Assembly: GCF_900177345.1 (NCBI RefSeq)
Contig: NZ_FWZT01000003.1
Coordinates: 124,001-188,000, forward strand
DNA length: 64,000 bases
Direction: 5' to 3'
Origin: Pseudobacteriovorax antillogorgiicola
Lineage (GTDB): Bacteria; Bdellovibrionota_B; Oligoflexia; Oligoflexales; Oligoflexaceae
How positions within the stretch are numbered: the first letter of the stretch is position 1; the number at the start of each line of letters is the position of its first letter. The position numbers and the translations under genes were made by a program. The notes beneath the pieces were generated by a model that made no database searches, had not been told where the DNA came from, and worked only from the letters and a program-made list of their open reading frames with translations. Shown one piece after another: positions 1 through 64,000 of the stretch.

Positions 1-2
1 CA

Positions 3-395
3 AAGGCAAGTGGAACTGTTGAAGACTTTTCCTTCGTACCAGGCAACGTGATGAGCAGTCTTCCACAGATGGATCAAGCCACAGCCGATGGCCTCGACTT
101 TGGTCTTGTTGAAGTCGATGATCAGGGCGTTATCAAGATCTACAATCAATACGAATGCCAACTTGCTGGAATACAACCTGGCACAACTATCGGCAAGAAC
201 TTTTTCACCGATGTCGCTCCCTGCACCAATAACAAACTTTTCTTGGGACGTTTTAAAAATGGTGTTCAAGCAAACAGCCTAGAAGTGGCATTCAACTACA
301 CCTTCACCTATAAAATGAGACCGACTGCGGTCGCCATTGCCATGTACCGGGAGCCAGCTAGCAATCGTAACTTTGTGTTTGTTAAGAAGCGTTAG
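3..395 (+). CDS. pyp: photoactive yellow protein (PYP), 5' end off the window
   Basis: Small cytosolic blue-light sensor of the PAS fold; the family binds p-coumaric acid as a thioester on one cysteine. From the Val codon at 18 to the stop, the reading aligns without any gap to the 125-residue Halorhodospira halophila PYP as I remember it. In that numbering Tyr42, Glu46, Phe62, Cys69 (in FFTDVAPCT), Phe96 and Met100 are kept, while Thr50 is Ala and Arg52 is Ile. The frame is open to the left edge, and GTG/ATG at 48/51 would delete the conserved N-terminal cap, so the true start lies upstream. No tyrosine ammonia-lyase or coumaroyl ligase gene, needed to make the chromophore, is in this window. 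A hairpin follows the stop. Family assignment is strong; light activity is inferred from the conserved chromophore pocket. Confidence 0.9.
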   Translation, partial: KASGTVEDFSFVPGNVMSSLPQMDQATADGLDFGLVEVDDQGVIKIYNQYECQLAGIQPGTTIGKNFFTDVAPCTNNKLFLGRFKNGVQANSLEVAFNYTFTYKMRPTAVAIAMYREPASNRNFVFVKKR

Positions 396-397
396 AA

Positions 398-417
398 GAA
401 GGCCACTCAAGGCCTTC
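398..417 (+). terminator. hairpin after the PYP gene
   Basis: A 7-bp perfect stem (GAAGGCC/GGCCTTC) with a 6-nt loop starts 2 bases after the stop. It is followed by a C-rich run rather than a U-tract, so it may stabilise the 3' end or act weakly as a terminator. Confidence 0.45.
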
Positions 418-522
418 CCCCCACCCCCTTGTCAGTCCGACCGAACTATTACGGAGAGTCATTAAACTTTGTTAGACTATGTGCTACGTTTTTACTGTCA
501 AATTCGCAAAAATTACTCGCTC

Positions 523-528
523 TATAAT
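523..528 (+). promoter_or_regulatory. possible -10 box for the lipoprotein gene at 620
   Basis: A perfect TATAAT lies about 95 bases ahead of the next start codon in an AT-rich gap (418-619). No good -35 hexamer stands 16-18 bases upstream, so this is only a weak promoter call. Confidence 0.25.
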
Positions 529-619
529 ATTGTTTTTATTGATCTTATCAACACATCTCACCTCTTTCGACAGGGCCTCCGATAGGTTATTAGACGACCA
601 GTATGCAACGAGGTAATTT

Positions 620-1711
620 ATGCTCACGAGAAGCATGCTAGGGTGCTTGCTGATTAGCATCACCTTAACATCCTGCGGAGTTAAGGCTCATCTCATAGGG
701 GAACTAAATGAGTCTTCACGTCCCGCTACAAACGATGATGATAGCACTCCTGAAGCGACTGCCATCAACGAACCTATAAGTGTTGGAGGCGCCTTTCTCA
801 GCTGTGGTGTTTCTCCTGATGAGGCGTACCAAAAGTATCTGAATGAATCTACAATTGCCGTGGTCGCCTGCCAAATCGCGGAAGACGATGGCCAGGCCAT
901 GAGCCTTCCCGAAGGGATTAATATTGATTTTTCCACCTATAATCCCAATGGTGACCTTGTTATGGTTGAGCAGCTCGAACGAATCGAAGACCAGGGGAGC
1001 ATTTGGATCTTAGCAATGACAACCTTTAGCCGACCCTGGCTAATGCTAGCTAAGCTTGGTAATAACCAGGAGTTTGAAACAGAAATCGACATGGGTGACT
1101 ATACACCGCCGCAGCAGGCTATCAGCGAACTCGAAGCTGCAAATGCTGATGAGGCTCTGCGCCTTGGTCCAGAGCTACTGATGAACGGTAGCTTCTCAGA
1201 GCCACAGGTGATTAACCCTCAATTTACTGATGGATCGACTGGCTGGAGCCACTACGACCCTTCCGTTGTCATCGGCTGGCAGGCTGAGTGGAATAACTCG
1301 ACATGCAATAACCCAGTCCGAGTTGAAGTCCAAAGAAACAATATCGGCCAGCAGTGGCTAGATTTAGCAGGATCTTGTGCTGTGGGCACAACCCCACCTG
1401 CTGGTGGCTCAAACCTCAAGCTAACACAATCGATCGCAACAACAGCTGGAAGCAGTTATAGGCTCAGCTTTCGCTACTTGATGCGCAACTCTAATGCAAT
1501 CGACTTTCGCATCGAGGTAAACGACGAGGCTTTATTTGATTCCAACGTGAACCAAGTTACCCCCCGTTCGTGGCAGTCTGTCGAGTTAGATTTTGTGGCT
1601 CAGACCGATCAAACCACATTTTCTGTGATGGAAATTGGTAGGGACCCTTTATCAGGAACATTGTTTGATTCGATTTCAGTCAAGGAAATTAGCCGAAGAC
1701 TAATTCCATAA
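620..1711 (+). CDS. lipoprotein with C-terminal carbohydrate-binding-like domain
   Basis: A 363-residue exported protein. The N-terminus has a short hydrophobic stretch ending in a lipobox (LTSC, Cys19), so lipid anchoring is expected. Residues about 40-180 match nothing I know. Residues about 185-360 have the layout of CBM4/9-like beta-sandwich modules: 'LLMNGSFSEP' near the start, a GW motif, 'TQSIATTAGSSYRLSFRY' in the middle and a closing 'FDSISVKEI' strand. A sugar-binding role is inferred from this pattern only. The start has a good ribosome site (GAGG, 6 bases upstream). The gene stands alone, with hairpins on both sides, and converges on the next gene. Confidence 0.75.
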   Translation: MLTRSMLGCLLISITLTSCGVKAHLIGELNESSRPATNDDDSTPEATAINEPISVGGAFLSCGVSPDEAYQKYLNESTIAVVACQIAEDDGQAMSLPEGINIDFSTYNPNGDLVMVEQLERIEDQGSIWILAMTTFSRPWLMLAKLGNNQEFETEIDMGDYTPPQQAISELEAANADEALRLGPELLMNGSFSEPQVINPQFTDGSTGWSHYDPSVVIGWQAEWNNSTCNNPVRVEVQRNNIGQQWLDLAGSCAVGTTPPAGGSNLKLTQSIATTAGSSYRLSFRYLMRNSNAIDFRIEVNDEALFDSNVNQVTPRSWQSVELDFVAQTDQTTFSVMEIGRDPLSGTLFDSISVKEISRRLIP

Positions 1712-1713
1712 CT

Positions 1714-1734
1714 AGGCCACATGAGGTGGCCTTT
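1714..1734 (+). terminator. short terminator hairpin
   Basis: Stem AGGCCAC/GTGGCCT with a 5-nt loop followed by TT, just after the stop at 1711 and ahead of the convergent gene ending at 1743. It may serve both strands. Confidence 0.5.
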
Positions 1735-1742
1735 AACAACCC

Positions 1743-2576
1743 TCAATATATGTATGCCGTCACGCCCACAGTATAACCAGATAGATCGATTCCATTGTAG
1801 TCTTGAACTCGATATCCAGCAAAAACCCCGAACTGCTGAATGTGATAGACAAGCTTGGCATCAAGCTCATTGATGTTGTAATAATCATTGATGTTGCTAC
1901 GAATGAAGTCGACTTCAATGCCGAGCTGCTGACCTGGGAAAAGGCTCAGACCAGCTCCATAGGCGAGACCGACGTGACCATCAACGATATGAGCCCCTAA
2001 ATGCCATTGAAACTCGATCTGTGGGAGTCGAACCCGATTTGAGCTAAGCATCAAACGGGAGCTGTTAAGTGACTCGCCACTCTGATCCTTGATCACATGA
2101 TGTTGCAAGCCTAGGCTCAGCCGCTTACTAGGACGGATTTCCCCTTGGAACCCAAGGCTTGACTCTCCGCCATGACTTTCCACCACTCCCAAACTTACTT
2201 GCGATTGGATACCAACCCCCGAATCACTGCCTAGTTGGTAGCGACCATGAGCCTCACTATAGGGATAGGGAGCCAAGGCAGTGTCATAGGCGTCTTCAGG
2301 CCCTATAAATAGCATATAGGCTCCATATCCGACAGCGGCGACTCCATAGAAAAAAAGAGTCGCCGACGCACTATCATCATCGTGGTCATGGTGGTGACCA
2401 TGATCATGGTGGTGGCTTTCCACAACCACAGTAGTTTGCTTTTTGGGCTGGGATTGGGATCTCTTTTCTGTCTTATCTAGATCCTTTTTAACTGCGCCTA
2501 TAGATCCAGCGAGGCTCGTGCTCGCGACACATAAACTCATCAGGGCAGCCATTGGTTTCAAAACGTTTGTCATCAT
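1743..2576 (-). CDS. exported His-rich envelope protein, probable beta-barrel
   Basis: A 277-residue protein with a signal peptide (residues about 1-23). A basic segment follows, then a cluster of His and Asp at residues 55-68, a hydrophobic helix at about 72-92, and a C-terminal part of alternating polar/hydrophobic strands ending in Tyr-Ile-Tyr, as in small outer-membrane barrels. The His/Asp cluster may bind metal ions (inference). ATG-ATG start preceded by AAGGAG. I do not recognise the family. It is a single gene, convergent with the lipoprotein at 620-1711. Confidence 0.65.
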   Translation of the reverse strand: MMTNVLKPMAALMSLCVASTSLAGSIGAVKKDLDKTEKRSQSQPKKQTTVVVESHHHDHGHHHDHDDDSASATLFFYGVAAVGYGAYMLFIGPEDAYDTALAPYPYSEAHGRYQLGSDSGVGIQSQVSLGVVESHGGESSLGFQGEIRPSKRLSLGLQHHVIKDQSGESLNSSRLMLSSNRVRLPQIEFQWHLGAHIVDGHVGLAYGAGLSLFPGQQLGIEVDFIRSNINDYYNINELDAKLVYHIQQFGVFAGYRVQDYNGIDLSGYTVGVTAYIY

Positions 2577-2755
2577 CTAAAAGCTCCTTTTTTCTCTCAG
2601 TAGGCTAAGAGCAAAAAGGAGGCCGGAGATGATAACGTATTTTCAGACACTTACAAGCAAAGCCAGGCCATTGATCCGCTTCACCTGTGCTCTTTGAGAC
2701 TCGCATGGCGTCCAGAAAACGCGCTCTCCCTGGCCAATAACGACTTTTTGGCCTC

Positions 2756-3022
2756 TTAAGACAGACGTTCTAGCTCCTGAATTTGATGATAGATATGAAT
2801 GAACTTGTCCTTGAGCTGGCGGCTTCGTTGATTGGGCTTTAACTTGTCGTACTGGTTGATAGCTTCTTTTGTCTGCTCACTGAGGCCGCGGTGCTTCCCA
2901 TGATGTAAGTTTTGCTTTAGAAGCAAGAGATTCTTTTTGAGAGCTTTACTTTCTGGATCTCGGTGTCGCCCCATAAGATTGATCATTTTTTGAACGGCTC
3001 GACCCATTTCTTTATTTTGCAT
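2756..3022 (-). CDS. small basic helical protein, unknown
   Basis: 88 residues from an ATG preceded by AAAGAGG at a 7-base spacing. A longer reading begins at 3088 but has no ribosome site, so the shorter start is preferred. The protein is highly charged (many Lys, Arg, Gln, Glu), has no cysteine or signal peptide, and is predicted to be all helical. Repeated basic patches suggest nucleic-acid or membrane-surface binding, but no family is recognised. It is divergent from the GAF-domain kinase gene at 3229. Confidence 0.55.
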   Translation of the reverse strand: MQNKEMGRAVQKMINLMGRHRDPESKALKKNLLLLKQNLHHGKHRGLSEQTKEAINQYDKLKPNQRSRQLKDKFIHIYHQIQELERLS

Positions 3023-3228
3023 AGATTTACCTCTTTCATGTTGTTCACCACGAGAAAGTTCGGAACAAAGAAAGCCATGGTTTAGCAATTTTTAGCGGTG
3101 AAGTTGGTACCGCTGAGAACGTCGTAAGCAGGACTAGGAATTTGGGCAATTTATGCTATGATGGGAACCTAATTTGGCCATTTTAAACCTCCCGAAAATA
3201 AGCTTATCATCCTCTCCTAAGGTGTTTT

Positions 3229-4707
3229 ATGGACGTCAACAAGCTCTTTGAAACCATGGATCGGATCTTTAACCATAGCCAGGAATCTTTTGGAATAGCG
3301 TACATCAAACGAGTGGCCCAAAAGGTTTCAAAAGAACTCGATATCAAGTACGTTCTGATCGGTCGCCCCAAACATGATTCGCCAGATATCATCAAAACGG
3401 ATATTTGTATTAGCGGGGGTGAACTGCAAGACAATATCGAATACCACCTCGATGGCACTCCTTGTAAGCAAGTCCTCACAGGTCAAAGGGTATGCATTCA
3501 TCCCAAGAAGGCCGCTGAGCTTTTCCCTGATGATATTCTCCTCGAAAAGATGTCTGTCAAATCCTATGCGGGAGCGCCTATGATTGATTGGGCAGGGCAG
3601 ATTATGGGCCTTGTTGTATTGCTTGATATAAAGCCTATGAGTGATCCAAGCGTTTTATCGGTATTTACTGAATTCCTAGCTGGCCGGGTCGCAGTTGAAT
3701 ACGAGCGGGAACTCAGTGAAACGACCTTACGGAATATCAATGAACAATTAGCCCTAAAAGTCGATGAGCAAACTCAAAAGCTGAAAATGGAAAAAAAGCG
3801 ACTTGAATCTGTGAATAGCGAGCTGCAAGTCATTTCAGAAGAGCTGCAACTGAGTAAGAAACGAGAAACCCAAGCCGCTCGCATTAGCGGTATGGCTGAG
3901 ATGTCGAACCTTACCCTTCACACCATCGGGAATTCGATCAATTCTATCACCATCGAGAATGAAATGTCGGAAGCTATTCAGTTGGACTTTCAGCGGATTG
4001 GACAAGCACTGGAAAGCCTTGAAGAAAACTTCGTGCAACTGATGAAGCAAGGTCGCCAAGACGAAGTTCAAGCAGGAATTCGCAAGATTGCTAAGATACA
4101 AAGTGATGTGGTCAATCGGATGAGTCTCCATCGATCTCGTATGAGCAACTCAATCGACTTGGTCAAGAAATCTTTGGTCTATCAATCAAGATACTCCAAC
4201 CAGCAAGAACCTAGCACTCATCAAATAAACCTGGCTTCGATTGTTGATGACGCCTTGAACTCTCTCAAACCTCGACTGGATCAAGCTGGTATCCAAGTGT
4301 CGACTGAGCTGCCAGACCATATTTTTGTAGTTGGCGAGGAACACAAATTTTTTCACGCGTTGCTAACATTGCTCAACAATTCTATCGATGCAATTCATGA
4401 AGCAAAAAAATCGTCGAAAACGATCCTGATCCAATTATCCGAAGATAGCCAATGGACCTACATTAACATTGTCGACTCTGGCCTTGGTATCGCGGATGAG
4501 AACATTGACAAGATTTTCAATTTTGGCTTCACCACAAAGGACCATGGCACCGGAGTCGGTCTTCATGATGTATCAACCTATATAAGTCAAATTGGTGGTA
4601 AAGTGACCCTAAAAAATATTGGCAGAGATCAAGGTGCCATTGCATCCCTCATTCTCCCCAAGGTCCATGGCCTAAACGTTATGGAGGGTCAAGCAGGAAG
4701 TGGGTGA
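3229..4707 (+). CDS. GAF-domain sensor histidine kinase
   Basis: A 492-residue cytosolic kinase with no membrane segment. Residues about 5-160 form a GAF-type sensor; about 160-215 is a coiled coil. The phospho-acceptor region is 'SNLTLHTIGNSINSI' with His231, an H-box variant (LHxxGN) used by a subset of kinases instead of HELRTPL. The ATPase domain shows the N-box (TLLNNSIDAI), G1 (DSGLGI), F (FNFGFTTK) and G2 (GTGVGLH) motifs. Start ATG with AAGGTG upstream. No response regulator is adjacent, so its partner is unknown; the cognate signal cannot be read from sequence. Confidence 0.9.
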   Translation: MDVNKLFETMDRIFNHSQESFGIAYIKRVAQKVSKELDIKYVLIGRPKHDSPDIIKTDICISGGELQDNIEYHLDGTPCKQVLTGQRVCIHPKKAAELFPDDILLEKMSVKSYAGAPMIDWAGQIMGLVVLLDIKPMSDPSVLSVFTEFLAGRVAVEYERELSETTLRNINEQLALKVDEQTQKLKMEKKRLESVNSELQVISEELQLSKKRETQAARISGMAEMSNLTLHTIGNSINSITIENEMSEAIQLDFQRIGQALESLEENFVQLMKQGRQDEVQAGIRKIAKIQSDVVNRMSLHRSRMSNSIDLVKKSLVYQSRYSNQQEPSTHQINLASIVDDALNSLKPRLDQAGIQVSTELPDHIFVVGEEHKFFHALLTLLNNSIDAIHEAKKSSKTILIQLSEDSQWTYINIVDSGLGIADENIDKIFNFGFTTKDHGTGVGLHDVSTYISQIGGKVTLKNIGRDQGAIASLILPKVHGLNVMEGQAGSG

Positions 4708-4804
4708 CCTGTTGGAAATCCATTTGAACCAGATTTGCCTTTAAAGTCATTTGGCCTCTTTTTTGCTTAAGATGTTCGTAGTCAAACATTGTAGAGGTAG
4801 AAAG

Positions 4805-5845
4805 ATGACACATTCAGCGGCCCTTCCCCCAGCAAAACAAATCAAACGAGCGATCATCAATGAACTTGGTCAACGAACCTTACGATCACACCCTTGGCAA
4901 GCCTTGCTGTATCTGCCAATAGTTGGAGGAATTGCCACAATAACCGCTGTCGTTATCCAAAATGACTTTGTATGGCAGCTCAATCTCGCGCTTTCGGTTC
5001 TGCTCGCGATGTTTTATGGGGCAGCCGTATTCTTGGCTCATGAGGCCATGCATGGCAGCATTGTTCGCAATGCCATTGGTCAGGAAATTATGGGTTACTT
5101 GGGATTTACACTGTTTCTTGTGTCACCCCATCTCTGGAGAGTTTGGCATAACAAGAATCATCACGGCCATACCAATCAGGGTAACAGAGATCCAGACAGC
5201 TTTGGTACCATCGATCGCTACGAACGAGTCCGCTCTACCCGTTTTGTGACCCAGCTTGCACCTGGAGGGCGATCCTGGTTAAGTTACCTCTTCCTATTTT
5301 ATTGGTTTACATTTCACGGTCAGGTGGTTCTTTGGATTCAGAGTAAATTTCTCCATGATTTCAAGGGTACGAATCGAAAGCGAGCCTTTGTCGATACCAG
5401 CCTCATGCTAGCCTTTTGGGTGGCTCTTGGTCTCTCTGCTGGCGCTTACAAGAGTATTTTTGTAATCCTCATTCCAATGGTTCTAGGCAACTTCACAATC
5501 ATGTCCTACATTGCCACCAATCACTTCTTGATGCCTCAAGACCCACACCCACTAAAGAATTCTATGGGCATTAACACCTCGCGCTTTTTCGATATCATTC
5601 ACTTCAACTTCAGCCACCACATCGAACACCATCTTTTCCCTAGCGTAAACTGGAGTCAGTTTCCTAAAATTCGTCGTTGGCTACAGAAGAATTACCCCGA
5701 AGACTATACTGCTCCATCCCATGGCCAGGCCCTGCGCTTGCTCTACTCAACTCCAAGGATCTACCGCGATCCTGAAGTACTATGTGATCCTGAAGGGCAC
5801 TATCAGGATATTCCTATCGCCAGTTTAAGGCCCACTCTGCGGTAG
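4805..5845 (+). CDS. membrane fatty acid desaturase
   Basis: A 346-residue integral-membrane di-iron enzyme. Three histidine clusters are visible: HEAMH in the first third, HNKNHHGHTN after it, and HIEHHLFP near the C-terminus; the last is characteristic of acyl-lipid desaturases. Hydrophobic pairs around residues 35-80 and 195-245 give the usual four-helix topology. ATG at 4805 is preferred over an upstream ATG at 4751 because GAGG stands properly before it. It may be adapted to membrane fluidity control; a carotenoid hydroxylase or ketolase is the main alternative. It lies between two kinase genes but no regulation is evident. Confidence 0.85.
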   Translation: MTHSAALPPAKQIKRAIINELGQRTLRSHPWQALLYLPIVGGIATITAVVIQNDFVWQLNLALSVLLAMFYGAAVFLAHEAMHGSIVRNAIGQEIMGYLGFTLFLVSPHLWRVWHNKNHHGHTNQGNRDPDSFGTIDRYERVRSTRFVTQLAPGGRSWLSYLFLFYWFTFHGQVVLWIQSKFLHDFKGTNRKRAFVDTSLMLAFWVALGLSAGAYKSIFVILIPMVLGNFTIMSYIATNHFLMPQDPHPLKNSMGINTSRFFDIIHFNFSHHIEHHLFPSVNWSQFPKIRRWLQKNYPEDYTAPSHGQALRLLYSTPRIYRDPEVLCDPEGHYQDIPIASLRPTLR

Positions 5846-5853
5846 TGGGCTTT
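5827..5853 (+). terminator. terminator overlapping the desaturase stop codon
   Basis: Stem GCCCACT/AGTGGGC with a 7-nt loop, flanked by AAG and CTTT. The left arm lies inside the last codons of the desaturase gene and the stop codon sits in the loop/right arm. Confidence 0.55.
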
Positions 5854-5956
5854 GCCCCGGAAAATGTTGTCTGGTTAATTAAGGTCGGGTGTTATCCGAT
5901 ACGATAGGAGAAAGTCTGAGCCAAAGATTGTGAATTCAAAGTCGTGTTGAGGGTTT

Positions 5957-7432
5957 ATGACAACTGCACTGAAAATATCTAATTACCCGAATGAAGACTG
6001 GGCCTTTGATTTACTTAAAGTCGGTAGCTGGGAGTACTGCCCAACCCAGCAAATTCTGGCCTGGTCGCCTCAGACTTATGACATCCACAATATTCCACGA
6101 GACTCCGAGATCGATGTTGAGCAAGCTATGGCATACTATCGTGAATCTGATCGGGACGTGATTCGCCAATCGATCCAAGAGTGCATTGAGTCGGGCAAAG
6201 ACTACGATCTGCAATTAGCCATCGTCGATAGCAAAGGAACCGAAAAAGTCGTGAGAACCATGGGCCGAAGGGTCTTAAAACCCAACGGCTCCTACTGTAT
6301 CGAAGGGATCATTCAAGACATTACGCTTCTCGTCAAACTTGAAAAGCGAGTGGAGAACGCCACCAAAAAGGCTCATGAGTTTTCTAGCCTTCTTGATAAA
6401 ACCGCAATCGTCGCGGAAACCAATACCAGAGGCATCATTACCCATGTAAATCAAAAATTTTGCGAAATCTCCAAGTTTGATGAAGATGAACTCATTGGTC
6501 AGAATCACAATATCCTTAACTCTGGCTTTCATTCTCGTGAGTTTTTTAAAAACCTATGGAAGACCATAGGCTCGGGTCGGGATTGGCGAGGAAAAATTAA
6601 GAATAAGGCAAAGGATGGTACATATTATTGGGTTGATACACTCATTCACCCTGTTAAAAATAGCAAGGGGCAGATCCGAAAATACCTTTCCATCCGCCAT
6701 GACATCACGCAAGAAAAAGAACAGGAAGAGATCAACCTAAAGAACTCAAGGTTGCTTGCCATCGGCGAGGCGTCAGCGCAGATTATGCATGATGTCATGA
6801 ACCCGCTCGCCGTGATCCAATCGACGGAATACCTCCTCCGTCAAGCATCCACCCAGGAAGATCCTAGCAAATTGATTAATAATATTGCAGAAAAAATCGA
6901 TGAAAATGTCGAACGTATTAAAAGTATTTTCAACGATATGAGAAGTATCTTGGTGGATGAGCTGGAGCTTACTACCGTTGACCTTAAAGACATCATCAAT
7001 GAATCGGTCGCCTTAGTTGACCCGATCCGAGAAAAAGCAAACGTTACCATTGAAAACGATGTAAGGTCCAGTTTTCATATCGTCGGCAATCGCAACCTGC
7101 TCATGCAAGTTATGACCAACCTCTTAAAAAACTCCATTGAGGCCATCGAAAACCTTGGAGAGAAATGGATACAAATTGAGGCCATCGACATCGGAAAATA
7201 CACATTCATCCGCGTCATCGACTCAGGTCACGGCATACCCAAAGAGGTGCAAGAGCACATGTTCGACTCATTCTTCACAACCAAGCGAGACAAAGGCGGA
7301 ACCGGTATTGGCCTTGGACTCTGCCGAAAAATCATCGATCTGCACGGTGGTGAGCTTAAGATCAACAACAATAACAAAAACACTGAGATTGATGTCGTTT
7401 TTCAAAACAAACTTGGTTCACCAAATCCATAG
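5957..7432 (+). CDS. PAS-PAS sensor histidine kinase
   Basis: A 491-residue soluble kinase. PAS 1 spans residues about 15-122 with a PAC-type end (IEGIIQDIT). PAS 2 spans about 145-252 and has the Aer/NifL-like run 'NILNSGFHSREFFKNLW' and 'KDGTYYWVDTLIHPV', a type that often binds flavin or heme. H-box 'AQIMHDVMNPLAVIQS' with His278, then N-box (NLLKNSIEAI), DSGHGI and GTGIGLGL. Start ATG with GAGGG upstream. It ends 11 bases from the convergent hybrid kinase, which could be its signalling partner (inference). Confidence 0.9.
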   Translation: MTTALKISNYPNEDWAFDLLKVGSWEYCPTQQILAWSPQTYDIHNIPRDSEIDVEQAMAYYRESDRDVIRQSIQECIESGKDYDLQLAIVDSKGTEKVVRTMGRRVLKPNGSYCIEGIIQDITLLVKLEKRVENATKKAHEFSSLLDKTAIVAETNTRGIITHVNQKFCEISKFDEDELIGQNHNILNSGFHSREFFKNLWKTIGSGRDWRGKIKNKAKDGTYYWVDTLIHPVKNSKGQIRKYLSIRHDITQEKEQEEINLKNSRLLAIGEASAQIMHDVMNPLAVIQSTEYLLRQASTQEDPSKLINNIAEKIDENVERIKSIFNDMRSILVDELELTTVDLKDIINESVALVDPIREKANVTIENDVRSSFHIVGNRNLLMQVMTNLLKNSIEAIENLGEKWIQIEAIDIGKYTFIRVIDSGHGIPKEVQEHMFDSFFTTKRDKGGTGIGLGLCRKIIDLHGGELKINNNNKNTEIDVVFQNKLGSPNP

Positions 7433-7443
7433 TCACTCCCAAT

Positions 7444-9225
7444 TTAAGCCACATCCCGTGAACGCAGGTCTCTGACGATATCCCGAATCTCATCCGGTGA
7501 AAACGGTTTTTCAATAAACCCTTTCACCGAAAGCTGTTGACACTTATCCTTGAGAGAATCGATCGACGTTCCGGAGATTACATAAATGGGAGTCTCCGTC
7601 GGTGAGATCTCTTCAATGAACTCGATACCACTTTTATGAGGGAGATGAAGATCCGTGAGTACTAGGTCAGGCTTTTTCGTCATAAATAGACTTAAACCTT
7701 GATCACCATTCTCGGCTTCAAAATACTTGATACTCCCATCGCCGATGCAGTCGATCAAATATTCACGAATTGCAGCTTCATCGTCCACGATAAGTACCTT
7801 AAAGGCATCCATGGCCTCGTCTGTCATCTTCACCCGTGGAATCAAAAAGGAGAATTCACTCCCCTTCCCTAACTCACTTTTCAGTTCAATCCCCTGACTT
7901 CCAAGAAGTTTTACCAGAGATTGACTTATGGTCAACCCTAGCCCGGTGCCAGCAAGTTTTTGGCTATTTACATCATGAGCTTGACCAAATCGCTCGAACA
8001 CTAGCTTTTTCTTTTCAGGAGGAATACCCCTACCGGTATCTCGAACTGCAAAGCGAACTCCATCACTTTCTTCACTGATACAAAGCTCGATCACGCCGTT
8101 CTCGGTAAACTTGCAAGCATTCCCAATGAGGTTAATGAGGACTTGCTTCAATTTTTGCTGATCACTCCAAATTTGAGGTTGATCCCCCGAAAGTGAAATT
8201 TGAAATCTATTGGACTTTTTAATCGCCAATGGCTCTACCATCGTTTGAATCTGTTTAGCTAGGCCTTCTAAGGAAAAGTCTGTGGCGTTGACCTCAGCTC
8301 GACCATCTTCTATTTTTGCCAGATCGAGCACACCATTAACAAGCTCTAACAGATAGTATCCCGACTTTTTCATCACATTGATAGCTTCATTGAGACCATC
8401 AAATTCACCATCCAAGATATCTTCTTCAGCTAGCTCCGCATAGCCAATGATGGCATTGAGCGGAGTTCGCAACTCATGGCTCATATTCGACAAGAACACG
8501 CTTTTTGCTCGACTTGCGACCTGAGCTCGATCGCGGGCCTCGATCAATTCCTCGGTCACTTGTTTGAGTCTGGTAATATCGCTGGCGCTGCACACGAAAC
8601 CACTTAGATTGCCGCTCTTGGTGTAGAATGGGTTGGTGAATACCAGCATCGTGACCCTGGAGTTACCAACTGCAAAATCAATTTCAGTTGATTCTAAGGA
8701 CTTAAAGCTATCAAACGTTTGCGGAATACCGTTGGAATCTTCGATAACATCGAAGAACGATAGACCGAGGCAATTTGCGGCATCCCACCCGAGGAGCTTC
8801 TCTGCGTGACGATTGATATGTACGATATGCCCCTCAGTAGAAACAACGATTAGGGTTGTGGCAACAGTGTTAAATACTTTGTGTAGAAAGTCATGATTTT
8901 CCAGCTGTATCTTGTATGCTTCTTCGATCATCTGATCAAGTTTAATCTGCCTTTGGGCTTGCTCTAGCTCTTCTTTCAGCTGCACATCGAGTTGAATCAA
9001 GCAAAAACCGTTGCCCTTGTGCTCTGTTAGCTTGATCTCTGGATGTTCTCGCCAGCCAAGTCTTGTTCGATCCAAACGACCGAACTTAAGAGGAAGATTT
9101 CTTCGAGAGACAAACTCTTGAAAGTTCTGATTGCAACAGATAAGGCTCAAGGTAACCCGATCGACAATCGCCGATGGGATCTCTGTATGATCGATGAGTC
9201 GTTTGGCAAAGCTCAGTTCAGACAC
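7444..9225 (-). CDS. hybrid histidine kinase (PAS-HisKA-HATPase-REC)
   Basis: 593 residues, no membrane segment. Residues about 5-80 form a degenerate N-terminal sensor, a coiled coil follows, and a PAS domain covers about 112-222. H-box 'NMSHELRTPLNAIIGY' with His250; ATPase motifs NLIGNACKFT, DTGRGI and GTGLGLTI are intact. A C-terminal receiver (about 476-590) has the acidic pair DD481-482, phospho-acceptor Asp525 (LVLTDLHLP), Ser551 and Lys573. GTG start with AGAGG upstream. Such hybrids usually pass phosphate to an Hpt protein; none is seen here. Convergent with the PAS-PAS kinase. Confidence 0.9.
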   Translation of the reverse strand: MSELSFAKRLIDHTEIPSAIVDRVTLSLICCNQNFQEFVSRRNLPLKFGRLDRTRLGWREHPEIKLTEHKGNGFCLIQLDVQLKEELEQAQRQIKLDQMIEEAYKIQLENHDFLHKVFNTVATTLIVVSTEGHIVHINRHAEKLLGWDAANCLGLSFFDVIEDSNGIPQTFDSFKSLESTEIDFAVGNSRVTMLVFTNPFYTKSGNLSGFVCSASDITRLKQVTEELIEARDRAQVASRAKSVFLSNMSHELRTPLNAIIGYAELAEEDILDGEFDGLNEAINVMKKSGYYLLELVNGVLDLAKIEDGRAEVNATDFSLEGLAKQIQTMVEPLAIKKSNRFQISLSGDQPQIWSDQQKLKQVLINLIGNACKFTENGVIELCISEESDGVRFAVRDTGRGIPPEKKKLVFERFGQAHDVNSQKLAGTGLGLTISQSLVKLLGSQGIELKSELGKGSEFSFLIPRVKMTDEAMDAFKVLIVDDEAAIREYLIDCIGDGSIKYFEAENGDQGLSLFMTKKPDLVLTDLHLPHKSGIEFIEEISPTETPIYVISGTSIDSLKDKCQQLSVKGFIEKPFSPDEIRDIVRDLRSRDVA

Positions 9226-9334
9226 AGGTTAAACCTCTTCGTTTCCTCTCCTATCGTCTTCCCCACGCCAGAAAACATTACTTTTTAGGCAGTTCCATAG
9301 ACATTTTGGAACCTACCTGCCAAACACCTTGTCA

Positions 9335-9946
9335 TCAATTGGTAAACTCTAGGTCGGCAGATTCAACCACTTTTCCGTCGATTCCAGCTATAAACTCCGT
9401 ATATTGTACGCTAACGCTATCGGAATCCGGTAGATCGGCCGCCGTACTTAAGGCATAGAGGCGAATCGTATACTCATGGGTTGCATCTCCTGGAGAACAG
9501 GGAGCAGTGTAAGCTGCTTCGACGTTATCCTTATCGCTACCTAGAGTTCCTACGCCTTCTGTATTTCCTTCAGACAGAGAGCTAGTGTCCGAGGGGATAT
9601 TCCAAAGCAACCAATATGTGCTTGGATCATCTGTTTCTTCATTGGAATTATCAGGATAGTGATACATCATCAAGGCGAACTCGACAGCCGTCGACGGAGA
9701 TCCTGTCCAGGAGAGAGGTGCTGAAATGCCACTTCCACCATCCCGAGTACACTTTAGCTCGTCTGGCAGTGTTCCACCTGTGAAAGCAGAACTAGTTAAA
9801 GTGAACGTAGACGTTTCATCAGAATCATCGTCCTCCGTGCTGGATGTGGAGTCATCATCTGAAGAGTCGTCACCACAAGACGCAACTCCAAGGCCTAGAG
9901 ACACATACCCAAGCAAGATTAATATTCTAAAAAAATTACCAATCAA
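9335..9946 (-). CDS. YbhB/YbcL-type PEBP lipoprotein
   Basis: 203 residues from a TTG start with AAGGAG placed 6 bases ahead; a longer ATG reading at 9976 lacks such a site. A signal peptide ends in VASC, so this is a lipoprotein, followed by a Ser/Asp/Glu-rich linker. The remainder is the phosphatidylethanolamine-binding (Raf-kinase-inhibitor-like) fold: 'SAPLSWTG' strand, 'YWLLWNIP', and 'YTAPCSPGDATHEYTIRLYAL'. Bacterial members bind small anionic ligands, but their role is poorly known. Last gene of a three-gene operon with the 143-residue exported protein and the YHYH lipoprotein. Confidence 0.85.
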   Translation of the reverse strand: MIGNFFRILILLGYVSLGLGVASCGDDSSDDDSTSSTEDDDSDETSTFTLTSSAFTGGTLPDELKCTRDGGSGISAPLSWTGSPSTAVEFALMMYHYPDNSNEETDDPSTYWLLWNIPSDTSSLSEGNTEGVGTLGSDKDNVEAAYTAPCSPGDATHEYTIRLYALSTAADLPDSDSVSVQYTEFIAGIDGKVVESADLEFTN

Positions 9947-9976
9947 GTTTAACTCCTTTTCCCAGACTCTGCTCAA

Positions 9977-10408
9977 TTAAAACTTAAAGCTGACGGTTGC
10001 CTGCTTACCAATGGTTTTAGTATTCGCTCTGATAAAAGTCACGATCATAGGACCTAACTCCGAAGGTAGGTCTAGCTCTGCACTGAGGACCTGATTGGCC
10101 ACAGCATTCGTCGCAAAGTACCTGATATAATAGTGACTGCCTTTCTTTTCGATCAGCCTAGGCTTTAAAAGAACCTTTTTCTCATTGATAACTAGCTTGG
10201 TCGATTCCAGAATCTTGTCATCTAATTTCCCGACAGCGAACTTATTTGTCCACTGATTTTCATGGATTCGTAGCTCTAACTCTAATGCCCCATGCCGAGC
10301 GGTGATTTTCGCGGAATTTTCCTTTACTGTATGAGCGTAGGTTCCATAGCTAGCAAGGAGCAAGATCAAAGCCGCGAGCGATTTCTGGTAATATAAGCGA
10401 CTATTCAC
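9977..10408 (-). CDS. small exported protein, translationally coupled
   Basis: 143 residues from a GTG that overlaps the stop region of the upstream YHYH gene; GGGGGAG stands 7 bases ahead of it. A later-positioned ATG at 10438 would overlap that gene by 38 bases and has no ribosome site. A signal peptide ends near 'SYGTYA'. The mature part is a single small beta-rich domain with no cysteine, resembling exported proteins that carry heavy-metal or copper-related functions, but I cannot name a family. Its coupling to the YHYH and PEBP genes suggests a shared periplasmic task. Confidence 0.65.
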   Translation of the reverse strand: MNSRLYYQKSLAALILLLASYGTYAHTVKENSAKITARHGALELELRIHENQWTNKFAVGKLDDKILESTKLVINEKKVLLKPRLIEKKGSHYYIRYFATNAVANQVLSAELDLPSELGPMIVTFIRANTKTIGKQATVSFKF

Positions 10409-11381
10409 GGCAGTACTCCCCCACAACGACTTCACCATTATTGGTTACAGTTCTGGTTTCAAAATCATAGCAATTAGCGGTATCACTCTCGCTATACTGC
10501 AGATAATATGTTTGATTCTGATAGGTATATTCCAAACGAGTGCCCCCATTGCTGATGGTATGAGTGAGATTGGTAACTCCACCTTCCGGAGGACGACCAT
10601 CCGTGCGCCCTTGCATGGGAGCTACTCTTGGTAACACAGAATCATCGATCTCTCCCCGAAGACACTGAAGTATATAAGGAGCCACTTCCGACGTGTGATA
10701 GCGATAGCCATAGATCTCGTCTGACTTACCATTACAAGTATCTAGCTCTCCTGTTGTTATCGTCGAACCATCTGGGTTATTGTTGCCGTAAATGGGGTAA
10801 CCATCGTAGGCCCAACCTATAACAGCACTATCCCCAGAATTGGACATGTTCTCAATCATACAAGTTGGACTCGCGTGATAATGGTAATCATCCCCTCGCC
10901 CAGCGTGCCCTCCACAATTATCGAGTTGCCCTAGAAGTGTTGTATCAACGGCTTCGTCGTAGGTTTCTACATCGAGTTCTCCAGCAGCAGAATAGTCATA
11001 GATAGGAACTCCATTGACGGCGACTCCTAAAGCCGCATCAATGGTGGTGAGATTGCTTGTGCCTTCAGGACTAAGTTTTATGGGTGCACTATAGTCCTTA
11101 GCCGGAACTGGGATCTGTTCGTTTGTTCCAGTGATACCATTCATCAAATCGTGGTCGGGATAGGTATCGGAAGTAATATATGCATAATTATCATCGCAAG
11201 TAACCGCAACGCTAGTGAACCCCGCATCGTCTACTGAAGCAGTTACAGCTTCGCACCTTGTATCGAAACTTGTCCGCGTATCATAGGCTTCAGCAGCTTC
11301 GGAATCGGAAGTATCATCAGTCGAATCGCATCCGAATACGATACCGATGCATATTGTGAACATTATCAAAGCTTTTGACAT
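10401..11381 (-). CDS. YHYH-domain lipoprotein
   Basis: 326 residues. Signal peptide with lipobox (VFGC), then an acidic Ser/Thr/Asp linker. The YHYH domain is marked by 'DNCGGHAGRGDDYHYHASP', 'AYDGYPIYGNNNPDG' and 'GYRYHTSEVAPYILQC', all hallmarks of the family. The conserved His and Cys make metal binding or a redox role possible, but the function of the family is not known to me. ATG with GGAGG upstream. First gene of the operon continuing to 9335. Confidence 0.85.
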   Translation of the reverse strand: MSKALIMFTICIGIVFGCDSTDDTSDSEAAEAYDTRTSFDTRCEAVTASVDDAGFTSVAVTCDDNYAYITSDTYPDHDLMNGITGTNEQIPVPAKDYSAPIKLSPEGTSNLTTIDAALGVAVNGVPIYDYSAAGELDVETYDEAVDTTLLGQLDNCGGHAGRGDDYHYHASPTCMIENMSNSGDSAVIGWAYDGYPIYGNNNPDGSTITTGELDTCNGKSDEIYGYRYHTSEVAPYILQCLRGEIDDSVLPRVAPMQGRTDGRPPEGGVTNLTHTISNGGTRLEYTYQNQTYYLQYSESDTANCYDFETRTVTNNGEVVVGEYCRE

Positions 11382-11541
11382 CGAGCCCTCCTCCCAATCG
11401 ATGAAATCTAGTTCGGTACAATTATAGATCTATTGAGCGTTAAATAGGTAAGATCTACCGAGTCGCAATTGGGAGGATTAAACTATTGTATTTTAATAGT
11501 TTTCTGGCGACTCCAAAGAAGAATCCGCCAGAATGCAGCTG

Positions 11542-11570
11542 ACGAGAAAAGAGGGGAAACGTCTTTCCCC
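11542..11570 (-). terminator. terminator after the 11576-12715 gene
   Basis: On the minus strand GGGGAAA/TTTCCCC forms a 7-bp stem with a 4-nt loop, followed by a T-rich run (CTCTTTTCTC). It starts 5 bases after the stop codon. A second stem with arms TCTGGCG/CGCCAGA lies just beyond (11503-11532). Confidence 0.6.
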
Positions 11571-11575
11571 ATGCC

Positions 11576-12715
11576 CTAGTATGCTACTGCTGCCATATGA
11601 TGTTTGTTGGGTATTCCATTTCGAATATAGTGAATCTTTGTCTGATATTTTAATGCCCGAGCAATAATCGCCGACCGTGGATTTTCATACTGGTAGCGAT
11701 CGCTGGGGTGGTTATGATCGTGGAACCAATCCAGCTGCTGAATAAAGAGATCACGAGTTTGGCCTGTTCGCACCAGGTCCAAGACTTGATAGCCGTCTTT
11801 TTCTAAGCGTTTACTTGCCATGCTAGACTCGGCATCATTCAATTTTCTGTCGACGATAATTTCAAGAATCTTTTGTCCGAGATCACGGTTGCTTTCTCTC
11901 TCTTTGGGCATACCTAAGTAGTTATCCTTCGAGATGCGAAGGTCGCTGTTCTGATGAATAAACTCTAGACACAGGCGTTCATCTCCCTGCATAAAGACAT
12001 GCCTCTCCGCGTCGATATTTGATCGAATCAGCAGACTGATGATCTTCAGCCAGTAACTTCGGTTGTTGTCTTGCTGGGAATTCTGACGAGATCCATAACC
12101 AAAAACGTCAGATTGTGATCTTTTCTCGATATCTGGCGCTCCGCTCCGATTGCGATCTGTAGTGTCCATAAGTTTTTTAAAATGAAAGTCTTCAAGGCTA
12201 TCGCCAACGCTTGTTCTAAGGCTGTCGGGAATCGATATTTTCATCCCCTCTAGCCGAGTTCCCTGCCCTTCGAGGAAACTGGGATTTTCTGGGTCGAGTT
12301 GTAAAACAATATATGGCTCGGCCGCCCATTCGTTATAGACCAGAGGTTCAAGTTCGGCAAAAGGAGCAAATGACACATAAGATGTCATGCTATCAGCGAT
12401 AAAGGTTCGAATCGCTGTTGATTTATTAAAGTAATAAGCAACGGTAAATGGGGCAGGTAGTGGACTCGCTTCAAGTTTTCCTGCAATCAGGGCCTCTAGA
12501 TCGTTTGTCGCTGCTTTGAGGGCCTCCGCCCAAAATGGATCTGGATCGTCGCTCAACCTCTCTTTGGCCGCTGCTAAGGTGTTCTTTCGCTCAATTTTTA
12601 ATTCGTCTTCGTCGTGCCCAGGAATACCGAAAGGTAAAAATAGGGAAACGAGTAAATTTTCCTGATCCATCGTCGCTTCAATGACTTCTAAATTGTTCAT
12701 ATCTGTAAACTTCAT
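11576..12715 (-). CDS. unrecognised protein, possibly the 3' part of a frameshifted gene
   Basis: 379 residues from ATG at 12715, with AAAGGA about 10 bases upstream; the same frame is open to a TTG at 12811. The protein is acidic to neutral, lacks a signal peptide, and contains 'DPFWAEALKAATNDLEALIAG' spread over one helical stretch and a C-terminal 'WFHDHNHPSDRYQYENP' with several His. I recognise no family. The alternate frame just upstream (12753-12995) also looks protein-like and would join through an A5 tract at 12755-12759 (see findings). Expression level and function are unknown. Confidence 0.55.
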   Translation of the reverse strand: MKFTDMNNLEVIEATMDQENLLVSLFLPFGIPGHDEDELKIERKNTLAAAKERLSDDPDPFWAEALKAATNDLEALIAGKLEASPLPAPFTVAYYFNKSTAIRTFIADSMTSYVSFAPFAELEPLVYNEWAAEPYIVLQLDPENPSFLEGQGTRLEGMKISIPDSLRTSVGDSLEDFHFKKLMDTTDRNRSGAPDIEKRSQSDVFGYGSRQNSQQDNNRSYWLKIISLLIRSNIDAERHVFMQGDERLCLEFIHQNSDLRISKDNYLGMPKERESNRDLGQKILEIIVDRKLNDAESSMASKRLEKDGYQVLDLVRTGQTRDLFIQQLDWFHDHNHPSDRYQYENPRSAIIARALKYQTKIHYIRNGIPNKHHMAAVAY

Positions 12716-12752
12716 AAAAAGGGTTCCTTTACCAAAAGTTGAATCGCTCTCC

Positions 12753-12995
12753 CTAAAAACCTTCGAAGCAAGGCCCGTGCCGGCAACTGCCTCCAGAGGT
12801 AGCACCACCAAGGAAAGCCGTCGCTAGAGGGTATTCAATGCTATTCGATAGGGAGAATCCCGCTATTCTGCTAGCAACCTGTATGAGTCTACCTACATAA
12901 ACCAACCATTGCTGTTTCAGAATACCTTCAGTATCTGCTGTACCTTGATTTTCTGTGCTAGAATCGCTAGCAGTAATAGGGGTGCGAATTTGCAT
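12753..12995 (-). CDS. short reading upstream of and overlapping the previous gene, possible broken 5' part
   Basis: 80 residues from an ATG lacking a well-spaced ribosome site. Residues about 1-25 are polar with Ser/Thr, and about 26-70 could form an amphipathic helix and a Gly-rich turn. Its composition is protein-like. Deleting one base of the T5 tract at its end would fuse it with the downstream frame to give about 470 residues. It may instead be an unused open frame within the 318-bp gap between divergent genes. Confidence 0.3.
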   Translation of the reverse strand: MQIRTPITASDSSTENQGTADTEGILKQQWLVYVGRLIQVASRIAGFSLSNSIEYPLATAFLGGATSGGSCRHGPCFEGF

Positions 12996-13033
12996 CCCCG
13001 TAAACTTGTACGGCAGAATTAAAGGTGGTAGAG

Positions 13034-14437
13034 ATGAGTGAAACGTATTCCTTTAGTCAAAATGTGAATGATATCTTTGTTGCTTCAGCCAAGCTGATGA
13101 ACATCTCCCAGGATGTGATCGATCAGATCAAGTTCTGTAACAGTGTGATCCAAGTAAAGTTTCCTGTTCGCCTCAATGGCTCACTTGACGTTTTTACTGG
13201 ATGGCGGGCAGTCCATAGTGAGCACCGACTGCCGGTCAAAGGAGGTATCCGCTATGCCCTCGAAGTCAATCAAGATGAGGTCGAAGCTCTTTCCGCATTG
13301 ATGTCCTATAAATGTGCGATCGTTGATGTTCCATTTGGAGGTGCTAAAGGTGGTCTTTGCATCGATCCAAGTCGCTATAACGATCAACAGCTCGAAAAAA
13401 TCACCCGCGCCTTCACTCGCGAGATGACAAAGCGATCTTTCATCAGCCCGGCAGAAAACGTTCCTGCTCCAGACATGGGCACCAATGCTCGAACCATGGC
13501 TTGGATAGCTGATGAGTACCGAAGTCTCAGGCCCCAAGACATCAATGCTCTAGGCTGTGTCACTGGAAAGCCGGTTGAACAAGGAGGAATACGTGGCCGT
13601 ACGGAAGCCACTGGACGCGGAGTTTTTTTCGGTCTTGAGGAACTACTCAACCAAGACGAATTTATTAAACCATTTGGAATAAAGCCTGGAATTAAAGGCA
13701 AGACTGTCGTTATCCAAGGTTTTGGCAATGTCGGTTATCACTCGGCTAAATTTCTAGAGGAAGCAGGCGCAAAGATTATCGGCATTGCTGAACGTGATGG
13801 ATTCATTCTTCGCGAGAGCGGATTCAACGTCGAAGAGATTCATAAGCAGTTTCTAAAAACCCGTTCTGTGCGGGATATCCCAGATGTAGACTACTATCAA
13901 GATTCTAAGAAAGGACTGGAACACCCTTGTGATATTCTGATACCAGCCGCACTAGAAGGCCAGATTACCGAAGAAAATGCTCCTCGCATCAAAGCTAAGC
14001 TTATAGCAGAGGCTGCCAATGGCCCGGTCAGCACAGCCGGTGATAAAATCTTAAACGAAAAGGGTATCTTAGTTTTGCCAGATGTCTACCTAAATGCAGG
14101 CGGGGTCACAGTTTCCTATTTTGAATGGATTAAAAACCTATCTCACATTCGGTTCGGCCGCATGGATCGAAAGCTCGAAGATATGCGCGGCAAAAGAGTT
14201 TTACAGCTATTTGAAAAACTTCTTGATAAGCCGATACCTTCTGAGATCGCACAAAAGTTTAACTTCGGTGCTGATGAACTAGAAGTGATTAACTCCGGAC
14301 TTGAAGACACGATGAAGAATGCCCTTAACGAGATTATTCAGCTAAAAGCTAGCCGCGATATGCCTGATCTTAGAACAGCAGCATATGCACTAGCTGCCAA
14401 GAAGATCGCACGCTACTACGAAATCATGTCTTTGTAA
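13034..14437 (+). CDS. gdhA: Glu/Leu/Phe/Val dehydrogenase (glutamate dehydrogenase)
   Basis: 467 residues, cytosolic; catalyses reversible oxidative deamination of glutamate to 2-oxoglutarate with NAD(P). The substrate domain shows 'PVKGGIRYALEV' and the catalytic-lysine segment 'DVPFGGAKGG', then 'APDMGTNARTM'. The nucleotide domain has the Rossmann turn 'VVIQGFGNVGYHSA' and 'AEAANGPVS'. ATG at 13034 is preferred (AAAGGTGG 6 bases upstream) to GTG at 13025. Length is as expected for hexameric enzymes of the GudB/RocG type. A single gene with a hairpin after its stop. Confidence 0.93.
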   Translation: MSETYSFSQNVNDIFVASAKLMNISQDVIDQIKFCNSVIQVKFPVRLNGSLDVFTGWRAVHSEHRLPVKGGIRYALEVNQDEVEALSALMSYKCAIVDVPFGGAKGGLCIDPSRYNDQQLEKITRAFTREMTKRSFISPAENVPAPDMGTNARTMAWIADEYRSLRPQDINALGCVTGKPVEQGGIRGRTEATGRGVFFGLEELLNQDEFIKPFGIKPGIKGKTVVIQGFGNVGYHSAKFLEEAGAKIIGIAERDGFILRESGFNVEEIHKQFLKTRSVRDIPDVDYYQDSKKGLEHPCDILIPAALEGQITEENAPRIKAKLIAEAANGPVSTAGDKILNEKGILVLPDVYLNAGGVTVSYFEWIKNLSHIRFGRMDRKLEDMRGKRVLQLFEKLLDKPIPSEIAQKFNFGADELEVINSGLEDTMKNALNEIIQLKASRDMPDLRTAAYALAAKKIARYYEIMSL

Positions 14438-14455
14438 TTGTAATAAACGAAAAGG

Positions 14456-14484
14456 GGGCTGTGCAAGCGCCGCTTACACAGCCC
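14456..14484. terminator. hairpin after glutamate dehydrogenase
   Basis: An 8-bp stem GGGCTGTG/CACAGCCC with a 13-nt loop, 19 bases after the stop at 14437. No U-tract follows on the plus strand. It lies between convergent genes. Confidence 0.5.
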
Positions 14485-14542
14485 TAAGGCCAAACATGGC
14501 AATCACGCGGTGACGAAGGACATCATAGAACGTAGGAGAGGT

Positions 14543-14809
14543 CTACTCAGCCTTCTCGAGTACGTAGATCAAACCATTTTCAGGATCTTGATAAATCAAC
14601 ATATGCTTGTCGTCTAAATCTATATATTCACCAATGATAATCAGTTGAGAGAGATGCCTCTCATCTTGATCATTGGATCGTAATTCGTAAGTATGCTCAG
14701 TTACCATTGGAGTTAAGCGCCGCATAAATCCGCCACCACTCATTCCCCCAGCAAACAAAGGCTCAGACAGAACAACAAGAAGAGATATTTTTTTGAATGA
14801 AAGCTTCAT
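14543..14809 (-). CDS. small exported protein coupled to a regulator
   Basis: 88 residues with a signal peptide that ends around 'LSEPLFAGG', then a Gly-rich, basic stretch (MSGGGFMRR) and a charged beta-like C-terminal part with no cysteine. Its ATG overlaps the stop codon of the regulator gene by ATGA, so the two are translated together. No family is recognised. The layout (regulator followed by a small secreted product) recalls peptide-signalling or sensor-partner gene pairs, but that is inference. Confidence 0.65.
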   Translation of the reverse strand: MKLSFKKISLLVVLSEPLFAGGMSGGGFMRRLTPMVTEHTYELRSNDQDERHLSQLIIIGEYIDLDDKHMLIYQDPENGLIYVLEKAE

Positions 14810-15558
14810 ATATCAATGTCCTCTATTCGATTGGGATTTACATAGTTTGTAAAGTTCACGCCATACCAGCAAAGCTCACCGCTTGCATCAGAGCTATCTA
14901 AAATTTTCTTCAGGTCTCGATTATATCGTTCCATTAAGTCTCGAATTCTCTGAAGATCGTTCTCGGAAATATTTTCCGCAAACATAAAAGCATTTCCTCC
15001 TTTACCAATATTGTCGTCATCAAACATCGAAACAAGATGTGGTACGAAGGACATTATTTTTCGAACCGATGGAAAGCTAACAAAAGATTTCTTGGCGAGA
15101 TATCTGCCGTTATCATACTCCACGAAATTTAAATCATACAAGTCTTTTAATGCCTTAAGGTGTGTTTTTCCATATAAGCGAGCGATATTTTCACGGCTAA
15201 CCCCAGTTGTGATGCATAATAGATACACTACAAAATATTCTGTTTTTTCTAAAAGTTCGTAAAGGGTATCGTCACCATCATCTTGATTGGATCTATCCGC
15301 TCCCAGAACTTGAGTAAACACTTCTAGTAATGAAGGTTGGTAGGTCGCAAGAATTTGTCGAGTGCGATGACTTCCGAAAACCATCAGCAAAACCGGCACA
15401 AGTTTCTCAATCTGCGGATTGATGACATTGTTGTAAACCGAAATCAATGTCGAATATTTAACACCAGCTTTCTTTGCGAGTGAGTGAATAGATCTTTGCT
15501 TTGGTTTCTTGCTTAGCCATTGGTCTATGCCTTCTTTTATAAGAACTTGAAGCTCCAT
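14806..15558 (-). CDS. HTH regulator resembling the TIGR02147 architecture
   Basis: 250 residues. Residues about 20-62 form a helix-turn-helix ('RSIHSLAKKAGVKYSTLISV'). Residues about 100-165 look like a winged-helix, and the C-terminus has a long charged helix (about 195-225) followed by 'ELCWYGVNFTN'. This order of parts recalls TIGR02147 proteins, which are frequent in Bdellovibrionota and Fibrobacteres. ATG with AAAGGA upstream. It shares a divergent 251-bp control region with the small HTH gene at 15810, where a 16-bp inverted repeat stands. Ligand and targets are unknown. Confidence 0.65.
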   Translation of the reverse strand: MELQVLIKEGIDQWLSKKPKQRSIHSLAKKAGVKYSTLISVYNNVINPQIEKLVPVLLMVFGSHRTRQILATYQPSLLEVFTQVLGADRSNQDDGDDTLYELLEKTEYFVVYLLCITTGVSRENIARLYGKTHLKALKDLYDLNFVEYDNGRYLAKKSFVSFPSVRKIMSFVPHLVSMFDDDNIGKGGNAFMFAENISENDLQRIRDLMERYNRDLKKILDSSDASGELCWYGVNFTNYVNPNRIEDIDI

Positions 15559-15624
15559 ATCAGATCCTTTATCCCATGTGGTGTTTTTTCTGTTTTAAAA
15601 ACGATGAGCTTAGTCTTTTGTTTT

Positions 15625-15640
15625 TTGAAATTTATTTCAA
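15625..15640. promoter_or_regulatory. operator-like inverted repeat between divergent regulators
   Basis: TTGAAAT-TT-ATTTCAA is a perfect 7-bp inverted repeat with a 2-nt centre, within the gap between two divergent HTH genes. Its place and symmetry fit a dimeric repressor site; the rest of the 251-bp gap is AT-rich with no other clear element. Confidence 0.45.
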
Positions 15641-15809
15641 GATCAAAAACACATAATTATTGTCAAACGTAATGCGATCGATTTTACTTAGAAGCAGGGA
15701 CAGAATTATTTTGAATCTTTGGTTTCCCTTTTTCTAAAAGGCATTTTGTGATTTCTTTGGCGAGATATTTCACACACAATGCGAACGTAAACTTTCGAGG
15801 AGACATGGG

Positions 15810-16223
15810 TTGATCAGCCAACAAGAGGTGATAGAAATCGCTTTAAATCTTATCGGGTCCACGAAGGCCCTTTCAAGATATCTCGACACATCAAATGATA
15901 GGATCGAAGATTTCTTGAACAACAAAGAGGAGATGCCGCTATCACTCTATTTGCAGACTCAAATTCTCATCGAGAAGGAAGTTGACGCAAATATCGAGAG
16001 CTATTTCAGTGCCGACTTCCACGATTCGTTAATTCTCAAGCATGTTCGCAAACGCCTCAATTTATCTTACGAGGATATGGCCCGCATACTGGGTATTCAT
16101 GGTGAAAATGCGATACAGCTTGTTAAGCTGATGGAAAACGGCTCGATCCCAATGATTGGCCCCATACTAAAACTTTTGAAGATTCTGGACCAATCATCAA
16201 GTCGAAATCAAATCAGCTCCTAA
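15810..16223 (+). CDS. small HTH protein (XRE-like)
   Basis: 137 residues from a TTG start with GAGGAG 8 bases ahead; the nearby ATG in another frame runs straight into a stop. Residues about 1-50 form one helical HTH-like unit ('TKALSRYLDTSNDRIEDFL'), and about 75-125 a second, XRE-like one ('LNLSYEDMARILGIHGENA'). Probably a DNA-binding regulator of itself or of the facing regulator/exported-protein operon. A 22-bp palindrome follows the stop. No family name is certain. Confidence 0.6.
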   Translation: MISQQEVIEIALNLIGSTKALSRYLDTSNDRIEDFLNNKEEMPLSLYLQTQILIEKEVDANIESYFSADFHDSLILKHVRKRLNLSYEDMARILGIHGENAIQLVKLMENGSIPMIGPILKLLKILDQSSSRNQISS

Positions 16224-16224
16224 A

Positions 16225-16246
16225 TCGATTTTAAAATTAAAATCGA
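16225..16246. promoter_or_regulatory. perfect AT-rich palindrome after the small HTH gene
   Basis: Arms TCGATTTTAA and TTAAAATCGA with a 2-nt centre, 2 bases after the stop at 16223. It lacks a U-tract, so it looks more like an operator than a terminator, and sits 168 bases ahead of the Tat-exported dehydrogenase. Confidence 0.45.
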
Positions 16247-16413
16247 ATGTGAAGATTTAGGCAAGCCAGCAAACGAAAGTTAAGATTGCTTATCTTCTGT
16301 TTAACAGGCCGGTATTTGGATGCATCAAAGTTTGAATTATCGTATCAAAGATCCAGATTTTTATTTTTGAAAACTTATTGCATTTGGATCAACGATAAAG
16401 ACGGGGATATTTA

Positions 16414-18216
16414 ATGACAGACTTTCCAAACGAAACGACGACTGCTAGCCGACGTCGATTTATAAAGAATGCTATGGCCAGTGGTCTGATTGCTTCTTCA
16501 GGGATCATCAAGCTCGAAGGCTTCACCGCCTTTGCAGCAGAGCAGGAGTTCGATGTCGTTGTCGTTGGCTCTGGAGCTGCTGGAATGACAGCTGCTCTAA
16601 AAGCTGCCCACGAAGGATTGCGCGTGGTCTTAATAGAGAAATCTTCTAAGTTTGGAGGCTCGACCGCTCGGTCTGGGGGTGGTATATGGATTCGAAATAA
16701 CGAAATCCTCGATGAGGTGGGGGTGCAAGATACTCCCGAAGAAGCTTCTGCATACCTAGCCGCAGTTGTAGGTGATGATGTTCCTCAGGCTAAGCAGGCA
16801 GCTTTTCTTCAAGCAGGGCCAGAAATGATTTCGTTTGTCCGGCAAACGACTCCTCTCGATTTTCGTTGGATGAAGGATTATTCTGACTATTATCCCAATT
16901 TCTATGGTGCCAAGCCAGAGGGAGCTTCCATCGAACCAGAGATTTTCGATGGATGCATGTTAGGTGAGGATCGAGACCTCCTCGAACCACCCTATATTCC
17001 CACACCTCCTGGAGTCGTTGTATTTGGTGGAGATTACAAGTGGCTAACTCTAGCAACCGTGACCGGCACCGGCATCGCTACAGGAGCCAAGGCGATTGGT
17101 CGTTTTGTTAAGGCCAAAGCACAGGGAGTCGATCCACTCACCATGGGCCAGGCACTAGCAGCTGGGCTTCGCGTTGGACTAAAGCAAAAGGCAGTCCCAG
17201 TGTGGCTTGAGACTCCGCTCTTAGACCTAAGCCTAGATGAAAAAGGCCATGTGAACGGAGTCGTCGTTGCTCATAAGGGCGTGAATACCTTACTAAAGGC
17301 TAAGTCGGGAGTCATCCTAGCTACTGGTGGATTTGAACGAAATCAAGCTATGCGTAAGGAATATCAAAAAGGCCCTATTGGTATCGATTGGACTTTGGGT
17401 AGCCGGGCTAATGAGGGTGAAGGCATCCTTGCTGGTGAACAAATCGGCGCTGACCTCGAACTCATGGACGATGCCTGGTGGGGACCAACGATTCCTCTTA
17501 CAAAAGATGAACCTTACTTTTGCCTTTCAGAGCGTTCTTTACCTGGAAGCATCATTATTAACGGTAGCGCTCAGCGGTTTGTCAATGAGTCGAGCCCCTA
17601 CCACGACGTTGTCAATGCAATGTACGAACAAGACGTTATTGATGGCGAGCTCCCCATCTGGATGATTACCGATCAGAACTATCGCAATCGCTACCTGTTC
17701 CGTGACGTTCTCCCAGCCCTTCCCTTTCCGAAAGAATGGTATGAAAGTGGAGCAGTCACCCGATCATGGACCCTTAAAGGTTTAGCAAAAAAAATCAAAC
17801 TATCTCCTGAAGCACTTGAAGCAACAGTTGATAGGTTCAACAACTACGCAAAAGAAGGAGTTGATCCCGAGTTTGGCCGCGGCGAGAACGCCTACGATCG
17901 CTATTATGCTGATCCCGGTGTAAGCCCGAACCCAAGCCTAGGGGGCATCTGCCTACCGCCGTTCTATGCTTTCCGTGTGGTGCCAGGAGACTTAGGCACT
18001 AAGGGAGGCTTACGAACCGACGAACGATCACGGGTGTTACGACCCAATGGGTCTCCTATCTCAGGATTATATGCTGCTGGGAATGCGAGTAGCTCTGTTA
18101 TGGGACGGAGTTATGCTGGTGCTGGATCAACGATCGGCCCGGCCATGACCTTTGGTTTTATTGCTGCAAATGACATGGCACAAGCTGCAAGGCGAGACGG
18201 AAGCAATCCAAGTTAG
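16414..18216 (+). CDS. Tat-exported flavoprotein, 3-ketosteroid delta1-dehydrogenase-like
   Basis: 600 residues. The N-terminus carries a twin-arginine signal (SRRRFIK, residues 12-18) ahead of a hydrophobic stretch, so a folded, cofactor-bearing protein in the periplasm is expected. FAD motif VVVVGSGAAG (Gly52/54/57) and 'GGSTARSGGGIW' at 81-92. KstD-type marks are 'DYYPNFYGAKPEGASIEP', 'FVNESSPYHD' with Tyr396 and 'GRSYAGAGSTIGPAMTFG' with Tyr567 and Gly571, which correspond to known active-site residues in this family. The reaction would be delta1-dehydrogenation of a 3-ketosteroid, or a related reaction of the FAD-dependent fumarate-reductase superfamily. No other steroid genes are nearby. 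Confidence 0.8.
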   Translation: MTDFPNETTTASRRRFIKNAMASGLIASSGIIKLEGFTAFAAEQEFDVVVVGSGAAGMTAALKAAHEGLRVVLIEKSSKFGGSTARSGGGIWIRNNEILDEVGVQDTPEEASAYLAAVVGDDVPQAKQAAFLQAGPEMISFVRQTTPLDFRWMKDYSDYYPNFYGAKPEGASIEPEIFDGCMLGEDRDLLEPPYIPTPPGVVVFGGDYKWLTLATVTGTGIATGAKAIGRFVKAKAQGVDPLTMGQALAAGLRVGLKQKAVPVWLETPLLDLSLDEKGHVNGVVVAHKGVNTLLKAKSGVILATGGFERNQAMRKEYQKGPIGIDWTLGSRANEGEGILAGEQIGADLELMDDAWWGPTIPLTKDEPYFCLSERSLPGSIIINGSAQRFVNESSPYHDVVNAMYEQDVIDGELPIWMITDQNYRNRYLFRDVLPALPFPKEWYESGAVTRSWTLKGLAKKIKLSPEALEATVDRFNNYAKEGVDPEFGRGENAYDRYYADPGVSPNPSLGGICLPPFYAFRVVPGDLGTKGGLRTDERSRVLRPNGSPISGLYAAGNASSSVMGRSYAGAGSTIGPAMTFGFIAANDMAQAARRDGSNPS

Positions 18217-18241
18217 GTCTCCGGAGCATAACGATCTTAGA

Positions 18242-18278
18242 AAATAGCTGCGAGAATAGCCTCGCGGCTATTTTTTTA
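18242..18278 (+). terminator. strong intrinsic terminator
   Basis: A 13-bp stem with one U.G pair (AAATAGC-T-GCGAG / CTCGC-G-GCTATTT), 6-nt loop, followed by seven T. Located 25 bases after the flavoprotein stop. Confidence 0.85.
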
Positions 18279-18461
18279 CCTAATTCACGCCATTAGTACA
18301 CACAAAAGTTCGGCTCTGAAAGAAATTATTGTAAAACAATCAAATAGTTCCAATCTTTCATAGGCATTTTTCAAACAATATCGTATGACTATGTCCAGCT
18401 CATTTTGCCATCCATAGGCAATTTGGCACCATGTCGAGTCAATCATGGAAAGGACATCACC

Positions 18462-20618
18462 GTGCAACGCAAAAAACACTGGCTTGCAATTGCTGCAGCC
18501 ACCTACTTAAGCTCATGCGCTACCACAGAAAAACAAGTCATCCCGGCAACGGGTAGTGAGCAGATTGCTCAAAACACTCTGATTCAAGAATGGCAAGGCC
18601 CCTACCAAGGCGTACCAGCCTTCGATAAGATGAATCTCGATGATCTGATGCCAGCGTTTGACTATCTTACTGCGCAGCACCTAGAACGAATTGATATGAT
18701 CGCTAGTAACTCCAAAGCCCCAACTTTTGAAAACACCATTGTGGCTCTTGAGAAGGCTGATCGGGATATGGGTCGGCTTTTTACCTACTACGGAATCTGG
18801 GCAGCTAATAAGTCGTCCCCAGAATTCCGTAACATTCAACGGCAGCTAGTACCTAAACTTTCTGCTTACAATTCTAAAATCACTCAAAACCAGAAGCTGT
18901 TTGATCGCGTTAAAGCAGTTCACGAAAGCAAAGCTGTCAAGCAAATGGGTCAAGAAGAGCAGCGCCTTGTATCCCTGGTTTACGATCGATTTGCTCGCAA
19001 TGGCGCTACGCTGAATAGCAAGGACAAAGAGCGTTTTGCAGCAATCAATCGCCAACTCGCAGAACTCTACGTACAATTTGGCAATAACATTCTCGCTGAC
19101 GAAGAAAACTATATTCTTTATCTTAAGAAAGATCAGCTTTCTGGATTGCCAGAGTCTTTTGTAAAGAGTGCATCCGCAATCGCAGAGAAGAATGGCAAGC
19201 CTGGACTTTACGCGATTACCAACACCCGTTCATCCATGGACCCTTTTCTACGCTTCTCCACAGAGCGTGCCCTGCGGGAAAAAGTCTGGAATAACTACTA
19301 TAACCGCGGCGATAACAACGACGAAAATGACAACAATCAGATCATCTCTCAGATCTTGAAGCTTCGTCACGAGCGGGTCCAGCTTTTGGGTTACAAAAAC
19401 TTCGCTAGCTGGCGCTTAGAGAATCGTATGGCGAAGACTCCAGAGCAAGCGGAAGCATTGCTCTTAAAAGTATGGCCAGCAGCGATCAATCGTGTCGAGG
19501 AAGAAGTTCGAGACATGCAAGCCATCGCAGATGCAGAAAAAGCGAATATCAAGATAAAGCCATGGGACTATCGCTTCTACGCTGAAAAAGTGCGCCTGAA
19601 AAAGTACGATATCGATTCTAATGAAGTGAAGAAGTACCTCCAGCTTGATAACTTGACTGACGCTATGTTCTATGTTGCTGGCCGCCTTTTCGATTTCCGT
19701 TTCACCCCAGTGAAAGAAGGAAGTGTGCCGGTATTCCATCCCGATGTGAACGTCTGGGAAGTGACAAAGATTTCCACTGACGAACACGTTGGCTTATGGT
19801 ACCTCGATCCCTATGCAAGGCCAGGCAAACGTTCTGGTGCTTGGGCGACCAGCTACCGAAGCCACACCAATATGGATGGCAAAGCTACCAATGTGCTGTC
19901 TTCAAATAACTCAAACTTTGTTAAAGCAGCGCCGGGTGAACCCATTCTGGTGTCATGGGATGATGCCAATACATTCTTCCATGAGTTTGGTCATGCCCTG
20001 CACTTCTTAGCATCCAACGTTAAGTACCCAACACTCAATGGCGGTGTCCGTGACTATACCGAGTTTCAATCGCAACTCCTAGAGCGATGGCTGTTGACTG
20101 ATGAAGTCATCAATCGCTATTTGAAACACTATAAAACTGGCAAGCCAATGCCAGCTAGTCTGATTAAAAAGATCAAACAGGCTTCGAACTTCAACCAGGG
20201 GTTTGGAACAACTGAATATTTAGCATCCGCTATTATCGACTTAAAACTCCACACTACTGACCCAGAAGGTATCGACCCTCGCAAATTCGAAAAGGAAACT
20301 TTGGCAGGGTTAGGAATGCCCGAAGAATTGGTGATGCGCCATCGTACACCACACTTTGGCCACGTCTTCTCCGGCGAAGGCTATGCTGCTGGCTATTACG
20401 GTTACCTTTGGGCTGAGGTACTTACCTCAGATGCAGCAGAAGCGTTCCAAGCTGCCCCAGGTGGTTTCTATGACAAAGATCTTGGTCAACGATTGGTGAA
20501 GTACCTTTTTGCTCCACGCAACGCCATAGATCCTAACGAAGCCTACCGTCTCTTCCGCGGTAAAGACCCTAAAGCAGAGTCTTTGATGCGAGACCGTGGC
20601 TTCATCGACAGCCACTAA
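18462..20618 (+). CDS. dcp: M3-family peptidyl-dipeptidase Dcp, lipoprotein form
   Basis: 718 residues from a GTG start with AAAGGA ahead. A signal peptide ends in LSSC, so the enzyme is membrane-anchored in the periplasm. Zinc site HEFGH (His507-His511) plus the downstream Glu in 'DYTEFQSQLLERWL' are intact. 'YARPGKRSGAW' and the C-terminal 'HTPHFGHVFSGEGYAAGYYGYLW' (as HRTPHFGHVF...) are typical of the Dcp branch. The enzyme removes dipeptides from the C-terminus of peptides, probably for nutrient use. Single gene with strong terminators on both sides. Confidence 0.93.
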   Translation: MQRKKHWLAIAAATYLSSCATTEKQVIPATGSEQIAQNTLIQEWQGPYQGVPAFDKMNLDDLMPAFDYLTAQHLERIDMIASNSKAPTFENTIVALEKADRDMGRLFTYYGIWAANKSSPEFRNIQRQLVPKLSAYNSKITQNQKLFDRVKAVHESKAVKQMGQEEQRLVSLVYDRFARNGATLNSKDKERFAAINRQLAELYVQFGNNILADEENYILYLKKDQLSGLPESFVKSASAIAEKNGKPGLYAITNTRSSMDPFLRFSTERALREKVWNNYYNRGDNNDENDNNQIISQILKLRHERVQLLGYKNFASWRLENRMAKTPEQAEALLLKVWPAAINRVEEEVRDMQAIADAEKANIKIKPWDYRFYAEKVRLKKYDIDSNEVKKYLQLDNLTDAMFYVAGRLFDFRFTPVKEGSVPVFHPDVNVWEVTKISTDEHVGLWYLDPYARPGKRSGAWATSYRSHTNMDGKATNVLSSNNSNFVKAAPGEPILVSWDDANTFFHEFGHALHFLASNVKYPTLNGGVRDYTEFQSQLLERWLLTDEVINRYLKHYKTGKPMPASLIKKIKQASNFNQGFGTTEYLASAIIDLKLHTTDPEGIDPRKFEKETLAGLGMPEELVMRHRTPHFGHVFSGEGYAAGYYGYLWAEVLTSDAAEAFQAAPGGFYDKDLGQRLVKYLFAPRNAIDPNEAYRLFRGKDPKAESLMRDRGFIDSH

Positions 20619-20635
20619 TTTCTAACTTTTCATGC

Positions 20636-20673
20636 AAAAACCCCCTGCGGATCGATTCCGCAGGGGGTTTTTA
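20636..20673. terminator. bidirectional intrinsic terminator
   Basis: AAAAACCCCCTGCGG/CCGCAGGGGGTTTTT with a 9-base loop. It lies between the convergent Dcp gene (+) and DUF1552 gene (-) and has T-runs on both strands. Confidence 0.9.
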
Positions 20674-20690
20674 ATTTTTGCGCCTCGAAC

Positions 20691-22007
20691 TTAGATGCCT
20701 ATAGGCGAGATTCCGTCACCACCGATCGCAGAAAGGTCTGCTTTTCCAGAAGCTGACATGCCATCAGCTAGCTGACGCCACAAATTGCGATTGGTTTGAC
20801 CATTGACATTGATAATGCCACTTTTTGAAATCGCGCCACCAAGACTACCATAAACCGCACAAGGGATGTTAGCGGTAGGGTGACCCGTGCTGAATCCACC
20901 ACTAGGGCTATCTGCATGAGCACCACCCTCACTCATATAGACCACAGCTGAGCGATCAAGGATGTTGTAGTCACCTTCCGACAAGCGATTCGCAAGCTTG
21001 GCAACACGGCTTTGAACTCCTGAAGTAAAGGCCTTAAAGGAGGCGCCACCATCTTGTCCACCATTACCGTGGATTAAGTTATGCTGAGGATCGGTGTTGT
21101 TATTTAAAAAGGAAACCACAACAACCTGAGCCATATCACAAGCCATCAGTTGATAGGCAACTTCAAGCATGTCTTCATGCTTTGCTTCCACGGAGCTACC
21201 ACCGCTGAGTGGAGCATTTTTATTACAGGTAGCCGCTTCAAATCTGCTTCCTGGCTCTCCAGCACCACCACCGCCGTTGGAGTTACCCGGATCGGAAGGG
21301 TTGCCACCGCCATCATTACCGCCACCATCGCTACCATTATTGCCATTCTTCGCTTCTTCTTGCTTTACAATTTCGGCATAATGATTCTGCAAGTGGTGCA
21401 GGTAGTTATCGAAAAGCTCCTTATCTTGGCCTAGAAGACTCCTCAAACGCTTCACATCATCGAGACAAGGGTCAAGCATATTCTTACGGCCAGACTCAAT
21501 CAATGCTAGATCATAGCTGTTAACACTCTGCAAGGAGCGCCCAAAGAACGATCTCATTGCTAACGAAGGATCTTCGATCGCATTGATGGGGTTACCAGCT
21601 GAGTCGATAGCGTAGTGGCGGTTGCCAACATCGATACCAAGGTATTTAATATCGTTATTGGAAAGTCCAAGGCTGGTAAAGAACGATGGAACCCGGCTCT
21701 TCTGGTCTTTTGAGAAACTCAAAAGGGACATCTCACCAGCATGCCAATCACCATGAGCCCTGGTCACTTCAAAGTCGAGACCTTGCAAGATTGCCGTTTG
21801 CGCTTTAGCTTTAGAGCCTAATCCCATTTGTAGGGCTGCCGCAGTATCCTGCGAGTTGTGATGACCGTTAGGATTGGTACAGATTAATATTTTCTTTCGT
21901 CCTTCCGCACCAAATGCTCTGGTTGACTGGAAGGTTCGCCATAAGGCTGCTGCTACTAAAGTGTGGCTAGCGTAATTAAAAAAGTGTCGTCGCGATAATT
22001 TTGTCAT
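20691..22007 (-). CDS. DUF1552-type exported protein
   Basis: 438 residues. The N-terminus has a twin-arginine-like signal (LSRRHFFN) and a hydrophobic stretch ending near 'STRAFGAEG'. Conserved features of the DUF1552 family are visible: 'CTNPNGHHNSQD', 'GLDFEVTRAHGDWHAGEMS' and 'AYQLMACDMAQVVVVSFL'. Residues about 218-250 are an Asn/Gly/Pro-rich linker. In planctomycetes and myxobacteria DUF1552 genes sit beside DUF1588/1592 cytochrome-like genes, as here, with 14 bases between them. ATG with GGGAG upstream. Biochemical function is not established. Confidence 0.8.
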   Translation of the reverse strand: MTKLSRRHFFNYASHTLVAAALWRTFQSTRAFGAEGRKKILICTNPNGHHNSQDTAAALQMGLGSKAKAQTAILQGLDFEVTRAHGDWHAGEMSLLSFSKDQKSRVPSFFTSLGLSNNDIKYLGIDVGNRHYAIDSAGNPINAIEDPSLAMRSFFGRSLQSVNSYDLALIESGRKNMLDPCLDDVKRLRSLLGQDKELFDNYLHHLQNHYAEIVKQEEAKNGNNGSDGGGNDGGGNPSDPGNSNGGGGAGEPGSRFEAATCNKNAPLSGGSSVEAKHEDMLEVAYQLMACDMAQVVVVSFLNNNTDPQHNLIHGNGGQDGGASFKAFTSGVQSRVAKLANRLSEGDYNILDRSAVVYMSEGGAHADSPSGGFSTGHPTANIPCAVYGSLGGAISKSGIINVNGQTNRNLWRQLADGMSASGKADLSAIGGDGISPIGI

Positions 22008-22021
22008 GATCAGGCTCCCGA

Positions 22022-23782
22022 TTATTTAGTGTGCAATGAACGTTGTACAATCAGCTCAACAAACAGCTTGTCAAATTCCAGTTCCGTACTGATGGATCGC
22101 TTGTAGGCGTTCGCAATCGTACAGGTGTCCTGCTCCTTCTCTAAACGTCCATAAACCATTCTGAAGGCCTGAACAGCCAAGCAAACCTCGACCTCCTTCG
22201 TATCTTTTAACGTTTCACTGAGACCAGCCACTCCGGAAAAAGGCTTTCCGTTCTTACTTTCCATAGAAACCAAAAGACTTCCTGGAAGGTTGGCCATCAC
22301 AGCGAAGCCGTGATCATCCTGGGTTCTGATGCGTCCGTCAGATCCAACGTTTTCCATACCAAAACCTGGCCCGTTGACTACGGAATGGCAACCGGCACAG
22401 GTGCCAAAGTTTGTCGCTTCATCGAAAGCATCAATAACGCTTTTCTCTTTATCAAACTTCGTATTCGCAACCACATCCGCAATATTCTCTGGTGTTTCTA
22501 GGGTTTGACACAGAAACTTCTCCATGATTTCCTTACCGCGCTTCGGTGGGTTAGTGGTTTCCAAGTTACTAGATACCACAGCAACGCTCGGCTGGGACGC
22601 CAGACCTTTTCGATCTGCGGGGAACTGAAGTGGCATCATCCCATTGGGCAGACCATCTACATTAGAGCTGCTGGGGCTTAGGTTATAAACGTTAGCAAAG
22701 GCCTGATTACCAACAGTAAAATCAGCATCGAAGATATCCGAGAACTTATTTTGACCAGAACGGACAAGATAGTATAGGAAGCCCGCGGACTCCTCTTTCA
22801 AGCTCGCCTTCACATCATCAGTGATATCCATGTTTCCAGCAGCAGCAAAGTCTTTGCGATCAATTTTCTTAGTGGTAAGCCATGCTTCAGTGAATCGCTT
22901 CACTCCATCATAGAACATTGGATCTGCAATCATAGCTTCAGCCTGAGAGCGAATTGAATTAGCAGAGTTCAAGCGTCCATTATTGGCCAGACTCACTAAC
23001 TCAGCAGATGGGGGCCCAGCCCAAAGGCTATCAGCAAGGATCGAAGCCACTTCCCAGCTATCGAGCGTACCGTCAAGGCCAAGTTGCTTTCGATAAAGAA
23101 AGTTATGGGATAGCAAGAGCCGTTCAGCAAGAATCGCAAAGCCGTCAGCATCTGCGCCGAAGGTATTAACGTTAGCCATCTCTCGTTGAATGGTCTCCCC
23201 GTCGATTTTCATCCGCCAAAGTTTTGGCAGATTTTCTTCTAGCCAGTCTTGGATACAAGCCTTAGCATCCTTGCCACAGTTGATCACATTAGCGGCAAGT
23301 TCCTCTCTCACCTGCTTGGCAACCCGACCATTAACATCGAGGTATCGCTCCAGGCGTTCTTTCGAAAGTTTGTTGAATTGGCTAAAATGATCAAAGCCTA
23401 AGACTTCCACGGTGTCAGTTGGCAGGTTAAGCATGAGGATTTCATCATCAAGATCGATTCCAAAGGCATCCTCTGCACCGCTAATGTATTCCTGAGCCGT
23501 AATCAAACGAACCTCTGGCCTGCCTTGAGACTCAGTGCAGCTATCCTTGCTAATATCGTTTAGGATCATACCAAAGATGCCGTTCTGCATCTCGGCGTCA
23601 AAGCTTTCAGCCTCCTTGGTAGAAACCTCTTCGAACTCTTGATTGCCCACCTTTGCTCCAGATGGCTTATCATCACTATTCCTAGTAAGAAAAGCGCCTG
23701 GTCTTTGAGAGCAGGATTGATTGAGAGCGCCCATTCCCAAACCAATCATAAGTGCGTTTATAAGAAATCTATTGAGAGCCAT
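22022..23782 (-). CDS. DUF1588/DUF1592-type lipoprotein with one heme c site
   Basis: 586 residues from ATG at 23782 (GGAG 9 bases ahead); a longer reading to 23833 has no ribosome site. A signal peptide ends in LNQSC, a lipobox. The C-terminal third shows 'NFGTCAGCHSVVNGPGFGMENVGSDG', split here as CAGCHS (heme c ligand CxxCH) and 'PGFGMENVG', the DUF1588 signature. The central 'RFTEAWL' segment fits DUF1592. A periplasmic redox protein working with the DUF1552 partner encoded just downstream is likely; the substrate is unknown. Confidence 0.8.
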   Translation of the reverse strand: MALNRFLINALMIGLGMGALNQSCSQRPGAFLTRNSDDKPSGAKVGNQEFEEVSTKEAESFDAEMQNGIFGMILNDISKDSCTESQGRPEVRLITAQEYISGAEDAFGIDLDDEILMLNLPTDTVEVLGFDHFSQFNKLSKERLERYLDVNGRVAKQVREELAANVINCGKDAKACIQDWLEENLPKLWRMKIDGETIQREMANVNTFGADADGFAILAERLLLSHNFLYRKQLGLDGTLDSWEVASILADSLWAGPPSAELVSLANNGRLNSANSIRSQAEAMIADPMFYDGVKRFTEAWLTTKKIDRKDFAAAGNMDITDDVKASLKEESAGFLYYLVRSGQNKFSDIFDADFTVGNQAFANVYNLSPSSSNVDGLPNGMMPLQFPADRKGLASQPSVAVVSSNLETTNPPKRGKEIMEKFLCQTLETPENIADVVANTKFDKEKSVIDAFDEATNFGTCAGCHSVVNGPGFGMENVGSDGRIRTQDDHGFAVMANLPGSLLVSMESKNGKPFSGVAGLSETLKDTKEVEVCLAVQAFRMVYGRLEKEQDTCTIANAYKRSISTELEFDKLFVELIVQRSLHTK

Positions 23783-24084
23783 TCGTATCCACTCCGTTAT
23801 GTTTGCTACACAGACAACACCGTGACTATGCAAACGTCACACCCAAGTTTTACCCCCAAGGCAGATTTTTTATTCCCATAATATCAGTTATTTATAATGT
23901 GATAGGCGGGAGGGCCAGATGGTAAGAATTGGTATCTGGTTCACAGCCAGAGCCCATAATTAGTAATTTTTACGATATGTTATATAGATCGACACAGTTT
24001 TGTGACCTCAAATATACGCGCTTTTCCCAGGATCGTCCTAAGTCCCTGTTTTGAGGATACCAGCTGCTATAGCCCCACCATGAA
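23783..24084. other. 302-bp gap between the OtsAB gene and the DUF1588 operon
   Basis: AT-rich around 23860-23990 on the side of the DUF1588 gene, where its promoter should be. A weak hairpin with arms AGCCCC/GGGGCT follows the OtsAB stop on the minus strand. No gene or RNA is recognised. Confidence 0.5.
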
Positions 24085-26307
24085 CTAACTGGCCTGAGAG
24101 GGGCTTTCTTCAAACTTGTCCAGAAGGTCGTTCAGAAATTCATAGAGATCGTCTGGCGACTTCAGATAGTATTTCGAAAACGGATTCTCGGAACCAATAT
24201 GAATTGAAATATTATGATCGATATGGACCCGATGCATATCTTCATCGGTGGTATCATCACCAATAGTCAAGAAGCTGTCTTTTTCTGACGACCACTCCAA
24301 GCTCTTGAGAAGGAATTCAACGGCAAAGCCCTTATGAACCAGGCTTGGTCTTATCTCGACAGTCTTATTACCATGATAAACGGACCAAGACGTCTTGTTG
24401 AGCATTTGCTCTAGGCTGTCAGCGAGAATATGAGCTTGTTGATCAGCAAAATCAGGTTCTGATTCTCTGTAGTGCCAGACGATGCAAGTTTCCTTAGCTT
24501 CGATGTGACTTCTAGGAACAACCTTCTGGCACGACTCTAGCAGATCTAGAATCTCAGCTTGGAGAGATTTAATATCACCACCTGAGAACGCAATAGATTT
24601 TTCCCAAGTTCCATCTTCTGGAAAGCGAATAAAAGAGCCGTGTTCGGCGGCAATAGGAACTTTATAAGAGGTGAGGTATTCATCGCAAAAATCCTTAGGT
24701 CTTCCAGTGACGATGGCAACATCAAACATGCTGCTAGCCGCCAGTCGCCCCATAAAGCGGTCAAGTCTTTGATCGGGTACTGCCATCTCTGGTCTATCTT
24801 GGATAGGAGCAAGAGTTCCGTCATAGTCAAGAAATAGATGAATTTTCTGCTTTGAACTTAGCTTATCGATTAAGTCTTCACGATTTCTTTGGTTAAGATA
24901 GATCGATTTGGATCGGGCCCCATCTTCGTGTTGTGACCATGCCTCTAGGTAATTCTGAGCCCAATAGCGATTATCATGCTCCTCCATTCTTTTTCGGAGG
25001 GCTGTCATTCTTTCCTGACGTTCCTCACGCCCCATCTGTAGGGCCTTATTGAAGGTATGAGCAACATTTTCTATATCGTAGGGATTCACCTGCAAGGCTT
25101 CTCCCATCTCGCTGGCTGAACCAGCAAACTCACTTAGCACCAAGCAGCCGTCTGAATCCGTTCGCGATACAACATACTCTTTGCAAACAAGATTCAATCC
25201 ATCTCGTAGGGGCGTTACCACCATAACATCTGCTTTCTGATAGAGATCGATAACCTCAGCAGTAGGAATGGACCGAAAGATATACTCTACTGGTATATAG
25301 TCGGTACTTGAGACTTTACCGTTGATATTGCCCACAAGGCGTTCAACTTGATTCCGTATCTCTGCATAGGAATCAACATCTTGGCGGCTGGGAACACAAA
25401 TTTGTGTGAGCCGTGCTTTGCCGATATATTCAGGATAAAGGTCTAGAAACCGTGCGAAGGAAGTCAATCGCTCAGGAATACCTTTAGTGTAGTCCAAGCG
25501 GTCAATTCCTAAAAAAGTAACCCTTTCCTTATCACTCAGCTTAGCGGGAGGTGGTGTCTCCTGCGGATGGGGTTTGCTAAAGGCACCGAAATCAACTCCC
25601 AAAGGATGGGCGCTGACTTTGATCGATCGATCGTCGTGATTGATTTCGTTGATCTTGGTTTTTGCTCCTAGGACTCGCTTCACCGTTGCCATGAAGTGCC
25701 GGACATAGTCGTTGGTATGGAATCCTATATAGTCGGCTCCGAGGAGACCACACATCAACTCCTGTCTTCTAGGAATCGCACTAAAAATCTCGCTTGATGG
25801 GAATGGAATATGGTGGAAGTAGGAGATCTTCAACTTGCTATCATGCTCTCTCAAAATCTGTGGTAAAAGCATCAATTGATAGTCATGAATCCAGATCCAA
25901 TCGTCTGGTTGTAGTATTTCGATGATTTTTTCCGCAAACTGTTGGTTAACCTTCTGATAGGAATCCCAATGATTGTCTGAAATACTCATCGACGCGAGGA
26001 AGTTATGAAACAGAGGCCAGAGTGTGTCATTGGCATAGCCACTATAATAACGATCATAGATATTAGGATCTAATTCAACATTGACAAAGCCTTCATCGAG
26101 AAGTTTCTTTGTGAGTTCCTGATCCCCATTTTCAATCTGCCCCAAGTGCCCAACCCAGAGAGAGTCAGCTTCGTGATGGATCACATTGAGACCCCTTACC
26201 AAGCCGCCACTGCTTCTTTGCAAGGTTGGTTCCTGGTCATCGTCCCCCTGTCGGATCGAAACAGGAAGGCGATTGGATACTAAAATTTGCCTTTTGGGTT
26301 TAGTCAT
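24085..26307 (-). CDS. otsA-otsB: trehalose-6-phosphate synthase/phosphatase fusion
   Basis: 740 residues, starting at the second of two ATG codons (26319, 26307), which has a GAG 7 bases before it. Residues about 1-470 form a GT20 OtsA domain: 'SNRLPVSI', '[12 protein letters not shown]', '[12 protein letters not shown]', '[15 protein letters not shown]' and '[12 protein letters not shown]' (as [12 protein letters not shown]). Residues about 485-730 form a HAD-type OtsB phosphatase with '[11 protein letters not shown]' and 'GDDTTDEDM'. It converts UDP-glucose and glucose-6-phosphate to trehalose, an osmoprotectant. The gene overlaps the upstream GH15 gene, so both are co-translated. Confidence 0.93.
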
Positions 26308-28123
26308 CGCTAGGCTCATCCTCTAAGTATAAGATTCCTCGATTAGGGAAAAGGGTAAACACAGCATTAATCAAGCCTACGTGAGAGTATGTCTGTGGAA
26401 AATTACCCCACAGAGTACCTGTCTTGGGATTCACATCTTCACTGTACAAACCAAGGTGATTATTATGCTGAAGGAGTGTCTCCAATAGCTCGATCGCTTC
26501 CTGCCGCCGATCAAGGTGAGCCAGTGCTTCGACCAACCAGAATGAACAGATGAGAAACGCGTTATCCGTTTTGCCAAAATCATCCGCTGCGACGTAGCGA
26601 TGGAGCAAGCCGCAAGGGTGAGATAAATTCTCGCGAATCTTGTCTACTAACTGATGAGACTTAGGATCCTCTTTCTTCAGATAACCCATGTTGATCATCA
26701 TCAGCAACGAAGCATCAAAGTCGTCGCCACCGACTGCCTGGGTATAGGAACCTACAGTTTCATTCCAAGCATTTTCTTCAATAAAGGATTCGATCTTTCG
26801 CCTGAGATTCGAGCAACGACTTTTCCGGTCATTTTGCTTAGCATCAGCAAATATTCTTTCTCCTACGAAAAGACCAGCCCAATTCATAAGTAAGGTAAAT
26901 GTATGAATCTGAGCCTTGCCACGAAACTCCCATAGGCCGGCGTCAGGAGATATCAGGTAGCGTTCGATCTGATCGATAATTTTATCAACCACATCCAGGG
27001 AAACAATTTCTTTTTCTAATGAAAACCGTTTATCGAGAAAGATTGGGCTAATAGCCAGCAAAATCTCACCGTAAACATCATATTGAAGATGCTCATAAGC
27101 CTGATTGCCAACTCGAACAGGAGGATTGCCCAAGTAGCCATCGAGATGCTTGATGATATTCTCGATCAGGAAACCATTGCCATCGATGGCATAAACAGGT
27201 TGGATGAAATAGTCTTTCTGACGAGAGTCTTCCACTAAGTTTTGCAGGTAGAGCACGAATTTTTCCAACTCTTCAAAATGAGTCAAGCGCCTCAACGCCG
27301 CAAGTGAAAACATCGCATCCCGAATCCAACAGAATCGGTAGTCCCAATTTCTTTCAGTTCCTTCCGCCTCGGGAATACTTGTGGTGGTTGCAGCGATGAT
27401 CGCGCCAGTATCTTCGAACTGATGGAGCTTGAGCACGAGAGCCGAGCGTATCACTTCAGCTTGAAACTTGGTGGGCAGATGGCAGTGCTTCACCCAGGTT
27501 TCCCAGTAATGACAAGTTTTTTCCATGAAATGGAGGCAAACTTCTTCGAGATCGGCCTCAATGGGTTGACCGAAGGTCAGAGCGAAATAAAATGGCCGAT
27601 CCACGACAAAACTCTTCTGGCAAGAAATATAGGTTAAAGGTGCATTGCTGGTTAAGCGCATGGGATATTCATAACCTGCAAATGCTATATGATTCGACCC
27701 CAAAGTCTGAGGGCTACTTTTTTCGCCGTAGTTAAGCTTGGCATCGATCTGAACCTTGCAACGCGGTCGCCCTTGAAGGGGCCTGACAATGCGTATCAGA
27801 GTCTTGGGCTTAAAGTAACGGTTGTACTGCTGAAATCTCGGGGCGAAGTCGATCAGTTCGAAGGAACCATTTTGGCACTCGAATACCGTACGTAGGACAT
27901 TGGTATTGCCCATATACTCCTGCCGCCCTGCACCACCCTCTTCGGAACAGATTTGAAAGCTTCCGCCACGGTCACGGTCTAACAAACTCCCAAATATGAA
28001 GTTCGAATCGAATCGAGGCCAACACAACCACTCAATATTCCCCGATCTGCTGACAAGGGCACTGAATTGGCAATTACCAATGATCCCAAGATCCAAATTT
28101 GATGTTTCTTTTTTGCTAGTCAT
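26300..28123 (-). CDS. glycoside hydrolase family 15 (trehalase/glucoamylase-like)
   Basis: 607 residues, cytosolic. The N-terminal beta domain begins 'LGIIGNCQFSALVSRSGNIE' and 'WLCWPRFDS'. The catalytic (alpha/alpha)6 barrel contains 'RNWDYRFCWIRDAMFSL', the family hallmark. Mycobacterial members of this type act as trehalases. The gene overlaps the following OtsA-OtsB gene, so it likely hydrolyses trehalose or a related alpha-glucoside in the same regulon. ATG start; upstream at 28266 there is a 24-bp palindrome that may serve as operator. Confidence 0.9.
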   Translation of the reverse strand: MTSKKETSNLDLGIIGNCQFSALVSRSGNIEWLCWPRFDSNFIFGSLLDRDRGGSFQICSEEGGAGRQEYMGNTNVLRTVFECQNGSFELIDFAPRFQQYNRYFKPKTLIRIVRPLQGRPRCKVQIDAKLNYGEKSSPQTLGSNHIAFAGYEYPMRLTSNAPLTYISCQKSFVVDRPFYFALTFGQPIEADLEEVCLHFMEKTCHYWETWVKHCHLPTKFQAEVIRSALVLKLHQFEDTGAIIAATTTSIPEAEGTERNWDYRFCWIRDAMFSLAALRRLTHFEELEKFVLYLQNLVEDSRQKDYFIQPVYAIDGNGFLIENIIKHLDGYLGNPPVRVGNQAYEHLQYDVYGEILLAISPIFLDKRFSLEKEIVSLDVVDKIIDQIERYLISPDAGLWEFRGKAQIHTFTLLMNWAGLFVGERIFADAKQNDRKSRCSNLRRKIESFIEENAWNETVGSYTQAVGGDDFDASLLMMINMGYLKKEDPKSHQLVDKIRENLSHPCGLLHRYVAADDFGKTDNAFLICSFWLVEALAHLDRRQEAIELLETLLQHNNHLGLYSEDVNPKTGTLWGNFPQTYSHVGLINAVFTLFPNRGILYLEDEPSDD

Positions 28124-28265
28124 CGATACTCCACTGGCAGTCAGGCATTAGGAGATAAATATTTTGGGGTGTCTGCTTCCCTAGAAAACTCGTAAGATCC
28201 CAAGATTCCGTTCCCTGTAAGCGTCACTGTTAACGACCAAGGGATCGGTATTATTGATCTCAGGT

Positions 28266-28289
28266 TTAGATATTTTCGAAAATACCTAA
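28266..28289. promoter_or_regulatory. 24-bp near-perfect palindrome ahead of the trehalose operon
   Basis: TTAGATATTTTC / GAAAATACCTAA differs from perfect symmetry at one position; the central 14 bp are perfect. It lies about 143 bases upstream of the GH15 start, between that gene and the chemoreceptor stop, so it may be an operator for the trehalose operon. Confidence 0.45.
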
Positions 28290-28396
28290 TTATATAAATG
28301 AGATTAGGCCCTAGGCAGGATATCAATGACACCCCGACGCATCCGAACACGGCAGGCGTGGCTCAGCATTGGCAATTACGGATAAGGAATTAGGTT

Positions 28397-30634
28397 TTAT
28401 GCAGCTGGAGTGAAGCTATCATCATCTGCAAGGGATTCTTCTTCCACTTCGCGGCTTGGCTGCTGATTCTTATGAGTGGCACTTATCGGAGCTGCGAGAG
28501 CTCGGCTTGGGGAGCGTCGCTTGAGGCCTTGCCCCATAGTAATCGAGAGGAACTGATCGCGAATTTCTCCGAGCTTATCGGCTGTAACATGAAGACCGTC
28601 TGCCAGCAACTGCGATTGCTGGGCTTGCTGTTGATTCGCCTGCACCGATCGATCAATTTCTTCCATCGCACTTGTTACCTGCACAACCCCTTGCCGCTGC
28701 TCACGAATGGCCGAGGCAATATCTTTGGTAGACTCTAAAACCTGGCGAATATTTTGGGTGACTGTCGCAAACACCGATCGGAAATTTTGAACGTTGGTCT
28801 CTGATTGACCAACAACTCCTTGGCTTTCTTTGATCAAGCCGGTAATAATCTCTCGGGAATGGATAATCAAGCGATCGATTTGCTCCGCAGCTTCACCACT
28901 CACCGAGGCAAGTTTAGTAACTTCCTCAGCGACAACTGTAAAGCCACGGCCCTGTTCCCCCGCACGAGCTGCCTCGATGGAGGCGTTCACTGCCAAAAGT
29001 TGCGTTTTGAATACAATTTCGTTAATCATTTTTGTCTTAGTTGAAATTTCTTCTACAAGTTTGATAATCTCGTTATTTTTTGCAACACCCTCACCGATGC
29101 GATTAAAAGAATGGTTCATGGTTTCTAGCTGTTGGTCCGCTGTAGAGAGCTGCTCCAGAACTTCATTGGACCGATCGACGACGCGATCTACCAAAGCTGA
29201 ATTGGTGGAAAGGGTGCTATTGATCTCTGAAACGGAACTGGCGTTTTCTTGTACCGCAGCTGCGCTTCTCAAAACATTTTGAGACAGTTTCGTTGTTTCT
29301 TCTTTCATCGAAGAAGCTGAATGCTCTAAGTTTTGCGTTTGATGATAAAGACTATCGACGGATAAAGTAATAAGCTGAACAAGCTTTGTAACGAGGAAAG
29401 ATCCAACCAGCAGGGTGATGCCAATGAGCAGCAAGGCGGCAATCACGATGGCTGTTACAAGCTCGCTGATACTTTGAAAGGCCTCACCTTGGGTGATTTC
29501 TGCCATCAAAACCCATCGGTGGTTAAGGACATCAACAGGAACGTAGGCACTGATCACCTTCTGGCCTTCATAGTTAACTCCGAGTTGAACTCCTTGGTTG
29601 CCGGAAATTCCCTCTCGGATAGATTCAGATTCGATTCGAGAACTTTCTGGATCGCGGAAAGCACGGCTGAGGCTCCGTTGCTCATTATGAAAACTGTTGC
29701 TACGGGGTAGACCGTCGCTCCCCACAAGATAGGCTTCCCCAGTCTCACCCAAGCCCGCCCGATCAGACATGATTCTATTAAGGCGATCGATTGGCATTTG
29801 AAAGATGAGCACAGCTACGGTTTCCCCGTTTGAGATGATCGGCGATGCGATAAAGCTGGCTGGGTCTCGATAAGACGGCAAGTACGATCGGTAGTCGGTA
29901 AGTGTAGTTTGGCCCTTTGTAGAGAAGTTTCTCGCCTTTCGAAACACTTGCGCTATCCCAGTATCTTTGTAGGGACCATCAAGCAGCGATGTGGCATAGT
30001 CAAGCTCCTTGAATACCGAGTAGATGATATGCCCCGTATCCCGATCTGCGATAAAGATGTCGTAATATCCAAAACGTTCTAGGAAATTGCGGATTTCTGG
30101 ATGAACCGAGCGATGAGTTTTAGCGTACGCCGACTGATCTCCCTCAGCAGCATCAAGAAGGTGCTTCGACCCTAGGGGGTGGCTGTTTTTATATATGTAC
30201 TGGTATTGCAAAGCCACTGCCCGCGCCGATAAGTTCTCCCAAAGCGCTTGAGAATTCAGGTTCTCGCCACGATTCTTCGCAGCATACTGCTCACTGAAAT
30301 CACCCTCGTAATATCGACTTAGCTCGGTGCGTTGTTTTTCAATATCTTTTTCTGAAAACTTATTATCTTTTATATAATTATTAAAACTTTTCTTAAAAGA
30401 TAGTGTCGCTGCTACCACCGCATCATTCTCCGCTAGTGACTGGACCTGATACTGAATGGTCTGAAAGTAGTCCTTAACTGCGGTGGCCTTATTAGTTTTA
30501 ACCGCTTCCAGGGATTGCTCAGCTAGTGATGTTATGGAATCCCGAGACTGCCAATAAACGATGATAGATGTTGTGACCACGGGAACTGTGACAGCACATA
30601 CAAGCCCCAAAAGTATTTTTTTCTTCAGCGTCAT
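28397..30634 (-). CDS. methyl-accepting chemotaxis protein
   Basis: 745 residues. A membrane helix lies at about 7-27, then a periplasmic dCache-type sensor ('YDIFIADRDTGHIIYSVF', 'GLGETGEAYLVGSDGLPRSNS') to about 385, a second helix at about 390-415, and the cytoplasmic signalling coil with the hairpin tip 'INEIVFKTQLLAVNASIEAA' and 'RAGEQGRGFTVVAEEVTKLA'. A clear HAMP consensus between membrane and coil is not obvious. ATG with AAAGGA upstream. No flagellar or che operon is nearby, but a CheB-CheR protein is encoded at 39 kb. Confidence 0.92.
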   Translation of the reverse strand: MTLKKKILLGLVCAVTVPVVTTSIIVYWQSRDSITSLAEQSLEAVKTNKATAVKDYFQTIQYQVQSLAENDAVVAATLSFKKSFNNYIKDNKFSEKDIEKQRTELSRYYEGDFSEQYAAKNRGENLNSQALWENLSARAVALQYQYIYKNSHPLGSKHLLDAAEGDQSAYAKTHRSVHPEIRNFLERFGYYDIFIADRDTGHIIYSVFKELDYATSLLDGPYKDTGIAQVFRKARNFSTKGQTTLTDYRSYLPSYRDPASFIASPIISNGETVAVLIFQMPIDRLNRIMSDRAGLGETGEAYLVGSDGLPRSNSFHNEQRSLSRAFRDPESSRIESESIREGISGNQGVQLGVNYEGQKVISAYVPVDVLNHRWVLMAEITQGEAFQSISELVTAIVIAALLLIGITLLVGSFLVTKLVQLITLSVDSLYHQTQNLEHSASSMKEETTKLSQNVLRSAAAVQENASSVSEINSTLSTNSALVDRVVDRSNEVLEQLSTADQQLETMNHSFNRIGEGVAKNNEIIKLVEEISTKTKMINEIVFKTQLLAVNASIEAARAGEQGRGFTVVAEEVTKLASVSGEAAEQIDRLIIHSREIITGLIKESQGVVGQSETNVQNFRSVFATVTQNIRQVLESTKDIASAIREQRQGVVQVTSAMEEIDRSVQANQQQAQQSQLLADGLHVTADKLGEIRDQFLSITMGQGLKRRSPSRALAAPISATHKNQQPSREVEEESLADDDSFTPAA

Positions 30635-30723
30635 GACATTTTTCCTTTCGAATTCTAAGTAGGAATCGGTCAGTTACAAATTTAATTCTTTGATTTTTGG
30701 TAAGAATCTCTCTTTTAAACTTA

Positions 30724-30752
30724 TTGACAGCATAAGCTTCCCAGCTTTAAGA
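30724..30752 (+). promoter_or_regulatory. possible promoter for the four-Cys protein genes
   Basis: TTGACA, 17 bases, TTAAGA. It lies about 150 bases ahead of the start at 30900. The -35 box is perfect but the -10 box is poor. Confidence 0.3.
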
Positions 30753-30899
30753 CACCCTTGGCTCATTGCAGATCATGAGGCGATAGTTATAACTTCAAAT
30801 CCCATCATCAAATATCAGATAGATGAAGACGACATTCGGTTTCACTCCCCGTAGTCTAGGAGGCGTAAGAGAAACATTATTTACTTCATGGGAGTTATT

Positions 30900-31406
30900 A
30901 TGAAATTACTTGGAACTGTTGCATCACTTCTTTTGGCTAGCAACCTTATGGCGGGAGTCGATGTCCGCTTCTCAGGCTCTTGCGCCGATCAAGGAGACTT
31001 CGATGCCCAGGGAGCCGATGTCGAGTACTTCGGATTAGGTCTTGATCTATTTGGTGAAAACAAAGCCGAGTGCGTGATCACAACAACGATCCCAGCGAAG
31101 CGCGGCTTTACCATCAATGTTAGCGACTTTAAAGCAGAGGGTTTCGCTCAGGTTGAAGGCAGCGGCTTCGCTAGCATGTTTGTCAATCATCGATTCAACG
31201 GCCAAACAGTTCGCGGAGTTCGAGATTTCACCAACAAAACCGGCAATCTTCTGGTTGCACAAAGAGCCATTGGTGTTTCCAAGTGTGATAGCAAAGTCGT
31301 TCTTCGCACCAAACTAACTACCACAGCTCGCAATGCGGACCTTTTCCAAGACAGCGCGCAGTCCAACACTGTTCGTTACAAAATTCGCTATGTTCGCTGC
31401 CGCTAG
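30900..31406 (+). CDS. four-Cys exported protein A (DUF4360-like)
   Basis: 168 residues, starting at an ATG with GGAG 6 bases ahead (an ATG at 30888 has no site). A signal peptide ends at 'NLMAG'. The mature part has exactly four cysteines, in the contexts SGSCAD, AECVITT, SKCDSK and YVRCR. 'DFDAQGADVEYFGLGLDL', 'AKRGFTINVSDFKAEGFAQV' and 'DLFQDSAQSN' are shared in order with the protein at 32020. The whole resembles DUF4360-type secreted proteins. Two disulfides in the periplasm or outside the cell are likely. First of three co-directional genes. Confidence 0.7.
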   Translation: MKLLGTVASLLLASNLMAGVDVRFSGSCADQGDFDAQGADVEYFGLGLDLFGENKAECVITTTIPAKRGFTINVSDFKAEGFAQVEGSGFASMFVNHRFNGQTVRGVRDFTNKTGNLLVAQRAIGVSKCDSKVVLRTKLTTTARNADLFQDSAQSNTVRYKIRYVRCR

Positions 31407-31444
31407 GCCCACGATTAAAATCTATTGATGAGAGAGGAAATGAG

Positions 31445-32014
31445 ATGCAGAAACCTAGCTTTTTATTCTTAATATTGTTGTTAAGTACAGCGAGTCAGGC
31501 GGAAAACACCTCGTTTTCTCTCAATCCAGAGAAAAGCTGGTGCCAACCGTGGCCCGATTCAAACGATAGCCCTGAGCCCATTGCAGACACCGTCAGTTTT
31601 CCACAGACCTGGAAGCTAGACAAAGACCAAGACCTACTCCTCATTAAATGTCGGCTTTCTTGGCTACCCCTCCTTCCATATCTACGCGATGTCCAGGGAG
31701 GTAGCTTAAAAATATCTGGCAGGCTAGAAAGCTCTCCAGACTTTGAAGCAAAGGTACGCTGGCAATACCGATACTTTGGCAGTGGTGCTCAACCAAGCAT
31801 GGAAACCACCCTGTTTTCTCATGGTGACTTTTCTTGGGACTGGCCGGCTGCATACCAAACTGATGAGCTTGGCTGTGTGCCACCGTCTCGTCTGAGCGCA
31901 ACGTTCACAATTGTGGTCAGACGGACCAACCCGCAGAACAACGATGTCGCTGCCATCACTGTTAATACAATTAGTCCGCAGCCCCTTAACTACCAAATTT
32001 GCCCTGAAAGGTGA
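31445..32014 (+). CDS. four-Cys exported protein B, divergent member
   Basis: 189 residues with a signal peptide ending near 'TASQA'. Little sequence is shared with its neighbours, but the four cysteines fall in the same order and positions (SWCQPW, IKCRLSW, LGCVPP, YQICPER). So it is probably a strongly diverged copy of the same fold. The ATG has GAGGAA upstream, and the next gene begins 5 bases after this stop. Function unknown; co-transcription with its flanking paralogues is likely. Confidence 0.65.
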   Translation: MQKPSFLFLILLLSTASQAENTSFSLNPEKSWCQPWPDSNDSPEPIADTVSFPQTWKLDKDQDLLLIKCRLSWLPLLPYLRDVQGGSLKISGRLESSPDFEAKVRWQYRYFGSGAQPSMETTLFSHGDFSWDWPAAYQTDELGCVPPSRLSATFTIVVRRTNPQNNDVAAITVNTISPQPLNYQICPER

Positions 32015-32019
32015 AACCA

Positions 32020-32544
32020 ATGACAAAATCTATACTACTTAGTTTTATATGTGCAGGAATGCTTTCCTCTTCAGCCTTTGCAGGAGGATTTCGAGTCAAC
32101 TTTGACAAGGATTGTCGACACGGCCAGTTCGATGCTCAAGAGGGTGATATTGAGTTCTTCAATCTCAATATTGATGTCGACAAGTGGAAGATCTTTCAAT
32201 CAAAGACCTGCGATATTACAGTTAATATCCCCATGCGTCGCGGCTACTATATTGTGATCAATCAATTCCAGGTGGAGGGCTTTGCCGATATCAAAAAACG
32301 CGCTGGTTTTGCGAGCCTAGCACTCAAGCATAAGACTAGTGGTGACTGGATATTTCCCAGAAGAGATCATACGCGGAAAGATGATGCGTTGCGAGTGACT
32401 CAGAAGTCCCTAAGCCGCTCTTCGTGCTCTAAGTCGATTCAATTTAAAACAAGAATTGAAGTCAAAGCGTTTAACGCCTTGTTCTTCCAAGATGCAGCAC
32501 AATCTCAGATTTCTAGTATCAACTACGAGTATCGCGCTTGCTAG
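32020..32544 (+). CDS. four-Cys exported protein C (DUF4360-like)
   Basis: 174 residues from ATG at 32020, with AAGGTG 6 bases ahead, preferred to a GTG at 32011 that overlaps the previous stop. Signal peptide to about residue 24. Cysteines occur in KDCRHG, KTCDITV, SSCSKS and YRAC. It shares 'GQFDAQEGDIEFFNLNI', 'MRRGYYIVINQFQVEGFADI' and 'FFQDAAQSQ' with the protein at 30900, so these two are clear paralogues. A secreted or envelope role is inferred; no enzyme motif is visible. Confidence 0.7.
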   Translation: MTKSILLSFICAGMLSSSAFAGGFRVNFDKDCRHGQFDAQEGDIEFFNLNIDVDKWKIFQSKTCDITVNIPMRRGYYIVINQFQVEGFADIKKRAGFASLALKHKTSGDWIFPRRDHTRKDDALRVTQKSLSRSSCSKSIQFKTRIEVKAFNALFFQDAAQSQISSINYEYRAC

Positions 32545-32560
32545 TCACCAAGCTATTAAG

Positions 32561-32577
32561 GGGTCCTCTTTGGACCC
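32561..32577. terminator. short hairpin between convergent genes
   Basis: GGGTCC/GGACCC with a 5-nt loop, 16 bases after the stop at 32544 and 34 bases before the convergent stop at 32611. No U-tract. Confidence 0.4.
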
Positions 32578-32610
32578 TGAAACAAATTGGGATGAATCTT
32601 TGATCTCTGC

Positions 32611-33366
32611 TTACTGATCGAGAAACCAACTTGGAAGTTTATTCATACCAGAGTTTTCGAACATGTTGGGACTCGTTGCACCGATGGAAACCTCCCACCT
32701 TTCAAGTGACTGACTAAATGCGCTCGCGTTTTGGAAGATACCATTCATGTCGATCACAGCAGCAACATCCCAATCATTCAAAGGCTGATTAAACTCCTCT
32801 GCTCCGGTGAACATCAGGCTCATATCTGTTACGTTTGAGGTGTTCCAAGTGCCAAGAGCTTGGTTAAAGCTCGTCGCGTAGAAAAACATGCTGTCCATAT
32901 CAACGACATGAGATACGTCCCAATTTTCTAGGGGCTGATTGAACGTCGATGCCCCTTGAAATGCACTGTTCATATCAACGACTTTCGAAACATCCCATTG
33001 AGAGACATTGATCCGATCAAAGTCTTGGTCCAATGGTTCGATTATGTCTTTGTAAAGGGACGAAAGATCGGAAAATTGAATTGAGATCTTCCTAAGAGGC
33101 CGTGGCGTATCGAGTACTTTCTTGAGTTCCTCTCGGCTGTATACCAAAGTATAAGTGGTTTCTTCGATAACAGCTTGATCGTTTTCTGAGCCCGTTTTCC
33201 CACCATTATTGGCTGCATCCTGGGCTGGTGCCTGACTATCTGGCTCCTGAACAGGAATATACTTTGGAGTTCGAACAGGTGGCTCAGATTTTCGCGCATT
33301 ATCGCCCTTGCTGCCTCCGCAAGAAGACATTAGTCCCATAATTACAACAATTTGTATGGATCGCAT
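32611..33366 (-). CDS. BspA/DUF285-repeat lipoprotein
   Basis: 251 residues. Signal peptide with lipobox (MSSC), a Pro/Ser-rich linker to about residue 75, then a BspA-type (DUF285) repeat region of about 120 residues. Several copies of the pattern 'FNQPLxxWDVSxVVDMxxMF' are seen: 'FQGASTFNQPLENWDV', 'FYATSFNQALGTWNTSNVTD', 'FTGAEEFNQPLNDWDV', 'FQNASAFSQSLERW'. Such repeats mediate binding on cell surfaces. ATG with GGAGG upstream. It converges on the four-Cys genes and is divergent from the gene-poor stretch at 33367-33902. Confidence 0.85.
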   Translation of the reverse strand: MRSIQIVVIMGLMSSCGGSKGDNARKSEPPVRTPKYIPVQEPDSQAPAQDAANNGGKTGSENDQAVIEETTYTLVYSREELKKVLDTPRPLRKISIQFSDLSSLYKDIIEPLDQDFDRINVSQWDVSKVVDMNSAFQGASTFNQPLENWDVSHVVDMDSMFFYATSFNQALGTWNTSNVTDMSLMFTGAEEFNQPLNDWDVAAVIDMNGIFQNASAFSQSLERWEVSIGATSPNMFENSGMNKLPSWFLDQ

Positions 33367-33686
33367 GAATCCTCCCCATAGGCGAAGGTGTTAAAGTAAG
33401 CCAGGATCTGGAAAGCACCACTTTTACCATGCCTTTTTGATGGCGTCAATATAACACTTAACCGTATATACTCCCTATCCGCCATCCAACTTAGCCATCG
33501 GGCTTCCCTCTCGGTAAGAATTCAGCCCATACACAAAAATAGCGTATTTTTTCCCTAATATTATCTACTAGTTATTATATGTAGCCACTTGTAGCCACAG
33601 TTTCAAAAAAATACTAGTAGCTAAACCGCCGGAAAATGGCCCCTATTTGAAATATCTCTGCCGCCATCGCCAAACTGTCGAAGAGA

Positions 33687-33773
33687 ATGTTATTGGAGCT
33701 TGGAGAACCTGCTTACGAATCCCCTTGGGGCTTTAGAGGAAACACTCGTTTCGGGTGCTCTCATAATACCTAA
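33687..33773 (+). CDS. possible 28-residue peptide ahead of a hairpin
   Basis: ATG with a weak AAGAG site 1-2 bases upstream; the product ends in a Gly/Arg/Cys-rich part (PWGFRGNTRFGCSHNT). No signal peptide. The nearby perfect hairpin could close a short transcript carrying it. It may be an accidental reading; only comparison with relatives could decide. Confidence 0.2.
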   Translation: MLLELGEPAYESPWGFRGNTRFGCSHNT

Positions 33774-33792
33774 AGACATCAAACTTCCTTCA

Positions 33793-33823
33793 TTCACGAT
33801 GGACAAGACTTGTCCATCGTGAA
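33793..33823. terminator. perfect 15-bp hairpin
   Basis: Arms TTCACGATGGACAAG and CTTGTCCATCGTGAA around a single A, followed on the plus strand by CTATTTT. It is the strongest symmetry in the gap and lies 80 bases before the rhomboid start, where neither flanking gene needs a terminator. It could end a small transcript, or act as a 5'-leader element or protein-binding site. Confidence 0.6.
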
Positions 33824-33902
33824 CTATTTTCCCAGAAAAAAGCAATTTCTTGAGGTATAGTAGGCCCGGAAAATCTGATTGGCTCGTGACTAGGATGAAC
33901 AG

Positions 33903-34964
33903 ATGCAATGCCCCAATGATAAATCGCCTCTCTCATATTTCGATCATATCTATAGCTGTTCAAGCTGCCACGGAAGCTTTCACAAGCGCGAAGGACTCGG
34001 TCAAAGTCTGTATCATAATTTAGGTGAGATGTTTCGTAAGAGATCTGTTGAGCAGCAAAAAACCTGCCCTCATTGCCAATCCAAAATGCTAGAGATCGAG
34101 CACCAAAGTGACGAGCTTCATCTCGATATCTGTCTATCTTGCCAAGGCATATGGTTTGACTATGGAGAGATTCCACACCTTGAACGCTACATCAAGCAAA
34201 GGTTAAAGCGCCCCCAGCGCTATCTCGATGTCAAAAAGAGATTACAAGAATCTGCGGTTCAGACTCTCTATAAACGTTATCTCAATACCCCAGGTGATCG
34301 GAGTGATCCAAGCAAACTAGAAATCCTTTTTCAAATCTTATCGAGCCTGCCACTGGAGCGAAATTTACGACCGATCAAAACCCCTGTCACCGTGTTTGCA
34401 TTGATAGCCATTAATATCATGATTTTCGCGCTAAGCTACAACACAGGCTTGGGTGAAGTGTTTCAATCCTGGGCTTTTATTCCTGGGCAATCACCTGCCT
34501 TCCCTAATATTCTTTACTCCATGTTTCTACACGGAGGATTTCTTCACCTTTTAGGCAATATGTACTTTTTATGGATCATGGGCGATAATGTGGAAGACTT
34601 AATGGGGCCAGCCAACTTCCTCTTGATATATTTTCTTGCTGGCTTTCTAGGTTTTGTCGCATCAGAGATCTCTGGTCCAGCAGGCGTTCCCCATGTGGGA
34701 GCAAGCGGAGCGGTGGCAGGTATCATGGCCGCGTACCTCCTGCTATTTCCCAAAGCAAAGTTCCTGCTCCGCTTTTTTCTTGTGATTGTAATTCCGATCT
34801 CATCACTATTTTATATTTTGTTCTGGTTCGGCATGAATGTGGTCAATTTTGTGGTTTTCAAGCAGGCTGGGGTTGCCTGGAGCGCTCATATCGTAGGATT
34901 TATTGTTGGGTTTATTGGCACTTACATCTTCCGCAAGCGCCACGGCATCATCGACCAGGAATAA
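33903..34964 (+). CDS. rhomboid-family intramembrane protease with N-terminal zinc ribbon
   Basis: 353 residues. The N-terminal part (about 1-95) carries zinc-ribbon cysteines (C3, C19/C22, C55/C58, C77/C80), with 'CLSCQGIWFDYGEI' typical of zf-TFIIB-like modules. After a linker, six or more membrane helices (about 160-345) form a rhomboid domain: 'HGGFLHLLGNMYFL', the GxSG motif 'GASGAVAGI' with Ser268, and His329 in 'SAHIVGF'. Serine protease within the membrane; substrate unknown. ATG with AGGATG upstream. It converges with the potassium genes, with only 18 bases between stops. Confidence 0.9.
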   Translation: MQCPNDKSPLSYFDHIYSCSSCHGSFHKREGLGQSLYHNLGEMFRKRSVEQQKTCPHCQSKMLEIEHQSDELHLDICLSCQGIWFDYGEIPHLERYIKQRLKRPQRYLDVKKRLQESAVQTLYKRYLNTPGDRSDPSKLEILFQILSSLPLERNLRPIKTPVTVFALIAINIMIFALSYNTGLGEVFQSWAFIPGQSPAFPNILYSMFLHGGFLHLLGNMYFLWIMGDNVEDLMGPANFLLIYFLAGFLGFVASEISGPAGVPHVGASGAVAGIMAAYLLLFPKAKFLLRFFLVIVIPISSLFYILFWFGMNVVNFVVFKQAGVAWSAHIVGFIVGFIGTYIFRKRHGIIDQE

Positions 34965-34982
34965 CCGCACCCTGGTCCTTGC

Positions 34983-35645
34983 CTACATCAGCTTCTTGAT
35001 GTCTTTGCCATGGCCAAAGAGCACAAGGATATCGCCCTCTCTCAGGGGAGCATCCACCACAGGCACCCCGATGACTTTCGCATCCCCAGACGCATCCGGT
35101 CGCTTTAAGGTCACCAAGTTGAGTTGATGTTCCTCTCGAAGCTTGATGTCTGCCAGGCTCTTGTCGACGAAGATCTCTGGCACTTCCACTTCAAAGAAAC
35201 CGTAGCCGTCTCCCATATCAATAAATGAAAGGCAGGTGCCAAGGCCCAAGCGATAGGCTAGATTGAAGGCTGAATCCCGCTCTGGAAGAATCTGTTCTTT
35301 GATTCCCATAAGAGAGATAACCCGCTCCTGTACCGGATTCATCGTTCGAGAGATGAGCCTCTTCACTCCCAGCTCCTGACAGTGGGCCGTAGTGAGTACA
35401 GAACTTTCGAAATCTTCTCCGATAGCAACAATCACCACATCCATGTCCTGAAGCCCCAAGTTTGCCAGGCCCTGCTTGTCTCGACCATCCAATACCACAG
35501 GGTGGGCCGAAAAGGGTTCAACGGCGCGAACGCGATCCTCATCGGCATCCACCGCCAGGATCTCGATTCCAGCTTCACTGAGCTTCTCACAAAGACTAGC
35601 TCCGAAATGCCCCAGACCGATAATCGCAACTTTATTGACTTTCAT
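34983..35645 (-). CDS. ktrA: potassium uptake regulatory subunit (KtrA/TrkA-type)
   Basis: 220 residues: one RCK_N Rossmann domain ('VAIIGLGHFGASLCEKLSEA', 'AVDADEDRV') and one RCK_C domain near the C-terminus. The size matches KtrA/KtrC rather than the doubled TrkA of enterobacteria. It gates the membrane subunit according to bound nucleotide. It starts 15 bases after the stop of the upstream membrane-subunit gene, in one operon. No regulatory element such as a c-di-AMP riboswitch is recognised in the leader. Confidence 0.9.
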   Translation of the reverse strand: MKVNKVAIIGLGHFGASLCEKLSEAGIEILAVDADEDRVRAVEPFSAHPVVLDGRDKQGLANLGLQDMDVVIVAIGEDFESSVLTTAHCQELGVKRLISRTMNPVQERVISLMGIKEQILPERDSAFNLAYRLGLGTCLSFIDMGDGYGFFEVEVPEIFVDKSLADIKLREEHQLNLVTLKRPDASGDAKVIGVPVVDAPLREGDILVLFGHGKDIKKLM

Positions 35646-35660
35646 ACGGTATTCATCTTT

Positions 35661-37415
35661 CTAAAAAAGTTGTAAATCTTCTTCAAGATAGCGATGTCGC
35701 TGTTTGTAATGCTCCATATATAGGCCCACAAGTAGGGTGTATGGACCAATGCGTCCGACAAACATCAGAAGAACGATCAAATACTTGCCCAGATCAGAGA
35801 GCTGCTCGGTAACTCCCACTGACAAGCCCACGGTACCGATTGCAGAGACAATTTCAAATGCCAAAGGCAAGGCTTCTAGTTGGGGCTCGATAAAAAAGAG
35901 CAGAGCCATAGATGCCGCCGACATCATCATGGTGAGGGTCACAATATTAAAGGAGCGTAGTACAGATTCTGGGCTAATCCGCCGCCTAAAGACATTCAAG
36001 CCCTGATGACCCTTGATATGCTGGCGCAAGCTCAGCAATACCACTGCAAAATTAAGGGTTTTAATACCACCACCTGTGGAGCCGGGCGAAGCGCCAATCC
36101 ACATCAGCATCATAAGAAAGATCAGAGTCGGAGCACTCACTTCAGCCAACGACCACGATGAAAAACCTGCCGTGCGCGTGGTAACAGAGAAAAAGCTGGC
36201 GTGAAATAGCTGTTCCCCGAACGGCAGATGAGACAGGGACTCTCGTCCTTCTAGTAAGGCTACCACAACAGTCCCTACCGATAGCAGACATACTGAGGAT
36301 ACCAGGACAAGTTTCGTAGCTACGGATACATTATAAATCCTCATGGGGTAGCGACTACGGGCCTGAGTCACGATTTCCGAAATAACAGGAAAGCCTAAGC
36401 CACCGCAGATGATCAAAACCATCAAGATTGCGGAAAAAGCATTGGCACCCATGTGATCGTAACTTCCCTGGAATAAAGTCATCCCAGCGTTACAAAATGC
36501 TGATATTGAATGAAAAATACAATGATAGAAAACGTTCATGTCTATAGGCTGATCAAATCCTCGCGCGGCAATGTAAAGAGCTACAGCTCCAATGGCCTCG
36601 ATACTGATAGTAACGACGATAATTTTGCGAAGCAGATCTCTAACCAAGCCGATGTTATCTTCACTGATCAGCTTTGCCAGAAGGATCTTTTCCTTTACAG
36701 AAAGACTGCCGGGAAACAGAGTCATAAACATCATGGTCAGGGTCATGATGCCAAGCCCTCCTGCCTGGATCAGAATTAAGATAAAAAATTGACCCAACGG
36801 AGTAAATGTTTCAGCCAAATTAAAAGGCAACAGCCCCGTAACACAGATAGCACTGACTGCAGTGAAGAGAGCATCAGTTACGGAAATCGAATGAACCGTT
36901 GCCTTTGGCAATAGTAGTAAGCCAGTACCCAAACCTCCGGCTAAGAGAAAGCTCAGGATCATGATCATCCCTGGATCAAGTGAGGCCCGGCGAAACCACT
37001 GATACTTCTTGGCCTGACTAACAAGGGTTACCACAATCAGCATGACCTGAATCACAGCCAGATAGAGCAAGCCAACTTGATCCAGGCGAATTCCTGGAAC
37101 AAGCCAAGCTAGGGCCCGATTCACTAATGGCAAGTCAGCAAAGTACAGAACAGAAACCAGCAACATGACCAGTTCCAGGGGCTGATGACGAATATAGGCC
37201 AGCAAATTGCGATCACCAAAGGTCGCTCGCAAGATAACCTGACCAACAAAAATAGCTAAGGCCAATTCTGTGAGCTGACCGACGATACTCTTGATTTCGG
37301 GAGTCAGGAAAAAACCAAAGCGAGCAATAATCAAGATGAGAGCCGTGAGGCTCGTACCCGCCAAGGTAAGATCAAGTATTTGGTTGATCCGGTAAGTTGC
37401 AGTAGGGGTGGCCAT
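35661..37415 (-). CDS. ktrB: potassium uptake membrane subunit (KtrB/TrkH family)
   Basis: 584 residues with many membrane helices. Family marks are seen: 'LFTAVSAICVTGLLPFNLAE' (first selectivity turn with VTG), 'CIFHSISAFCNAGMTLF', 'SFFSVTTRTAGFSSWSL' and 'WIGASPGSTGGGIKTLNF'. A long N-terminal extension of several helices precedes the pore domain. Takes up K+ with Na+ or H+ together with the RCK subunit encoded next. ATG with TAGGAA upstream. Potassium uptake and trehalose synthesis (24-28 kb) both serve osmotic adaptation. Confidence 0.92.
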   Translation of the reverse strand: MATPTATYRINQILDLTLAGTSLTALILIIARFGFFLTPEIKSIVGQLTELALAIFVGQVILRATFGDRNLLAYIRHQPLELVMLLVSVLYFADLPLVNRALAWLVPGIRLDQVGLLYLAVIQVMLIVVTLVSQAKKYQWFRRASLDPGMIMILSFLLAGGLGTGLLLLPKATVHSISVTDALFTAVSAICVTGLLPFNLAETFTPLGQFFILILIQAGGLGIMTLTMMFMTLFPGSLSVKEKILLAKLISEDNIGLVRDLLRKIIVVTISIEAIGAVALYIAARGFDQPIDMNVFYHCIFHSISAFCNAGMTLFQGSYDHMGANAFSAILMVLIICGGLGFPVISEIVTQARSRYPMRIYNVSVATKLVLVSSVCLLSVGTVVVALLEGRESLSHLPFGEQLFHASFFSVTTRTAGFSSWSLAEVSAPTLIFLMMLMWIGASPGSTGGGIKTLNFAVVLLSLRQHIKGHQGLNVFRRRISPESVLRSFNIVTLTMMMSAASMALLFFIEPQLEALPLAFEIVSAIGTVGLSVGVTEQLSDLGKYLIVLLMFVGRIGPYTLLVGLYMEHYKQRHRYLEEDLQLF

Positions 37416-37632
37416 AAAGTTCCTAAATCAGTTTTAAGCCTCCATCATAAGGAGCTACTCAGTCAGTGGCAATGTAAAATCACCTACCCTTGTCGACTTA
37501 TGCCAAGTGAACGTGTCTAGAGGTGGTCTCAAAAACTGCCTCCAAAAATTAATTTCTAAGATGATTCAATAGAGCTTAAACTCGCTTTATTGCGTCGGAA
37601 GGTAGGGCTGGTGAGAGCATCGCTAACTCAAA
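37416..37632. other. gap between the potassium operon and the repeat element
   Basis: Divergent control region for ktrB and the fusion gene at 37774 (total gap 358 bp, including the repeat at 37633-37760). No other element is clear. Confidence 0.5.
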
Positions 37633-37760
37633 CTAGTGCCTAGTCAAGCTGAATTCTCGGCTAAGCGACAAGGAGCGAGCGAGGAGAGTACGTGCTGGGT
37701 ACGGTGACGAGCGAATGACGAAGTCAACAACGCCGAGGCTTCAACTTGGCTAGGCACTAG
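37633..37760. mobile_element. 128-bp palindromic-ended repeat, copy 1 (MITE-like)
   Basis: The ends are imperfect inverted repeats of about 29 bp: the left begins CTAGTGCCTAGTCAAGCTGA, the reverse complement of the right begins CTAGTGCCTAGCCAAGTTGA. The interior includes GAGCGAATGACGAAGTCAAC and GTGCTGGGTACGGTGACGAG, also found in the copy at 50971. It has no coding capacity. It ends 13 bases before the start of the fusion-protein gene, so it may affect that gene's expression. CTAG at both outer edges may be a target duplication. Confidence 0.75.
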
Positions 37761-37773
37761 GACGAGAATTTCC

Positions 37774-38889
37774 ATGATCCAGTATCGCCTCAACAGTAAA
37801 AATATAATTGAACGTATCGCAGGTCCCTGGCTTCAAGCCAATGGTAACCAGGGCAAGGTGAGGCCAGAGACTGTTTTGGGACGTAATATTTGGACTTTCT
37901 TTCGAGGCACGGAGCTGATCTCACTTTACTCGCAGCTTTTCGACTATGTTCGGCGAACTGAAAAAGTTTACGAAGTCCCGTTTCGCTGCGATAGCAAACA
38001 ATTCAAACGGCTGATGAAATTACGCATCGAACCTGTACGGCAGCAGGCCAAGGCTCTCGATATTAGCAGCACAGTGCTTCAAGAAATCAAAAGAGAGAGC
38101 CTCCCTATCACCGACGAGACAAGGATACCTCCGCAACGTTTTCTGGTATGCGCGATCTGCCAGCGAGCATCTCTTTCAGGCCATGTTTGGTTAGACCTTG
38201 AGTCCTTTGCGAAGGATTACCTGATATTTATAGAAAACGCGCCACCCCCTATGGGCGAACGCATTTGCCCCGACTGCTTAAGCGCCCAATTGCCTGCTGA
38301 CCATATTGTAACGGCACATGGAGATGTGGATCGATTCGATAGGGTACCCCTGATATTATTTTTACACGGTGAGGCTCAGCAGGAGCACCTATTCCGTCTT
38401 CAAGCCCCTCCTCGATTAGTAGCGACTGGTCAACTGCTCGATCAAGCACCTCCGTTCTACCTTTTAACTATGATCAAACGACAAAGAGGCCCGTGGGATG
38501 TTCGGCAAGTGATGACGATTCTAAACCGGATTAGCCTTTCTTATCCCATCGATATCAAGCGAATCTACCTTACTGGCCTTAGCTCCGGGGGACTCGCCAG
38601 CTGGAAGCTTATCAGGACTTATTCCGATGTTTTTGCAGGTGCTGTCATCGCAGCCAGTACTCCCCTTGGTGGCATCAATTTATCTCAGCTGAAAACACCC
38701 GTTTGGGTTACCCACGGAGGCCTGGACCTGGCTACGTCTTCCAGCCGAATCCACAGAGTCATGTCGGAGCTTATTGAAAGATCAGCAGAAGTAAAGTGCA
38801 CGGTTTTTCCTAATCAAGGGCACGATTGTTGGTCATCCACCTACCATCGAAACGAAATATGGCGCTGGCTATTCGAAAAATCACTATAG
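37774..38889 (+). CDS. PAS-like/zinc-cluster/alpha-beta hydrolase fusion
   Basis: 371 residues, cytosolic. Residues about 15-115 match a short PAS-like sensor module: 'VLGRNIWTFF' (34-43) and 'VPFRCDS' (68-74). Two CxxC pairs follow (CAIC 126-129, CPDC 165-168), as is usual after this module. The rest is an alpha/beta hydrolase of the predicted-peptidase/esterase type: 'LILFLHGE' (193-200), nucleophile Ser270 in GLSSGG, probable Asp318 (GGLDLA) and His350 (QGHDCW). I know the sensor module from signalling proteins but not fused to a hydrolase. The ribosome site is weak and the repeat element abuts the start. Confidence 0.75.
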   Translation: MIQYRLNSKNIIERIAGPWLQANGNQGKVRPETVLGRNIWTFFRGTELISLYSQLFDYVRRTEKVYEVPFRCDSKQFKRLMKLRIEPVRQQAKALDISSTVLQEIKRESLPITDETRIPPQRFLVCAICQRASLSGHVWLDLESFAKDYLIFIENAPPPMGERICPDCLSAQLPADHIVTAHGDVDRFDRVPLILFLHGEAQQEHLFRLQAPPRLVATGQLLDQAPPFYLLTMIKRQRGPWDVRQVMTILNRISLSYPIDIKRIYLTGLSSGGLASWKLIRTYSDVFAGAVIAASTPLGGINLSQLKTPVWVTHGGLDLATSSSRIHRVMSELIERSAEVKCTVFPNQGHDCWSSTYHRNEIWRWLFEKSL

Positions 38890-39019
38890 ACTGAAATCTT
38901 ACACTCTATCCGCGGGGCAGAGGGTTAAGAGAAATTCATTGAATGAATAGTCTAAGCGGTGTACTTTTCCCTGGTTTAAAATAGACTTATTCACACAGAC
39001 CTTAAGTGAGGGATGGACG

Positions 39020-42000
39020 ATGCACCCCAAAGTCCTTGTAGGCATTGGCTGCTCAGCGGGAGGCCTCGAAGTTTTGCGCTTTTTAGTGTCGCGACTCACC
39101 CAGTCCAGCCACAATTCAGTGATTGTCGCCCAGCATATGTCGCCACAGTCCCGAAGCATGCTGACCGACATACTTGCTAGGGATACAGCACTTGATGTGG
39201 TGCGGGCTGAAGACGGCATCGAGTTAGAGGCTGGCAAGATCTATGTTTCGACTCCAGTTTATGACATGACTGTGGTAAACAAGCGACTGCGCCTGATCCT
39301 CCCCGAGCAGAGAATCGGCCCCAAGCCATCCATCGACGCATTGTTCTGCTCTATTGCCAAGGAGTGGAAGGAAAACTGCGTCAGTATTGTTTTAAGTGGC
39401 ACTGGTAGCGATGGCGCTTTTGGGACTAAAGCGATCAAAGCCGCTGGCGGGCTGACCGTTGCGCAAAAACCCCATACAGCCCGCTACGATGGAATGCCAC
39501 GGTCTGCCCTGGCTACGGGGGATGTGGATTTCACCTGGAGCCCCGATAAAATATCCGAGGAGTTGGATCGCCTCGAAGAATTAATGGTTCACCGAACCCA
39601 AGAAGAAACACCCCTTCAAGCTCGAGGGGAGAACCCAAGCGAATATGAAAAAGTTTATGAAATTCTGAGGCGCAAGACTAAGGTGGACTTTAGCGTCTAT
39701 AAGATGAATACTTTCGAAAGGCGATTGAATCGTCGCCTGCTTGCAACCTCGTCGAACCTTGAATCGTACGCCCGTTACCTAGCTTCTGATGATGAAGAGT
39801 GGCGCTACTTGTTTCACGATATTCTTATCTCGGTAACGAGTTTCTTTCGCGACTACCAGCAGTTTACGACGCTGACCGATCGATTTTCTGCCTATATCGA
39901 TCGACACAGGAGCAAGGAATCGATCCGAATCTGGAGCGCAGGCTGCTCCAGCGGAGAAGAACCCTACAGTCTGGCCATCCTTGCCCTTGAGGGCATGCGC
40001 AAGCTGAACCTTAGCAACCCGCCGACGTTGCAGATCTTTGCTACCGACATCCATGAGCACACCATGCAGGAGGCACGCCGCGGTAGCTTTTCCAAAGTGT
40101 CCCTCGAAGGCCTCAGCGATGAATTGATCGATCGATACTTTGAACAAAACGATACCAACTATCAAATTAAGAAAGATGTGCGGGACCTTGTCCTTTTCGC
40201 CCGCCATGATTTAACTATAGACCCACCCTTCATGCGTATGGACCTAATAACCTGTCGAAACGTATTTATTTACTTCGATCAGGACGTTCAGGAACGCATT
40301 CTTCGGATGTTTCACTACGCATTAGTACCAACGGGTCTTCTTTTCTTAGGCAAGAGTGAATCCATAAACGCGGGAAAAGACCTATTTCAGGTCTTGGACT
40401 CTCAGGCTAAGATCTTCGAGCGGGCCAACATCCCAGCTGATCCAAGTTTTGTTTTCGGCAGTTTTCCAACCCATGATGGGCAAATACCGAAGTATCAAGT
40501 TATGAGAAAAAAGAACGAGCAAGACAGCATCACACGAGACATCATTCAAAGCATGGCACCACACAGCCTTATGCTGGATGAAAAATTTCGAGTGCTCGCA
40601 ATCTTTGGCAAAGCCCGCGGCTTCCTGAACTTCCCTGAGGGAGAGTTCACCATGGAACTTGAACAGCTGTTGGAATTGCCGCTTCGCAATAAAGTTATGA
40701 CAGTTGTTCATCGCTGTTCCCGATCGATGGATATCACTGAAATCAGCGCTACGATCCCTGATCACGATAGCAGGGAAGAAAGGGTCGTTACAATCCGGGC
40801 CTTTCCACTAACGGTGCTCGATAGCAAACGGGTGGTCCTATCATTTGCCGAAAAAGTTCACGTGATCAGCTCTGAGAGCAGCGTCGAACCGATTGAAATC
40901 AAGGAATTGGAACAGGAACTTACAGCAACTCGCGAACACCTTCAGACTGTGATTGAAGAGCAAGAGACTGCCAATGAAGAGCTGCAAGCACTCAATGAAG
41001 AGCTGCAATCAGCCAACGAAGAGTTACAATCAACCAATGAAGAACTGGAGACATCCAATGAAGAGCTACAATCGACCAATGAAGAGTTGACTACTGTTAA
41101 TGAGGAACTCAATACCAAGTCTGTACAATTAGCAGACCTATTCCAGTACCTCACCACGATTCAAGATGCCATTCCCAACCCCATCGTCGTCATCGACCAT
41201 GAATTTCATCTCAAGAAATTCAACTATGCAGCGAAGGCAACCCTAAACCTCAATTCAACCATGGTCGGGTCCAATTTTCGGCTTATCGAAACGGGAATCA
41301 ATCTTAGCACTATATTTGAAACCATCGAGTTTAGCGTCAAGTATCAAAAAGCAGCGAGCATAAGCCTGAAAGACGTGGGGCGCAGTTTTGATGTGTTTAG
41401 CCACCCCCTGATGAATACAGCTGACGAGATCAGTGGCGTGGTTGTAACTTTTCTTGAGAACACTGAACTAACCACTGCACTCCAGCGGGCCCACCAAGTC
41501 GAGGGACAGCTTTACTCCATATTGAATAATATTCCTGCCCTCATCTCTGTAAAAAATACCATAGGTCACTACACTTACGTCAATCCGTTCTTCTGTCAGG
41601 CGATGCAACGTCACGCTAATGACATCATCAATAAATCCGACGAAGAGATCTTTGGTGCCTCAATCGGCACAAGGCGACGAAACCGTGACTTTGAAGTACT
41701 CAAAACAAAGAGCACCGTACTTGAAGATGATGTTTTAATCGCCGATGATGGCACTAGGAGAGTCTACCAGACAGCCTCACTTCCCCTCGAAATCTCGGGA
41801 GAGCAACTGGTTTCTATTTGCTCGGTTGCCTTCGATATCACCCATCGAGATTTCACTGAGCGCCAGATCAGAAATTTCCAGCGCTTTGCTCGCTATTCGA
41901 ACGATCTCTTCTTAGCGTTCGACTGCCAAGACCAGCACTCCCAGCTCGTTTTTGGCGATGAGCTGGTGGCCCAGTTATTTGGCTACGAACAAGAAACCTT

Positions 42001-42952
42001 TCGCAATGCTTCGATCTTTACAGTTCTCAGCTCTATTGCCAATCTCCAAAGTCAGCAGGACTTAGAACAACTGGCTCGGGATCTAAGCTCTCACGACACC
42101 TATGAGTTCACTTTTGAGTTTCAAACCAAGAAGGACCAAATTCGCTTCTTCAAGGCTAAGTCCGCCAAAGTCAACGAGAGCGATCACACCCAACTCCTAA
42201 TCACAATTGTCGACATTACAGAGGAACGGGAAAATAGCCGCTTAGTTCAGCAGCAGCAAGAAGACCTTCTCAGGGCATCGCGCCTAGCCTCTCTGGGTGA
42301 AATGGCTGCAGGGATCGCTCACGAATTAAAGACTCCGCTCAATACTATCCAGGGCTATGTAGATCTCGTTCATGAGTACTCTCGCCATCGAGATGTTGAC
42401 GAAACCATCAGTGATGCCATGAGCAATATTGAAGATACTGTTTCTAGGATTTCTGAAATCATCGTTGGCCTCAAGTCAATTTCAAGGAATCGAGAGGGAG
42501 AAAAAAGCAAGACTTGTAACCTTAAGTCTATCGTTGCCGAAGTTGCGAAAATATGTGAGTACCACCTTAAAAACAAAGGGGTCGAGTTTCGGAATCTGAT
42601 AGAGGCTGACTTGAAGGTGACCTGCCAACCGACTCAAATAAGCCAGGTCTTGATCAACCTGATTAACAACTCGGTGGATGCGATTTCCCTTTTGCAAGAA
42701 CGATGGGTCGAAATCGGACTGAAGCAGCAAGATTCTACAATTTTATTACAGGTCACCGATAGTGGAACCGGAATACCTGATTCCATCGCCAGTCAGATCT
42801 TGACTCCATTTTTTACCACTAAAAAAGATGGAACTGGCTTGGGTCTAAGTCTTTCGCGGAATATCCTGAAAGCCCATCAAGGGGACCTCTATGTCGATAA
42901 GACTTGTAGTAACACCCGATTCGTGGTCTCCTTGCCCATCCATACAGAATAG
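39020..42952 (+). CDS. CheB-CheR-PAS sensor histidine kinase
   Basis: 1310 residues. A CheB methylesterase domain (about 1-190; 'GIGCSAGGLEVLRFL', 'VLSGTGSDGAFGTKAI') is followed by a CheR methyltransferase (about 205-470; 'IWSAGCSSGEEPYSLA', 'LITCRNVFIYFD'). A long NEELQ-heptad coiled coil (about 635-700) leads to three PAS-type domains (about 710-1085). The kinase has H-box 'AAGIAHELKTPLNTIQGY' (His1101) and intact N, G1 and G2 motifs. Such fusions link receptor-methylation chemistry with phosphorelay. The single-domain receiver encoded next is its likely partner. Confidence 0.92.
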   Translation: MHPKVLVGIGCSAGGLEVLRFLVSRLTQSSHNSVIVAQHMSPQSRSMLTDILARDTALDVVRAEDGIELEAGKIYVSTPVYDMTVVNKRLRLILPEQRIGPKPSIDALFCSIAKEWKENCVSIVLSGTGSDGAFGTKAIKAAGGLTVAQKPHTARYDGMPRSALATGDVDFTWSPDKISEELDRLEELMVHRTQEETPLQARGENPSEYEKVYEILRRKTKVDFSVYKMNTFERRLNRRLLATSSNLESYARYLASDDEEWRYLFHDILISVTSFFRDYQQFTTLTDRFSAYIDRHRSKESIRIWSAGCSSGEEPYSLAILALEGMRKLNLSNPPTLQIFATDIHEHTMQEARRGSFSKVSLEGLSDELIDRYFEQNDTNYQIKKDVRDLVLFARHDLTIDPPFMRMDLITCRNVFIYFDQDVQERILRMFHYALVPTGLLFLGKSESINAGKDLFQVLDSQAKIFERANIPADPSFVFGSFPTHDGQIPKYQVMRKKNEQDSITRDIIQSMAPHSLMLDEKFRVLAIFGKARGFLNFPEGEFTMELEQLLELPLRNKVMTVVHRCSRSMDITEISATIPDHDSREERVVTIRAFPLTVLDSKRVVLSFAEKVHVISSESSVEPIEIKELEQELTATREHLQTVIEEQETANEELQALNEELQSANEELQSTNEELETSNEELQSTNEELTTVNEELNTKSVQLADLFQYLTTIQDAIPNPIVVIDHEFHLKKFNYAAKATLNLNSTMVGSNFRLIETGINLSTIFETIEFSVKYQKAASISLKDVGRSFDVFSHPLMNTADEISGVVVTFLENTELTTALQRAHQVEGQLYSILNNIPALISVKNTIGHYTYVNPFFCQAMQRHANDIINKSDEEIFGASIGTRRRNRDFEVLKTKSTVLEDDVLIADDGTRRVYQTASLPLEISGEQLVSICSVAFDITHRDFTERQIRNFQRFARYSNDLFLAFDCQDQHSQLVFGDELVAQLFGYEQETFRNASIFTVLSSIANLQSQQDLEQLARDLSSHDTYEFTFEFQTKKDQIRFFKAKSAKVNESDHTQLLITIVDITEERENSRLVQQQQEDLLRASRLASLGEMAAGIAHELKTPLNTIQGYVDLVHEYSRHRDVDETISDAMSNIEDTVSRISEIIVGLKSISRNREGEKSKTCNLKSIVAEVAKICEYHLKNKGVEFRNLIEADLKVTCQPTQISQVLINLINNSVDAISLLQERWVEIGLKQQDSTILLQVTDSGTGIPDSIASQILTPFFTTKKDGTGLGLSLSRNILKAHQGDLYVDKTCSNTRFVVSLPIHTE
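40973..41113 (+). repeat. intragenic heptad repeat, NEELQ
   Basis: About seven tandem copies of a 21-bp unit encoding NEELQ(S/A)(T/A) with synonymous variation (AATGAAGAGCTACAATC and similar). It makes the signalling coiled coil in CheB-CheR-kinase fusions and is typical of the family. Confidence 0.85.
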
Positions 42953-43058
42953 ATAGAATTGTAGTTTCCACACCCTCATGATATGAAGGTTTTATTACTA
43001 AATTAATTGAATCAAACAGCCTCTAGTGCCATGGCAGCCTTATCATTATGAGGAAAGT

Positions 43059-43436
43059 ATGAGTTCACTCAAGTTACTAGTGGTGGAAGACTCACACGAA
43101 TTGGTGCGCATTTGGCGAACTTTGTTTCGAGTTTCCACAGACTTCAAAGTCAAATTCTGCTTATCTGGTTCATGCGCGAAAGAAACCATCTCTGCTGGCT
43201 ACAAACCGGATGTGGTGCTTACTGATTATTACCTTGGCGACACCAACGGCATTGCCCTGATGGAAGAGATTCGCGAGGCTCGACCCAGCTCTAAGTTTAT
43301 TGTGATTACAGGCAACACAGAGGACGAGAGGATGCTCAAGATGCATCGCCAGGGGCTTTTCGCTCTTCTGCACAAACCGGTAAAATTTGATCTAATCAAA
43401 CAAAATATCGAAGCGGTAGCTCGGCAGGGAACATAA
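43059..43436 (+). CDS. single-domain response regulator
   Basis: 125 residues from ATG at 43059 (GAGGAAAGT ahead), preferred to an upstream ATG at 43026 with no site. A complete receiver: acidic Glu-Asp (VVEDS), phospho-acceptor Asp in 'VVLTDYYLG', Thr in 'VITGN', and Lys in 'LHKPVK'. It has no output domain, so it acts as a phosphate carrier or a protein-interaction switch like CheY. Its place just after the giant CheB-CheR-kinase gene makes it the likely phospho-acceptor (inference). Confidence 0.9.
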   Translation: MSSLKLLVVEDSHELVRIWRTLFRVSTDFKVKFCLSGSCAKETISAGYKPDVVLTDYYLGDTNGIALMEEIREARPSSKFIVITGNTEDERMLKMHRQGLFALLHKPVKFDLIKQNIEAVARQGT

Positions 43437-43459
43437 AAGGGGGCTTTTCCGCCCCCTTT
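43436..43459. terminator. bidirectional terminator
   Basis: AAAGGGGG/CCCCCTTT with a C-TTTTCC-G loop, between the response regulator (+) and the convergent lipoprotein (-). A/T-rich flanks on both sides allow function in both directions. Confidence 0.75.
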
Positions 43460-43484
43460 ATGATAGGTCTAGGAATGCTAGCTG

Positions 43485-45041
43485 CTAAGTTTCATCGCGA
43501 GGCTTAAAGTCGCCTGTTGGCACAGCACTCGGCGGTGTCGGTGGTAAAACTTGAGCATTACCATCTGCTTGTGGCACCACATCGTAGCCATGAGTATCAA
43601 CTTCTGAGTCGACTGTACTGGTACTTAAAGCCTTTGTCGCATCGTAATCGATATCGTAAATGCCAGTGCTCGTATTCTGAGTGAAACACTGAGCTGTGAC
43701 CAGTGGTCCTTCACCGTTACCTGTGTAGCGATCATCCTTGTCAGCGGAGGTGTTGTTACCAGCAAACGGATGCCAATAACGTTTCGGAAGAAGTTCACCG
43801 GAGCCTTCACCATCACTGGCTAACGTGCCTCGGATACTCACGTTCGCAGCACCTGATGTTCCGCAGCCGGAAAGGACGCCCGTGGTGTCGTCTGCAGTAA
43901 TGTTAAATACAAAGCCACGGGCTGGCTCGTTGAGGCGACCACCTGGGTTTCGCCAGTAGCTGATATTTCCTTCCGCTGTCTCTGCATCGATATCAAACTG
44001 AACGTACTTGAAGTTGTTCGACGTGCTGTTTTCGCCTGAATCGGGGATCACATCGTAGTCGACGATCCCTTGGCTATCCAGACCATCGAGAGTTTTTTCT
44101 ATTGATGCAATCCGAACTTCGAACCGATTCCTCAGATTGCTGTCTGTATCGTACTCCTGAGCGAACTTCACGCTCACGTACTTATTCATGTTTGCGGTAT
44201 TATTGGGGTCATTACCGCCCTCTTGGAGCTTGGTTGTTGTTGTCGAAGGGCGCTCTTTGAAACTGATCACCCCGCTGGACTCGCCCTCTGTTTCACCTTT
44301 TTTGTAGACAAGGGTCATATTGAACGCTTTGCCACCCGGTGCCGCGGAAATCTCAGTCTTGTAGAGACCGTCGCCCAGATTTTCCATGGTAGCAACTTCG
44401 AAACCGAGGTCCGCATCCTCCACGGACGCTAGGAAATCCTTGGTCTCACCATCTGCGGGTAACTCAGTGTCACCACCAGCTTTCTTCACTGAGCAAAGAA
44501 TCCCTGCCACGGTATCCAAGGCACGGTCAACCAACTGGGTGGCATCGAGGACCTCTTGCCTTGCAAATGCAACCATACAAGCTTCACCGTCGCTGTGCTT
44601 GCCATCGGTGGTACCGCCGCTACCGGATGGGCCATTATTAAAAGGATTCATATCGTTATCAAACTCGTAGCAAGTGACAGTCTCCTTCGATCGGTCATTG
44701 AACAAACCCGTGGCGAAGCATTCAGAATCGGCTCCACCCTGCAATATTTCCTGGCGAGCCTCGATTTTCTCTTCCGGCGGCTTCTCCTTTGACGTCGTTC
44801 CCGCATCCTGGAGAGCTAGTGTCGTGGTTGTTTCGTTAGGAAATACGGACAGCGCTAGGGCCGATGGATAGGCGGCTGTGAGAGGGTTCTCTGCCTCTAG
44901 TTCTTCAACGGTGTCGACCTCACCATCATCAGAACTTGCATCGCTATCCTCATCGTCATCAGTGCTACAACTTATGGCTGCTGCTAGAAAGCTTACCAAG
45001 ACGAACGTTTTGGTAAAGCCCTTGCTCTTCTTTAGAATCAC
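43485..45041 (-). CDS. large lipoprotein of unknown function
   Basis: 518 residues from a GTG start with AAGGAGG ahead. A signal peptide ends in AISC, followed by a run of Asp, Ser and Glu. The mature part has Cys residues at widely spaced positions (ECFATG, TVTCYEF, GEACMV, GILCSV, LSGCGTS, TAQCFT), which may form disulfides. Short Asp- and Asn-rich loops recall Ca2+-binding surface proteins. I recognise no family. It stands alone between strong transcription stops. Confidence 0.65.
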   Translation of the reverse strand: MILKKSKGFTKTFVLVSFLAAAISCSTDDDEDSDASSDDGEVDTVEELEAENPLTAAYPSALALSVFPNETTTTLALQDAGTTSKEKPPEEKIEARQEILQGGADSECFATGLFNDRSKETVTCYEFDNDMNPFNNGPSGSGGTTDGKHSDGEACMVAFARQEVLDATQLVDRALDTVAGILCSVKKAGGDTELPADGETKDFLASVEDADLGFEVATMENLGDGLYKTEISAAPGGKAFNMTLVYKKGETEGESSGVISFKERPSTTTTKLQEGGNDPNNTANMNKYVSVKFAQEYDTDSNLRNRFEVRIASIEKTLDGLDSQGIVDYDVIPDSGENSTSNNFKYVQFDIDAETAEGNISYWRNPGGRLNEPARGFVFNITADDTTGVLSGCGTSGAANVSIRGTLASDGEGSGELLPKRYWHPFAGNNTSADKDDRYTGNGEGPLVTAQCFTQNTSTGIYDIDYDATKALSTSTVDSEVDTHGYDVVPQADGNAQVLPPTPPSAVPTGDFKPRDET

Positions 45042-45542
45042 GCTCCTATCCTCCTTAAGGAATCTTTATTATCCTTCAAAGTTCTCGACGTCTTTGCCAA
45101 ATATTTTAGGGAATCAGAAAAAATATAAATAAAGGAAAATTTAGGCTATGGATTCGATCACCTAGATGAACTAGCTAGGAATCCTGACTCGCATTAACTC
45201 AAGAATAAATCTCGTTACCAGCTCTGGAGTTAGGTTTTTCCTGAAGCCTCATTACGAAATGGTATAACTAATAAGAATCTTTCTTAGTACTATTAAGGCA
45301 CACCTATAGAAACGGCTTACTAACAAAGACCCATTCATCACTATCAAACGATCGCTTAATGAATTCAATAGATCTATACCGTCTGGTAAAAAGGTCGTTT
45401 CTTTGAAATCAACCCTGAGAAAAAGAGAAATTCCCACCTTAGGTATCTTAATACAAGTTTAACGAAGTTCGGTTGATCTCTACCACGGTTTCCATTACAA
45501 AATCCAAACTAGGGAAAAATTTTTTACTTGGGAGATTCAGTC
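45042..45542. other. 501-bp gap between divergent lipoprotein genes
   Basis: AT-rich and without a gene that I would support. It contains the promoter-like site at 45473-45501. The remainder shows no hairpin or RNA of note. Confidence 0.5.
45473..45501 (+). promoter_or_regulatory. possible sigma70-type promoter
   Basis: TTGATC, 17 bases, TACAAA. It stands 42 bases ahead of the transglutaminase-elicitor start at 45543. Confidence 0.35.
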
Positions 45543-47210
45543 ATGAAGCTATGGACACCAGCCATCGCCCTCATCCTTGCAGGATGTGGGGCTTCTCAAA
45601 ATCCTTCGTCTTTAGACGAGGCTTGGGATACGCGAAACGATCCGATCATTATGGACACCAGTCGCAATTATGAGAAAAATTTCGCTAACTTACCCCGCTC
45701 TGCAAATCTTAGCAAACAGCCTTGGAGTGGTGACTACTGGGCTAGTTATCGCGGGGGTATCAGCTATCGTTGGAATGCATCGGTAGCAGAAATTGATCGT
45801 TATCGCTACGATCCGAAACCCTATTACAACTTATCGCAAAATCAACTGCGGCAGCTTTCTCCTGCAGAGAAATACGATATTCTTCGAGGGCGGCGAGACT
45901 ACCCTCTGACGCAAAGCGAGCGCCGTCGGACCCGAGTTTTACAATCCATTCCTGGGCGACCGGAGTACATCCCAGGCTATAAAATCCCAACTTGGGAAGG
46001 ACTATGCCATGCTTGGGCACCTGCAACTTATAGCTTCGAAGAGCCTCAACCAGTCACGATGAGAAGCCCCGAAGGTATCGAAGTGCCTTTTGGGTCATCA
46101 GATATCAAGGCGTTGATCACCTACTTCATGCATCAAAAACAATCTTCGGCTCGCACCCAGTTCTTGGGTCGGCGGTGCAATGAGTCATTTGAAAACCTCA
46201 GCGGCGAAGCGCTGAAAAAAGCCAAAGAAAGCTCAGCCTGCCGTGATGTAAATGCAGGCGCTTTCCATGTGGTTATCAGCAATCAGATCGGAATAGCAGA
46301 TGAAAGCTTTGTTGTGGATGTGACCCGTGACGCGGAAGTATGGAATCAGGCGATCGAAGGCTACTCTGTCCAAGTTGTAGAACGTCGGCCTGTGGAGCAA
46401 GGCTATCGAAATATGGCCCAAGGTACTGAAACTATCGTCCGCGTTAAAACTACCATGGCCTATACTGTAGAAGTTCCGTCTCGCTGGGCTGGGGATACAA
46501 TCAAAGGGCCAGGAACCTTTCGTCCCGCTACCTACCGGGTAACCTACGACTACTGGCTAGAGCTCGATGCTTGGGGAGACATTCTTGGCGGTAAGTGGAA
46601 CACTGAAACACGGCCAGACTTCCTATGGAAGCAAACGATTCCCGACTTCGGCGCGGAATGGAGTGAACTAAGAAAGCTCTATCAAGCATCTATCAATGGA
46701 GGAGTCACACCTCCCGAGCCAGGACCACAACCTGAGCCTCCCACGGATGATATGAAACCAGGGTTTCAAATCAAATTCACCCACAATAAATGTGTCGATA
46801 TCATCGGTGGAGTAGCACGTTCGGGTCAAGCTGTGGTGCAACGAACCTGTGATGGCCGCGCAACTCAGCGATGGAATTTCGTAGCACGAGGCAATGGCTG
46901 GAGCCTCATCCAAAGTGCTGCCAATCCAGAACTTTGTTTAGACCTGGAATCTTCGTCAATGCAACCAGGGTCTCGCATCATCGCTTACCGATGCACAGGA
47001 ACCAGTAATCAACTTTGGCAGATCACGCGATTTACTTTCCCTGGAACAGCTAATCCTGAGTTTACAGCTATTAAAGTTGGGCATGGAAGCAACATGTGTA
47101 TGGCTCCACACCCCAGTCAGTACTACCTAGACCGGGCTCAGTTGGGCCAGTATCAATGTACCGGCAACAGCTTTGATCGCATCGTAACGCCATTTCCCTA
47201 CTTAAACTAA
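45543..47210 (+). CDS. transglutaminase-elicitor-like lipoprotein with ricin-B lectin domain
   Basis: 555 residues from ATG at 45543 (GGGAG ahead). Signal peptide with lipobox (LAGC). Residues about 120-390 match the transglutaminase elicitor family known from oomycetes and some bacteria: 'GLCHAWAPATYSFEEP', 'DIKALITYFM', 'CRDVNAGAFHVVISNQIG' and 'DAEVWNQAIEGY'. The Cys-His-Asp set is consistent with protein crosslinking activity. A Pro-rich linker leads to a C-terminal ricin-B beta-trefoil (about 415-550) with 'QRWNF' and 'QLWQI' QxW motifs, for sugar binding. An extracellular or surface enzyme acting on glycosylated targets is likely. Confidence 0.85.
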   Translation: MKLWTPAIALILAGCGASQNPSSLDEAWDTRNDPIIMDTSRNYEKNFANLPRSANLSKQPWSGDYWASYRGGISYRWNASVAEIDRYRYDPKPYYNLSQNQLRQLSPAEKYDILRGRRDYPLTQSERRRTRVLQSIPGRPEYIPGYKIPTWEGLCHAWAPATYSFEEPQPVTMRSPEGIEVPFGSSDIKALITYFMHQKQSSARTQFLGRRCNESFENLSGEALKKAKESSACRDVNAGAFHVVISNQIGIADESFVVDVTRDAEVWNQAIEGYSVQVVERRPVEQGYRNMAQGTETIVRVKTTMAYTVEVPSRWAGDTIKGPGTFRPATYRVTYDYWLELDAWGDILGGKWNTETRPDFLWKQTIPDFGAEWSELRKLYQASINGGVTPPEPGPQPEPPTDDMKPGFQIKFTHNKCVDIIGGVARSGQAVVQRTCDGRATQRWNFVARGNGWSLIQSAANPELCLDLESSSMQPGSRIIAYRCTGTSNQLWQITRFTFPGTANPEFTAIKVGHGSNMCMAPHPSQYYLDRAQLGQYQCTGNSFDRIVTPFPYLN

Positions 47211-47219
47211 AAGCAAAAG

Positions 47220-47247
47220 CGTGACCTGTTGGCAGGTCACGTTCCTT
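47220..47247 (+). terminator. intrinsic terminator
   Basis: Perfect 9-bp stem CGTGACCTG/CAGGTCACG with TTGG loop, 10 bases after the stop, followed by TTCCTT. Confidence 0.75.
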
Positions 47248-47469
47248 ACACCGATGAAAGACTCCTGACATCGACCGGATGATTTGGGCGAACTGCAAAT
47301 GAAATTGATTTGCTCAGTTATCATCTTTTAGTTAAGTCCACCCGCCTACCTGCGATGCAAACCAAGCAAGCTGCTCTAGTTCCTGAACGGTTAAAGAACC
47401 TCTTCCAACCATTCAACCGCCTTTAGCCTCACGCCGATAGCATGGCCGAACATCGCCTAAGGGGGGCTA

Positions 47470-48246
47470 ATGATACGCTATCATGAATCAGGGCAGGTAA
47501 GCTTACTGATCCTTTTTTTCTCTGGAATCTCTGCTTTGATGCACGTAAAGCAGCAATGGCTAGGAGTCAATATCTTGCAAACTCAAGCCTCCCGATCGCA
47601 ACTACAGAGCGATGGTCAAGATCTCAATCTATCAGCACTATCGTTGGTGAAAGCAGCCTTCCATAGCAAGGACTTCAATATTGCCTCGCCCATAGATTAT
47701 CATCAGGGGAGCTTCATAGGAGTTGGAACCAAGAACGTGCGCATCTCTCCGTCAGGTCGGGCGTTAATGGTGAGACCAGTCATAGCCAAAGACTCAAGCA
47801 CACTGGAACAGTTGTTTCTTTCATCCAGCCCGAGCCTGAGCACCGGATCTGCAAAGGTCTCAGTGGAACGCTATAAAGAACATAACAGTAGACGCTGGCT
47901 TGATCTACTCGTTGAAAGCCACGTCACCGTTAAAAATAAATCTCTTAGGGTCGCGAATCGCGCCCGCCTAGAGATACCCTTAGTCACGGACCCTATCTGT
48001 GATGGAGCCATTAAAGGGGGGCATATTCGATTGGTCTACACAAAGCATGGTGTACACCATGCTGATGACCCTTATCGAATTCGAGTGCCCTGCGGAGACA
48101 TCGAACAGGAGTGTCGAAATTTCCGTATTGGAGTTTGTGGCAATGATCCTTGCACAGAATTTGCTTGCCAGTACCGTGATGCTTACGATCAAGACTGGCA
48201 ACCATTGAGCCAACCAGAACGCTTCTCTACAATTCTAGCTCTGTGA
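47470..48246 (+). CDS. TadE/TadG-like or prepilin-like protein
   Basis: 258 residues. The N-terminus (MIRYHESGQVSLLILFFSGI) has the Gly-Gln, short hydrophobic helix and alpha-coil seen in TadE/TadG and pilus-assembly proteins. The remainder is beta-rich with six or more Cys, clustered near the C-terminus (CDGAIK, CGDIEQEC, CGNDPCTEFAC). No other Tad or Flp genes are adjacent, so it is an orphan. AAGGGG precedes the ATG. The exact role, and whether it is processed, are not known. Confidence 0.55.
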   Translation: MIRYHESGQVSLLILFFSGISALMHVKQQWLGVNILQTQASRSQLQSDGQDLNLSALSLVKAAFHSKDFNIASPIDYHQGSFIGVGTKNVRISPSGRALMVRPVIAKDSSTLEQLFLSSSPSLSTGSAKVSVERYKEHNSRRWLDLLVESHVTVKNKSLRVANRARLEIPLVTDPICDGAIKGGHIRLVYTKHGVHHADDPYRIRVPCGDIEQECRNFRIGVCGNDPCTEFACQYRDAYDQDWQPLSQPERFSTILAL

Positions 48247-48256
48247 AATATAAGAT

Positions 48257-49078
48257 CTATATGTCTGCGTCTGTGGTTTTCTGTGCAACGATACCAATGT
48301 AGAATAAGGGATCACCATTGATACTAAAACGATGGCAGTATCTTCGATAGTATTCGATCCGCAGTTGGCCAGACTTGGTGAGGTTGTTGATCAAACCCGA
48401 GAATCCACCTTGATCCTCTTTACTGAGGAAGTCTTCTTTGATGTTAAAGGCCACCAATCCACCAACATCTAGCAGGTTATAAGCAACCGAGAATACAGCA
48501 GGTGGGATATCACCAAACCCTAGAGCTGCGACAGTCGTAACTAGGTTAAACCTCTGCTCTTTGAGATGGGTCATAATCGATTCGTCACAATTCGTTAGAT
48601 CCATAGCAAAGTATTCGTTGTAGGCCCACGACCGATCCCTGATGGTCGCCGCTTTTGCAGCATCAAGAATATCGCAACCTGTGATAGATCGGATGCCAAG
48701 ATTTTGTAGGGCCTCGCCCATCATCCCATTGCCAGCACCGAGATCAAAAACCCTCATTTCTTCAGGGTTGATCTTTTCCTCTAGGATCACATCCCGCAAA
48801 AGATCAGCAACTTTCCAAGGGGAATTACAGCGCAGGGTTCGATAGAAGATGGTTTCGTAGAGGCCAGGGATCTTATAAATCTCGTCATAGTCGTGAAAGC
48901 GAATTTTCCGCCACTCGCCATCCATTTTGATTTCACACCACTCCTCATCTTGATCGAGGTCTGACTTCCGTGGAAATCTAATAGGAATTGGACCTTGGCT
49001 GATAATCTCATCGAAATCTTGAATAGAAGGTTCGTGATACAAGATAGGCTCCGTGTTCAGATCAAAGTGATTTTGCAA
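48257..49078 (-). CDS. class I SAM-dependent methyltransferase
   Basis: 273 residues. Motif I 'VFDLGAGNGMMGEALQNLG' and motif II 'GCDILDAA' are clear, then 'LTNCDES' and 'LVTTVAALGFGDIPP'. The N-terminal 85 residues precede the Rossmann fold and may select the substrate. The TTG start at 49078 follows an in-frame stop and has no good ribosome site, so the true start is uncertain. Substrate unknown; neighbouring genes give no hint. Convergent with the TadE-like gene, 10 bases apart. Confidence 0.8.
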   Translation of the reverse strand: MQNHFDLNTEPILYHEPSIQDFDEIISQGPIPIRFPRKSDLDQDEEWCEIKMDGEWRKIRFHDYDEIYKIPGLYETIFYRTLRCNSPWKVADLLRDVILEEKINPEEMRVFDLGAGNGMMGEALQNLGIRSITGCDILDAAKAATIRDRSWAYNEYFAMDLTNCDESIMTHLKEQRFNLVTTVAALGFGDIPPAVFSVAYNLLDVGGLVAFNIKEDFLSKEDQGGFSGLINNLTKSGQLRIEYYRRYCHRFSINGDPLFYIGIVAQKTTDADI

Positions 49079-49374
49079 TGTATATTATTAAGATACCAAC
49101 ATACTTGCAGCGAAGTTTCAAGGCAGCTACCCGGATTCACCTGAATTTTTCACCAAACTTATGCTTCAACAAAGTATGCCGACCCTGAATAAACACACCA
49201 TGAACCCTTAGTAAAGCACCGGCCAAGGGACCCGTACAAGCTGGCACCACCGGCCTTGCCATGATTCATAAAATTCATATTTGGCTTTCGAGCCAGTGCT
49301 AACTGGGCTACAAGATAGGCTGCTGAAGTAAATTAGTCAGCTATAATAGCACACAAGTATCTGATGGAGACCGT
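49079..49374. other. 296-bp gap ahead of the AbgT gene
   Basis: Divergent control region of the methyltransferase and AbgT genes. Only short imperfect hairpins were seen. Confidence 0.45.
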
Positions 49375-50955
49375 ATGACAAGCCATGCCCCAACAAAAAA
49401 AGGTTGGTTTTCAAAGTTTCTTCGCTTCGTAGAATGGGCGGGAAACCTTCTACCCCACCCCGTCGCTCTGTTCGCAATCTTCGCCGCAGGTGTGGTGATT
49501 CTGAGTTTTCTGTGCGAGCAACTTGGGCTGCAGGTCCCCGATCCTCGTCCTGAGGGCGCAAAGGGACGCACCATGGATGGCGTCATTCTTGCGAAGAGCC
49601 TTCTGAGCGCTGAAGGAATTCGTTGGATGGTTCTTAGCTGTGTCAGAAATTTCACAGACTTTGCTCCCCTTGGAACCGTTCTAGTAGCCATGCTGGGAGT
49701 CGGGGTTGCTGAAAAGTCAGGGCTATTGGCAACTGTGATTCGTGCCTTGGTTCTGAAGGCACCAGCTCATTTGATCACTCCTGTACTTGTCTTCGCTGGA
49801 GTCATCTCCAATGTAGCCTCAGAAATGGGTTACGTGGTGCTGGTTCCTATGGGCGGCTTCATCTACCTAGCTCTTGGTCGGCACCCGCTTGCTGGAATGG
49901 CAGCAGTATTTGCTGGAGTCTCCGGTGGATACAGTTCGAATTTATTGATCTCCACAGTTGATCCTCTCTTATCTGGAATCACTCAAGAGGCTGCTCGCTT
50001 GATCGCCCCCGAATACAGCGTCCATGCCGCCGTAAACTGGTACTTCATGGCATCGAGTTGTATGATTGTTACAATCCTAGGCTGGTGGATTTCTGTGAAG
50101 ATTGTAGAACCCACACTTGGAGCTTATGAGGCAGGCCATGGTGATTTCGAAGATGGTGCTGAAAAACAATATCTCGAAGCACTTACGACTAAAGAAAAAA
50201 AAGGCCTACTCTACAGTGGCCTAAGCCTCTTAGTTTTAACAGCGATCACGTTAGTCTTGTTACTTCCCGAGGGAGCCGTACTACGCAACCCATCAGATCC
50301 CACAATTCTCAAGTCTGCATTCCTAAAGGGAATCGTAACGTTTCTATTCCTCTTCTTCTTGATTCCATCCACGGTTTATGGCTATGCGGTAGGTGCCTTT
50401 AAGTCTGTGGACGACGTTATCGAAGGGATGAGCCAGGCCATGAGAACCTTGGGCCTTTACATTGTCCTAGTCTTCTTCGCGGCCCAGTTCATCGCTTATT
50501 TTAAGTGGACCAACTTAGGCTTTATTACAGCAGTCAAAGGCGCTGATTTCCTACAGAGCATCGGCCTAACTGGAATAGGGGTTTTTATTCCATTCATCTT
50601 AATGTGTGCTCTGATCAATCTCTCCTTAGGATCAGCATCCGCCCAGTGGGCTGTCACCGCACCGGTATTCGTGCCTATGTTGATGTTGCTGGGATATAGC
50701 CCAGAGTTGATTCAAGCTGCTTACCGCATTGGTGATTCGACAACGAATATCATCACACCTATGATGTCCTACTTCGGGCTAATTCTAGCGTTTGCCCATC
50801 GCTTCGATAAACGCCTGGGTATGGGGACCATCATCAGTACGATGCTACCCTACTCCATTGTGTTTCTTATTGGTTGGGCTACTTGGTTTTATCTTTGGGT
50901 GTTTGTATTTGGATTGCCTGTGGGGCCTGGAGCAGCGACCTACTTCACTCCCTAG
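49375..50955 (+). CDS. abgT: AbgT-family transporter
   Basis: 526 residues with about a dozen membrane helices. 'FVEWAGNLLPHPVALFAIFA', 'VRNFTDFAPLGTVLVAMLGV' and 'IGDSTTNIITPMMSYFGLIL' are characteristic of the family; the last forms a re-entrant hairpin. AbgT proteins take up p-aminobenzoyl-glutamate, a folate breakdown product, or export sulfonamide-type drugs. ATG with GGAG 5 bases ahead. No AbgA/B hydrolase is adjacent. The second copy of the 128-bp repeat lies just after the stop. Confidence 0.92.
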   Translation: MTSHAPTKKGWFSKFLRFVEWAGNLLPHPVALFAIFAAGVVILSFLCEQLGLQVPDPRPEGAKGRTMDGVILAKSLLSAEGIRWMVLSCVRNFTDFAPLGTVLVAMLGVGVAEKSGLLATVIRALVLKAPAHLITPVLVFAGVISNVASEMGYVVLVPMGGFIYLALGRHPLAGMAAVFAGVSGGYSSNLLISTVDPLLSGITQEAARLIAPEYSVHAAVNWYFMASSCMIVTILGWWISVKIVEPTLGAYEAGHGDFEDGAEKQYLEALTTKEKKGLLYSGLSLLVLTAITLVLLLPEGAVLRNPSDPTILKSAFLKGIVTFLFLFFLIPSTVYGYAVGAFKSVDDVIEGMSQAMRTLGLYIVLVFFAAQFIAYFKWTNLGFITAVKGADFLQSIGLTGIGVFIPFILMCALINLSLGSASAQWAVTAPVFVPMLMLLGYSPELIQAAYRIGDSTTNIITPMMSYFGLILAFAHRFDKRLGMGTIISTMLPYSIVFLIGWATWFYLWVFVFGLPVGPGAATYFTP

Positions 50956-50970
50956 AGATTTTCTGGCTCC

Positions 50971-51087
50971 CTAGCCTAGGCAAGTTGAATTCTCGGCTAG
51001 GCGACAAGGAGACAGTAGGTGCTGGGTATGGTGACAAGCGAGTGACAAAGTCAACAACACCGAGACTTCAAATCGACTAGGCCCTAG
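50971..51087. mobile_element. palindromic-ended repeat, copy 2 (117 bp)
   Basis: Matches copy 1 (37633-37760) over its whole length with an internal deletion of about 8 bases and scattered changes: TGAATTCTCGGCTAGGCGAC, GTGCTGGGTATGGTGACAAG and GTGACAAAGTCAACAACACC correspond. The inverted ends are kept. It lies between the AbgT stop and the SIMPL gene stop, and may help end transcription. Confidence 0.75.
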
Positions 51088-51122
51088 TGGCATTCAACTG
51101 CCTCTAGGGAATGTGGATGTCC

Positions 51123-51815
51123 CTACTTATACTTAAGAATCAGCATTACCTGAGCACCTACATCCACATCTCCCGCTTCGATCGCTACCGATTCATCAGC
51201 ACTACTGCGAGCAAATTGCAAGCGACTCATATCTCTAGGGCCTCCGCCCTGGGGGCCGACTATCACTTGAGCAATCTCCTGATAGTCGAGTCCTAGGCTG
51301 CCCAAAATCTGTTGTCCCTCCTTAAGTGCTTTTTGCGCACCCATGGCAAGTGCCTTATTGCGAGCATGGCTTAGCTCTTGCTCAGTCGCGGTAAAGCGAA
51401 TATGACGAATTTCGTTAGCGCCATGCTTAATGACTCGATCCAGCATTTCACCAGCCCGATCAACGGGCACTTCAAAGCTAAGAATCGCTAGGCCTTCAAA
51501 ACCAAGATCTTGCTTTTTGCCCCCTTGGTAGCGAGACCTTGTTTGGATCTGGTATTGATCTGTACTTAGTTTCTCAACCTTATCGCCTTTTAAAGCTTTG
51601 GTGAGACGATTAGTCTTGGTCCTTAGCTCACCTTGCACCTTGGCTGCATTTTTATCTAGAATCGAAATAGCTACCGAGATCTGAGCAATACTCGCTGGTA
51701 GGCTAACTTTTCCATGACCAGACACCTGAAGGACTTTGGACTCAATCTCTGAGACTGCTCCAAATGTTTGGCTGGACAATAGGATTACAAGTAGAAGTAC
51801 AGAATGTTTCAACAC
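51123..51815 (-). CDS. SIMPL-domain (DUF541) periplasmic protein
   Basis: 230 residues from a GTG start (AAGGAG 8 bases ahead) with a signal peptide ending near 'QTFGA'. The mature protein fits SIMPL/DUF541: 'VLQVSGHGKVSLPASIAQIS', 'STDQYQIQTRSRY', 'DRVIKHGANEIRHIRF' and a final 'GAQVMLILKYK'. These proteins form ring-shaped oligomers in the periplasm and are tied to oxidative or envelope stress in other bacteria. Single gene; the repeat copy 2 lies downstream. Confidence 0.9.
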   Translation of the reverse strand: MLKHSVLLLVILLSSQTFGAVSEIESKVLQVSGHGKVSLPASIAQISVAISILDKNAAKVQGELRTKTNRLTKALKGDKVEKLSTDQYQIQTRSRYQGGKKQDLGFEGLAILSFEVPVDRAGEMLDRVIKHGANEIRHIRFTATEQELSHARNKALAMGAQKALKEGQQILGSLGLDYQEIAQVIVGPQGGGPRDMSRLQFARSSADESVAIEAGDVDVGAQVMLILKYK

Positions 51816-51913
51816 GTTTTAATCTCCTTATCATGAGGAAAATGCGTTCTCCATAGCTAGAATCTTCGTCATCTAATCCATAGCTACAGAACTGAGTTTT
51901 CCTTCAAGATAGC

Positions 51914-51969
51914 ACCTTTCATGATGAAAGGCGCCTAAGAGTCTGCCTGAGCTGGTTCAGGCAGACTCT
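51914..51969 (-). terminator. two tandem hairpins after rsgA
   Basis: The first hairpin on the minus strand has a perfect 13-bp stem (AGAGTCTGCCTGA/TCAGGCAGACTCT) with a 6-nt loop, and the second has CCTTTCAT/ATGAAAGG around one base, extended by a G.U pair. No long U-tract follows, so they may stabilise the 3' end as well as stop transcription. Confidence 0.6.
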
Positions 51970-51980
51970 AACTATGGAGG

Positions 51981-53018
51981 TCAGGAACGGTCTTCCATCT
52001 TCTTCCTTTGACGCATATCGAGATGAACCTTCTTCCAACGCAGCTTGCTGTTTTGCTTGAAAGCTTGATTTCGACGATCCTGCTCTCGCTGCATCTTTTG
52101 ATAGTTTTTCCAACGTCTATCATCAATATCGCCAGCTTCAATGGCCTTTAGAATTGCGCAACCGTCTTCGACAGTGTGAGAGCAATTTCTGTAGCGACAG
52201 TGAGGCATTTTCGACTCGATATCATCAAAGGCCTCACTGATAGTTTCAGCTTGAACAATCGGCTGGAACTCCCGCATTCCGGGAGTATCAATGACCAAAG
52301 ACCCATTCGCCGCTTGCAGCATCTGCCGGGACGTAGTCGTATGACTGCCCTTATCGAAGAAGCTGATCGCTTGGGTTTTCTGCATATCCTCGCCACAGAT
52401 ATAATTGACCAGGGTACTTTTCCCTACACCAGATGATCCAATAGCGACCAGCGTCGCACCTGGGCTTAACAGGCTAAGAAGCTTATCTAGACCAAGCTTC
52501 TTGGGAGCACTGATCGGAATGATCTGAACTCCACGTGCAATCCGCTCCACCTGCTCAATGTAGTCGTCTGGATTGTCACATAGATCCTGCTTACTCAAAA
52601 CAACCACCGGTGTTGCTCCGCTTTCTTGGATTGCGAGCAAGTATCGCTCTAAGCGACTCAGATTAAATTCATCGTTCATCGATGTCACGATCAAGGCATA
52701 ATCGACATTAGCAGCGATGGGCTGCACCTGGCTGCGATTGCCAGCAGCCATCCGTTGCAGTAGACTCTTGCGCTCGTATACCTGCTTCACAGCCAAAGAA
52801 TCAGAGTCGAGCAAGCCGTCGAGCAAAACAAAATCACCCACTGTTGGTTGCATGTTAATACTCTCCGGCAGCCGAGCTTGCGCCGAGATTTCGCCATTGT
52901 GAACTTCTAAAACTCCCTTGTGCACCGCTAAAACCCGAGCAATCTTATCAATCTCCTGCTCATAGTCTTCAATTTGGCTCATAAAAAACTGCCCAAAACC
53001 CAATGAATGTAGATTCAC
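51981..53018 (-). CDS. rsgA: ribosome small-subunit-dependent GTPase A
   Basis: 345 residues from GTG at 53018, with GAGG ahead, which gives the usual N-terminus (NLHSLGFGQFF). Readings from 53066 or 52982 lack a site. An N-terminal OB fold is followed by a circularly permuted GTPase: 'VVLSKQDLC' (G4), then 'AIGSSGVGKSTLVN' (P-loop), 'GSHTTTSRQ' and 'VIDTPGMREF'. A C-terminal zinc finger shows 'CRYRNCSHTVEDGCAI'. It matures the 30S subunit in the cytosol. Single gene with two hairpins after it. Confidence 0.95.
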   Translation of the reverse strand: MNLHSLGFGQFFMSQIEDYEQEIDKIARVLAVHKGVLEVHNGEISAQARLPESINMQPTVGDFVLLDGLLDSDSLAVKQVYERKSLLQRMAAGNRSQVQPIAANVDYALIVTSMNDEFNLSRLERYLLAIQESGATPVVVLSKQDLCDNPDDYIEQVERIARGVQIIPISAPKKLGLDKLLSLLSPGATLVAIGSSGVGKSTLVNYICGEDMQKTQAISFFDKGSHTTTSRQMLQAANGSLVIDTPGMREFQPIVQAETISEAFDDIESKMPHCRYRNCSHTVEDGCAILKAIEAGDIDDRRWKNYQKMQREQDRRNQAFKQNSKLRWKKVHLDMRQRKKMEDRS

Positions 53019-53567
53019 AGTAGTCCTCGTAAATAGATTTTTCGCAAGATGCACGCACTGGTACATTACAGCGATTTTTCATTCAATTTTTCTTAAAAAT
53101 ACTAAACTTAGGAGGCGAGAGGGTGGGTCCAGAACATGAGCGGTCTATTGGTGCTCTTGTCTGTTGCTAAAAGAATCCCTTCGCCGTTTTTCCTACAATC
53201 ATACTATCCTCCTTCTGGAAAAGTGAATTGATTCGATTTAGTTATAGCAGTCCCTGTCCTCGGAATCAAGAAGTGCTTTCATCTGAACTTGATAGACCAC
53301 TATTCGGAATTTTGGAACCAAAGCTTTATTAATCTGTCGCTGTTTATTCAATCAAAAAAGGTTCGCGCCCTTCCTAGTCGGAGGCCATAACATACATATT
53401 ATCATTTAATATCAGTTACTTAAGAGAACTGTTCGAAATAGCAAACAATGAGTTCCCAACTAAGGGATTTTCGAGTCGCATTAATTCACCGAGAGTAGAC
53501 ACGTTGCTAAGCAGCATGAAATGCCAAGTTCACGGATCGTCCTAACTATCCCGAAAGGAAAACAGCT
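53019..53567. other. 549-bp gap between rsgA and the dioxygenase gene
   Basis: Divergent. An AGGAGG at 53109 stands ahead of a 15-codon GTG reading and further ahead of a 31-codon ATG reading at 53136; neither is convincing. No hairpin, tRNA or repeat found. Confidence 0.5.
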
Positions 53568-54359
53568 ATGAGCAAGATCATGCCAACTCTGTTTCTGTCT
53601 CACGAATCGCCACTGCTTTGGGATACTCCGTCGCCAGCCAGAGAATTTCTTTGCAACCTTGCTAGCGATTTAGAGCGTAAACCTAAAGGCTTAATAGTGG
53701 TATCAGCTCACTGGCAAGAACCACAGTTCTCTGTTTCGAGTGCGGAATCACCTGCTACTATTCATGATTTTGGTGGTTTTCCACCCCAATATTATGATGT
53801 TCAATATCAGTCGTCAGGGTCTAAAGATGGAGCATTGGAACTGATCGGGGTATTAAAATCCCAAGGGCTCGATATCCGCGAAGACCCCACACGAGGCATG
53901 GATCATGGAGTGTGGATTCCCATAGGCTTGATGTATCCTCAAGGTGAATTGCCCGTGATTAGCTTATCCATCAAACTCCGTGGCTCCGCAAAGGAGCACT
54001 ACCAGCTTGGGCAAGCTCTCAAACCTCTCCGAGAACTGGGGTATTTGGTGGTAGGCAGTGGAACAGCAACTCACAATTTGGGAGCCTTCTTTGGGCCCGG
54101 CGGCGTTCCTCAGCTCCATGCAGCCCCTGACCCAAGGGTTCAAGCGTTCTCAGATTGGCTCCGAGGTAACATCAACGACCATGAGGTGATTCTAAATTAC
54201 AAAAAGGCTGCCCCTTACGGCTATTTCAATCACCCAAGCCCCGATCACTTTCTCCCCCTGATTGTGGCGATGGGTGCAGGCTCGGGTGATCTGGCTCGAT
54301 GTATTCACCATTCCTATCACTATGGGTTTTTTGCGATGACTAGCTTTCGTTGGGGGTGA
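53568..54359 (+). CDS. ygiD: DODA/LigB-type extradiol dioxygenase
   Basis: 263 residues, cytosolic, of the class III extradiol ring-cleavage family that includes the 4,5-DOPA dioxygenase and bacterial YgiD. Probable metal ligands and acid-base residues are seen in 'LFLSHESPLLW', 'VVSAHWQEP', 'RGMDHGVWIPIGLMYP' and 'SGTATHNLGAF'. ATG with AAAGGA ahead. In vitro these enzymes cleave catechols such as DOPA; the natural bacterial substrate is unclear. Alone in its neighbourhood. Confidence 0.9.
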   Translation: MSKIMPTLFLSHESPLLWDTPSPAREFLCNLASDLERKPKGLIVVSAHWQEPQFSVSSAESPATIHDFGGFPPQYYDVQYQSSGSKDGALELIGVLKSQGLDIREDPTRGMDHGVWIPIGLMYPQGELPVISLSIKLRGSAKEHYQLGQALKPLRELGYLVVGSGTATHNLGAFFGPGGVPQLHAAPDPRVQAFSDWLRGNINDHEVILNYKKAAPYGYFNHPSPDHFLPLIVAMGAGSGDLARCIHHSYHYGFFAMTSFRWG

Positions 54360-54598
54360 TGTTTTGGCTGACTCAAGTTCCTAGCGTTACTGATTCTATT
54401 TATTTGATCAGGCAATGGGTATGTAACAGTTTGCATGCCCCCTTCTTATAGGTGCTAGCATGATCTAATCACAGCCGAGCTTTATGTCGATAACGATTTT
54501 GAACCTTTCTCCCACCTAATGGCAACAACCTTTCACGATAATCTCCTTGCTGCTTGGCTCAGCGATTCTATTACTTGTTACAATTGGAGACGATCGAA

Positions 54599-55060
54599 AT
54601 GAAACAAATAAATCTCTCGCTCTACATCAAAAACTTCCGTAAAGCGCAAGAACAACAAGGAACCCAGTCTGGAATGTCGTTAATCGAAATACTAATAGTC
54701 ATTTCAATTATGGGAGGCTTGATGGCAATTTTGGCTGATGGTCTCATGGAGGTGGGCACCGATGCAAGAATTCAAACAACCCGTTTGCAGATGAGTAAGA
54801 TCAACTCCTCGCTTGCTCGATATCGGCTTCATACGTTCAAGCTGCCCACCTCTGAACAGGGACTAGATGCGCTAATCAAGAACCCGGGGATTAAGCGATG
54901 GCGGGGACCCTATCTTAACGAAAACCAATTGCTTGATCCTTGGGGGACACCATTAAGCTATGAAATTGAGGGTAATAGCTTTGCGATTATATCAGCTGGT
55001 CCCGACACCCTAGCAGGAACAGACGATGATATTAACTCTCAAGAGGAGGGCGATAATTAA
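54599..55060 (+). CDS. orphan GspG-like type II pseudopilin
   Basis: 153 residues from ATG at 54599 (GGAG 9 bases ahead). A basic leader ends in Gly-Met with Glu at +5 (SGMSLIEILIVISIMGGL), the prepilin peptidase site of type IV pilin-like proteins. The globular part has the GspG signature 'LPTSEQGLDALIKNPG', 'RWRGPYL' and 'DPWGTPLSYE', and a Ca-site-like 'AGPDTLAGTDDDI'. No other secretion genes are adjacent. It could add to a type II secretion system encoded elsewhere. Confidence 0.88.
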   Translation: MKQINLSLYIKNFRKAQEQQGTQSGMSLIEILIVISIMGGLMAILADGLMEVGTDARIQTTRLQMSKINSSLARYRLHTFKLPTSEQGLDALIKNPGIKRWRGPYLNENQLLDPWGTPLSYEIEGNSFAIISAGPDTLAGTDDDINSQEEGDN

Positions 55061-55065
55061 ATTAA

Positions 55066-55096
55066 GTAAGATCCGGAATAATAGGCCGGATCTTAC
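55066..55096. terminator. perfect 11-bp hairpin between convergent genes
   Basis: GTAAGATCCGG/CCGGATCTTAC with a 9-nt loop, 5 bases after the pseudopilin stop and 11 before the convergent lipoprotein stop. A bidirectional terminator, though T-rich tails are short. Confidence 0.75.
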
Positions 55097-55107
55097 ATAC
55101 ACGGCTA

Positions 55108-55707
55108 TTACTCGGCTGGAGCATCCTCAACACACATAAGGTTTGCTTCAGGGGTATAGTTTTCTAGCTCAATAACAGCGATATTTTCTTTGTGGCCTTC
55201 TAGATAAGCTTTCTTTACTAAAGTACCGTCTTCAGTAGCTGTAAGGCGCAAGATTCGAGGGGCCTTTTCAGAATTAGACATATACCAGAATAAGTAGTCC
55301 CCAGCTAAAACTTTTACGTCGCTTGACTGGACTTTGTAGATGTTTTCTCCATCCGCTGCAAATAGTTCTTTTTGAAGCTCGGCTAATCTATCAGAAAAGT
55401 AACTGAATTGGGGAAGTTTGGTTCCTTCGGGACACTTTACGTCTGCCATGGAAACGTAGATCTTTAGTTCTTCTTCTTTCTTCGTTTCAACAGACTCTAC
55501 TGGTTGGGTAGGTGGAACCTTGGTTTCTGTGTCGACAACTTGAGGGGGAAGAACCTGGCCCACTGTGTTATTCTCTTCAGTTTTTTTATCCACGTTCTCT
55601 AAACTGGGAGTGTCAACTGGATCTGTACGCTTATCTTTTTTTTGGGGAAGACAGGCACTCGTGGCAACAGCAAAAACAATTCCGGACACAGCAAGTAGTT
55701 TTTTCAT
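55108..55707 (-). CDS. small lipoprotein of unknown function
   Basis: 199 residues from the second of two ATG codons (GGAG 5 bases ahead). Signal peptide with lipobox (TSAC). A polar linker rich in Thr, Val, Lys, Glu (about 25-85) leads to a C-terminal domain of about 110 residues with two Cys (VKCPEG, NLMCVED) that could be bonded. I recognise no family. Convergent with the pseudopilin gene. Confidence 0.6.
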   Translation of the reverse strand: MKKLLAVSGIVFAVATSACLPQKKDKRTDPVDTPSLENVDKKTEENNTVGQVLPPQVVDTETKVPPTQPVESVETKKEEELKIYVSMADVKCPEGTKLPQFSYFSDRLAELQKELFAADGENIYKVQSSDVKVLAGDYLFWYMSNSEKAPRILRLTATEDGTLVKKAYLEGHKENIAVIELENYTPEANLMCVEDAPAE

Positions 55708-55933
55708 CATAACTCCAAATATAACTCTATAATCATGTTTGCCAGTGACTTGGCTTCTTTCGTAGAGCAACAATCATACCGATCTTGGGAACCTTCTGAG
55801 GGAGGCGTGATGCCTATTTAATCTTATGATTATACTGAGAAGATAGGAAATAGGCTAAGAGTTCCTTGCCATCGAGTGTATAAGTTTGACACGAAGTTCA
55901 AGAGCTCAAACATAGCTTTATCGTTTAGATACA

Positions 55934-55963
55934 GAAAGGGGGAAGTGTTTCAGCACTTCCCCC
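55934..55963 (-). terminator. intrinsic terminator of the PLD-like gene
   Basis: GGGGGAAGTG/CACTTCCCCC, perfect 10-bp stem with a 6-nt loop, followed by TTTCTG on the minus strand, about 40 bases after the stop at 56005. Confidence 0.8.
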
Positions 55964-56004
55964 ACTAAATCCTTCGTTCAAGGAATTTCAAGTCATAGTC
56001 AAGA

Positions 56005-57651
56005 CTACGGCTTACATCTGTAATTGCTATCGCGAAAGAGATCAAAAAGTTGAGTAAGTTCTGTGCTACTTAGAGTAAATGGCACAGAGAATCGACAAAG
56101 CTCCCAGTTTGCACTATCATCTGATCCTTGTTGACTCATAATATCTTTTTTAAACTCCTCCAGTGCGTCCCCTCGATTATAGTTGAAAATCTTGTTGAAG
56201 TTTTCACTGTAGCTTTTAACGATCGCTGGATGTGTGAACTTCACTAAGTTTTCGAATTTACCTGTTTCAGCTGTTTCAGACCAATTATAGCTCCCGGTGT
56301 ACACCGCTGAGTTGTCTACAACCATATACTTTGAATGCATCTGCTGGGCAATTTTGTGAGAATGAAATCGGTAGTTTCTTTTAAAACGGACATTATCATC
56401 TCCCAGAATCAGGGCTAAGTCACGGTCTACATTGGAGTTTGCTGATGTTCTAAACGCATATTCACCGCCATCGGTTACTAACTGAACCTTAACACCACGT
56501 TCAAATGCTTGAATAATCGCCTGATGAATATCGGGTCTATTATAGTGAGTGGTTGCTATTTTGATTTCTGATCTTGCACTGTCTATAGCTTCGATAAGCC
56601 ATGCACTTGCTACAGCACTGCCTACTTTAGACCATCTTCCTTCAGTAGTCTTACTCTTCTTAAAGTTACTTGAAGTAAATCTCACCAAATCACTTGGTTG
56701 GTATTCAGTCTCGACAATATTTATAAAAGTCACATCAGTCCCGTTGCTAAGCTCATTGTTCCAGTGAGCTGCGTTGTTCCAAATATAGGTGAACTCTGAA
56801 GAAAAACCGCCGACAAGTTCAGCCTTACGAGTTTTGAAAAAATCTTCGTCATACGGTTTAGAGTCATTTTCATCTAAAGTCGTGCTACTCCAGTTGGCTG
56901 ATCCTGAAAGGAGAATATTATTATCGATCACAGCAAATTTATGGTGCATCTTTGTTATGTTGTACCTTACTTCGATGCCTGCATTTTCAAAGTCAGTACA
57001 GATACTGCATATAGTCTTTCCCTTCAAAAGAGTATATTTAGTGTCGTTATTGATCAGAACTCTAATCTTAACACTATCGTCACTAGCTTTTTCTTTTAGA
57101 GCAGCCTTTATCTCTCTGTTACTAAAGCTATACATCGCGATCTTGATCTCATTTTTTGCAGCCTTGATCGACTCGATGATTGTCTTTTCAATTTCTTTGT
57201 CCCGTGACGGCGCAAATATTACCCTTGTTTCCAAATTAGGTTCAACTTCAGGTTTTTTAACCACAGGTGTTGCAACTTCTGGTTTTTCAACTACAGGTGT
57301 TTCAACCACAGGTGTTACAACTTCTGGTTTTTCAACTTCTGGTTTTTCAACTTCTGGTTTTTTAACTTCTGTTTTTTTAACTTCTGGTTTTTTAACTAAA
57401 GGTTTGTTTAGTTCGGTTGCTGAACTCTGGTCGTTCGAACCCGGCTCTATTTCCCTCTTGCCTTGCTCACCAACGACTTCAGGGGCTGTTGGAACAGCTT
57501 CAGGTAAGCCTTGAGCTTTAGTTCCTTCTTCTGGTTTGAGAACATCTTCTTTTGGGCTACTTGGAGGCGCTGTGCCATCATCAGACTTACTAGGTCCTGA
57601 GTTACATGCAGAAATCACTAGGGCAAATAAGAAAGGGCTATAGAGTTTCAT
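56005..57651 (-). CDS. phospholipase D-like lipoprotein
   Basis: 548 residues. Signal peptide with lipobox (ISAC), then a long linker with tandem KPEV-type repeats (about 85-140). Two PLD half-domains follow, each with an HxK(x4)D motif: 'MHHKFAVIDNNILLSGSANW' and 'MHSKYMVVDNSAVYTGSYNW'. The pair forms one active site that cuts phosphodiester bonds of lipids or nucleic acids. It resembles Nuc-type or secreted PLD-like nucleases. The C-terminal 80 residues with two Cys are unknown. ATG with AAAGGA ahead. Confidence 0.9.
   Translation of the reverse strand: MKLYSPFLFALVISACNSGPSKSDDGTAPPSSPKEDVLKPEEGTKAQGLPEAVPTAPEVVGEQGKREIEPGSNDQSSATELNKPLVKKPEVKKTEVKKPEVEKPEVEKPEVVTPVVETPVVEKPEVATPVVKKPEVEPNLETRVIFAPSRDKEIEKTIIESIKAAKNEIKIAMYSFSNREIKAALKEKASDDSVKIRVLINNDTKYTLLKGKTICSICTDFENAGIEVRYNITKMHHKFAVIDNNILLSGSANWSSTTLDENDSKPYDEDFFKTRKAELVGGFSSEFTYIWNNAAHWNNELSNGTDVTFINIVETEYQPSDLVRFTSSNFKKSKTTEGRWSKVGSAVASAWLIEAIDSARSEIKIATTHYNRPDIHQAIIQAFERGVKVQLVTDGGEYAFRTSANSNVDRDLALILGDDNVRFKRNYRFHSHKIAQQMHSKYMVVDNSAVYTGSYNWSETAETGKFENLVKFTHPAIVKSYSENFNKIFNYNRGDALEEFKKDIMSQQGSDDSANWELCRFSVPFTLSSTELTQLFDLFRDSNYRCKP
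57245..57398 (-). repeat. in-frame KPEV repeat region
   Basis: About ten tandem 15-base units (and variants) encoding KPEVE/KPEVK/TPVVE. It gives the linker of the PLD-like lipoprotein its Pro/Val/Glu/Lys composition and may change length by slippage. Confidence 0.85.
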
Positions 57652-58075
57652 AATATTCCTTTGAACGAAAGGGAGGATAAGACTCGCACTTTATAGCACT
57701 GTCATTATGGCTATGTAAATAGTGGATTTGTTTATTTACAACCCTTTTACCTATCTGTAATCACTCCTCGGCTCTCCCTGAAGACTGAAACCATCAATAC
57801 TAACTTTGACTTTCGTTTTATGCCCCGATTCATGAGGCTTTCGAGATCCGGTTAAATTGAAGGTTTCATTCGGGTCTCGCTCATTGGTAGAATGGACAAA
57901 CGCCTAATCGCTGCTAATGCTTGCTAGTAGGCCAGAAGATTTGGCTTTACCAATGGAATCTTTGCCAGTTCTAATGACCTTCAAACGTCACTTCCGCTTT
58001 GTAACGATCATTTACTGGGCTATGGTCTCAAAATCGTTTAAAACGCAAACTTCATAATAAAAATAAAGGTCACTT
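57652..58075. other. 424-bp gap between PLD-like and GGT genes
   Basis: Divergent control region. It contains the inverted repeat at 57714-57740. No gene or RNA recognised otherwise. Confidence 0.5.
57714..57740. promoter_or_regulatory. operator-like inverted repeat
   Basis: TGTAAATA, 11 bases, TATTTACA: perfect 8-bp arms about 60 bases upstream of the PLD-like lipoprotein start. It could bind a dimeric regulator. Its protein is unknown. Confidence 0.4.
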
Positions 58076-59785
58076 ATGCTTTCCCTACCAAATCAACTTA
58101 CTAAACTATTCATCATATTGGCCAGCTGGTCCTCAACCATGGCATTGGCCTTTGACCGAATCACTGGCAGCCCCTTTGCCAGCCGCTCTGAAGTGATTGC
58201 CACCCAAGGCATGGCAGCCACCTCCCAACCTATAGCAAGCCAGGTAGCCATCGATATCCTGAAAAAAGGCGGCTCGGCGGTGGACGCTGCCATCGCAGCT
58301 AACGCTGTCTTGGCTCTCGTAGAACCAACAGGCTGCGGTCTAGGGGGTGACCTTTATGCCATTGTATGGGACCAAAAGTCCCGTAAACTTCATGGCCTAA
58401 ATGCATCTGGGCGTTCCCCAAAATCTTTAACCCTGACAGAGCTAAAAAAGCAGGGCTTGACGAAGATTCCCTCTTTCGGCCCGCTACCTGTTTCCGTTCC
58501 AGGAGCTGTGGACGGCTGGTTCGAGCTGCATAAGAAGTTTGGACGCCTCCCTATGAAAGATGTCCTAGCACCAGCCATTGACTACGCTCGCCAAGGCTTC
58601 CCGGTAAGCGAGCTTATCGCTTACTACTGGGAACGCAATGCCAGGTACCTTAAACCCTACCCTAATTTCAAAGAAACATTCATGCCTGAAGGTCGTACAC
58701 CCAGAAAAGGTGAGATTTTTAAGAATCCAGATCTCGCGAAAACCTTAGACCTGATTGCCAAGAAAGGCCGTGATGAGTTCTACAAAGGCGGCATCGCAAA
58801 GATCATTGCCCGCTATATGAAAGAGCAAGATGGGTATTTGAGTTACGACGATCTAGCAAACCATAGCTCTGATTGGGTGGAACCCGTTTCCGTCGAATAT
58901 CGAGGTTTCCGTCTTTGGGAGCTTCCTCCCAATGGTCAAGGTATTGCCGCTCTTCAGATCCTTCAAATACTCAAGCAATTTGATAGCAAGGACTGGAGCC
59001 TAGATGACCCCAATTATATTCATACCTTTGTGGAGGCCAAGAAACTGGCTTTCGAGGATCGGGCTCGATACTACGCGGACTTAGATTTCTATAAAACGCC
59101 GGTCAAAACCCTAATTTCAGAATCCTATGCTAAACGTCGGGCTAAGCTAATCGACCCGAACCGCGCTGCAAAAAGCTTCAAGCCTGATCCCAAAGTTCTT
59201 GAGGAAGGAGATACCATTTACTTGAGCACTGCGGATCGTGATGGCAACATGGTGTCCTTGATTCAATCGAACTATCGGGGAATGGGCTCCGGTATGACAC
59301 CGACAGGCTTGGGCTTTATCCTTCAAGACCGAGGGGAACTATTTAGCTTGAACGAGGGCGAAGCCAATACCTATGCTCCTGGCAAACGACCTTTTCATAC
59401 TATCATTCCGGCATTTATCACAAAAAACAATAAACCTTTTATGGCTTATGGAGTTATGGGAGGAGCCACACAGCCGCAGGCGCATGTTCAGATCATGATG
59501 AACATGATTCACTTTGGCGCGAACCTTCAGGAAGCTGGAGATTTTCCAAGAATCCTCCACCGAGGATCATCGCAACCCACTGGTGAAAGGATGGATGACG
59601 GTGGCGTGGTTAGCTTAGAAAGCGGTTTTTCAGCTGAAACACGACGAGAACTTAGTAAGCGGGGTCATCAGTTGCAATGGAATGTTGGCTCCTTTGGGGG
59701 TTACCAAGCGATCATGCGTGATGATAATGGAGTTTACTATGGAGCATCGGAAAGCCGTAAAGATGGTGCTGCTATAGGATATTAG
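58076..59785 (+). CDS. ggt: gamma-glutamyltransferase family protein
   Basis: 569 residues with a signal peptide (to about residue 25). Family marks are 'ATSQPIASQVAIDILKKGGS', 'TGCGLGGDLYAIVWD' and 'GRLPMKDVLAPAIDYARQGF'. The self-cleavage site lies at 'GDTIYLSTADRDGNMVS', so Thr380 is the likely nucleophile. The usual second Thr and His next to it are Ile and Tyr, as in some YwrD-like members. Periplasmic hydrolysis or transfer of gamma-glutamyl groups, for example from glutathione. ATG with AAAGGT ahead. Confidence 0.88.
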   Translation: MLSLPNQLTKLFIILASWSSTMALAFDRITGSPFASRSEVIATQGMAATSQPIASQVAIDILKKGGSAVDAAIAANAVLALVEPTGCGLGGDLYAIVWDQKSRKLHGLNASGRSPKSLTLTELKKQGLTKIPSFGPLPVSVPGAVDGWFELHKKFGRLPMKDVLAPAIDYARQGFPVSELIAYYWERNARYLKPYPNFKETFMPEGRTPRKGEIFKNPDLAKTLDLIAKKGRDEFYKGGIAKIIARYMKEQDGYLSYDDLANHSSDWVEPVSVEYRGFRLWELPPNGQGIAALQILQILKQFDSKDWSLDDPNYIHTFVEAKKLAFEDRARYYADLDFYKTPVKTLISESYAKRRAKLIDPNRAAKSFKPDPKVLEEGDTIYLSTADRDGNMVSLIQSNYRGMGSGMTPTGLGFILQDRGELFSLNEGEANTYAPGKRPFHTIIPAFITKNNKPFMAYGVMGGATQPQAHVQIMMNMIHFGANLQEAGDFPRILHRGSSQPTGERMDDGGVVSLESGFSAETRRELSKRGHQLQWNVGSFGGYQAIMRDDNGVYYGASESRKDGAAIGY

Positions 59786-59830
59786 CTGATCGTCAGTGCT
59801 TTGTGATTCGCGTCAACTAACTCACAATCA

Positions 59831-60778
59831 CTAATTCCACTTGATACCAAAAACCAAACTCATATCCCGTCGGCTAGGAGTCAAAGACATAAATCGAAGG
59901 GCATAGGTCGGCGACTCCTGCTCCAGGCTAAAGACCAAGTACCAAAATTTACCGGAATATCCTGCAGCAAAGCGCTCTGTTAGCTTATTCAAGTCGCCGT
60001 CCCCATCGCGCTCATCGGGACCAACGGTATAGGTAAATTCGTGCTGACCTTCTCCACTGGCATATAGGGCTGTTAAAAAAAGTCCCTGCCAAGCCAGAGT
60101 GCCTCCTAGGGCCAACTGTAGATTATATCCCGTAAGAGTTCCGTTAGTGAACCCACCATCTCCCCCAAAAGCAGCTTGCCAATCGCTGGGAACTAAGCCC
60201 GACATGGATTCAATATCGATGCTGTTCCAAGAGCCGATAAGACCTAGGCCGATGCCGGTCTGCTTTTCTTTGGAGGGGTCAAATGCAGCTTCGAAATCAT
60301 AGCGCCATGCCAGGGGGAAAGCGTATAAACTTGCGGCGATGAATGTGGCTACCAGATCTCTCTTAAATAGATCGTCGTCTGAAAGCTCGGTATTAAAACC
60401 TGAAGTCTCGGTAATTCGAAACCGCTCGAAGCTCGTGTAAGAACCGTCGATCCCAAACCATGATTCATACCAGCCAAGTTTGTAGTCAGTGTAATCTACA
60501 GACTTATCATCATCCTCTAGCTGAACATCAAGTGATCCACTTACAGTAAGACCTCGCCAGGAGAAGCCTAAGACAAGGATATTGGGTAGTTTAGGCTCAT
60601 AGATCAGGCGATGGACATCCCCATCTTTATTATCCAGCCCTTCATCATCGACCTCTAGCCCCAAATCAGGCTGGCGCCAGCCGACAAACACGGAACTTGG
60701 GCTCTTGGCAAAAACTTGATTTGTCATGAGCATATGTAAGATAACTATGGTTACCAGTCGCAGGGCCAATGCCACCAA
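59831..60778 (-). CDS. DUF4421-like outer-membrane protein
   Basis: About 315 residues with a signal peptide ending near 'NQVFAKS'. The body alternates polar and hydrophobic residues with many aromatic girdle residues, as in beta-barrels, and ends in KWN. The blocks 'WYESWFGIDGSYTSFERF', 'FIAASLYAFPLAWRYDFEAA' and 'YNLQLALGGTLAWQGLFLTA' fit DUF4421 proteins. Start uncertain among TTG/GTG/TTG at 60778, 60775 and 60769, all near one GGGAG. Third gene after the lipoprotein and FadL-type genes, with a 77-bp gap, and likely in their operon. Confidence 0.65.
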   Translation of the reverse strand: MVALALRLVTIVILHMLMTNQVFAKSPSSVFVGWRQPDLGLEVDDEGLDNKDGDVHRLIYEPKLPNILVLGFSWRGLTVSGSLDVQLEDDDKSVDYTDYKLGWYESWFGIDGSYTSFERFRITETSGFNTELSDDDLFKRDLVATFIAASLYAFPLAWRYDFEAAFDPSKEKQTGIGLGLIGSWNSIDIESMSGLVPSDWQAAFGGDGGFTNGTLTGYNLQLALGGTLAWQGLFLTALYASGEGQHEFTYTVGPDERDGDGDLNKLTERFAAGYSGKFWYLVFSLEQESPTYALRFMSLTPSRRDMSLVFGIKWN

Positions 60779-60855
60779 CTCCCGAAAAGATATTGAATGT
60801 TGGTGTCTTCGGTGTCGGCGACTCTAAAGATAACTTTAGCTCAGTGGGTTGGAGC

Positions 60856-62076
60856 CTATCTAAAACGGTGCCCATAGCCGAGCATGTAGATGGTCATCTC
60901 ATAAAAGCCTGCCGATGGCGTATCTTCATCGCTTACTGCAGTGGCTCGGATGTAGCTGCCATAGATCGATGCTAGGTCACCGCGAAACGCTCGCTCCAGA
61001 CCAGTTGTAACATGATAGCGTTTCAAGCTTTCAAAGTCCTGAACTCCGCGACCATTGAAGGCAATGTTCCCACTCTCATCATAGACTCCACCACCTTTGT
61101 TCGGACCAAAAAATGAGAACGAGCCTACTGCCTTGCCAAGGGACTTCATCCGACGCTCGGCTCCCAACACAAAGCTATGAGCATTGAGGAATTCAACTGG
61201 GGCATCGCCAAGGATAGTTTGGGTGGGATTTTGCTCAGCAAAGGTGCCGTTCACCCAGTCTTCAAAACGATATTGACCAAACACCTGATTACGGCCCGAA
61301 AATTCAGATCTGACACCGATGCCGTACACTTGAGGGCGGTAGGTCTGGCGATAGACGGCAACAGGATCTGCCCCGCTCACGTTGGCTGAAAGGGAGTACC
61401 AGCTTTTTACGCTGGGCTGCCACTCGACTCCTAGTTTACCGAGGCCTTTAAATCGGTAATTCACTCCAAGCCGCGGGAGCAGGATCCGATTCTGATTGCT
61501 AACAGCTAAAAACTCCTGCCCAGCAAGGAAAATTTTTGATTCACTATCAAAGTAGTCATAAATCAGACTTGCACCCAATTGAAGATTTTTAAGGGGTTTG
61601 TAACCGACTCCAAAACCAAGCTTATATCCTTTACGAGTGTTCTCTAGTGCAGCAACCTGGTACTGACCGCCGACGGCAATAGGAAAGTCCTTCACCTCTG
61701 TCTTAGTATTCGCCCCCGTCGGTACAAAAATAAGACCAACTGCCAGAGGGCTACCCTTAGCCCTCATCGCACCCCCAGCAGAAAGTAGAGGCAGCAATGG
61801 AACGTCTATATTTCCCTGGGGGACGCTTGGTTCCGCGGGAGTGAATTGATAGCTCAAACTCGAAGGTGAAAGATCGAAGTGGTATTCACTTCCCTTAGTG
61901 TCGCAAAGGTTGGCTGGATTATAAAAAATCGCCTCGCCGTTACGACTCTCCGTAATACCAGCCCCTCCATAGAGCTTGGCTGAGGCACCTTGGTAATCGA
62001 AAATATCAAATCCAAAGCTAGGACCACTCCATACAGAGAGGAAAACAAGGGCAAGATGTGGAAGTGGAAGTTTCAT
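60856..62076 (-). CDS. FadL/OmpP1-type outer-membrane protein
   Basis: 406 residues from ATG at 62076, starting 7 bases after the previous stop. Signal peptide to about residue 22, followed by 'DYQGASAKLYGGAGITESRN' and 'GEAIFYNPANLCD', the start of the FadL/TodX/OmpP1 hatch. The rest is a 14-strand barrel, ending 'LGYGHRFR'. Such porins bring hydrophobic molecules such as long-chain fatty acids across the outer membrane. It is co-transcribed with the lipoprotein upstream and probably with the DUF4421-like gene. Confidence 0.85.
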   Translation of the reverse strand: MKLPLPHLALVFLSVWSGPSFGFDIFDYQGASAKLYGGAGITESRNGEAIFYNPANLCDTKGSEYHFDLSPSSLSYQFTPAEPSVPQGNIDVPLLPLLSAGGAMRAKGSPLAVGLIFVPTGANTKTEVKDFPIAVGGQYQVAALENTRKGYKLGFGVGYKPLKNLQLGASLIYDYFDSESKIFLAGQEFLAVSNQNRILLPRLGVNYRFKGLGKLGVEWQPSVKSWYSLSANVSGADPVAVYRQTYRPQVYGIGVRSEFSGRNQVFGQYRFEDWVNGTFAEQNPTQTILGDAPVEFLNAHSFVLGAERRMKSLGKAVGSFSFFGPNKGGGVYDESGNIAFNGRGVQDFESLKRYHVTTGLERAFRGDLASIYGSYIRATAVSDEDTPSAGFYEMTIYMLGYGHRFR

Positions 62077-62083
62077 GACAAAC

Positions 62084-62956
62084 TCACTGCCCACCAAATA
62101 GAGCGTATGTATCTAGCAGCGACCTTCGAGCCACACCTTGGAATGTGGTTTCGGCTGTGGCGTGCTGGCCTCGATTATCTGCATGCTGCTGTGAAATCGT
62201 AATGAGCACTGTGCTACCATCTTCTTGAGGCACCCAAAATGAAATCTGATTTGCCAGTATATTATCTTCATTATCAGGTTCACCAGCCTTGAGGACACTT
62301 CTGTAGCCCATCAACTGTGTCTCGGAATCAAGCACCAAAAACTCCTTGCTCAAGATTCGGACATCGTTAACATTGATAATGCCTACCGAAACGTTTAGGT
62401 CAAACTGAATTTCCGTACTGAGCATGATCGGAGCGCCATCGCCTGCGACCGAGCTTATCTCGGTTTGGGTTACCGTGGCATTGCCTTCGCTAAAATCAGC
62501 TTCGTTGAGCGCATTGGCTTGTGCCAGCACATCCGCTGGCGAAACAGCCACTTTTAATGAGGTGATCACCAAAAACTGACTTACCCCATTGACATCATCT
62601 GATTGAAGAAGATTGATGACAGGATCGCCCGCGCCATCGTAAGGCTGCTCTAAAGCAGTCGCTAGGGCAACAGAGGCCTGACCATTTACACAGGCTGCAT
62701 CGAACGCAGCTTGGACGCCACTGAATTCGTTGCTCTGACAGATAAGCTGTGTGACTGTGAGAGCTTCTTCAGATAAATTTTCGGCTTCCTGGGTTTGTTC
62801 CTCAGGAGTAGCACCAGTTTGATTCCCAGAGGAAACTTGTCCCTCGGGAGTAGCTGCACTCTGCTCTGCTGTCGCCACCCGGTTGGCATATGGATTCTTT
62901 TCTTCGCAGGCCCATAAAGCCCCTAGGGCAAAGGCCCAGACTAATACTTGTCGCAT
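62084..62956 (-). CDS. lipoprotein, first gene of the FadL-type operon
   Basis: 290 residues. Signal peptide with lipobox (LWAC). A Gln/Glu/Thr-rich linker (about 25-70) precedes a beta-rich domain. Two cysteines after the lipobox (QLICQS, AACVNG) may form a bond. The family is not recognised. ATG with GAGGGG ahead. Its stop is 7 bases from the FadL-type start, so the two proteins probably work together in the outer membrane, perhaps as lipid-binding partner and pore (inference). Confidence 0.65.
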   Translation of the reverse strand: MRQVLVWAFALGALWACEEKNPYANRVATAEQSAATPEGQVSSGNQTGATPEEQTQEAENLSEEALTVTQLICQSNEFSGVQAAFDAACVNGQASVALATALEQPYDGAGDPVINLLQSDDVNGVSQFLVITSLKVAVSPADVLAQANALNEADFSEGNATVTQTEISSVAGDGAPIMLSTEIQFDLNVSVGIINVNDVRILSKEFLVLDSETQLMGYRSVLKAGEPDNEDNILANQISFWVPQEDGSTVLITISQQHADNRGQHATAETTFQGVARRSLLDTYALFGGQ

Positions 62957-63356
62957 GGTAGTCCCCTCTAAACTAATGTATAGTCGTACGGCCTTTTATC
63001 GGATTTTGCGTATAGTAACTTTATATTTAAAAAATAGACGCGGTTTCTCACTCAATTCTAGCTAATTACAGACACGGTGATCGGTATTTTTCTCTCGACT
63101 CGAAAGCAGCTCAAGTAAAAATACTCATGGTTCAATGAACATAGGTGACGTTAACCCCTGAACACCATTAAATTGACTCACCAAAAGCATTAATTGTATT
63201 ATTTTCAGCATGTTAAATAGCAATCAAAGTTTAGATCGAAGCTCACTCATACGGAATCCTTCAAGGCAGAAGCACACTTTTGAAAAGCTTAAGGTATGAA
63301 TTCATCTTGTCATCAGCCAAGAACTTGCTAATATCCCCACCTTGATCATCAGCGCT
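62957..63356. other. 400-bp gap ahead of the right-edge regulator
   Basis: Divergent, AT-rich. A promoter-like site is at 63173-63202. No other element recognised. Confidence 0.5.
63173..63202 (+). promoter_or_regulatory. probable sigma70-type promoter
   Basis: TTGACT, 18 bases, TATTAT, about 155 bases ahead of the HTH-TPR gene at 63357. Confidence 0.45.
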
Positions 63357-64000
63357 ATGGAACCGAATACGATGGATCTAAAACCCTCGACCGCGATAAT
63401 TGACCCCGAAGCCGTCAAAGCTCGTATCGCAGAATTAGACTTAAAGAAGTGGTGGATTGCGGAGCAGATTCGGGTTGATCGCAAGACAGTAAGCCGCTGG
63501 CTTAACGGCCAAGTGAAGTGGGTTAAGGTTGAAAACCTGGAGGCTCTCGCTGAAATCTTAGAGCTGGATGTTAATGACATCAGCTTGAAGTCTGAGGCCA
63601 ACTTGAAGGCATCAGCTGCTGACTATAAAAAGGCTGCTGAACTAATTAGCAGCAAAGATATGAAGTCCATGGTCCGGAGCACTTATAACTGGCAACTGCT
63701 TGAGTATGTCATCAAAACGAGTATGACGGAAGAGCTGCCACAAGACTTGATCGGTGCCCTCTATTTGGATCTCGCTCAGGCATTCTTTTTCCAAAACAAG
63801 ATCAAGGAAAGCGCTGAGTATGTAGACAAATGCCTAAATATCGCCCGACAACTCGATCACGAGCTACTCTACTGGGATGCTATGGCTGTAAAAGCCATGA
63901 CAGAAACTTGCTTTGGCAACATTAAAAAAGCCATCGAATACTACAAACGTTGCTTGAATGAAGATCCCGAAAGTAGTCGCGAATGGAAAAACCTGAGCAA
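63357..64000 (+). CDS. HTH-TPR regulator, 3' end off the window
   Basis: At least 214 residues, open to the right edge. Residues about 20-75 form an XRE-like HTH ('AEQIRVDRKTVSRWLNGQVK' and 'NLEALAEILELD'). Further on there are tandem helix pairs of TPR type ('YLDLAQAFFFQNKIKESAEY', 'IKKAIEYYKRCLNEDP'). This XRE-TPR layout is seen in regulators that bind signal peptides or metabolites through the TPR part. The start may be ATG at 63357 or 63372; neither has a strong ribosome site. A promoter-like site lies upstream. Confidence 0.8.
   Translation, partial: MEPNTMDLKPSTAIIDPEAVKARIAELDLKKWWIAEQIRVDRKTVSRWLNGQVKWVKVENLEALAEILELDVNDISLKSEANLKASAADYKKAAELISSKDMKSMVRSTYNWQLLEYVIKTSMTEELPQDLIGALYLDLAQAFFFQNKIKESAEYVDKCLNIARQLDHELLYWDAMAVKAMTETCFGNIKKAIEYYKRCLNEDPESSREWKNLS

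Follow-up and report, generated by a model that had tools for sequence, protein, structure and literature searches.

The window analysed here, a 64,000-nucleotide stretch of the 7.28 Mb Pseudobacteriovorax antillogorgiicola genome, possesses a gene (37774..38889, + strand) encoding, in a single open frame of 371 aa, a predicted PAS-fold domain, a module of four cysteines (CxxC...CxxC; Cys4) and a complete esterase domain, arranged in this order within one polypeptide and joined by a short linker. Three copies of this fusion were found, all of them adjacent to, or one gene away from, a CheB-CheR-PAS-histidine kinase and a receiver domain. The fusion probably belongs to a signalling module, and it can tentatively be read as a sensor-gated cytoplasmic esterase that would serve as the output of this CheB-CheR-PAS-histidine-kinase/receiver module.

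The fusion gene, its homologues and its predicted domains

The interval 37774-38889 translates without a stop over 371 codons, and its reverse strand is not open, with many stops. Two full-length homologues were found: a paralogue of 387 aa in the same genome (P0002; L002/L037), 26% identical over 376 columns, and an orthologue of 380 aa (P0003/L009) in Pseudobacteriovorax sp. DT_89, a MAG and the nearest named relative, 40% identical over 379 columns. As the architecture is kept in both, chance read-through is excluded, and a frameshift or gene-boundary artefact was rejected on the same grounds. The PAS part, the Cys4 part and the hydrolase were 37%, 24% and 51% identical to the orthologue, and 33%, 21% and 25% identical to the paralogue, respectively. 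Among 58 genomes of the phylum, many of which are incomplete MAGs, the N-terminal module was present in two, its own genome and DT_89, with no further copies in the others, and no relatives of the N-terminus were found in plasmids, phages or viral contigs. No signal peptide is apparent in the fusion protein, which is therefore predicted to be cytoplasmic.

The preliminary description had recognised a PAS-like part, a double CxxC and a hydrolase in this gene, with cysteines at residues 126, 129, 165 and 168 and a catalytic triad at Ser270, Asp318 and His350. This layout is kept end to end in the two homologues, and the seven residues lie exactly where they had been placed, all being invariant across the three-way alignment.

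The N-terminus (residues ~1-106; 37774..38091, + strand) is assigned with modest confidence to the PAS fold, a five-stranded antiparallel sheet with intervening helices. The AlphaFold model, built from three sequences (mean pLDDT 69.8), displayed two strands, helices, a long helix (residues 46-62) and three strands, which is the PAS topology; block confidences were 80-92 over most of residues 31-100 (65 for block 71-80), with a low-confidence loop at residues 20-28. Nearly all of the best 50 Foldseek matches in the PDB were PAS-type proteins (E from 1.9e-3, probability 1.00). The best was the quorum-sensing PAS domain of RpfR (E 1.9e-3, probability 1.00, TM 0.67 by target), with PYP and HIF2/ARNT among the other PAS structures in the matches listed. 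Nothing about the ligand of the predicted domain follows from the fold match.

At the sequence level, the N-terminus matched no Pfam PAS family at E values up to 10, and no other family of Pfam or NCBIfam recognised it. Searches against PHROGs and PADLOC returned nothing credible, a likeness to RecD_N (E 0.07-0.11) was taken as chance, and comparison with the PAS domain of the neighbouring kinase gave no sequence-level link (hhalign 0.3%). Uncurated proteobacterial PAS-like proteins with a CxxC pair, which we took to be a candidate family for the N-terminus, were not confirmed as such: two approximate consensus-like queries retrieved nothing beyond short phage proteins resembling zinc fingers and a Sphingobium match at chance level. 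The preliminary description had likened this region, together with the CxxC pairs, to a sensor module that signalling proteins are known to contain; a PAS fold is indeed predicted, but homology is not demonstrable, as no profile matched. The profile search, set beforehand as one refuting test, found no sensor family, and the predicted fold is nevertheless that of a PAS domain.

The Cys4 module (residues 126-168; 38149..38277, + strand) was only 21-24% identical to its homologues, yet all four cysteines were invariant. In profile comparison it showed a weak resemblance (E 0.15) to the part of PerR, a regulator of the Fur type, that holds the paired CxxC motifs, and the module is probably a zinc site, judging from its sequence.

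The remainder of the chain (residues ~176-371; 38299..38886, + strand) is an ordinary alpha/beta-hydrolase domain of the EstA/LC-Est1C/4q82 group of esterases, with an intact triad and predicted esterase activity. It matched the Pfam families Peptidase_S9 (2.6e-8) and DLH (6.1e-5), both above cut-off, and its PDB sequence matches included 4q82 (1.4e-13), 3doh and 3wyd, the last of which was also a match of the predicted fold (TM 0.81 by target length). The triad, whose Ser lies in GxSxG, and the FLHG oxyanion (HG) motif were invariant in the three-way alignment. PHB depolymerase families (NF050058 and TIGR01840) were rejected with scores far under their cut-offs (48.5/150 and 44.3/107.85 bits, respectively). 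Stand-alone plasmid esterases of Croceibacterium and Sinorhizobium (251 and 243 aa) align with the hydrolase over their whole catalytic length, which sets the start of a complete domain at about residue 176, slightly earlier than the residue 190 given in the preliminary description; the complete domain with its triad stood. In place of the PAS-Cys4 part, these plasmid esterases start with a signal-peptide-like stretch, as judged by eye, and a normally exported enzyme therefore appears to have been placed behind a cytoplasmic sensor.

The PAS-Cys4 part might instead be a structural, dimerising or targeting domain in front of a constitutive esterase. The same esterase group does possess other N-terminal domains (e.g. 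3doh/3doi, whose esterase match begins at position 171 out of 380). Apart from its cysteines the Cys4 region shows little conservation, and the N-terminus yielded no recognisable ligand-binding motif typical of a known PAS class. Against this stand the signalling-gene context and the conservation of the PAS part, which exceeds that of the hydrolase in the paralogue (33% vs 25%) and includes an invariant PFRCDS motif (P69-F-R-C-D-S74). A structural N-terminus with a constitutive enzyme is considered very unlikely, and the sensor half is taken as the part that would gate esterase activity.

Gene neighbourhood of the three copies

The next gene downstream of the fusion encodes a CheB-CheR-PAS-HisKA-HATPase fusion kinase of 1310 aa (39020..42952, + strand; Pfam), and is followed by a single-domain response regulator (43026..43436, + strand; Pfam Response_reg, 1.3e-17). 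In DT_89, orthologues of the kinase (47% identical) and of the receiver (48% identical, single-domain there too) lie beside the fusion gene in a different orientation, with the fusion gene on the + strand and the receiver and kinase on the - strand. The fusion, the kinase and the receiver are the only genes in common between the two loci (6 genes compared in the window and 9 in DT_89). At the paralogue locus, a CheB-CheR-PAS-HATPase protein (1059 aa), a HisKA-HATPase-receiver hybrid and the fusion are encoded in this order on one strand, with a gap of about 30 bases between the hybrid and the fusion.

Adjacency to a kinase alone is weak evidence, since the genome of P. antillogorgiicola contains at least 150 HATPase matches. 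CheB matches numbered seven in this genome, and only two of them were in CheB-CheR-HATPase fusions, both with a PAS-esterase partner. Those on C11 and C15 belonged to CheR...CheB proteins that had no kinase match. Those on C9, C21 and the truncated one at C3:188824 (open frames of 373, 188 and 102 aa, respectively) were judged by length only. The truncated CheB methylesterase match (G000:C3:188824-189027) lies just past the right end of the window, contains an internal TGA and is probably a gene remnant. The kinase type also exists without the partner: DT_89 possesses further CheB-containing fusion kinases (e.g. L038:319-3591), and CheB-CheR-PAS kinases without a PAS-esterase partner were found in genus g3 of the family. 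Moreover, the two modules of P. antillogorgiicola may derive from one old duplication, in which case their linkages are not independent.

Since no more than one gene separates any copy from a kinase of this type or from a receiver domain, membership of a two-component system is the more likely situation, and we infer that the fusion protein works with both. The preliminary description had proposed a stand-alone one-component enzyme switch, for which the kinase neighbourhood would be incidental. An N-terminal sensor followed by a short linker and a C-terminal enzyme is the usual one-component order, and a cytoplasmic chain with no apparent signal peptide would suit such a switch; on the other side, the same type of kinase occurs, along with a receiver, within one gene in three of three loci, and the linkage survives an orientation-changing rearrangement that left no other gene common to the window and DT_89 loci. 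Conservation and the predicted fold support the soluble sensor-to-hydrolase chain, whereas its purely one-component nature is weakened by the kinase and receiver neighbours and is regarded as distinctly unlikely. A sensor-gated esterase within a two-component module, whether as its output or as an input of the RsbQ kind, is the likelier alternative.

Candidate roles and known systems

In the favoured reading, that of a sensor-gated esterase as output, the PAS and Cys4 parts would read a ligand or the redox or metal state, and the phosphorylated receiver might dock on the fusion protein. Such sensing, possibly together with receiver docking, would alter esterase activity, and hydrolysing a metabolite, either an ester or an amide, would be the enzymatic output of the module. 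The esterase is a candidate output because no obvious DNA-binding or cyclase output was found at the three loci; this evidence is weak, however, as single-domain receivers are able to act on other partners. The full arrangement, a natural enzyme-output two-component module in which a cytoplasmic esterase is under the joint control of a CheB-CheR-PAS kinase, a single-domain receiver and a sensor made of PAS and Cys4, is considered rather unlikely. If true, it would mean that signalling ends in small-molecule hydrolysis, and not in transcription, second-messenger synthesis or motility.

The mechanics of a sensor-gated esterase appear feasible, as an artificial lipase fusion with an N-terminal PAS domain is controllable by ligand (PMC5316958). 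This engineered protein, CitAP-BsLA, whose activity responds to the PAS ligand, resembles the fusion in being soluble and in carrying its PAS domain ahead of an alpha/beta hydrolase. It differs in being man-made, with an unrelated PAS class and lipase and a helical linker, and without a Cys4 module.

Hydrolases can also serve as signal inputs to PAS domains, as in RsbQ/RsbP: in a bipartite sensing module that is already known, an RsbQ-type alpha/beta hydrolase is paired with a neighbouring PAS protein, and the output may be a phosphatase, a histidine kinase or a cyclase (PMC3183031). By analogy, the fusion could be an accessory protein that feeds signals into the kinase, uniting in one chain what RsbQ and the PAS domain of RsbP do as a pair; the hydrolase would act as a receptor or ligand processor, and the result would pass through its own PAS domain or that of the kinase to set kinase activity. 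The present loci, like that known module (PMC3183031), bring a hydrolase together with PAS domains and a histidine kinase. The two differ in the order and fusion of their parts: RsbQ and RsbP are two proteins, with the PAS domain fused to the output, whereas PAS, Cys4 and hydrolase form one chain here and the kinase is separate, with PAS domains of its own in each partner kinase. Furthermore, the hydrolase matched EstA/LC-Est1C/4q82 esterases both by sequence and by fold, with no RsbQ structure among the matches listed. Direct membership of the RsbQ/RsbP system was rejected on account of the EstA-type hydrolase and of a PAS domain fused to the hydrolase, and an RsbQ-like input role is possible, if somewhat unlikely.

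The closest relatives of the enzyme half are the EstA/LC-Est1C-type esterases (4q82, 3wyd, 3doh; relatives of NCBIfam e_dPHAscl_type1 and esterase_phb). These have in common with the fusion the fold, the triad, a PPR/PPK motif after the HG loop and a domain of ~195 residues. Those found either stand alone, beginning with a stretch that resembles a signal peptide, or have other domains at the N-terminus, whereas the fusion carries a PAS-Cys4 part in a cytoplasmic chain. PAS sensors working with hydrolases in trans (RsbQ/RsbP) and artificial PAS-gated lipases are already known. No description of a natural equivalent was found in the open-access literature, which omits most subscription journals, so that the claim to novelty is moderate; this agrees with the earlier statement that no described case was known to its author. 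A natural one-chain PAS-Cys4-esterase, which has stayed next to one kinase type through deep divergence, offers a compact system for directly testing the control of a hydrolase by a sensor, or a hydrolase as signal input.

Repeat element and other features of the window

Directly upstream of the fusion gene, a palindromic interspersed repeat of ~130 bp (37633..37760; fold z -4.8), with 29-nt arms that are 86% complementary, stops 13 bp short of the start codon. Its family had 44 matches in the genome, some of them partial, including ~40 copies at 76-92% identity, and resembles MITE/REP-like families. A further copy is located at 50974-51087 of the window.

Other genes in the window included one encoding a predicted bacterial protein with a transglutaminase-elicitor domain (PF16683, 2e-44) and a ricin-type lectin domain (45528-47210), one for a rhomboid protease with an N-terminal zinc-ribbon domain (33903-34964; PF13453 and PF01694), and one for a predicted lipoprotein with DUF285 repeats (32611-33366; 1.3e-68).
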